Below the pieces are notes generated by a model that searched no databases, was not told the origin of the DNA, and saw only the letters and a list, made by a program, of their open reading frames with translations. Below are positions 1 to 25,796 of a stretch of 25,796 nucleotides of DNA, one piece after another. Origin of the DNA: a virus; the IMG/VR virus record IMGVR_UViG_3300047510_000319, positions 1-25,796 of that record, one strand, 5' to 3'. The first letter of the stretch is position 1, and the number at the start of each line of letters is the position of its first letter. The position numbers were made by a program, and so were the translations under genes.

Positions 1-22
1 TTCACTATATTAATTATACGTT

Positions 23-235
23 CTATTTGCGTTTAGTCAAACGTTTTGATGTGTTTACAGGTTTTTCAGCAACAATGTTATTAAAAGTGTTGCGTTTGAG
101 CAACGGCAGTACTGCTGCTTCGGCTTGGCCATTATCCCATTTGAACTGTTTACGTGCTTCACTGAGCATGTCCTCTACAGCATCATGACGTGCTATAATG
201 CCGTAGAGTATTCGATCTATCTCAATCCAATTCAC
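23..235 (-). CDS. Hypothetical 70-aa protein, last gene of the AOX operon
   Basis: Small protein that I do not recognise. It begins at a GTG codon that overlaps the last codons of the pseudoazurin gene by 14 nt, so translation is probably coupled; I see no clear Shine-Dalgarno sequence. The N-terminal two thirds is a charged helical stretch (MNWIEIDRILYGIIARHDAVE at the start), and the tail is rich in Lys/Arg (ends SKRLTKRK). It has no signal peptide or membrane segment, so it should be cytoplasmic. Its position suggests co-expression with the respiratory genes, but no function can be assigned. Confidence 0.6.
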   Translation of the reverse strand: MNWIEIDRILYGIIARHDAVEDMLSEARKQFKWDNGQAEAAVLPLLKRNTFNNIVAEKPVNTSKRLTKRK

Positions 236-671
236 TTAGTAGTGCTTCAAACTTCTTTTTGCTTTGTCCGTTCATCTTTGCATCTGAGATCATTGCAACT
301 GCTTCTGGTGTTGCGTCACCTACAATCACGATGCCAATCATACCCATGCTAGCGTGTGGGGTGCAAACGTACACATACACACCAGGTTCAGCGAATGTAA
401 CAGTTGCGTCAGCACCGACTTTGGATTTGGCTGCAAGTTCAACTCCGTCTGGACCGTCAACAAATTCCACATTGTGTCCTTTGTCTGTGGCTAACCAAGT
501 GACTGTTGCACCTGGTGCTACACGGATCACTTCTTCCGAAAACACCATTTTGCGTGTCTTGTCTGAGGGATCTTTGTTCCACATTTCTAGTGTGTATTCT
601 GTGGGCAGTTCTTGTGCCAATACTGGTGCTGCAACTGCCAACGCAGCAATCATAGTCAAAATTCTAAACAT
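222..671 (-). CDS. Pseudoazurin, secreted type I blue copper protein
   Basis: Periplasmic single-electron carrier of the cupredoxin fold. In bacteria pseudoazurin moves electrons from the bc1 complex to nitrite reductases or terminal oxidases. The 149-aa product starts with a signal peptide (MFRILTMIAALAVAAPVLAQ, cleavage expected near AQ-EL). The copper site is complete: His66 in the KGHNVEF segment, then C103-T-P-H106 with Met111 in CTPHASMGM, which matches the family spacing Cys+3 His and Cys+8 Met. I chose ATG 671 over ATG 683 because GGAG lies six bases upstream and the signal peptide then starts cleanly. The gene overlaps the end of the AOX gene by 8 nt. The C-terminal 30 residues form an extra helical tail, as in known pseudoazurins. 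Family assignment is firm; the redox partner is unknown. Confidence 0.92.
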   Translation of the reverse strand: MFRILTMIAALAVAAPVLAQELPTEYTLEMWNKDPSDKTRKMVFSEEVIRVAPGATVTWLATDKGHNVEFVDGPDGVELAAKSKVGADATVTFAEPGVYVYVCTPHASMGMIGIVIVGDATPEAVAMISDAKMNGQSKKKFEALLSELD

Positions 672-1272
672 TATTTTCTCCATTTAATGTATCGGCCATG
701 CTGTGATTTACATCTGCATGACCTTGTTCGTCTGCTCTTACTGCAATAACTACATCTCTCAATGTAGCGTCCGTTGCTAGATTATAATAGTCTCTAGCAA
801 TCTTTGGAGCAGGAATGTTTTTGGCTCTTCCTGCATCAATTTCTTCTAAGTAATGTGTATAACTTACTACTGCTTGGTCTTCAAAGTATCCTACCATTCG
901 GTGTGCTGTCTTGGGGAAGAACACATATAGTACAAAATAGAAGTGCCAAAACACAAACTGTGCAAATGCTACAATCATGCGTTCAAACCAGTTAGGGTTT
1001 GCAATCTCAATAAAGATCATGAGATGCATACGTTCATTTTCGGCTTCTTCTAACAGTGTGCGGATCCATCCACGTTTGTCCGGTTCCATTTTACGCAAAC
1101 TGCGTAGATGTTGCCACATGCCTGCTACCATGCCAGGAACACCAGCAACTGTTTCTAATACCACTGCTCTGTGTCCATAGCGTTTTGCAAAGAACGTATC
1201 CGCAAACCAGCGAAAGAACATGGTCAAAGCATAAGCAAATCTATCACTGAAATTTTCTGGTTGTTTATTCAT
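664..1272 (-). CDS. aox: Alternative oxidase (AOX), di-iron ubiquinol oxidase
   Basis: Membrane-bound di-iron carboxylate oxidase that moves electrons from ubiquinol to oxygen without pumping protons. Numbered from ATG 1272 (202 aa), all six expected metal ligands are present: Glu40 in LET, Glu80 and His83 in NERMHL, Glu131 in GYFEDQAV, and Glu182 and His185 in RADEQGH. The hydrophobic stretch around residues 99-121 is the usual membrane-associated hairpin. ATG 1272 overlaps the preceding stop codon (TGATG) and has AGGAG seven bases upstream. ATG 1278 would leave only one base after the SD, so it is less likely. The protein has no N-terminal transit extension, as expected for a bacterial or phage form. 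Cyanophages carry the related plastoquinol oxidase PTOX; the NERMHL and RADE motifs and the pseudoazurin neighbour point to a respiratory AOX instead. Confidence 0.95.
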   Translation of the reverse strand: MNKQPENFSDRFAYALTMFFRWFADTFFAKRYGHRAVVLETVAGVPGMVAGMWQHLRSLRKMEPDKRGWIRTLLEEAENERMHLMIFIEIANPNWFERMIVAFAQFVFWHFYFVLYVFFPKTAHRMVGYFEDQAVVSYTHYLEEIDAGRAKNIPAPKIARDYYNLATDATLRDVVIAVRADEQGHADVNHSMADTLNGENNV

Positions 1273-1481
1273 CACCATACTCCTAGTGTTTTTAAGTTAC
1301 CGGCAATAATAACAAAGCAGGTAACAACGTGCAACACAATCCAAAATGTTCTAAATGCTAGAGCACGTTTTACATCTGTTTGTGTAATGGGCAAGAATTC
1401 TGGCTTGTCTTCATCAGTGATACCGATTGGCATCCCAACTGTTCTAGCCCACATTTTTAAGAAACGCCTTTGTCCGCTCAT
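1272..1481 (-). CDS. Small single-helix membrane protein upstream of AOX
   Basis: A 69-aa protein that I do not recognise. The N-terminal 40 residues are hydrophilic (starting MSGQRRFLKMWARTVGMPIG, then an acidic DEDKPEF patch). One membrane helix follows at about residues 42-62, and the tail is very short (NLKTLGVW). Its stop codon overlaps the start of the AOX gene (TGATG). The SD is weak (AT-rich upstream), so translation may depend on coupling from the genes ahead. Given its place in the operon it could be a membrane partner or assembly factor of the oxidase; that is inference from position only. Confidence 0.72.
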   Translation of the reverse strand: MSGQRRFLKMWARTVGMPIGITDEDKPEFLPITQTDVKRALAFRTFWIVLHVVTCFVIIAGNLKTLGVW

Positions 1482-1493
1482 TGATTTTGTATA

Positions 1494-1559
1494 TTAACTT
1501 CCCCATCCTGCAAAGTCACGTTCCTCCACAGGCAATGATGTATTGCTGTTTTTATTCAT
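1494..1559 (-). CDS. Possible 21-aa microprotein in the AOX operon
   Basis: This short reading frame starts at an ATG that overlaps the end of the two-helix membrane protein gene (ATGAATAA, frames offset) and ends 12 nt before the next ATG. It fills the otherwise unexplained gap between two operon genes. The product begins MNKNSNTSLPVEERDF and ends AGWGS. The start-stop overlap is the same arrangement used by the other genes of this operon, which supports it being translated. It may serve only to carry ribosomes to the next gene, which lacks a good SD. Confidence 0.45.
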   Translation of the reverse strand: MNKNSNTSLPVEERDFAGWGS

Positions 1560-1899
1560 GCTCGCCGCCGTTCATGCGACCGTTGTAACCATCTAGTCGA
1601 TATTCATTGCTACGACGATTGCCTTCATTGAAAACCAAAAAGGTAATAAACACCCCGGCTACAAACAGTCCGTGTAGTGCAGCACTGATACCAAAAGCAA
1701 GGTAACTGCCCAACATTAGAGCAAAGATAGCCGACCATACAAATGCTAACACTTGAAACAGCATGTGTGCTACCATTGGATCAAAGTTTTTCAGTGGTGA
1801 GTGTTCGATAGTCATAACAGTTTGATATACTTCTTTGGGCATTCTCAGCAAAAACAAAACAGTATTTGCCATACCCGGGCTTGATTTAGGTGTGTTCAT
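1552..1899 (-). CDS. Two-helix membrane protein, first gene of the AOX operon
   Basis: A 115-aa protein that I do not recognise. ATG 1899 is chosen because AAAGGA lies about eight bases upstream; a start further upstream would run into the promoter. The N-terminal 40 residues are soluble. Two membrane helices follow at about residues 45-67 and 71-91, and the tail is polar, rich in Asn, Gly and Arg (FNEGNRRSNEYRLDGYNGRM). It leads the operon that contains the 21-aa frame, the one-helix protein, AOX and pseudoazurin. The polar cytoplasmic or periplasmic tail could bind a partner, but no motif for haem, copper or quinone is visible. Confidence 0.75.
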   Translation of the reverse strand: MNTPKSSPGMANTVLFLLRMPKEVYQTVMTIEHSPLKNFDPMVAHMLFQVLAFVWSAIFALMLGSYLAFGISAALHGLFVAGVFITFLVFNEGNRRSNEYRLDGYNGRMNGGEHE

Positions 1900-1929
1900 T
1901 GTATGATCCTTTTGTGTCTCTGTATATAA

Positions 1930-1958
1930 TATATAGTGCATAAGTAGGCAAAAGTCAA
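1930..1958 (-). promoter_or_regulatory. Sigma70-type promoter for the AOX operon
   Basis: On the minus strand TTGACT (-35, 1953-1958) is separated by exactly 17 bases from TATATA (-10, 1930-1935), about 31 bases before ATG 1899. This is close to the bacterial sigma70 consensus, so the operon could be read by unmodified host RNA polymerase early in infection. Confidence 0.7.
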
Positions 1959-1964
1959 CCTACT
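1943..1964 (-). terminator. Weak hairpin after the tmRNA gene
   Basis: A six-base inverted repeat AGTAGG / CCTACT (1943-1948 and 1959-1964) with a ten-base loop lies just past the likely end of the tmRNA. It has no U-tract on the minus strand, so it could be an RNA 3' processing boundary rather than an efficient terminator. It also overlaps the -35 of the AOX operon promoter. Confidence 0.3.
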
Positions 1965-1965
1965 A

Positions 1966-2361
1966 AGGTGCGTTAAATTGTAGCAGTGAGTCTTACAGTT
2001 TCAGAGTGGTGCGTTTTGTATTTCCACTATTTGTAACCCGTTGTCCTAGCCCTAGTTTTATAGGCACAACCTCTTACCCAGCCGGCATAACTATGTTACC
2101 CCTTTTTACCGTCTGTAAGTGCAACGGTTCTGTTGCTAGGTCCGTTGCCAACCCCCGTAACCCTTAGGCTACCATGAGCTCCTGAGGAGCATAGTTGCTG
2201 TTTGCGACTATAATTTTATTGCGTTAACCGAGCTTTCGCCGGGTGACTCCATCCTGCCTAGTTCGTCTGTCGATCCTGATCACCCCCGCAGTATGTTTTA
2301 TGGTGGAGGTGGGGGGAATCGCACCCCCGTCCAATCCGTGTTCAGTGAACTTCAACATCAC
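1966..2361 (-). ncRNA. ssrA: Circularly permuted two-piece tmRNA
   Basis: Transfer-messenger RNA that rescues stalled ribosomes. Order on the minus strand: acceptor piece first (about 2361 to 2301), ending with a T-arm (GGGGG-TGCGATT-CCCCC), the 3' strand CACCTCC, discriminator A and an encoded CCA. Next is a 13-nt spacer (2300-2288). Then comes the coding piece, starting GGGGGTG at 2287. GGGGGTG pairs with CACCTCC across all seven positions, including the G3-U70 wobble that marks alanine acceptors. The tag frame starts at resume codon GCA 2205 after TAGTC and reads ANSNYAPQELMVA, stop TAA at 2164-2166. G-rich and pseudoknot-like segments follow to about 1966. This permuted layout is typical of alphaproteobacteria and some cyanobacteria. 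The outer ends are approximate. Confidence 0.93.
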
Positions 2362-2365
2362 AAAC

Positions 2366-2396
2366 TATTTATACGCTAAAATTGTTATACAGTCAA
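2366..2396 (-). promoter_or_regulatory. tmRNA promoter, sigma70-type with an embedded late octamer
   Basis: TTGACT (2391-2396), 17 bases, then TATAAA (2368-2373), placing transcription start near 2361, at the start of the acceptor piece. The -10 extends to TATAAATA (2366-2373), a perfect T4 late-promoter octamer, so the gene could be read both early and late. The -35 lies inside the last codons of the upstream 75-aa gene. Confidence 0.72.
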
Positions 2397-2612
2397 GAAC
2401 TTTTTCGTGTATGCTTCTTCAAAACCGTCTTCGTGAACAACGTTTTCATGATTGCCCCAGATACGTTCAAAGTAACCGTTGTACACACTCATGATGTCTT
2501 TTTCGCTCCATGCATCTGGAATCAGATGCCCTTTGACAATCCAATAATATCTATTGGCTTCTTTGTGTTCGTATTGCGTCACAGAATATTTATCAATTGA
2601 ATTTTTCAACAA
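2385..2612 (-). CDS. Hypothetical protein, up to 75 aa
   Basis: I do not recognise this protein. It is rich in aromatic residues (YYWIVKGHLIPDAW, then SVYNGYFERIWGNHENVVHE) with no cysteine or membrane helix, so it should be a small soluble globular protein. The start is uncertain. TTG 2612 overlaps the SWIM gene by 20 nt and has no SD. GTG 2582 sits four bases after a late-promoter octamer. The stop lies just upstream of the tmRNA promoter. Codon use and aromatic content look like real coding sequence. Confidence 0.55.
   Translation of the reverse strand: MLKNSIDKYSVTQYEHKEANRYYWIVKGHLIPDAWSEKDIMSVYNGYFERIWGNHENVVHEDGFEEAYTKKFLTV
2587..2594 (-). promoter_or_regulatory. T4-type late promoter octamer GATAAATA
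   Basis: GATAAATA on the minus strand, overlapping the TGA stop of the SWIM gene (AAT TGA TAAATA). It would drive the 75-aa gene and the tmRNA late in infection. It lies within the longest version of the 75-aa frame. Confidence 0.5.
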
Positions 2613-2808
2613 CGCTTAGAGAATGTTTACATTTACCGTAAAAAGTAAATCCTGTGCAGTCGCATGTGAATCCCTGTTCAGTAAGGGCAACTGTGTAGAA
2701 GCTGTTTTTCTTACTACCTGCAACACTCCATTCAGTGCCTACCAGCAGATTGCCTTTGAAAGTCCAATCCGCAGGTTTCAAGTAACGTTTAGCAAACTTC
2801 TTAGCCAC
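2593..2808 (-). CDS. Small SWIM-type zinc-finger protein
   Basis: A 71-aa protein with a SWIM-type zinc motif near its C-terminus: Cys49-x-Cys51, then Cys60-x-His62 within CDCTGFTFYGKCKH. SWIM domains bind zinc and usually mediate DNA or protein contacts. The N-terminal half is basic with a predicted beta-rich stretch (FKGNLLVGTEWSVAGS). The start is GTG 2808, with GAGGG six bases upstream. Similar stand-alone SWIM proteins occur in T4-like marine phages as far as I recall, with no assigned role. A near-consensus sigma70 promoter lies 35 bases upstream, so it is probably an early gene. Confidence 0.82.
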   Translation of the reverse strand: MAKKFAKRYLKPADWTFKGNLLVGTEWSVAGSKKNSFYTVALTEQGFTCDCTGFTFYGKCKHSLSVVEKFN

Positions 2809-2842
2809 AGTTGCCCTCTTGCTTCGTTCACATCGTGTTTAT

Positions 2843-2871
2843 ATTATACAAGCGTTAGACAAGCTTGTCAA
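2843..2871 (-). promoter_or_regulatory. Perfect sigma70 consensus promoter for the SWIM gene
   Basis: TTGACA (2866-2871), 17-base spacer, TATAAT (2843-2848) on the minus strand: an exact match to consensus hexamers with optimal spacing. Transcription should start near 2836, giving a leader of about 28 bases to GTG 2808. Confidence 0.88.
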
Positions 2872-2877
2872 TCAAAA

Positions 2878-3057
2878 TCACAGTTCGCTTTTGCGTTCTT
2901 GAATTTCTTTGCGACGTTCTTTGGTCAGCTTGTGAAGATCGCCCAGTGCCTTCCTTGCTCGTGCGGCTGCTGCCTTTACACCTTTCTGTTCAAAGGTCTG
3001 TGTTTCTTTGATATAGTTGTTGTAGGCTAGGACAATCTCGTCGTGCAGTGAGGTCAT
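2878..3057 (-). CDS. 59-aa basic helical protein
   Basis: This frame runs from an ATG that overlaps the stop of the HAD gene (ATGA) to TGA 2878. The product begins MTSLHDEIVLAYNNYIKETQ, continues TFEQKGVKAAAARARKALGD, and ends with a charged helix rich in Lys/Arg/Glu (KERRKEIQERKSEL). It resembles small proteins in T4-like marine phages that are sometimes labelled histone-H1-like because of the AAARARKAL stretch; I recall this only from memory. It is all helix, with no cysteine. DNA or protein binding is plausible but not shown. Its stop lies seven bases before the -35 of the next promoter. Confidence 0.8.
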   Translation of the reverse strand: MTSLHDEIVLAYNNYIKETQTFEQKGVKAAAARARKALGDLHKLTKERRKEIQERKSEL

Positions 3058-3647
3058 ACTGTTTCTCCTGTAACATGTGCGTAGATCTCACGCCAGTTTT
3101 TAGCTTTAAACATGCCAAATCGCAACGGTTCATTCATGTTAAATCCATGTTCAACTAGAATAGGACGCAGTCCTGCTTTCAGTCCAGCTACGGCGTTTTC
3201 ATATTTGTCTTCGATCCAATAAAGGCCAGTATCTTGATATTCAGCCAAGGCAGCATCTTTGTCTGCGCCAGTGTCAAGGCAGATTAATTTAGTAAATGCA
3301 GTGGGTCCAAACAGCTTTTCAAGATTCATTTTGCGCAGTTGATACGCACTGGGATCAAGACTTAGACTGGTAATACAATGGAACTCGTAACTGTGTTCTT
3401 CGTGCAGTCGTTTCACGTAAAACATTGCGTCACGCAGTGCAGGTAAGAAACCGATTGCAGCACTTTCGTTAAAAATCTTTACACGCTGTTTTGCTTCTGT
3501 GCGAGTAATGTTAAATCGTTCACCTAGATCGTAATAGTGATTACCATTTTCGATCTGTGTGTATCCATGTTGCTCCATCCAAGTGCAAAATGCATATTCC
3601 CAGTTGAGCAGTACACCGTCGCAATCGGTGAGAATAATCTTGTTCAT
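3054..3647 (-). CDS. HAD-superfamily phosphatase
   Basis: A 197-aa cytoplasmic hydrolase. The first HAD motif is at the N-terminus: DCDGVLLNW, with Asp8 as nucleophile and Asp10 as acid/base. A helical cap follows (about residues 15-75). Motif II is near ITSLS (about 93) and the late acidic motif is WIEDKYENAV (about 143-152), with Lys129 a candidate for motif III. This layout resembles 5'(3')-deoxyribonucleotidase-like and other small phage HAD proteins. The substrate is unknown; nucleotide dephosphorylation would fit a phage with its own ribonucleotide reductase. A strong sigma70 promoter directly upstream implies early expression. Confidence 0.83.
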   Translation of the reverse strand: MNKIILTDCDGVLLNWEYAFCTWMEQHGYTQIENGNHYYDLGERFNITRTEAKQRVKIFNESAAIGFLPALRDAMFYVKRLHEEHSYEFHCITSLSLDPSAYQLRKMNLEKLFGPTAFTKLICLDTGADKDAALAEYQDTGLYWIEDKYENAVAGLKAGLRPILVEHGFNMNEPLRFGMFKAKNWREIYAHVTGETV

Positions 3648-3679
3648 AGTTTGCCTTTCTATTTGCCTTGTTCAATGTT

Positions 3680-3708
3680 AGTATACGCTAGATTAGAACA
3701 GTTGTCAA
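3680..3708 (-). promoter_or_regulatory. Sigma70 promoter for the HAD gene
   Basis: TTGACA (3703-3708), exactly 17 bases, TATACT (3680-3685) on the minus strand. The -35 overlaps the stop codon region of the PAAR-peptidase gene. Leader of about 26 bases to ATG 3647. Confidence 0.8.
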
Positions 3709-4586
3709 CTGATATAGCCGGCACTTCTCATAGGACCTTGCGCCCATGTAGGATGATCTCTCCATGTACGCTTGTTACCTATGTCAACGTGCATAAACAG
3801 GTTGCCTGAATCGGCATATATTCCTATACCTCCTACACCATTTTCGATAGCAGCAATCAGCATTCGTTGTTTTTCAGCATCGCTCAATCCACGAAAACTT
3901 ATGTCCATAGCAACGCCGTACATATGATTACTATTTGCTGCTGCTCCTCTTAATGTACTATTATAAGATCTACTCCTATAACCACTGTTAACAGTAAGAG
4001 GTCTACCTACTGCTCTTGCCATTGCTCTAGCAATATTAACTATAGCCGGATCTACCTTTCTACCTTCTTCAGCATATACACTCCAACGTAGAAACTCATC
4101 GTCTGGTACAACCGCATAGTTATTTGAAGTTGGGTTTGCAAGGCCCTGACCTGCAGGTGTTGGTCTGCCTGTAGCTGTAGCACTAGGATTAGCAGGCTGT
4201 CCGTCAGAAGGAGTAGTGTCAGGCGGGAGTGACCCGCCTTCTCCTGATCCTAACCCTGCATAACTTTCAGCATATTCATTTTCTGATATACTTGATCCTG
4301 CACCGTATGGAACGCTAGGATCTCCTCCAGCAGTTGCTCTAGTTCCACCGCTTCTCATACTTGCAGCATCTGCTTGCACTTCACCTAACAGTGCTTCTGC
4401 TTCTGCATCCGGAATGTCAAATGCTCCCGGGCCTCCCAACGCACCAGCTAGTGCAAGTCCAAGTGAAGCACTGCCTCCACCTCCAGAGAAAACAGTGCAA
4501 TCATTTTCTCGCATTTTGTCGTTAATAGGCAGAGATGGATGATCTCCATGATCGTCTTCGTCGCCGACTCGTACTAATCTTGGCAT
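3705..4586 (-). CDS. PAAR-like spike tip fused to an M15-type peptidase
   Basis: A 293-aa protein, probably at the tip of the tail spike. Residues 1-35 look like a short PAAR motif (MPRLVRVGDEDDHGDHPSLP, then NDCTVFSGGG). PAAR domains sharpen the beta-helical spike, and T4 has one in gp5.4. A Gly/Ala/Pro/Ser-rich linker spans about 35-160. Residues 160-285 are an M15A/VanY-like D,D- or L,D-peptidase with SGYRS at 201 and Zn ligands His221 and Asp228 (SNHMYGVAMD) and His266 (HVDIG). The enzyme would cut peptidoglycan cross-links during entry, in place of the T4 gp5 lysozyme. The start has AGGA eight bases upstream. The peptidase assignment is firm; the PAAR assignment is moderate. Confidence 0.85.
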   Translation of the reverse strand: MPRLVRVGDEDDHGDHPSLPINDKMRENDCTVFSGGGGSASLGLALAGALGGPGAFDIPDAEAEALLGEVQADAASMRSGGTRATAGGDPSVPYGAGSSISENEYAESYAGLGSGEGGSLPPDTTPSDGQPANPSATATGRPTPAGQGLANPTSNNYAVVPDDEFLRWSVYAEEGRKVDPAIVNIARAMARAVGRPLTVNSGYRSRSYNSTLRGAAANSNHMYGVAMDISFRGLSDAEKQRMLIAAIENGVGGIGIYADSGNLFMHVDIGNKRTWRDHPTWAQGPMRSAGYIS

Positions 4587-4603
4587 TTTTTTTCCTAACT
4601 AAA

Positions 4604-5419
4604 TTAAAAGTTACCTTCAAAGTCATCAGGTAAATTTGTTGCAGGAATTGTTCCTACTGCAACTTCATCAAATTCATCAGCTAGAGCAGCAATTCTATCT
4701 ATAGCAGCCTGTTGAATTCCTTGCGGAGGATCTATTGGACCGACGGATAGATTTTGTTCTGCAATACCTCTGTTATATGTGAGAATACCACCTTCTAATA
4801 CCAATGACTTATAAAGTGACGCTTTTTCAATATTGTTGTATGAACTTAATCCCGATGTTTTAAATCCTTGTCCAAGGGCCTGTCCGTCTGTATAACTTCC
4901 CCAGTCTCCTAAAATTCTTATTCGATTTACATTGGCATCAATAGTTGTTATTTCTGTTGCAATTGTTGTACTGTTAGTTGCGACAGTTGTGTGCTGTGCT
5001 AAAATTGATTGTAGTGTTGTGTTTATAGCTTCTAATTCTGGTCTCACATTTGTCTCCCACCATTGTTCTATATAAGCATTTAAATTAGCTGCATTGAGCG
5101 GAGTTGTATCACGAATTGAAACATTGGTTTCAACAAACCCACCGCTTTCTGGTTCGAATCTAACATATATTTGCCCTTCATAGGTAGCAGGCCAACTACC
5201 AACTGCTTGCATTTCTGCTAAAGTAATTTCATATAACCCATCAGGCTGAGTCGTAGTTCCAGTGTAAGTTCTGGAAAAGCTTAGTATACCCTCGGGAGAC
5301 CTCATATATATGTCAAATGAGGTAGTTGGTACATTCCATTGAATTTGAGTGCCTGTAAAATTATTTATACTAAAGCCAAGCCCATTGCCGCCAGTCGCAC
5401 TAAAGATTTCTACTGCCAT
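4604..5419 (-). CDS. Probable tail or baseplate structural protein
   Basis: A 271-aa protein without a recognised domain. Residues 1-100 are beta-rich (MAVEIFSATGGNGLGFSINN onward). A Thr/Ile-rich coiled-coil-like segment at about 130-170 (TTLQSILAQHTTVATNSTTI) suggests trimerisation. The C-terminal part is low-complexity and acidic, ending DDFEGNF. The start has AAGGA before ATG. It lies between the spike-peptidase gene and a small beta-barrel-like gene, in a block with short spacing, so a structural role near the spike or baseplate is likely. No enzymatic motif seen. Confidence 0.68.
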   Translation of the reverse strand: MAVEIFSATGGNGLGFSINNFTGTQIQWNVPTTSFDIYMRSPEGILSFSRTYTGTTTQPDGLYEITLAEMQAVGSWPATYEGQIYVRFEPESGGFVETNVSIRDTTPLNAANLNAYIEQWWETNVRPELEAINTTLQSILAQHTTVATNSTTIATEITTIDANVNRIRILGDWGSYTDGQALGQGFKTSGLSSYNNIEKASLYKSLVLEGGILTYNRGIAEQNLSVGPIDPPQGIQQAAIDRIAALADEFDEVAVGTIPATNLPDDFEGNF

Positions 5420-5428
5420 TTATGTTCC

Positions 5429-5716
5429 TTAAACTAGAATTCCTGTTGTACTGCTTACATATTGCTTGGCCATATCACTTTCGGTTTTGGCCACAAACAA
5501 CGTTGCGGTCTTGTTAATATTAATTTTAGTGTCCTGCGATACTGTAAAAGCCAGTGGTCCTAATCCTATACCTTGAGCTGTTGCCATAATGGCCATTGGC
5601 TTACTGACTACTAGAGTTGTCATAGTTTCTTCTACTAGTCTTGCTACGATTTCTTCGCCTGCTGTGGTTTTAATAGTAACTGTGTCGCCTGCTTTGTATG
5701 GTGTTTCAATAATCAT
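5429..5716 (-). CDS. 95-aa Sm/LSm-like small beta protein, function unknown
   Basis: The first 45 residues (PYKAGDTVTIKTTAGEEIVA, then RLVEETMTTLVVSKP) follow the pattern of a small beta-barrel of the Sm/LSm or SH3 type. The rest continues with alternating hydrophobic strands and a short helical tail. I recall similar short proteins in marine T4-like phages. The start codon overlaps the stop of the 31-aa gene upstream (ATGA), and the stop lies nine bases before the next ATG. RNA binding (Hfq-like) or a structural role are both possible. The fold is read only from the pattern. Confidence 0.7.
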   Translation of the reverse strand: MIIETPYKAGDTVTIKTTAGEEIVARLVEETMTTLVVSKPMAIMATAQGIGLGPLAFTVSQDTKININKTATLFVAKTESDMAKQYVSSTTGILV

Positions 5717-5808
5717 TTTTTTCGTTTCTTTCCTATTTTTGTAGCTCTTTTTGCAGATTCTTTGATTCTTTTAGGGCCTGATGGTTTTCTTGGTTTTCTA
5801 AGTGTCAT
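5713..5808 (-). CDS. 31-aa highly basic microprotein
   Basis: This frame is bounded on both sides by ATGA overlaps: its ATG overlaps the glutaredoxin stop and its TGA overlaps the next ATG. The product begins MTLRKPRKPSGPKRIKESAK and continues RATKIGKKRKK; nearly half of the residues are Lys or Arg. Such composition suggests nucleic-acid binding, similar to the two larger basic proteins near 14.1-14.7 kb. The tight coupling argues strongly that it is translated. No homologue recognised. Confidence 0.72.
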   Translation of the reverse strand: MTLRKPRKPSGPKRIKESAKRATKIGKKRKK

Positions 5809-6059
5809 GACAATGAGTGTCCTGTTCCTGTGTATGCTGTGTCTTCGATGTATTGTATTAGTTCGCTATATCCGCCGATTTTAGTACCGTTCACAATAAT
5901 CTGTGGAACAGTTTTGGCACCGGGGAATGTTTCAAACAACTGTTCTCTAGGGTAGTCTATGCCCATAGTAAGGTACTCGTGTGCGAATCCTCTAGATTCG
6001 CACAGAGCTTTGGCTTTTTCACAATAAGGACAACCGTCTTTTCCGTATATCTTTATCAT
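5805..6059 (-). CDS. grx: Glutaredoxin
   Basis: An 84-aa dithiol glutaredoxin: active site Cys10-Pro-Tyr-Cys13, the cis-proline TVP motif (KTVPQIIVNG) and the glutathione-binding GGYSEL segment. It supplies reducing equivalents to the ribonucleotide reductase encoded directly upstream, reducing the C-terminal CxxC of NrdA. Only eight bases separate it from nrdA. T4 uses NrdC for the same purpose. The last 12 residues (DTAYTGTGHSLS) extend beyond the fold. Confidence 0.95.
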   Translation of the reverse strand: MIKIYGKDGCPYCEKAKALCESRGFAHEYLTMGIDYPREQLFETFPGAKTVPQIIVNGTKIGGYSELIQYIEDTAYTGTGHSLS

Positions 6060-6067
6060 TGACTGTC

Positions 6068-7762
6068 TTACGCCTCACATGCTGCACATTCAGATGTGGC
6101 CAGTTTTTTGCGTGTTAATGATTGAGCCTTTGACATTGAGTATGCATAATAGAGATTCTTAATGCCTAGTTCGTGTGCATATAGATAAAGCGCATTAATT
6201 TCTTTCACACTCAAATCAGGGTCTAACATCAAGTTTAAACTTTGACTTTGATCAATATAAGATTGACGGATCGCAGCTTGATTGATAATAGCATAGGGAT
6301 CAATCTCAGAAAATGTCTTGAACACTGACTTTTCGTCTTCTGTAAGTATGTCAAGATGTTGCACAGATCCATCTGCAACTTTGATAGAATCCCATACTTC
6401 TTCAATGTCCATGTCCTTGCTTGCAAGAAGTTTTTGCAGATAAGGATTCTTTATGGTTACCTTCATTTTGGCTAGATCTTTTACATAGCAGTTAGAAAAC
6501 TCTGGTTCAATACTTTGACTGACCTGTCCAAGAATAAACGAGCTGCTTTTGGTAGGAGCAATAGCCATTGTGGTAGTATTGCGCATACCATAACCTTCAA
6601 GTACAGGTGGTTCGCCTAGCAGCACAGCAAGTTCTCTAGATGCTGCATGACTGCGTTCAGCAAATATTTTAGCAATCTCGTTGTTAAGTTGTGCTGCGGA
6701 TTTTGATTCAAAACCAATCATTTTTGATTGTAGATATGAATGCCAACCTAGCACACCTGCTCCTAGCGCACGATGGTTCTGTGCAAACTTGCGAGCTCTT
6801 TTTAGGTAATCTTGACCTTCACTTTTGCGTACAAACTCTTCATTCACAGTGTCCAAGAACATGGTAAGAACTTCAACTGCATCTGTTTGTTTAATGTCAT
6901 CCCAGTGCAACAGATTAAGTGAAGAAAGTACACAAGTAAATGTTTCGTCTACAGTAGATGGCAGTGCAATCTCTGAACACATTTGACTTGCGTGAATCTT
7001 CATGTTCTTGTCAAGATAAACCTGTGGCTTGTTGCGGTTTACGTTGTCACTGAACATGATGTAGGGATAACCAATTTCAGAACGGCGCTGTAGCACTTTA
7101 GCCCAAAGACGGCGCTTTTCTGCATCTCCTGCTTTTACTGCATCAATAAACTCATCTGACACAACTACACTTGTAGTCAATCCTTGAATAGGATTGCCTT
7201 CTGTACCAATATCTAGAAATTCGTCTGCGTCGGGATGTTCAATGTCCTGATAGGCTGCAAAGAATCCTCTGCGAACAGAACCTTGAGAAACCACTGATGC
7301 TAATGTGTCATACATCTGCATAAAATGCACAGAACCAGAGCTTTCGCCTTGATCTGTGATAGGAGCGCCACGATGACGAACAGCACCAAAGTAGCCAGAG
7401 CAGCCGCCGCCGTTCTTCATCAGCATACCATTTTCTGCTACTCCATACAGTATTGACTCCATGTTGTCATCAATATAAGAACCAAAGCAAGAAACAGGAA
7501 GTCCACGCTTCTTGCCATAGTTAGCCCAAACAGGAGATGCTAATGAATAGAAACCACGAGACATATAATCAAAAAACTTATCAGCAAACCCATTAAACTT
7601 GCTTTTGTTTTCTTCTGCAAGAGTCATATCTTTGAGATACCACTCTGCCTTGTCTGCGATTTCGCGTATTCGAGTTTCAGCAGTTTCACCTTTGCTGAGA
7701 TAACCTCTCGAAAGGAATGTGCGTGAATCGTCGTTTAGCCAGTAGAATTTTTCGTACTTCAT
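6068..7762 (-). CDS. nrdA: Ribonucleotide reductase class I, catalytic subunit
   Basis: Reduces ribonucleoside diphosphates to deoxy forms for phage DNA synthesis. The 564-aa chain lacks the N-terminal ATP-cone of E. coli NrdA (761 aa) and starts directly with the alpha/beta-barrel part. Catalytic residues are present: Cys92 (GLPVSCFGS), Cys262 and Glu264 (SQMCSEIALP), Cys277 (TFTCVLSSLN), the radical-relay pair Tyr538-Tyr539 (NLYYAYS), and the C-terminal Cys559-x-x-Cys562 (SECAACEA) that glutaredoxin reduces. The position usually held by Asn before the active-site Cys (E. coli Asn437) is Gln260. AGAGG precedes the ATG. It forms one operon with nrdB and glutaredoxin. Confidence 0.97.
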   Translation of the reverse strand: MKYEKFYWLNDDSRTFLSRGYLSKGETAETRIREIADKAEWYLKDMTLAEENKSKFNGFADKFFDYMSRGFYSLASPVWANYGKKRGLPVSCFGSYIDDNMESILYGVAENGMLMKNGGGCSGYFGAVRHRGAPITDQGESSGSVHFMQMYDTLASVVSQGSVRRGFFAAYQDIEHPDADEFLDIGTEGNPIQGLTTSVVVSDEFIDAVKAGDAEKRRLWAKVLQRRSEIGYPYIMFSDNVNRNKPQVYLDKNMKIHASQMCSEIALPSTVDETFTCVLSSLNLLHWDDIKQTDAVEVLTMFLDTVNEEFVRKSEGQDYLKRARKFAQNHRALGAGVLGWHSYLQSKMIGFESKSAAQLNNEIAKIFAERSHAASRELAVLLGEPPVLEGYGMRNTTTMAIAPTKSSSFILGQVSQSIEPEFSNCYVKDLAKMKVTIKNPYLQKLLASKDMDIEEVWDSIKVADGSVQHLDILTEDEKSVFKTFSEIDPYAIINQAAIRQSYIDQSQSLNLMLDPDLSVKEINALYLYAHELGIKNLYYAYSMSKAQSLTRKKLATSECAACEA

Positions 7763-7774
7763 GGTTACCTCTTA

Positions 7775-9049
7775 TTAAAATAGATCATCTTCTGTAAATG
7801 CTTTGGTTTTCTTTGAATAGGCTGTGCTGCGCTTTACAAAGAAATCAATGTTCTTAGTGCTTAGAATTTCTTCAACAAACCAGTCAGTGCTCTTAACAGC
7901 TTCTCGATCTACTTCGTAGAGAGGCTTAAGATCAATAGCTTGTAGACTTTGATTAAAACGATGCTTCAAGAATTCTTTTACAGTTTCTTTTGGTAAGAAA
8001 TCAAGATCAGCTTCACCATAGATCCAGTCTACGATTGCAGCTTCTGCTTTGTATGCTTCTTTGCATAGTCTATTGATTTCGTTTACGCTGTCTTTGTTCC
8101 ACCAATCTGGATTTTCAGATTTGATAATGTTCACCAGTTCAAATCCAAATCTAGCATGAAGATCTTCTTCCTTTGAAGTTGCTTCAACTGCGTTTGATAT
8201 TCCCTTAAGAACATTCTTATGCTTATTAAATGCCATCATAATCAAGAACTGGGAAAAAAGAGACACGTTTTCTACAAACATAGAAAAAAGGATTATCTTA
8301 TGAAAATAATCCTTGTCGTCTGCAGGTGACTGAATACTCTGCTCAAGATATGCTATACGTTTTTTAATTGCTGGTACATCAACAAGAGTTTCAAACTCTT
8401 TATTAAGTCCCATGATCTCTAACAGATTAGAATAGGCATCAGCATGACGTACTTCTGATTCTCCAAAAGTAACGCCCACTGCCTGTACTTCAGGCTTTGG
8501 CATTTTGTCGCCAATCTTTGACCAGAATGTTTTAACTTGAACTTCAATTTGTGAAATTGCCAACATTGCTTTTTTAACAATTTCTACTTCTTCCGGCTTC
8601 ATTCGCACTTTCATATCTTGAATATCAGATGAATAGTTAAACTCTGTGTGTACCCAGTATGAATGACGGATAGCTTCTAGGTACTCGATTAACTGCGGAT
8701 ATTCGTAGGGTTTTAGATTAGTGCGTTTGCGAAAGATACTGGGCATGTTATTATAGCGATAAAGAATATATTCTCTCGCCAAATCATGCAGACCCATGTC
8801 CATAATTACATTTTCAACAGTTCTATGAATTGCATCAACATTTACGATGATGTCAAGAACATCATTGTTTAGAGTAGACGACACTTCGTCTGCCACTTCA
8901 GTTGACAGTGTTTTGCTTTTTATACCAATCGATTTCATAGCTTTTGAAACTGCTACACTGATTTTATTTTTATCAAAACTTTCAGTAGTGCCGTCACGTT
9001 TGACAACATAACTTACAGTTTTAGGCGTTTGCTTTTGATCATCCGTCAT
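7775..9049 (-). CDS. nrdB: Ribonucleotide reductase class I, radical subunit with N-terminal ATP-cone
   Basis: A 424-aa radical-generating subunit. Residues 11-100 form an ATP-cone (VVKRDGTTESFDKNKISVAV, later REYILYRYN), a dATP/ATP sensor normally found on NrdA. The ferritin-like part follows with all metal ligands: Glu169, Glu199 and His202 (ESEVRHADAY), Glu260 (FVENV), Glu295 and His298 (EEDLH), plus the radical tyrosine Tyr206 at the standard spacing. The C-terminus FTEDDLF is the usual tail that docks on NrdA. Having the cone on NrdB while NrdA lacks one matches the Leeuwenhoekiella blandensis system, in which dATP controls the enzyme through NrdB oligomerisation. The first ligand is Glu rather than the class Ia Asp. 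AAGGA lies upstream of the start. Confidence 0.96.
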   Translation of the reverse strand: MTDDQKQTPKTVSYVVKRDGTTESFDKNKISVAVSKAMKSIGIKSKTLSTEVADEVSSTLNNDVLDIIVNVDAIHRTVENVIMDMGLHDLAREYILYRYNNMPSIFRKRTNLKPYEYPQLIEYLEAIRHSYWVHTEFNYSSDIQDMKVRMKPEEVEIVKKAMLAISQIEVQVKTFWSKIGDKMPKPEVQAVGVTFGESEVRHADAYSNLLEIMGLNKEFETLVDVPAIKKRIAYLEQSIQSPADDKDYFHKIILFSMFVENVSLFSQFLIMMAFNKHKNVLKGISNAVEATSKEEDLHARFGFELVNIIKSENPDWWNKDSVNEINRLCKEAYKAEAAIVDWIYGEADLDFLPKETVKEFLKHRFNQSLQAIDLKPLYEVDREAVKSTDWFVEEILSTKNIDFFVKRSTAYSKKTKAFTEDDLF

Positions 9050-9075
9050 TTTATCTTCCTTAACTAATAATAGAA

Positions 9076-9083
9076 TATTTATT
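9076..9083 (-). promoter_or_regulatory. Late-type octamer AATAAATA upstream of nrdB
   Basis: AATAAATA on the minus strand includes the TAA stop of the 141-aa gene (CAA TAA ATA). It lies 26 bases before the nrdB ATG, with the SD in between. Late transcription of nrd genes would be unusual, so it may be a secondary signal. Confidence 0.42.
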
Positions 9084-9504
9084 GAAGTGGTGGCATGACA
9101 TATTCATATTCAGAAACAGCAGATGCGGGGACTTGGTTTCTGTGAACATGTGTATCTCCTGCTAGACCTACGACACGATCGTCAACGAACAGCAAATAGT
9201 ATGTGGTTGATCTTTCTTTGTCGTGTGTAATATGTATCTCGAAATTGCTTTGGGAAAAACGGTCAGTTAACTGAAGACTGTAACAAATTGCAAGTATTTT
9301 TACAAAATCACAATAACTGTTTTCTTTGACAGTTTCCCAAGGGTCTGGCCAGGTGCTGAGTGTGTATGGATCTGCTGCCAGGCTTACCTGAGGCGCTTTG
9401 AGATAGAAATTGATTGCGTCCTGAATAGGATCTTCGGCCGTTTCAAGGCCTTCTCTAAAAGATCTCCACAGAGCTAATCTCTGTTCATATGGTTTGTCAA
9501 ACAT
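9079..9504 (-). CDS. Conserved-type hypothetical protein, 141 aa
   Basis: I do not assign a function. The N-terminal half is helical and aromatic-rich (MFDKPYEQRLALWRSFREGL, later TWPDPWETVKENSYCDF). The C-terminal half alternates strand-like segments (YYLLFVDDRVVGLAGD) and ends VMPPLQ. Small proteins with a similar start occur in marine T4-like phages as far as I recall. ATG 9504 lies four bases after the tail-fibre stop with no SD, so it is probably read by coupling. It is placed between the fibre gene and the nucleotide metabolism operon. Confidence 0.72.
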   Translation of the reverse strand: MFDKPYEQRLALWRSFREGLETAEDPIQDAINFYLKAPQVSLAADPYTLSTWPDPWETVKENSYCDFVKILAICYSLQLTDRFSQSNFEIHITHDKERSTTYYLLFVDDRVVGLAGDTHVHRNQVPASAVSEYEYVMPPLQ

Positions 9505-9510
9505 TATTGT

Positions 9511-11124
9511 TTATGTTTTATATTTCACTGTGTAAATTAACTCAGCCTGGTCGCTGCTTGTAAAGTTTAACACCATGATAGCCACAGTGTCAACCACTGT
9601 GTCACCATTTTCATCTGACAACTGAGCAAAAAATCTTAGATTTTCTTGGTACAAGACATCGCCGGTATAATCATACTCGTCTGTGAGATTCTGTGTGCTG
9701 TTGTTAGGATCAACTACTAGATTTAGTTTTCCGTTTCTCACAGCGTCAACTTGACTACTGCGATACTGGTAATCAATCTCATAACCTCTTGCTGTAGATG
9801 CAGGAAGTTTAAACAGTCTAGTAGCTTCTGAATATTGTCCTAGTTCTATTACATGTGAACGATTGATCTGTGTAATCTGAGGTCCAAACACTTCAGTTGT
9901 GTAAGGAATATTGATTAAAAAGTTAGCATCATATCCTAGCTGTTCAGCACGTTCGAAATAATCATTTGTGCTGACGCCGCCGGGCTGATCAAATCTTATT
10001 ACAGGATTAATATTGTTAGCCGCAGTGCCACCATCGTTACCTACATTATAGTATTTGTTACTGTCACTAACATTGTCAGTTCCAACCTTAACATAAATGC
10101 CGTAGGTCATTATATCATCAAAAGTACTGTTTGAAATTTTATTTCTAATAGGTCCTGTAAGTTGTCCGCTAGTTCCAATTACAGTGGTTAATCCTAACGC
10201 AAATCCTTGATACATTGTTTTAAACTCGCAGTTGTTCCAACGATTGTCTGCAATATCGTTGTCTGATTTTACTGCTGTAACAAAGTTTCTAACTTTTACA
10301 TTATCAAATAAATTATTGTTAGAGCTTACTGCTGTGCTCAAACTGTTAAGTCGTATACCGTCAATAATGCCGGCTGCAAAATCTCCAATATTGTATGATC
10401 CTTCTAAAATTAGATTTCTAAACTCACTGTCTCTACAGCTTTGTAGTGTAAGTGCAGTTCCGCCCGTAGACCTAATTGTTAAATCCGATACTTTAATATT
10501 TCTAGCTTGGTTTAGAGTAGTACTCACTGCATCACTTGCATAGTTACCTACTGTACTAGTTTCGTTTACAGTTTTAAAAGCTTCAAATGCACCTGATAAA
10601 ATAATAGTTTTGGCTGCGCCTGCGCCGCGGATTGTAACAAACGGAGGCAGATAGATAGTACTAGTAATCAAATATTCCCCAGGCTCAAAGATAAGTTCTA
10701 CTCTTGACTGAGATTGCCCTTTGTTAGCTGCATTAAGGTATAGCTGATCTATGGCACGTTGTATTGCAACTGTTTGGTTGAGGCCATCGCCATTAGCACC
10801 AAATGCTTTAACACTTACACGATCGTCTAGTCTGTCTTGTAGTGTTCTCAGCACAGGTGAGTTAATGCTAGTGCCAGTCTGTAGGTATCCTGTTGTGCTT
10901 TTGTAGGCATATGCATCAGCAAACTGGAAAAGGTCGTCGTGTTCACTGAGCAGTTTAGTATTGCCTACATAAGGTGCGCCTTCAGATACTGCACCGTTAC
11001 CTATGTAAAGTTCTTGTGTATCTACTGCCCAACCTAGTTCGCCTGATGCCAACTGTGGCAGGCCTGATCCTGCTTGTTTTCTACCTCTACGAATCTGTAT
11101 TCTTGAAATCGATACGACAGCCAC
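9511..11124 (-). CDS. Tail fibre/spike protein with beta-helix domain
   Basis: A 537-aa structural protein. Residues about 7-45 match the small N-terminal attachment domain of phage major-tropism-determinant-like fibres (ISRIQIRRGRKQAGSGLPQL, then GELGWAVDTQELYIGNG). Residues about 103-470 read as a right-handed beta-helix of the pectate-lyase-3 type, opening with VKAFGANGDGLNQTVAIQRA and continuing with repeated short strands and Asn ladders. The C-terminal part is a separate beta domain. It likely binds or trims host surface polysaccharide. The GTG start has GGAGAG upstream and a CATAAATA late promoter 27 bases away. Confidence 0.87.
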   Translation of the reverse strand: MAVVSISRIQIRRGRKQAGSGLPQLASGELGWAVDTQELYIGNGAVSEGAPYVGNTKLLSEHDDLFQFADAYAYKSTTGYLQTGTSINSPVLRTLQDRLDDRVSVKAFGANGDGLNQTVAIQRAIDQLYLNAANKGQSQSRVELIFEPGEYLITSTIYLPPFVTIRGAGAAKTIILSGAFEAFKTVNETSTVGNYASDAVSTTLNQARNIKVSDLTIRSTGGTALTLQSCRDSEFRNLILEGSYNIGDFAAGIIDGIRLNSLSTAVSSNNNLFDNVKVRNFVTAVKSDNDIADNRWNNCEFKTMYQGFALGLTTVIGTSGQLTGPIRNKISNSTFDDIMTYGIYVKVGTDNVSDSNKYYNVGNDGGTAANNINPVIRFDQPGGVSTNDYFERAEQLGYDANFLINIPYTTEVFGPQITQINRSHVIELGQYSEATRLFKLPASTARGYEIDYQYRSSQVDAVRNGKLNLVVDPNNSTQNLTDEYDYTGDVLYQENLRFFAQLSDENGDTVVDTVAIMVLNFTSSDQAELIYTVKYKT

Positions 11125-11150
11125 GTGTCTCTCCTACGCATTGTTTTATA

Positions 11151-11158
11151 TATTTATG
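11151..11158 (-). promoter_or_regulatory. Late promoter CATAAATA for the tail fibre gene
   Basis: CATAAATA on the minus strand overlaps the TAA stop of the exonuclease gene (GCA TAA ATA). It sits 26 bases before GTG 11124, with GGAGAG between. Confidence 0.68.
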
Positions 11159-11855
11159 CGTAAGATTGGTAATAACTATGGACCCTGTTCCACCATTCAT
11201 TGGACCAGTCATCAAAGGTGCGACCAAAGTAAGGATCAGCTTGCGGAGTTAAATCAAACTGTTGATATTCACAAGCTTGTGTACACATAAAGATGTGTCC
11301 ATGCTGTATATTAGTTCCGTGTATCTCATTGTGTGCTAGTGCATAGGCAGTCATCTGTAGATAGTAGTCTTCAATCCACTCGCCTTTCTTTAGCTTGTTA
11401 GATTGCTTAAAATCCATAATAGCATAGTTGTCTTTGTACACACCTACTAGGTCAGTAGTGCCTGCATACATCTCTGGAATGTATAATGGAACTTCACTGC
11501 CCCATATTTCATTAATGTCTCCCAGTGCGTGTACTCTAATCACAGTGGCCATCTTGTGAGCCTGTTGTGCATAAGGGTTGCTGCCAGGCACGGGCCATTC
11601 GCCAGTATCTACATATTGTTCTATATATTTGTGCATACGGGTTCCGCGACCCGCAGCTTCTACTGTAATCTCTTGTGCTTTAGCTTCGCCGACACGCTTG
11701 CGCCATGCTATGAGATGTGTTTTATCTTTAGTTGCATCAAGTATAGTAGTAACTGAAGCGACCGGAGGACCACCTGGAGTAGCGTATCTGCGCTTGCCGT
11801 TTTCTTCTACTCTTTGCAGTTTTGCGTAGGTGAACTTGTTTGTAATTAATGACAT
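11154..11855 (-). CDS. PD-(D/E)XK (RecB/Cas4-like) exonuclease
   Basis: A 233-aa nuclease of the PD-(D/E)XK superfamily. It has the RecB-family landmarks in order: His75 in GTRMHKYIE, Glu121 (GSEVPLY), Asp135 in AGTTDLVGVY, the Asp148-Phe-Lys150 catalytic pair in IMDFKQSNK, and the QhxxY motif YYLQMTAYALAH (Gln167, Tyr171). These enzymes degrade or process DNA ends; in T4-like marine phages they may act in recombination, packaging or host DNA breakdown. It follows an 80-aa gene and precedes the tail fibre gene. The SD is weak (AGGAAA about 24 bases away). Confidence 0.9.
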   Translation of the reverse strand: MSLITNKFTYAKLQRVEENGKRRYATPGGPPVASVTTILDATKDKTHLIAWRKRVGEAKAQEITVEAAGRGTRMHKYIEQYVDTGEWPVPGSNPYAQQAHKMATVIRVHALGDINEIWGSEVPLYIPEMYAGTTDLVGVYKDNYAIMDFKQSNKLKKGEWIEDYYLQMTAYALAHNEIHGTNIQHGHIFMCTQACEYQQFDLTPQADPYFGRTFDDWSNEWWNRVHSYYQSYA

Positions 11856-11871
11856 AATAACAAGTATATGG

Positions 11872-12114
11872 TCAAAGTTTTCCTAAGTCAACCGCTGATT
11901 TTGCCATTTTGCTCACAGTGTCACTGGGACGACCTGGATTTCCTGGCAGCTTGGCCACATCATCAACTTCGCTGGTCTTAAACTCTATTTTGTCTTGATC
12001 AAAGTTCGTAACCAATTGCTGTAGTCTAGGATCTGCATCATATGTTGCTTTGAATACTTCGTAGGTAAACTGCCCACGTCCTTGATTCTGTAGATACTTG
12101 TCTAGTTTAGCCAT
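11872..12114 (-). CDS. Hypothetical 80-aa protein
   Basis: Begins MAKLDKYLQNQGRGQFTYEV, ends SKMAKSAVDLGKL; soluble, helical, no motif recognised. Similar small proteins appear in marine T4-like phages as far as I recall. ATG 12114 is chosen over an upstream GTG because the frame then starts after a stable hairpin that ends four bases before it. The only SD-like GGAG lies in the loop of that hairpin. Confidence 0.72.
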   Translation of the reverse strand: MAKLDKYLQNQGRGQFTYEVFKATYDADPRLQQLVTNFDQDKIEFKTSEVDDVAKLPGNPGRPSDTVSKMAKSAVDLGKL

Positions 12115-12118
12115 ACTT

Positions 12119-12141
12119 AAAGCGGCCACTCCGGCCGCTTT
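12119..12141 (-). terminator. GC-rich hairpin directly before a start codon, SD in its loop
   Basis: AAAGCGGCC / GGCCGCTTT form a perfect nine-base stem with a five-base loop. On the minus strand the loop reads GGAGT and the stem ends four bases before ATG 12114. It could be an attenuator or terminator after the 308-aa gene, although the U-run is only three bases, or a translational control element. Confidence 0.6.
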
Positions 12142-12188
12142 CTGTTGTCTCAGTATTTGATAGATGAAGTCTGTGTCTACAGCTTCAC

Positions 12189-13115
12189 TTACTTTTTTTT
12201 TGGTAAACCTTTGTGCTTAGTACCAGCAACTTTTTCAAGTTCTTTTGTGCTCATGCTCATCATAGACTTTGAAGCACCTTGCAGTTTGCTCTTAGGAGCA
12301 TCGCCGCGCTTGGCTGCTAGTGCTGCTCCTGCTGCTTGTTGCTGTGACTTTGATACTGCTTTTTCTTTTAGCGCAGTTCCAGTGCGAGCAACTGATTCAC
12401 GCTTTTCGCGACCCATTGGCTCTTCGCCGCCTGCCGCTGCATCTGCTGCACCAAAATCGTCGTCGCCAGTTTCCATATCCATGTCTAGCTCGTCGCCAGT
12501 TTCCATGTCAGTGGTTGGTTCCATGTCCATTTCATCATCTGCGCCCATAGTATCCATTGGCTCAGCTTCACCAGTTAGCATACCAACACCTTGTGTAAGT
12601 GTTTGACGTGTAGTTTCCATTGTGGCATACAGTTGCTCAAGTGCTGACTTGATCGAGCTTGTAAACGCTTCTGCTTTTTCTGAACCCATTTCGTCACGGA
12701 TTGCATCTGCTAGTTCTAGCATTGACTCAGTTTGCATTTCGGCAGTGTCTTCCATCCAGCCAGTAACACGATCAACCATGTCTTTAGCTGCCATTACTAG
12801 TTCTGCTGAATCTTCTGCACCTTCGTTTACTCTGCGAACAGCTTCGTCGATAGCATCAACGATGTGATCGTTGCGCTCTGCAATAGCTGCATTTAATACA
12901 TCTAGGAACAGTTTGTTCTTAGCGTAGCTTTCTTTCTGAACAGCATCAAAGCTTTCAGTGGTTTCTACATTGAATACCTTAGTGCGAAGCTTGTTTCTAG
13001 CATCTAACAGTTGCTCAGTAGTAAATGAGTCAATGTCAATTTTGGCACCAAAACGCTGTGCAAGGCTTTCATTAAGCTTCTTGGCAGTTATTTTTGTAAA
13101 TTCTCTTAGTTGCAT
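12189..13115 (-). CDS. Probable prohead core/scaffold-like protein
   Basis: A 308-aa protein. The N-terminal half is helical and acidic. Residues about 185-235 are a low-complexity acidic Met/Asp/Glu/Thr block (DTMGADDEMDMEPTTDMETG), and the last 70 residues are very basic Lys/Ala/Ser-rich (ends GTKHKGLPKKK). The start MQLREFTKITAKKLNE-S contains Leu-Asn-Glu|Ser at residue 16, matching the T4 gp21 prohead protease consensus (L/I)-x-E|(A/G/S). Similar proteins in cyanophages are annotated, as I recall, as core or structural proteins. It has its own late promoter and a good SD (GGGAAGAG). The role is inferred from composition, leader and context. Confidence 0.72.
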   Translation of the reverse strand: MQLREFTKITAKKLNESLAQRFGAKIDIDSFTTEQLLDARNKLRTKVFNVETTESFDAVQKESYAKNKLFLDVLNAAIAERNDHIVDAIDEAVRRVNEGAEDSAELVMAAKDMVDRVTGWMEDTAEMQTESMLELADAIRDEMGSEKAEAFTSSIKSALEQLYATMETTRQTLTQGVGMLTGEAEPMDTMGADDEMDMEPTTDMETGDELDMDMETGDDDFGAADAAAGGEEPMGREKRESVARTGTALKEKAVSKSQQQAAGAALAAKRGDAPKSKLQGASKSMMSMSTKELEKVAGTKHKGLPKKK

Positions 13116-13144
13116 GGTCTCTTCCCATTAAATGTAATTAATAT

Positions 13145-13152
13145 TATTTATC
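13145..13152 (-). promoter_or_regulatory. Late promoter GATAAATA for the core-like protein gene
   Basis: GATAAATA on the minus strand overlaps the TGA stop of the upstream gene (AAT TGA TAAATA) and lies 29 bases before ATG 13115. Confidence 0.72.
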
Positions 13153-13573
13153 AATTGTCAAATATAAAACTGTCTATTCTGTTTCGAACTCTAGCAGTTT
13201 CTTCTAGTGTAATATCCAATCTGATCTTTCTAACTTCTTTACTAGAAACATTTTCAGTTTTTTGTATAATGTTGCGATAAAACACTGCATCATTATAGTG
13301 TTTGGTTAACTCTCTATCATAAACCATTACTTGATTTATTACGTCTTTGCCCTGTGCTAGATTTTTAGCAATGGCCACTGCACTGCTTTTAAACTGTGTT
13401 CTAGCTGCTTGACGATTTTCTAGTATATCATAGATTAGATAGCCTTTAGAGCTTTCACGTATCACATAGTTCTTGATACGTATACTGCGACCTTTGACAT
13501 GAGGTATAAGACTGTTTTCAAGTCCTTTGTTGACTATTTCTTCTAGTTCTCTAATCAGCGAGTCAGTAATCAT
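13151..13573 (-). CDS. Hypothetical 140-aa protein
   Basis: A helical protein starting MITDSLIRELEEIVNKGLEN, with a short strand region (IRIKNYVIRESSKGYLIYDI) and a long charged helix toward the end. No enzymatic motif, signal peptide or membrane helix. It overlaps the gene upstream by 11 nt. It sits in a run of small coupled genes between 13.1 and 15 kb that looks like a head/neck-associated block. I recall similar proteins in marine T4-like phages without function. Confidence 0.72.
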   Translation of the reverse strand: MITDSLIRELEEIVNKGLENSLIPHVKGRSIRIKNYVIRESSKGYLIYDILENRQAARTQFKSSAVAIAKNLAQGKDVINQVMVYDRELTKHYNDAVFYRNIIQKTENVSSKEVRKIRLDITLEETARVRNRIDSFIFDN

Positions 13574-13766
13574 TTATCATCACCATAACTTGATTGTTGT
13601 ACATCACTTTAGTTAGCGCACTCTTACGAATCAGGTTATTAATAATGACTTGTTCTCTCTCTTGGAAACTGGTTAACGGTGTAAGCCCACTTACGTTTTC
13701 CAAGAGAGACTTTTCCTCGTTCGTAAGGTAGATAGTAAAATCTGTTATGAGCTCGTTTAATTTCAT
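13563..13766 (-). CDS. Hypothetical 67-aa protein
   Basis: Begins MKLNELITDFTIYLTNEEKS and continues as one helix-rich domain ending YNNQVMVMINDY. The start overlaps the preceding stop (ATGA) and the end overlaps the next gene by 11 nt. The N-terminus resembles the short leaders of its neighbours (MKINEIMED, MLLRDLWEG). A large imperfect hairpin lies within its coding sequence. Function unknown. Confidence 0.72.
   Translation of the reverse strand: MKLNELITDFTIYLTNEEKSLLENVSGLTPLTSFQEREQVIINNLIRKSALTKVMYNNQVMVMINDY
13656..13709. repeat. Imperfect inverted repeat inside a coding sequence
   Basis: Arms 13656-13669 and 13695-13709 pair over 14 bases with one bulged base (CTCTTGGAAAC against GTTTTCCAAGAG). 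Inside, GTAAG and CTTAC (13681-13685, 13690-13694) pair around CCCA, leaving an 11-base bulge on one side. The whole structure lies inside the 67-aa gene. Confidence 0.55.
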
Positions 13767-14098
13767 TGTATGCTTTGCAACTGTTGCTGAAGCGCTCTCA
13801 GTTGTTCTTGTGTTGCTTTGATTTGCGCTTGTATCTGTTTCTTTTGTTCTTGCTTGAGTTTAGCAGCTTCGGGTGAGCGAGGATCGATGTCGGGCGCACC
13901 CATGGCTTGTCCTACTGCATTACCTGCTGTTCTAGCTGCACCTGCTACACCTCTTGCGGCAGCGCCCGCTGCTCTACCAATACCACGGGCTGCGGCGCCG
14001 CCAACTGCGGCTGCACCTCTAGCCAGTGCTCCACCAACTGCTCCGATAGCAGGAACTACCTCATCTGTACGGTCTTCCATAATCTCGTTTATCTTCAT
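13763..14098 (-). CDS. Ala/Gly-rich 111-aa protein
   Basis: A short leader (MKINEIMEDRTDEV) is followed by an Ala/Gly/Arg-rich segment at about 17-65 with repeated GxxxG/A patterns (GGALARGAAAVGGAAARGIG). A Gln/Lys coiled coil closes the chain (about 78-111). The alanine-glycine stretch could insert into or cross a membrane after ejection, or pack against DNA; no direct evidence. ATGA overlaps at both ends show tight translational coupling with its neighbours. Confidence 0.68.
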   Translation of the reverse strand: MKINEIMEDRTDEVVPAIGAVGGALARGAAAVGGAAARGIGRAAGAAARGVAGAARTAGNAVGQAMGAPDIDPRSPEAAKLKQEQKKQIQAQIKATQEQLRALQQQLQSIQ

Positions 14099-14427
14099 AT
14101 TCTTTTCCCTGCGCCTGAACGCTTCTTTGGTCTTATGGTTCTACGACCCACGTTTAATCTCTTTAGTTTTTGTGTTGTAGGACTAGTTCTAACAGTTCTT
14201 GAACGTTTAATATCTATAGTGCTGCCTTTTGATCTACGTGTTCTTTTGAGTGTTTGACTGGCTTTTACATTTTTAGGAGCATTACAGGTAGCAGCTTTGG
14301 CAACCACTCGTCCTTTTCTTGGGCCAGTTGTGCAGCGATATTTGCGCACAGTGTGACCTCTAGTGCCGCCCCCTTTGCCATGTCCGAATACAGTTGTAAC
14401 ACCTTCCCAAAGATCACGCAGTAACAT
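14095..14427 (-). CDS. Highly basic small protein, paralogue 1
   Basis: A 110-aa protein, very rich in Lys and Arg. It starts MLLRDLWE-G, with a possible prohead-protease site after Glu8 (Leu-Trp-Glu|Gly). A conserved core VRKYRCTTGPRKGRVVAKAA (about residues 27-46) is shared with the next gene upstream, and a tail of basic repeats follows (LKRTRRSK, IKRSRTVRTS, LKRLNVGRRT). The composition suggests a DNA-condensing internal head protein, comparable in idea to T4 internal proteins. Its start overlaps the paralogue's stop (TAATG), with AAGGGG as SD. Confidence 0.78.
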   Translation of the reverse strand: MLLRDLWEGVTTVFGHGKGGGTRGHTVRKYRCTTGPRKGRVVAKAATCNAPKNVKASQTLKRTRRSKGSTIDIKRSRTVRTSPTTQKLKRLNVGRRTIRPKKRSGAGKRI

Positions 14428-14717
14428 TATCGTCCCCTTGTGGCTTTGTTCATTTTTTGAACGCGGCGGCTTGCAGGATTCATGCGTTTAGTACGCTTGG
14501 CTTTTCTAGATAGTCGTTTACCTAGTCTAGCTTTTGTTTTTTTTAGTGTAACTCTTTTTTTGATATCAGGTGCTGCAAAACACTGTGCTATCTTAGCAAC
14601 AATGCGGCCGTCTCTAGGCCCAGAAGTACAGCGATATTTGCGCACAACCTTCTTACCAGATCGTGCCCAGGTCTGTCCTTCTTCTATAGGGTCAATAAAA
14701 AAATCACGTAATAACAT
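14427..14717 (-). CDS. Highly basic small protein, paralogue 2
   Basis: A 96-aa protein that begins MLLRDFFIDPIEE-G, like its neighbour, with a possible prohead-protease site after Glu13 (Ile-Glu-Glu|Gly). The core VRKYRCTSGPRDGRIVAKIA aligns with paralogue 1, followed by a Lys/Arg-rich tail (LGKRLSRKAKRTKRMNPASR). ATG 14717 is chosen because the shared MLLRD start then aligns. The alternative TTG 14741 overlaps the preceding stop (TTGA) but would place the late promoter inside the gene. Probably a packaged DNA-binding protein. Confidence 0.76.
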   Translation of the reverse strand: MLLRDFFIDPIEEGQTWARSGKKVVRKYRCTSGPRDGRIVAKIAQCFAAPDIKKRVTLKKTKARLGKRLSRKAKRTKRMNPASRRVQKMNKATRGR

Positions 14718-14722
14718 ATAGT

Positions 14723-14730
14723 TATTTATC
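14723..14730 (-). promoter_or_regulatory. Late promoter GATAAATA before the basic protein pair
   Basis: GATAAATA on the minus strand lies only five bases upstream of ATG 14717. A start site at the usual distance would give a transcript with almost no leader for the first gene and a normal one for the second. Confidence 0.55.
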
Positions 14731-14737
14731 GTGATTG

Positions 14738-14977
14738 TCAACTCAGTAGTATTACTACGATTGTTGATAGTAGGCCAGCTATTACTGTACCTGCTGTGCC
14801 TATCAGCACTTTGGTCATACTCTGTTGACCGTTTTTAATATCTAAATGAATATCTCTTAGAGTGTTTTCTACATTAGTAAGACGGCTGTCAAGAGCTGCA
14901 TATCTTAGAGCGCACAGATCTACGTGTGCCTCTAGGCTCTCTTTTTCAAGCGAAGTTGTAGTTCTTAGTTCAGACAT
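14738..14977 (-). CDS. Coiled-coil protein with C-terminal membrane helix (XhlA-like)
   Basis: A 79-aa protein: an N-terminal soluble part, a coiled coil at about 30-50 (ALDSRLTNVENTLRDIHLDI) and one membrane helix at about 57-78 (VLIGTAGTVIAGLLSTIVVI). This layout matches small phage lysis-associated proteins of the XhlA type. It also fits other phage anchor proteins, so the lysis role is tentative. It has a proper SD (AGAGGAAAAG) and a late promoter about 75 bases upstream. Confidence 0.75.
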   Translation of the reverse strand: MSELRTTTSLEKESLEAHVDLCALRYAALDSRLTNVENTLRDIHLDIKNGQQSMTKVLIGTAGTVIAGLLSTIVVILLS

Positions 14978-15050
14978 CTTTTCCTCTTTCTGATAAAGTA
15001 AACTCTTAGTTGGCCTTTATTGTTGTGATGCCTGATGTGCCTGTACAGTT

Positions 15051-15446
15051 TTATTTATCATCTATTTGGAAAAATATATTGGCATATTCAGTGTCTTGTG
15101 TAGTAAACACTGAGTTTGTAAACTTAGCTGTTTCGTCTAGTCCATCGATCACAGGTATGAGATTAAAATCACTGTTTAACAATTCGAGACTCATTGCGTC
15201 TTCATATTCTATTTCAAAATCAAACTGCCATATTGAGTGTTTGCCTTTGTATGCACGACCTAGTCCTAGTTTAGCAGGCGTTTCTGTTAAGATATGCGGA
15301 CTTTTACTATAAGTCGGATTAACTCTTAGGCCTATAGTCTGTAGAACAGTGAGAAAATTTTGCTGTTGTTGTGCAGACTTAGGTTCGTCGCCTCTGCGAG
15401 CACCTGTTTCTGTAATGTCAATCAATGTGTATAATCTAAATCTCAT
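15051..15446 (-). CDS. Hypothetical 131-aa structural-type protein
   Basis: Starts MRFRLYTLIDITETGARRGD, followed by a Gln-rich turn (KSAQQQQNF) and beta-rich segments (IWQFDFEIEYEDAMSLELL), ending FFQIDDK. I recall similar proteins in many cyanophage and pelagiphage genomes without assigned role; the context suggests a head completion or neck function. The stop codon is embedded in the late promoter octamer that follows (GAT AAA TAA). Soluble, single domain. Confidence 0.75.
   Translation of the reverse strand: MRFRLYTLIDITETGARRGDEPKSAQQQQNFLTVLQTIGLRVNPTYSKSPHILTETPAKLGLGRAYKGKHSIWQFDFEIEYEDAMSLELLNSDFNLIPVIDGLDETAKFTNSVFTTQDTEYANIFFQIDDK
15052..15059 (-). promoter_or_regulatory. Late promoter GATAAATA for the XhlA-like gene
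   Basis: GATAAATA on the minus strand, formed by the last codons and stop of the 131-aa gene (GAT AAA TAA). About 75 bases upstream of ATG 14977. Confidence 0.68.
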
Positions 15447-15466
15447 ACACTATTTAAGGTCATAAA

Positions 15467-15495
15467 AAAAGCGCCACTATAAAAGTGACGCTTTT
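15467..15495 (-). terminator. Intrinsic terminator after the 118-aa structural gene
   Basis: AAAAGCGCCACT and AGTGACGCTTTT pair over 12 positions with one mismatch around an ATAAA loop. On the minus strand the stem is followed by a run of seven T, the classic Rho-independent layout, 19 bases after the stop at 15514. T-rich sequence on the other side could let it work on the plus strand too. Confidence 0.85.
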
Positions 15496-15513
15496 ATTTT
15501 TATGCGTTAATTA

Positions 15514-15870
15514 TTATACGCTTACAGTAAAGCTAACGGCTGCTTCAACAGTTGAATCGTTTGCTGAAGGAGTAGCTGAAGCAATCTGACGAATACGAGC
15601 TTGCAGAGTTGCTGCTGATTGTGCATGTCCATCAACTACTACGTTGATAATACCAGTATCCGCATCTGGTGCCCATGCCATTAGTGGTGCTACTTCACGA
15701 AGGATTAGGTCGTAAAGTGAACCGTGTGCGCCGTCGTTTGCACGTAGGTCAACTGCTGTGTTGCTGTCGTCCTTAACAGTGATTTTGTACATAGCGAGTT
15801 GTACAACACTCTCTAGTGTACCTACTGTGTTTGCACCACCATTAACTGGGGTAAAATCGTATGTTGCCAT
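15514..15870 (-). CDS. Probable abundant structural protein, 118 aa
   Basis: Starts MATYDFTPVNGGANTVGTLE and ends in a beta-rich tail (VEAAVSFTVSV). It is neutral to acidic with alternating strands and no cysteine, as expected for a virion protein. It is the best-framed transcription unit in the window: a late promoter, a 50-base leader, a strong SD (AAGGAG), and an intrinsic terminator right after the stop. This suggests a strongly expressed single-gene transcript, such as a minor capsid, decoration or tail protein. I do not recognise the family with certainty. Confidence 0.78.
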   Translation of the reverse strand: MATYDFTPVNGGANTVGTLESVVQLAMYKITVKDDSNTAVDLRANDGAHGSLYDLILREVAPLMAWAPDADTGIINVVVDGHAQSAATLQARIRQIASATPSANDSTVEAAVSFTVSV

Positions 15871-15928
15871 TTTATTTCTCCTTGATCTCTAAATGACTTG
15901 TCCATTACTCTATGGACTTTTATAATAT

Positions 15929-15936
15929 TATTTATC
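15929..15936 (-). promoter_or_regulatory. Late promoter GATAAATA for the 118-aa structural gene
   Basis: TGATAAATAAT on the minus strand, 59 bases upstream of ATG 15870 and 23 bases after the previous stop. Confidence 0.78.
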
Positions 15937-15958
15937 ATTTAGGAAAAATAAAGCAGTG

Positions 15959-16825
15959 TTATCGCTGTTTTTTAGCTCTAGTGTGTACTGCTCTGAGATT
16001 CTGTACATAAGCAGGGCCTGCCTGTACAATATCATCTATCAGTTCTATAACTGGCATGTAGGCTTTCATCATTTCGGCACTCACTGCTTTGCCGTTCTTA
16101 GCTTGATCAAGGAAGCGTTTGGTCAATGCCATGTTCTTTGCACCTACTAAGTATCTGTACAGTGCAATGTCAGCCGGTGCTGTGCTGATGTCGGGTATAC
16201 TAATCTGTGGTTCTGGATCATATACATCTGACTTTTCTAGATTCTTTGCTGCTACAAACTGTTCAAAGTCATCTGCAATGTCACTGCTTCTCAGTTTAGC
16301 ACGAACAGCAAATGTCAGTCTTGTTACCAACAATTGACGTTCTTGTAGATTTAGTTTACCAAAATCGTTCAACGCACGACGAACGTTCTTGTAATCTGTA
16401 TTGGTTATGTTTAGTGTAGATTCTATGTCTACAAACATTTTGGTTATGAGTGCAGGCTCTTTGCCCTGTGCTAGACTGTTAATATATCGGTTAACGGCAG
16501 CAACAGGTAGTCGTGTTTTCTTTTTGAGTTCTATAGCAGCGTCAGGATCTTTAAGCTTACGTTGTGCCTTGTCGTCACCAACTAAAAAATAAACAAAGTT
16601 GTAGAGATCGGTGCCCATTATTCTGTAGTATTTGTACAGTTCAAACCCTGCGGTACGAGCGCAGTACTTTTGTACAGGTATTCTAAACTGCGGGAATTGA
16701 CGCATAGTTTCTAGTGCCAACAGAATCAAATACATTCTTTCACCGCAGTCTGTATAGGTCAAACGTTGGCTACTACCATTGTCCTTGGTCATTCTTGATT
16801 CATGTAGGTCCTTGATAAAATCCAT
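15959..16825 (-). CDS. Hypothetical 288-aa helical protein, possible packaged protein
   Basis: All-helical protein of unknown function starting MDFIKDLHE-S. Leu-His-Glu|Ser at residue 9 fits the T4 prohead-protease consensus, so it may be targeted to the capsid and trimmed. The rest is charged helices (LTYTDCGERMYLILLALETM, later KLNLQERQLLVTRLTFAVRA) with a basic tail ending HTRAKKQR. No catalytic motif is apparent. Its ATG overlaps the stop of the nucleotidyltransferase gene (TAATG), so the two are co-translated and may act together. Confidence 0.76.
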   Translation of the reverse strand: MDFIKDLHESRMTKDNGSSQRLTYTDCGERMYLILLALETMRQFPQFRIPVQKYCARTAGFELYKYYRIMGTDLYNFVYFLVGDDKAQRKLKDPDAAIELKKKTRLPVAAVNRYINSLAQGKEPALITKMFVDIESTLNITNTDYKNVRRALNDFGKLNLQERQLLVTRLTFAVRAKLRSSDIADDFEQFVAAKNLEKSDVYDPEPQISIPDISTAPADIALYRYLVGAKNMALTKRFLDQAKNGKAVSAEMMKAYMPVIELIDDIVQAGPAYVQNLRAVHTRAKKQR

Positions 16826-17568
16826 TATCTTATTGCTGCCACTAGTTCTTTGATTCTAGTTAGATGACGATCTGCCAGTGTTTCAGCTTTAGGAGCAGCT
16901 TCTTTCCAGTTTGGGTCTGCTTTTAAATCTGCCAACAGTTGTGCGCCTTTAGGACCTAGTGCTTTTACAATTGACTCTACTGAACCTAGGTCCTTTGCTG
17001 TTGCTTTTGGTCCAATCAGTACTTTTGCAATCTCATCTATATCTGTTGCTACTATTGTATCGTCATTTCTGTTTAAGAGTCCTTTAAAAGCACTCCACTT
17101 CATGCCTTGATCCTTTGCCAGTTTGGCCATTGCTAGTTGCTTGTTTAATCCTTTGTAAGGACTGCCTGCTGGAATATCGTGTATGTGGTACTTAGAAATC
17201 ATTTCAGCGTGTGGTACAACCATAATGTCTACCTGTGCTGAGCCGCCTTTGATTGGGACTCTTACGTGTACAATGGTGCCGCTCTTTTTAGTATCTAATC
17301 CTGCTTGGTTGAATAGCTGTTCTAGTCCTGCTTTTGCACCTTTGGCATCTTTTGCATTAAAATGCTGTGTTAGTGTGTCTTGATCAACAATAACATCCAA
17401 ATCTCCTGACTTCTTGCCCGCAGTAGGAGTTGCTCCACTACCAATTGGAATTAGCTTTGCTCCTGTGGCGGACATTATTCCGTTAACCTGTTTTAAGATC
17501 GCAGCAATCTGACTGTGGTCAAACTCCACAGCGTCTGCAAACATGTTGCCACCTTCACTTAGAATCAT
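16825..17568 (-). CDS. Nucleotidyltransferase-fold (pol beta superfamily) protein
   Basis: A 247-aa protein with the nucleotidyltransferase signature: Gly43-Ser44 followed by Asp56-Leu-Asp58 in GKKSGDLDVIVD, and a third acidic residue Asp114 in AQVDIMVVP. Members transfer NMP to proteins, RNA or small molecules; the target here is unknown. The N-terminus MILSE-GGNMFADA contains Leu-Ser-Glu|Gly, a possible prohead-protease site, and similar EGGN-V/M-F starts occur in related phage proteins as I recall. The C-terminal half is a Lys/Ala-rich helical region. It overlaps the preceding gene by 14 nt and the next by the TAATG junction. Confidence 0.8.
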   Translation of the reverse strand: MILSEGGNMFADAVEFDHSQIAAILKQVNGIMSATGAKLIPIGSGATPTAGKKSGDLDVIVDQDTLTQHFNAKDAKGAKAGLEQLFNQAGLDTKKSGTIVHVRVPIKGGSAQVDIMVVPHAEMISKYHIHDIPAGSPYKGLNKQLAMAKLAKDQGMKWSAFKGLLNRNDDTIVATDIDEIAKVLIGPKATAKDLGSVESIVKALGPKGAQLLADLKADPNWKEAAPKAETLADRHLTRIKELVAAIR

Positions 17569-17818
17569 TCTTTTTGGCCTCTATAATCTTGCTCATTGAA
17601 CGACGAAACTTGCGTGGGTCGCCGCTCTTAATGCTGTTAAAAAAACGTCGTTCAAGTTCTGAAGCAGTCTCTACATCATACAAACTGTTTATCCTAGTCA
17701 GTAGATTGATAGCACTTTCTATTATATTGTTAGCAGTGTTGTCAACAAAATGATCGTTGTCACGCTTGCCGTGAACGGTGTTCAGTTCTTCAAGTATGCT
17801 TCTAGTTCGTTTCTTCAT
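17555..17818 (-). CDS. Hypothetical 87-aa basic helical protein
   Basis: ATG 17818 is preferred over TTG 17836 because AGGA lies eight bases before it. The product starts MKKRTRSILEELNTVHGKRD and is a charged helical protein (ELERRFFNSIKSGDPRKFRR). I recall similar small proteins in marine T4-like phages. It is the first gene of the coupled trio with the nucleotidyltransferase and the 288-aa protein. A TAAATA-containing element 20-30 bases upstream may be a weak late promoter. Confidence 0.75.
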   Translation of the reverse strand: MKKRTRSILEELNTVHGKRDNDHFVDNTANNIIESAINLLTRINSLYDVETASELERRFFNSIKSGDPRKFRRSMSKIIEAKKNDSK

Positions 17819-17855
17819 TGCTGTGTTCCTATACAAGTATTTAGCGTGGTTGTAC

Positions 17856-17863
17856 TATAAATA
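17856..17863 (+). promoter_or_regulatory. Late promoter TATAAATA for the lipase gene
   Basis: Perfect TATAAATA on the plus strand, 23 bases before ATG 17887, with GGAGGG between. It is divergent from the minus-strand trio. Confidence 0.75.
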
Positions 17864-17886
17864 AGTTTGTTACGGAGGGTGTACAC

Positions 17887-18654
17887 ATGTCAATAAAAGA
17901 TCTATCATTTAAGGAGCGCAGTCTCTTATTTGCTCGCTTGGCATCTATTGCCTACAGCGATCCTAAAACAGCTAAAAAATCAGTTAAAAGTTTAGGCTTT
18001 ACAGAAGTTGAGTTCTATGATCGCGGCGGCGCTCAAGCATACAGATTTCAAAACAGAGATGATCTAGTTATAGTGTGTCGTGGCACCGAACCGACCTGTT
18101 TTAACGACATCAAAGCAGACCTACGAGCCATGCCGGTGATGGCAGAAACAATCAGCCGTGTGCATAAAGGATTTAAAGCAGAAGTAGATGATCTATGGCC
18201 TATGATTGTAGAAGATCTTTTAGCCAAACAGCCCAATCAAAATCTATGGTTTGCTGGACACAGTCTTGGTGCTGCAATGGCAACCATTATGGCCAGTCGC
18301 TGTTTGTACTGTGAAAAACTACCAGATCCTGTAGAACTCTACACATTCGGTTCGCCGCGTGTAGGTTGGCGCGGGTATGTTGTGCATCTCGGCGTTGAAC
18401 ATCATCGCTGGGTAAATAACAATGATGTTGTTACTCGTGTACCATTAATTATTATGGGCTATCGTCATCACGGTACAGAGCATTATATGAATGCATATGG
18501 ACAGGTACGAAAGAACACAGGATGGCAGCGTGTAAAAGATCGCTGGCGTGGCATGTGGATGGGATTAAAGAAGGGCAGCATTGACAACTTCTCAGATCAT
18601 TCTATGACCAACTATATTGCTAATATAGAAGCATGGAACAAGGAGCAGGATTAA
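17887..18654 (+). CDS. Class 3 lipase/esterase
   Basis: A 255-aa alpha/beta hydrolase of the fungal-type lipase_3 family. It has the oxyanion segment VIVCRGTEP (about 61-69), nucleophile Ser126 in WFAGHSLGAAMA, the following TFGSPRVG (about 153-160), Asp180 in NNNDVVTRVP as the acid, and His194 or His195 (GYRHHGTE) as the base. There is no signal peptide, so it works in the cytoplasm unless released by lysis. It is alone on the plus strand with its own late promoter and a strong SD (GGAGGG). Membrane-lipid degradation at lysis is an attractive role, but the substrate is unknown. Confidence 0.92.
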   Translation: MSIKDLSFKERSLLFARLASIAYSDPKTAKKSVKSLGFTEVEFYDRGGAQAYRFQNRDDLVIVCRGTEPTCFNDIKADLRAMPVMAETISRVHKGFKAEVDDLWPMIVEDLLAKQPNQNLWFAGHSLGAAMATIMASRCLYCEKLPDPVELYTFGSPRVGWRGYVVHLGVEHHRWVNNNDVVTRVPLIIMGYRHHGTEHYMNAYGQVRKNTGWQRVKDRWRGMWMGLKKGSIDNFSDHSMTNYIANIEAWNKEQD

Positions 18655-18665
18655 TCCTGCTCCTT
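18640..18665. terminator. Perfect palindrome, bidirectional terminator
   Basis: A 26-base perfect palindrome (AAGGAGCAGGA, TTAA, TCCTGCTCCTT) lies between the convergent lipase and pstS genes and includes the lipase stop codon. The 11-base stem could stop transcription from both sides; the T-tracts are short. Confidence 0.75.
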
Positions 18666-18676
18666 GAGTATTTCGA

Positions 18677-19639
18677 TTACTTGTTAGCCCACTCTTCTTG
18701 AGTTGCTGCTAGTTCTGGATCAGGAACAAGACCGTATTGTGCTAGAGCACCGTCTGGGCCTGCCATATCGTCACTTACAAAGAACTGTACGTACTCTCTA
18801 AGTCCTGGGATTACTTCAAGATGTGCATCCTTAACATAGAAGTAAAGCGGACGACTGATTGGATAATCACCACTTGAGATTGTTTCTACGCTAGGAAATA
18901 CGCCGCTTACTGTAGCAACTTCTAGCTTGTCAGTGTTGTTCTGGTAGAAGCTAAGACCAAACACACCAAGTGAAGTTTGATTTGCTGCAAGACGTGCAAG
19001 TGTTTCAGTATAGTCGCCGTCAATGTCAACGGCTGCTCCGTCGGTGCGAACCTTAACACAAGCCTTCTTCTGATCGTCGTCTAGCTTTTCGACACCCAGT
19101 ACTGCTTTACAACCATCTTCCATGACCTTCACATCGAACACTTCACGTGTACCGTGCTTGGTTCCTGGAATATAAGCAAGAATTTCTACACCCGGTAGAG
19201 CAGGATCAACGTCACTCCAAAGTTTTGCAGTGCTGTCAGCATGTAGTGCAGTGTATAGTTGTGCTACTGTTAGATTGTCAATGTTGAGTTGATCAATGTT
19301 AGATGCAAATACAATGCCATCGTAACCAATTCTAACTTCTGTAATAGGGCCCACGGCTGCTTCGCACTTGGCCCATTCTTCTTCTTTCATCTTTGAACTG
19401 CTGTTTGCAATATCAACTGTGTTTTCGCCAGTGCCTTCACATAGCTTTTTACGGCCAGCACCCGACCCACCACCTTCTACTACTGGTGTTTGGAAATCGA
19501 AATTTTCACCAAATGATTCTGCAACAATAGTTGCGTATGGTAGAACTGTGCTTGAGCCTGTAACCTGTACGTTGTCACGTGCAAATGCACCTGTGGTTGT
19601 TAGGGCTACCACTGCCACTGCTGTTAGTAATGTTTTCAT
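18677..19639 (-). CDS. pstS: Phosphate-binding protein PstS
   Basis: Periplasmic high-affinity phosphate-binding subunit of the host PstSCAB transporter. The 320-aa precursor begins with a signal peptide (MKTLLTAVAVVALTTTGAFA, then RDNVQ). The phosphate-binding signature is VTGSSTVLPYATIV near the mature N-terminus, with a further ligand region DIANSSSKMKEEEW and the Gly/Ser-rich VVEGGGSGAGRK. ATG 19639 is chosen because AAAGGA lies upstream and the signal peptide starts there. The sequence looks alphaproteobacterial rather than cyanobacterial. Phage pstS genes are known as phosphate-stress auxiliary genes in cyanophages, where they respond to host PhoB. No clear Pho box is visible here. A 14-base palindrome lies just upstream of the SD. 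Confidence 0.95.
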   Translation of the reverse strand: MKTLLTAVAVVALTTTGAFARDNVQVTGSSTVLPYATIVAESFGENFDFQTPVVEGGGSGAGRKKLCEGTGENTVDIANSSSKMKEEEWAKCEAAVGPITEVRIGYDGIVFASNIDQLNIDNLTVAQLYTALHADSTAKLWSDVDPALPGVEILAYIPGTKHGTREVFDVKVMEDGCKAVLGVEKLDDDQKKACVKVRTDGAAVDIDGDYTETLARLAANQTSLGVFGLSFYQNNTDKLEVATVSGVFPSVETISSGDYPISRPLYFYVKDAHLEVIPGLREYVQFFVSDDMAGPDGALAQYGLVPDPELAATQEEWANK

Positions 19640-19650
19640 GTGTGTTATCC

Positions 19651-19664
19651 TTTTGTTAACAAAA
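19651..19664. repeat. Palindrome TTTTGTTAACAAAA before pstS
   Basis: A perfect 14-base palindrome ends a few bases before the pstS SD, in the leader. It could be an operator or a weak stem that affects translation. A second short direct repeat (CTGTTA twice, 8 bases apart, 19748-19763 on the minus strand) lies farther upstream. Confidence 0.45.
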
Positions 19665-19765
19665 TAAAACGCAAGGAGACTATATCTCTGTGTGAGCATG
19701 TATATGTGTCTGTGTCTCATTACGTTATTATTTACATGATACTATAACATAACAGTGTAACAGAT

Positions 19766-20521
19766 TTATGATAATTTTCTAACACTTTTATTATATTTTA
19801 TAGATTCTTCTATTAAAGTTAGATTTACATCAACTAATTTTCCTGTATGAACAATAGCTGCGGTGTCCTTAGGAAAACAGTGTCCACCAAATCCTCTCTC
19901 AGGTGTAATTGTAGTATGACTATCACCTATACGACTGTCTGTTGCTATTACATGACGCACCATTTCATACTCAATGCCTGTAGCAGAGCAGAGATCATAT
20001 ACCTGATTGAAGAAAGCAACCTTAGTTGCCAGAAAACTGTTACGGAAGTATTTGGCTAATATTAATTCTTCTGGCAATGCTACTTGTGTAGTAAACTTAT
20101 TGTCATCAAAAGCTACACGGAATACAGCGTGCCAAAATCCTACTGCGTCTCCGCCCATGTAAATTTCACGTGTAGCTAAGAAATCTTTCACTGCACTAGC
20201 TGCTCTTAAAAATTCAGGCGCAAAGGTTAAACTATGATTAGGATACAGTTCTCTTAGTTTCTGCCATCCTTCTAGGCTAACGGTGCTCCTAACTAAAATA
20301 GGTGTGTCTTGATCAACGCGACCTACAACATCAATCACGTTGTCAGCATAGCAAGCACCAGTATCGGACTGAGGAGTACTTACACAAACAATAACACCTT
20401 CAGGTTTGCCAAAGTCTGTATGGCCCAGTGCCGGATCGTAGATGTTTACATTAAATTTGTCTTTAAGGGCCGCATAGTGAGCTTGCCCTACAAACCCATA
20501 ACCTGCAATTGTAATGTTCAT
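19766..20521 (-). CDS. Short UDP-glucose/GDP-mannose dehydrogenase family protein
   Basis: A 251-aa enzyme of nucleotide-sugar metabolism. The NAD-binding Rossmann motif GYGFVG is at 7-12. The family signature APEFLRAASAVKDF is at about 101-114, followed by the helix LAKYFRNSFLATKVAFFNQV with Asn161 and Lys167, and the catalytic Cys215 in RGFGGHCFPKD. The usual C-terminal nucleotide-sugar binding domain (another 130-180 residues) is absent, and the protein ends soon after the catalytic cysteine. Either it is a compact phage form working with a partner, or it catalyses only part of the usual reaction. A sigma70-like promoter (TTGACA-17-TATTAT) lies upstream. Confidence 0.88.
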   Translation of the reverse strand: MNITIAGYGFVGQAHYAALKDKFNVNIYDPALGHTDFGKPEGVIVCVSTPQSDTGACYADNVIDVVGRVDQDTPILVRSTVSLEGWQKLRELYPNHSLTFAPEFLRAASAVKDFLATREIYMGGDAVGFWHAVFRVAFDDNKFTTQVALPEELILAKYFRNSFLATKVAFFNQVYDLCSATGIEYEMVRHVIATDSRIGDSHTTITPERGFGGHCFPKDTAAIVHTGKLVDVNLTLIEESIKYNKSVRKLS

Positions 20522-20540
20522 TTGTTTTCCTTTTTGATGT

Positions 20541-20569
20541 ATAATACTATATGTTATTTACATTGTCAA
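20541..20569 (-). promoter_or_regulatory. Sigma70 promoter for the dehydrogenase gene
   Basis: TTGACA (20564-20569), 17 bases, TATTAT (20541-20546) on the minus strand, about 20 bases before ATG 20521 with AAAAAGGA as SD. Confidence 0.78.
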
Positions 20570-20645
20570 GTCATGCATTAAACGCATAACGAGTTTGCAC
20601 TAACCACAGTTGTTTTTTAGGTATAATCGTGTTAAATATATAGTT

Positions 20646-20665
20646 AATGCTGCAAGTGCAGCATT
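20646..20665 (+). promoter_or_regulatory. Leader hairpin before the microprotein operon
   Basis: AATGCTGC-AAGT-GCAGCATT forms a perfect eight-base stem with a tetraloop, 27 bases before ATG 20693. A TATAAT element near 20622 could be the -10; no matching -35 is seen at 17 bases. The hairpin may protect the 5' end or act as an attenuator. Confidence 0.5.
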
Positions 20666-20692
20666 TCACACATATATAGAGAGAAAACGAAA

Positions 20693-20857
20693 ATGTTAAC
20701 ACTAAAACTATTTAACGACTGGGTGCATTTACTGTCATCTAGACCTGCAGACAAGGATCTAGCAACTTGGGCTCGCATTGAATACAAAAAAGATTCACTT
20801 TACGCTTATCACCACATGCTTGAGCATGGTGTTGCTCCCGGAGCAGGAGCAAGATAA
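20693..20857 (+). CDS. 54-aa microprotein, first of the chain
   Basis: Starts MLTLKLFNDWVHLLSSRPAD, continues KDLATWARIEYKKDSLYAYH, and ends HGVAPGAGAR. Soluble, helical, rich in aromatic and basic residues. I do not recognise the family with certainty. Its stop overlaps the next start (TAATG). An SD for the next gene (AGGAG) lies in its last codons, so the order of translation is coupled. Confidence 0.72.
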   Translation: MLTLKLFNDWVHLLSSRPADKDLATWARIEYKKDSLYAYHHMLEHGVAPGAGAR

Positions 20858-21015
20858 TGATTGCAAAAATCAAAACTTGGTATGCTCGTCATAGAGTATA
20901 CAAAACAACTCTAAGAGAGTTAAATTCTCTTACCTACCACGAACTACGTGACCTTGGACTTGCACCCGAAATGATCCCAGTGGTTGCCAGCGAAGCTGCT
21001 TACGGAATACGATAA
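20857..21015 (+). CDS. DUF1127-like small arginine-rich protein, 52 aa
   Basis: Starts MIAKIKTWYARHRVYKTTLR and continues ELNSLTYHELRDLGLAPEMI, which matches the DUF1127/YjiS pattern (basic helix, then LxxLxxxELxDLGL). In alphaproteobacteria these small proteins act in RNA turnover and in phosphate and carbon metabolism (for example Rhodobacter CcaF1, and Agrobacterium small arginine-rich proteins). A good SD (AGGAG, seven bases) precedes the ATG, and the ATG overlaps the previous stop. Two other frames in this chain show related composition. Confidence 0.82.
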   Translation: MIAKIKTWYARHRVYKTTLRELNSLTYHELRDLGLAPEMIPVVASEAAYGIR

Positions 21016-21206
21016 TGTTAGGTACAATAATGCTTAGAAATATGTTTAAAGATTTACTTAACACCCGTACTGAAAAGCAATATGTTGAAGAATATCTTGC
21101 AGACAGTATCAGTTTAGAAGATCTAGAACGTAGACAACGCACAATCAGCAAAGGTGAAGCACCTTGGCAGCTTAGAGCAAATCAAAACTTGAAAGGGTGG
21201 ATATAA
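21015..21206 (+). CDS. DUF3563-like small protein, up to 63 aa
   Basis: Starts MLGTIMLRNMFKDLLNTRTE (an internal ATG at 21030 is an alternative). The second half, EEYLADSISLEDLERRQRTI, resembles the YLAxSxDxxDLExRxR pattern of DUF3563, a proteobacterial small-protein family. It ends LRANQNLKGWI. One-base overlap with both neighbours (TAATG). Role unknown. Confidence 0.78.
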   Translation: MLGTIMLRNMFKDLLNTRTEKQYVEEYLADSISLEDLERRQRTISKGEAPWQLRANQNLKGWI

Positions 21207-21268
21207 TGTTAGATCCAGATCACAGTTACTATCGCGATCACAGCGAAAAGAAAGCGGGCGGCAAATAA
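21206..21268 (+). CDS. 20-aa microprotein
   Basis: MLDPDHSYYRDHSEKKAGGK; reads from an ATG overlapping the previous stop to a TAA that overlaps the next ATG. AAGGG lies upstream of the start. His/Tyr/Asp-rich and hydrophilic. It may be a real peptide or mainly a coupling link. Confidence 0.55.
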   Translation: MLDPDHSYYRDHSEKKAGGK

Positions 21269-21387
21269 TGTGGCAACGCATTATTGCGTTATTTGAACGC
21301 ACAGGTCGTGCTAGAGCCGCTGCTGAACTAGCACGTCAAGGACGTCATGATCTTGCTCGTAAGATCATGCTAGGAGAAAATCTATGA
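21268..21387 (+). CDS. 39-aa arginine-rich microprotein
   Basis: MWQRIIALFERTGRARAAAE, then LARQGRHDLARKIMLGENL. An amphipathic basic helix followed by a second helix with an LARQGRHDLAR motif; composition is similar to DUF1127 proteins but shorter. It overlaps the next gene by four bases (ATGA). The SD for the next gene (AGGAG) lies in its last codons. Confidence 0.7.
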   Translation: MWQRIIALFERTGRARAAAELARQGRHDLARKIMLGENL

Positions 21388-21455
21388 GTCATATTCCATA
21401 CTACGGTGAAGATGCTCCAAAAAAAGATCACAAGCCGGTTGACACTGATAAATAA
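21384..21455 (+). CDS. 23-aa microprotein, last of the chain
   Basis: MSHIPYYGEDAPKKDHKPVD, then TDK. AGGAG seven bases upstream of the ATG. Its last codons and stop (GAT AAA TAA) form the late-promoter octamer of the next gene. Hydrophilic with two Lys-rich patches. Confidence 0.62.
   Translation: MSHIPYYGEDAPKKDHKPVDTDK
21447..21454 (+). promoter_or_regulatory. Late promoter GATAAATA for the 102-aa gene
   Basis: GATAAATA on the plus strand built from the last codons of the 23-aa gene, about 48 bases before the next ATG. Confidence 0.75.
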
Positions 21456-21502
21456 TTTTGTTACACTAGTAACAGTTCACACACATACACAAGGAGAAAA
21501 TG

Positions 21503-21811
21503 ATGAACGATAAATTCCCAAGCGAAATGATGGAACAGTTTGCTACCATGATGAAGGCTGCAATGCCTACTGTAAAAGCAAACAAAAATGGTTTTGAAAT
21601 CCGTACCAAGGTACTTGAGTTTGCTCAGAACCAAGCATGGCAAGACTATCACGCAAAGTGGGGTCAGTTTGAAACTTCAATCAGCAAAGACGGTAAAGAA
21701 GTTGTTACTAAAGTAGAACTTCCAAGTGTTCCTGGTGCTGATGCTGTTCTCGAAACTGCTCAGAAGTTTTACGATTTCGTAAGCAACAACTCAACTAAAA
21801 CTAAAGACTAA
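21503..21811 (+). CDS. 102-aa phasin-like/structural-type protein
   Basis: Helical protein starting MNDKFPSEMMEQFATMMKAA, then KANKNGFEIRTKVLEFAQNQ, with a short strand region (EVVTKVELPSVPGADAVLET) and a final helix (AQKFYDFVSNN). I recall similar proteins in cyanophages and pelagiphages, function unknown. The helix pattern is reminiscent of phasins. ATG 21503 is preferred over 21500 because AAGGAG is then at better spacing. The late promoter and strong SD suggest high late expression. Confidence 0.78.
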   Translation: MNDKFPSEMMEQFATMMKAAMPTVKANKNGFEIRTKVLEFAQNQAWQDYHAKWGQFETSISKDGKEVVTKVELPSVPGADAVLETAQKFYDFVSNNSTKTKD

Positions 21812-21892
21812 AATATACTTGACTAAATAGAAATGTTATTATAAACTTATTAAATGTAAGGCATAGCCTGTATATTATTATATGAAAGAAAG

Positions 21893-21919
21893 CCCCTGTT
21901 AGTGTAATGCTAGCAGGGG
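21893..21919. terminator. Terminator hairpin between convergent genes
   Basis: CCCCTGTTAG and CTAGCAGGGG pair over ten bases (one G-U) around a seven-base loop, seven bases after the stop of the minus-strand GT gene. On the minus strand the stem is followed by CTTTCTTTC; on the plus strand by TTAACCTTT. It probably serves both directions. Confidence 0.8.
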
Positions 21920-21926
21920 TTAACCT

Positions 21927-24900
21927 TTATCTACGCTTAAAGTGATAGTCACCATCAGGTCCATAGTTTGTAAACTGTGCTACTAACTCGAATCCTATGC
22001 TGTGCATATATTCAAACACAGTTTCTCTTAGAGGCGCACCTTTGTTATATTCAACGCTTTGCAGTTCTAGTATAACATGTTCTACAGTTTCTAATACTTC
22101 TTCTGCGCCACGCAGTACATCAAGTTCTGCACCCTGTACATCCATTTTTAACAGTTCAGGCTTAGGCAACTGTTTTAATCTATGTACTGCATCCAGTGTT
22201 ACTGTTTGATAAGTGCGCTTGTGTGTTTCATTAAAGTAAAATGCACTGTTGGCATTGATGTCACTGTTTTCAATATAATAACTGTTGCCGCCAGGATGCC
22301 AATCATTCTGATAGAACTCTACAGTTTTGCCACTCGCATTACTTAATACTCCTATGTGATAAGGTATACCTTTTTCTTTGTATAGAAATTCACAACTGGG
22401 CATTGCTTCGAACGCAACTATATTGCTGTTGGGCCAAATCTGTTCTGCTTCATTGGTCCAGTGCAGCACACATGCACCTACATCATATATCACACTAGGC
22501 TCAAAGCCACTGTCTTTTAAATATTGTAGATAGTCCACATGCTGTTTTGGCAATAGTCGTTGGTTGCTGAGATCTCTCAATCTATCAGTAATGCTGTTGT
22601 CCGCAGCAGGTATTGAATCGTCTACGGTAAACTCACCTTGTCCTATGTGTCTACACTTAATAGCAGTGTCAGCATAGATCTTAAAACCTTTCTTGAGTGC
22701 TTTGGCACAAAAGTCTACGTCTTCGCTGATAGTGTTGGTGTGATTCAATGCGCTGTGATAAACAAAGTGTGGATAGGGTATTGCTTGAAACACAGACTTT
22801 TTGATTAGTACACATCCAAAGCCACAGCCGCCGATGGGCACAAGTCCGCGGTCTTTGATTTTACCGTAAGGTATGTTGCTAACGCCGCCTCGGTCATTGT
22901 TTTCGTATATTTCCAGAGTGTGATGCCCTGGCTTGCGTTGTATGTACAAGCCGCTGACCACGTCAACGTCATGCGACAGAAATCTTCTCAGAGTGTCTCT
23001 TGGTAATACAATATCACTGTCTACACTCAGTAGATAGTCATATCCTTTGACTACCCAGTCTGCAATTAGATTTCGTATTTGATCTATGTTATAACCATAG
23101 AAGTATTGAAACACTGTCTGATAGCCCTCTGGAACGTCCAGATCGTATATACTCTTGAAGGTTTCCGGTTCTATATACTTGGCTGTGGGTATCGCTATCA
23201 GGATCTTTTTTTTTGGTTGATTCATGTTGACAATCTCTCTTGCATTTTTATTTTGTTCTGTGCTGTTAACTTTGTAATCATTAAGCGGATTAACGTCATT
23301 GTAGTTTACCATTATGTCTTGCACTGCCTGTACACTGTTAGGATCAGCCTGCTCTATCAATGCATAGAATACACTGCCATCGCCGCCTGCGCCGTACCAT
23401 TCGCCGTTAGTGTCTTTGAACAGTGTGTCATCTACGCTGTCTATTAGACTTTTTCTAAATGTTCTTAGATGTGTATAGGGCAGTATCCAGTTGAAATGGT
23501 GTGTTCTATATGCTCTTGTTTCTTTAATGTGCTGTGGATATTCCTGTGCTATCAAAGGAATGTTATCTGCTATGCTCCAGCAACTGCCATAGGTAAACTC
23601 TGCTCCGTCTAGGTATCGATCGTTGTAGTAGTGAAATATGCTGTTGTCATTGGTTAAACTGTCGTCGCCATCCAGTAACATGATAATGCTGTCTGTTTCT
23701 AAACTTCTAACAGTTTCAATTTGATTTCTCACTGCACCGTAGTGACTAGTTCTCTTTACAATTTTGAACTTGCTTTGTATATGTTCAGGCAAAGATGCAA
23801 TAGTCCGTTCTATTACAGCAACGCTTTGATCTGTAGAACAGTCATCAATCAGCGTGTGTTCCCAGTTGTCATAGTCCTGTGCAGCAACACTGAGTATGTG
23901 ATTTTCTAAGTAGTGTTCTGCATTATAGAAAGGACTTACAATCTCTATCTTCTGTTGTGGATAACTGGCTGTGTGCGGCATTTCACAGGGATTGGTATAG
24001 CGTCTTTTCCATATCTTGTGTATGCGTTGATTTATTTTTTGTACTGCTCTGTATTCATCCACAGGTAGATGCTGTTTTAACTTGTAATAGAAATGCTGTT
24101 TCCACTGTAGAGCCACTGTGTCCCAACCTACTACGTCTTTTATTATATTACAATAGTTTTGTTTTTGTTGATGTAGATATCGATCACAATATGCCTGTAC
24201 AGTAACAGCAACAAACTTTTCAATCTGTTGTGGCGAGTTAATGTTTGGGAACAGATTGTTTGGTACTACAGAATAATCAATCACATAGCAGGCTTCGGCC
24301 AGTGCTATTTCTTCTAGTGCTCCAAATCTGCAGGTTATCAACGGTGTGTTGTAGCAGAGACTTTCCACTGAACTGATACCAAATGTTTCTGGAAACGCAC
24401 TTGGATAGATCATGAAGCTAGATTGTTGAAGTATGTGTGCAATAGACTTTTGTGATATAACGCCTGTAAACTCTATGTCCAACTGTTGGTTCACAGGATC
24501 ATTGGCCATAACATGCCAATCCTGCTCCTGTTGATCAGGAGCACTGCTCTTGCCAAATCTATAGTATCCGCCTATTATTTTTAGTTTAGCATTGGGCAAC
24601 TGTTGTTTGACTCTGGGCCAAATTTCTTTTACTAAAGGTACCATGCCTTTGGTAACACTGGCATTGTATACAAACAGATCAGGGTCTTTGCTTTTTAGAT
24701 CTGTTTGAGTATCGTAGATGTTAACGCCGTTCCTAGTTATAAAAACTTTGGGTTTAAGCACTTCGAAGTTGCGTCTTGCACCGTGATCGCAGTTGGTAAT
24801 GTAGGTTAGATGCCAGTCGCTCAGTGTAAAGATATCTGTGATTCTGTTTTCGGTTGCAAGTTTTTCTATCAGCAAATCGCCTAGACAGAAGGTGTCGTGC

Positions 24901-25277
24901 ATCCAAAGTATTCGCAATTTGGCTTTGCTGAGTATTCTGTTGTAGAGATCAAGCTGTTGAAATGGTGCTGCTCTGTTGTCTCTCAGCTGTGGATAGTCTT
25001 TGGGATCTGTGAAAGGTATTACAGTTCTTGAACTGATTACAATATCAAAGTCCCAGTCCTTGGCTAGATCTCTTGTGGGTCTGTAGACAACACCGTTGTA
25101 TGTGCCAGGCTGTGTGTCTTCTGAATCACAGTTGTTGAATACTGTTACACTAAACCCAAGTTTAGCTAGTTGTTCGCTGGCAAAAGTAACAGCACTTTCT
25201 GAGCCACCTAGACCTTGTTTGTATACTGTTGTACCATCATAGGGTATACCAATGATGTCTATGATTGCGATCTTCAT
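21927..25277 (-). CDS. Multidomain glycosyltransferase (GT4-GT2-GT-A) fused to FkbM methyltransferase
   Basis: An 1116-aa cytoplasmic enzyme with four units in a row. Residues 1-400 are a GT-B, GT4-like glycosyltransferase (GGSESAV at 24-30, NASVTKGM, and an E-x7-E pair Glu297/Glu305 in FPETFGISSVES). Residues about 443-685 are a GT2 domain (VSPFYNAEHYLENHILSVAA, DDCS at 478, DGDD at 536). Residues about 690-890 are a second GT-A-type domain (DSD at 753-755, GGCGFGCVLIKK, SEDVDFCAKA). Residues about 905-1116 are an FkbM-type SAM methyltransferase (YDVGA at 931-935, KMDVQGAELDVL at 1044). It would build and O-methylate a glycan on phage protein, DNA or the host surface. It has its own sigma70-like promoter and a terminator. 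Confidence 0.9.
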   Translation of the reverse strand: MKIAIIDIIGIPYDGTTVYKQGLGGSESAVTFASEQLAKLGFSVTVFNNCDSEDTQPGTYNGVVYRPTRDLAKDWDFDIVISSRTVIPFTDPKDYPQLRDNRAAPFQQLDLYNRILSKAKLRILWMHDTFCLGDLLIEKLATENRITDIFTLSDWHLTYITNCDHGARRNFEVLKPKVFITRNGVNIYDTQTDLKSKDPDLFVYNASVTKGMVPLVKEIWPRVKQQLPNAKLKIIGGYYRFGKSSAPDQQEQDWHVMANDPVNQQLDIEFTGVISQKSIAHILQQSSFMIYPSAFPETFGISSVESLCYNTPLITCRFGALEEIALAEACYVIDYSVVPNNLFPNINSPQQIEKFVAVTVQAYCDRYLHQQKQNYCNIIKDVVGWDTVALQWKQHFYYKLKQHLPVDEYRAVQKINQRIHKIWKRRYTNPCEMPHTASYPQQKIEIVSPFYNAEHYLENHILSVAAQDYDNWEHTLIDDCSTDQSVAVIERTIASLPEHIQSKFKIVKRTSHYGAVRNQIETVRSLETDSIIMLLDGDDSLTNDNSIFHYYNDRYLDGAEFTYGSCWSIADNIPLIAQEYPQHIKETRAYRTHHFNWILPYTHLRTFRKSLIDSVDDTLFKDTNGEWYGAGGDGSVFYALIEQADPNSVQAVQDIMVNYNDVNPLNDYKVNSTEQNKNAREIVNMNQPKKKILIAIPTAKYIEPETFKSIYDLDVPEGYQTVFQYFYGYNIDQIRNLIADWVVKGYDYLLSVDSDIVLPRDTLRRFLSHDVDVVSGLYIQRKPGHHTLEIYENNDRGGVSNIPYGKIKDRGLVPIGGCGFGCVLIKKSVFQAIPYPHFVYHSALNHTNTISEDVDFCAKALKKGFKIYADTAIKCRHIGQGEFTVDDSIPAADNSITDRLRDLSNQRLLPKQHVDYLQYLKDSGFEPSVIYDVGACVLHWTNEAEQIWPNSNIVAFEAMPSCEFLYKEKGIPYHIGVLSNASGKTVEFYQNDWHPGGNSYYIENSDINANSAFYFNETHKRTYQTVTLDAVHRLKQLPKPELLKMDVQGAELDVLRGAEEVLETVEHVILELQSVEYNKGAPLRETVFEYMHSIGFELVAQFTNYGPDGDYHFKRR

Positions 25278-25284
25278 AAATGTA

Positions 25285-25313
25285 ATTATATAGTACTGTT
25301 GACAAAAAGTCTA
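25285..25313 (-). promoter_or_regulatory. Sigma70-like promoter for the GT-FkbM gene
   Basis: TAGACT (25308-25313), 17 bases, TATAAT (25285-25290) on the minus strand. The ATG at 25277 lies only seven bases after the -10, so the transcript would be almost leaderless, or a downstream start applies. Confidence 0.55.
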
Positions 25314-25321
25314 GTTTTGAT

Positions 25322-25796
25322 TTAGGAATCACTCCAGCGTTGGAATGATCCTGATGTAACAATAAACAGTTCGTAACTGAAAGTTGATCCTCTATAGGCA
25401 TCTAGCACAGTTACAGAATTAAGCAGACCTGTTCTTACTCTAGAACCTAGTCTAACTGTGTTAAAGGTAGACACAATGTATCCTGTTGGCGGTGGCGGAA
25501 GTACAGTGTCTGGATTGTCAGGAAAAGTAAATGTTGTACCAGGCCAAATAATACGAACTGCACCGTTACCACCAGGTGCAACAACACCTGTATTACTGTC
25601 CCAAGATCCGCCGCCTCCGCCACCAGGAGAACCACCGTTACCACCTTTTGACCCGGCACTTGTTGATCCGTTTCCGTCTCCACCATTAACTGCTGTCGAA
25701 GCAAATATATTAGAGCCACCGCCGCCGCCGCCGGTTATGTCACTTTGCCCTGTGCCACCATTACCACCGCCACCATTACCTGTTCCAGCACTAAAC
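25322..25796 (-). CDS. Partial glycine-rich tail fibre/adhesin, C-terminal end
   Basis: Open reading frame running off the right edge; 158 codons visible including the stop. The first 90 residues are Gly/Ser/Asn-rich (GNGGGGNGGTGQSDITGGGG, later SAGSKGGNGGSPGGGGGGSW), forming a polyglycine-helix sandwich like the Gly-rich tips of phage fibres. GGNGAVRIIWPGTTFTFP follows, a typical closing segment of glycine-rich phage fibre domains. A short beta domain ends the chain (TGYIVSTFNTVRLG, ELFIVTSGSFQRWSDS). It is likely host-recognition related. The N-terminus is outside the window. Confidence 0.82.
   Translation of the reverse strand, partial: FSAGTGNGGGGNGGTGQSDITGGGGGGSNIFASTAVNGGDGNGSTSAGSKGGNGGSPGGGGGGSWDSNTGVVAPGGNGAVRIIWPGTTFTFPDNPDTVLPPPPTGYIVSTFNTVRLGSRVRTGLLNSVTVLDAYRGSTFSYELFIVTSGSFQRWSDS

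What the first reader, a model, noticed from the sequence alone, without database searches (positions are those of the whole stretch)
20693..21455. Chain of six microproteins with DUF1127/DUF3563-like members
Six frames of 54, 52, 63, 20, 39 and 23 aa are linked by 1-4 nt stop/start overlaps (TAATG or ATGA) over 760 bases. One matches the DUF1127 pattern, one resembles DUF3563, and a third is Arg-rich. DUF1127 proteins in alphaproteobacteria bind RNA and affect phosphate and carbon metabolism. A phage copy near pstS suggests a small-protein module that re-tunes host RNA turnover or phosphate response. Most of these genes are short enough to be missed by gene callers.
Basis: partly seen in the sequence, partly recalled or inferred. 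Interest (0 to 1): 0.82.

Follow-up and report, generated by a model that had tools for sequence, protein, structure and literature searches.

The report
Phage operon of tiny regulatory proteins
A marine phage that probably infects roseobacter-like bacteria carries a tightly packed string of six very small genes, conserved as proteins in many related phages, and one of them resembles a bacterial protein family (DUF1127) known to bind the phosphate sensor PhoR and RNA, so it probably helps the phage re-set host regulation.

Summary
All six frames exist with -1,-1,-1,-1,-4 nt junctions; 0 of 2000 shuffles gave even four linked frames. All six are conserved as proteins (pooled pN/pS 0.25-0.43). 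Frame 2 is a true DUF1127 and frame 3 a true DUF3563 by Pfam cut-offs. DUF1127 plus a small helical-hairpin protein (p5) form a module in most related viral contigs (17/20 and 18/20 records examined) and in the isolated phage Melnitz. p5 was not found in 293 Rhodobacterales genomes. New: a C-terminal peptide NxNLxGW[VI], fused to the next gene's Shine-Dalgarno and TAATG start, ends members of three apparently unrelated families (DUF1127, DUF3563, p1). DUF1127 genes also recur in many alphaproteobacterial phages, unannotated in SIO1. Function is inferred: most likely the DUF1127 imitates host DUF1127 proteins, which bind the sensor kinase PhoR (published), with RNA turnover as main rival. pstS sits beside the module whenever present, but in only 4/20 records, so a dedicated phosphate module is not shown.

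The parts
20610..20638 (+). putative sigma70-like promoter of the chain: TTGTTT - 17 nt - TAAATA
   Evidence: TAAATA-type -10 found upstream of the first chain gene in 16 of 51 loci, most with a TTGTTN-like hexamer 17 nt upstream; consensus only
20646..20665 (+). hairpin in the chain's 5' leader (AATGCTGC..GCAGCATT)
   Evidence: fold; similar hairpins in L002, L015, L016, L091
20693..20857 (+). p1, 54 aa, unnamed family ([WY]A[RK]xEYKxD..YAY..M), apparently same family as 'p9' of relatives
20857..21015 (+). p2, 52 aa, DUF1127 (PF06568), three predicted helices
   Evidence: Pfam E 1.5e-10, 41.1 bits over cut-off 23.3; AF2 pLDDT 87.5
21015..21206 (+). p3, 63 aa, DUF3563 (PF12086)
   Evidence: Pfam E 3.2e-7, 30.7 bits over cut-off 26.9; five of six relatives scanned also over cut-off
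21180..21203 (+). C-terminal tag NQNLKGWI of p3, also carrying the Shine-Dalgarno-like AAAGGG for the next start
21206..21268 (+). p4, 20 aa, MLDPDHSY..EKKxGGK; fused in frame to p3 in L015
21268..21387 (+). p5, 39 aa, Arg-rich helical hairpin (GRARAAAELxRxGxxxxAxxxML), partner gene of DUF1127
21384..21455 (+). p6, 23 aa, M[SA]HIPYYGE..KPVD..K; 3' end overlaps the promoter of the next gene
21439..21467 (+). putative promoter of the downstream 103-aa gene: TTGACA-17-TACACT, with embedded T4-late-like GATAAATA
   Evidence: 48 of 57 relatives have at most 2 mismatches to TTGACA-N16-18-TATAAT; mean 1.8 against 4.1 in shuffles
21500..21811 (+). p7, 103 aa, conserved downstream gene used to find relatives; not part of the overlapping chain
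   Evidence: 80 related viral loci
18677..19720 (-). pstS (PBP_like_2), divergent neighbour behind ugd (19766-20521, -)
   Evidence: Pfam E 1.8e-52; nearest cellular relatives are mostly Rhodobacterales, 54-68% identity

Best explanation
This is a phage operon of host-directed small regulatory proteins. Shown: six short frames are kept as proteins under purifying selection; DUF1127 and p5 are near-constant partners; a C-terminal peptide NxNLxGW[VI] marks the protein encoded just before p5 (or before p4-p5). Inferred: the chain is made from its own sigma70-like promoter, and translation is coupled from one gene to the next. Inferred: the phage DUF1127 does what host DUF1127 proteins do, binding the charged region of the membrane sensor kinase PhoR (and perhaps other kinases) and pushing it to the phosphatase state, so the infected cell behaves as if phosphate were sufficient; it may instead compete with host DUF1127 and do the reverse. 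Inferred: p5 is a phage-specific adaptor that works with the tagged protein. The tag either docks p5 or acts in cis as a nascent-chain signal for re-initiation at TAATG; the data do not decide.
For: DUF1127 membership: window and all 37 distinct relatives. Near-constant DUF1127-p5 pair, also in isolated phage Melnitz, genes 45-46, 1-nt overlap. Purifying selection in the right frame. Phage DUF1127 genes confirmed by Pfam in 12 isolated phages: phiM12, Phosso, Atu_ph07, RHph_I1_18, Ochrobactrum OC, SIO1, P12053L, CRP-3, CRP-6, CRP-403, CRP-603, Melnitz; in four of them it follows mazG. Hosts: DUF1127 in 60 of 61 Rhodobacterales genomes. Published: host DUF1127 proteins from Agrobacterium and E. 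coli bind PhoR, and Sinorhizobium, Rhodobacter and E. coli members complement the mutant (PMC12501420). pstS lies beside the module in 4 of 4 records that have it.
Against: No PhoR binding, expression or phenotype data for any phage member. Most module-bearing records examined lack pstS. Phage members carry 8% Arg on average, not the 14% reported for the family (PMC12501420). The window subclade has lost the Arg of the DIGLxR motif (DLGLAPEM). Rhodobacter CcaF1 is a proven RNA binder (PMC10253847), so RNA action is also conceivable. Whether it would mimic or block host DUF1127 cannot be told.
Confidence: 0.4

Rival explanations
1. The module acts on RNA: the phage DUF1127 binds host transcripts or sRNAs and steers RNase E-dependent turnover, as CcaF1 does in Rhodobacter, with p5 and the other peptides as cofactors.
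For: CcaF1 is an RNA-binding DUF1127 protein from Rhodobacterales, the probable host order. In phage RHph_I1_18 the DUF1127 gene sits among CCA-adding enzyme, tRNA-His guanylyltransferase, RNA ligase and kinase genes. Many related phages carry a structured leader RNA just upstream of DUF1127, recalling the CcaF1-CcsR linkage.
Against: Phage members are less Arg-rich than the family average; the window lacks the structured leader; no RNA binding was seen for Salmonella YjiS (PMC12501420).
Confidence: 0.27
2. Sub-question on the tag: NxNLxGW[VI] with its TAATG junction is mainly a translation-coupling device, a nascent-peptide plus Shine-Dalgarno signal that makes ribosomes re-initiate at the next gene, with no role for the finished peptide.
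For: The tag is always followed by a -1 overlapping start (42 of 42 tagged proteins); codon position 5 varies as an amino acid but nearly always keeps a purine third base, giving RGG; the same DNA signal ends three different families.
Against: N, N, L, G and W are kept while codons vary (five Leu, four Gly codons), and N-x-N-L lies upstream of the ribosome-binding site; other -1 junctions in the same chains lack the tag; in L264 and L273 both DUF3563 and DUF1127 end in GW-type tags.
Confidence: 0.4
3. The small proteins act on the phage's own processes (virion assembly, phage replication or late gene timing), and the DUF1127 fold is a re-used basic helix bundle.
For: p7 next door has early- and late-type promoter elements; p1, p4, p6 have no known relatives; the neighbourhood varies.
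Against: DUF1127 genes are found in unrelated phages of hosts that themselves use DUF1127, which points to a host target.
Confidence: 0.18
4. The frames are chance or fossil reading frames.
For: Four of the six have no Pfam family; all are very short.
Against:: conserved frames, purifying selection, chain length never reached in shuffles.
Confidence: 0.02

Closest known systems
Agrobacterium SDP1-3 and E. coli YjiS (DUF1127, PF06568)
   Same: same Pfam domain, similar size, positive net charge, sometimes beside a phosphate gene in this phage clade
   Different: phage-borne; coupled to a phage-specific partner p5; many end in NxNLxGW[VI]; lower Arg content; DIGLxR motif degraded in the window subclade; PhoR binding untested
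CcaF1 of Rhodobacter sphaeroides and the CIN1 locus (DUF1127 with CcsR sRNAs)
   Same: DUF1127 protein in an alphaproteobacterial setting; several relatives of the window have a structured RNA beside the gene
   Different: the phage leader is upstream, not downstream, and was not tested for resemblance to CcsR; p5 was not found in the Rhodobacterales genomes searched
DUF3563 (PF12086)
   Same: p3 passes the Pfam cut-off in the window and in five of six other members scanned
   Different: some phage members end in the NxNLxGW[VI] tag and sit in a chain of overlapping genes; no paper in the library mentions the family
Methylophilales phage Melnitz genes 44-46
   Same: p1-like, p5-like and DUF1127 genes in a row in an isolated, completely sequenced phage
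   Different: order p1-p5-DUF1127, no NLxGW tag, no DUF3563, p4 or p6 there; annotated only as hypothetical / DUF1127
mazG-DUF1127 pair in Roseobacter phages (SIO1, P12053L, CRP-403, CRP-6)
   Same: phage DUF1127 overlapping its neighbour by a few bases in an operon
   Different: no p5 seen in those stretches; partner is MazG, in three of them with ribonucleotide reductase directly downstream

Membership tests
DUF1127 (PF06568) | Pfam profile match over curated cut-off | tested here: met
   41.1 bits against 23.3; 37 of 37 aligned members match
DUF1127 (PF06568) | unusually Arg-rich (about 14% reported) | tested here: not met
   window p2 5 Arg in 52 (9.6%); phage mean 8.1%; reported as a family average, not a strict criterion (PMC12501420)
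DUF1127 (PF06568) | DIG[LI]xR core | tested here: inconclusive
   DLGLAPEM in the window (Arg lost); DIGIxRGDI in most relatives
PhoR-binding DUF1127 regulators (SDPs, YjiS) | direct binding to PhoR and repression of pst | not testable with these tools
   needs two-hybrid or pulldown
PhoR-binding DUF1127 regulators (SDPs, YjiS) | genomic link to phosphate uptake (supporting, not defining) | tested here: inconclusive
   pstS adjacent in 4 of 4 records that have it, but only 4 of 20 records have it
RNA-binding DUF1127 (CcaF1 type) | binds RNA, affects RNase E processing | not testable with these tools
   needs RIP-seq or gel shift
DUF3563 (PF12086) | Pfam profile match over curated cut-off | tested here: met
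   30.7 bits against 26.9; L003, L009, L015, L043, L091 also over, L042 under at 21.2
p5 as a DUF1127 paralogue | profile-profile homology | tested here: not met
   hhalign probability 10.7%; no Pfam DUF1127 hit in 45 members
p5 as a single TPR-like hairpin | TPR sequence or structure match | tested here: inconclusive
   weak TPR_8 hits in 4 of 45; helix hairpin model, best Foldseek match FICD at E 5, TM 0.66

The most novel reading that the evidence does not exclude
A widespread, undescribed phage regulatory cassette in which a phage-only adaptor (p5) is paired with interchangeable basic small proteins (DUF1127, DUF3563 or p1) that all carry one short C-terminal recognition peptide NxNLxGW[VI], so the phage swaps host-targeting heads on a common docking tail to re-program sensor kinases or RNA turnover.
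Probability: 0.35. Interest if true: 0.85.

Novelty: new variant of a known kind. Interest (0 to 1): 0.66.

Why it matters
DUF1127 is found in nearly every Rhodobacterales genome sampled here, and its function is only now emerging (PhoR binding, RNA binding). Showing that phages of alphaproteobacteria repeatedly carry it, in one large group nearly always with the same partner, turns an obscure domain into a likely phage tool and offers natural variants to test. The C-terminal tag shared by three apparently unrelated families is an unusual, testable feature. Most of these genes are short enough to be missed by gene callers, as the unannotated DUF1127 gene in the classic roseophage SIO1 shows.

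Tried and rejected
1) p5 as a diverged DUF1127: rejected by profile comparison, although both models start with a helix 2-23, a three-residue turn and a second helix. 2) A dedicated phosphate module: rejected as a general rule because pstS is in only 4 of 20 records. 3) DUF3563 in the supposed hosts: none in ten genomes, but the controls were silent too, so inconclusive. 4) The 39-aa protein and the 103-aa gene in isolated phages: no relatives except Melnitz for the former, none for the latter. 5) Rfam families in the leader: none; only the tmRNA was found. 7) NCBIfam: no hits. 8) Literature: no paper found that is about phage DUF1127 and none mentioning DUF3563. 9) The p6 C-terminus as evidence of protein selection: discounted because it overlaps a promoter.

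Full report
OBSERVATION. The six frames are present exactly as described, with junctions -1, -1, -1, -1 and -4 nt. Among 2000 dinucleotide-preserving shuffles of the 763 bases, no shuffle gave more than three linked frames. Pfam gives DUF1127 for the 52-aa frame and DUF3563 for the 63-aa frame, both over the curated cut-offs; the other four have no Pfam family.

CONSERVATION. Scans of IMG/VR with four of the proteins gave about 90 related loci, 59 distinct by upstream sequence. Each of the six frames is found there as protein and in the same order. Pooled pN/pS is 0.42, 0.43, 0.35, 0.34, 0.25 and 0.35 for p1 to p6. On equal-length pairs the true frame gives 0.16, against 1.25-1.71 in four of the five other frames; the fifth, antisense frame (0.27) is probably explained by codon phase. 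In L015, p3 and p4 are one continuous frame, which supports p4 as a real peptide.

ARCHITECTURE. Related phages carry chains of such small genes drawn from a few families: p1 (with p9), DUF1127, DUF3563, p4, p5 (with p8) and p6. The constant core is DUF1127 with p5: among 20 larger records, 17 have one DUF1127 and 18 have p5, mostly directly adjacent. The isolated OM43 phage Melnitz (Kyanoviridae, 141.5 kb) has p1-like, p5-like and DUF1127 as genes 44, 45 and 46, the last pair with a 1-nt overlap. p5 was not found in 293 Rhodobacterales genomes, while the same query finds it in phages.

THE TAG. Inspection of the C-termini showed NxNL[KR]GW[VI] at the end of DUF1127, DUF3563 and p1 proteins. 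Of 46 chains with p5 or p8, 42 have exactly one tagged protein and four have none; every tagged protein is followed by a start codon overlapping its stop by 1 nt, 39 times of p5/p8 and 3 times of p4. The window's tag is 21180-21203 on p3. Codons show two layers: N, N, L, G and W are kept while codons vary (Leu by five codons, Gly by four), whereas the fifth residue varies but its codon ends in a purine in nearly all rows, giving the RGG of a Shine-Dalgarno for the next gene. Because TGG and TAATG are in the pattern, the scan cannot measure how strict those parts are, but the gene families were not part of the query. None of 12,918 frames from Rhodobacterales-type loci ends in NLxGW. Two loci (L264, L273) have GW-type tags on both DUF3563 and DUF1127. 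Relatives L088 and L091, without p5, have a degraded tag, while L083, also without p5 but 97% identical in p3, keeps it. This fits a tag that depends on p5, either by docking or by helping p5 translation; the two cannot be separated here.

CONTEXT AND HOST. pstS lies beside the module in 4 of 4 records that have it, but only 4 of 20 records have it. Other phages have ugd, alternative oxidase or a cupredoxin beside or behind the chain, so this is a hotspot for metabolic genes. The phage PstS is closest to Rhodobacterales proteins, up to 65-68%, so the host is probably in that order; this is an inference from one gene. 60 of 61 Rhodobacterales genomes have DUF1127. The chain has a plausible sigma70-like promoter at 20610-20638, and p7 has early- and late-type elements inside the end of p6.

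OTHER PHAGES. DUF1127, checked by Pfam, occurs in isolated phages of Sinorhizobium (phiM12, Phosso), Agrobacterium (Atu_ph07), Rhizobium (RHph_I1_18), Ochrobactrum (OC), Celeribacter (P12053L), roseobacters (SIO1, CRP-3, CRP-6, CRP-403, CRP-603) and OM43 (Melnitz). All but Melnitz infect alphaproteobacteria. In SIO1 the gene is unannotated. In SIO1, P12053L, CRP-403 and CRP-6 it follows mazG with a 4-nt overlap; in RHph_I1_18 it sits among RNA-repair genes. Four papers in the held library contain both 'DUF1127' and 'phage'; judged by titles and abstracts, and by a single use of the term in three of them, none is about phage DUF1127.

MECHANISM. Published work shows that Agrobacterium DUF1127 proteins and E. 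coli YjiS bind the sensor kinase PhoR, that their loss raises pst expression, and that Sinorhizobium, Rhodobacter and E. coli members complement (PMC12501420). CcaF1 of Rhodobacter is an RNA binder that acts with RNase E (PMC10253847). The simplest reading is that phages took host DUF1127 to act on the same host target. I put PhoR or another sensor kinase first because cross-species complementation makes it the most general activity known, and RNA second. Whether the phage protein mimics or blocks the host protein is open. Structure models are consistent with small helical proteins only (DUF1127 pLDDT 87.5, p5 pLDDT 90.3) and Foldseek gives no significant match for p5.

VERDICT. The module is real, conserved and widespread. 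Membership in DUF1127 and DUF3563 is met by profile. Function is inferred. The tag shared by three families and the phage-specific partner make this a new variant rather than one more DUF1127 gene.

Noticed in passing
window 2118-2400 (-): Permuted alphaproteobacterial tmRNA gene (Rfam RF04321 and RF01849), comparable to the phage-borne two-piece tmRNA of Melnitz (PMC9004378).
   Followed up: partly
window 664-1278 (-) and 222-683 (-): Alternative oxidase (Pfam AOX, E 7e-81) and a plastocyanin/azurin-type copper protein (E 5.5e-17) side by side in a phage; relatives of both sit between the microprotein chain and p7 in other phages.
   Followed up: partly
L179 1950-2132 (SIO1 record NC_002519.1): Unannotated 60-aa DUF1127 gene overlapping mazG and ribonucleotide reductase in the classic roseophage SIO1.
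   Followed up: yes
L025, L035, L036, L045, L061, L062 and others, about 20-150 nt upstream of DUF1127: Conserved structured leader RNA with three short hairpins and some compensatory changes; no Rfam match; not seen in the window.
   Followed up: partly
window 21439-21467: The last codons of p6 carry TTGACA and a T4-late-like GATAAATA for the next gene, an overlap of coding and promoter sequence.
   Followed up: partly
upstream of the chain in about 16 loci, e.g. window 20572-20612: Conserved element resembling ATGCA..CGCATAnCG..TTGCA upstream of the putative -35, possibly a regulator site.
   Followed up: no
window 21927-25277 (-): Single 1116-aa frame joining glycosyltransferase domains and an FkbM methyltransferase domain.
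   Followed up: no
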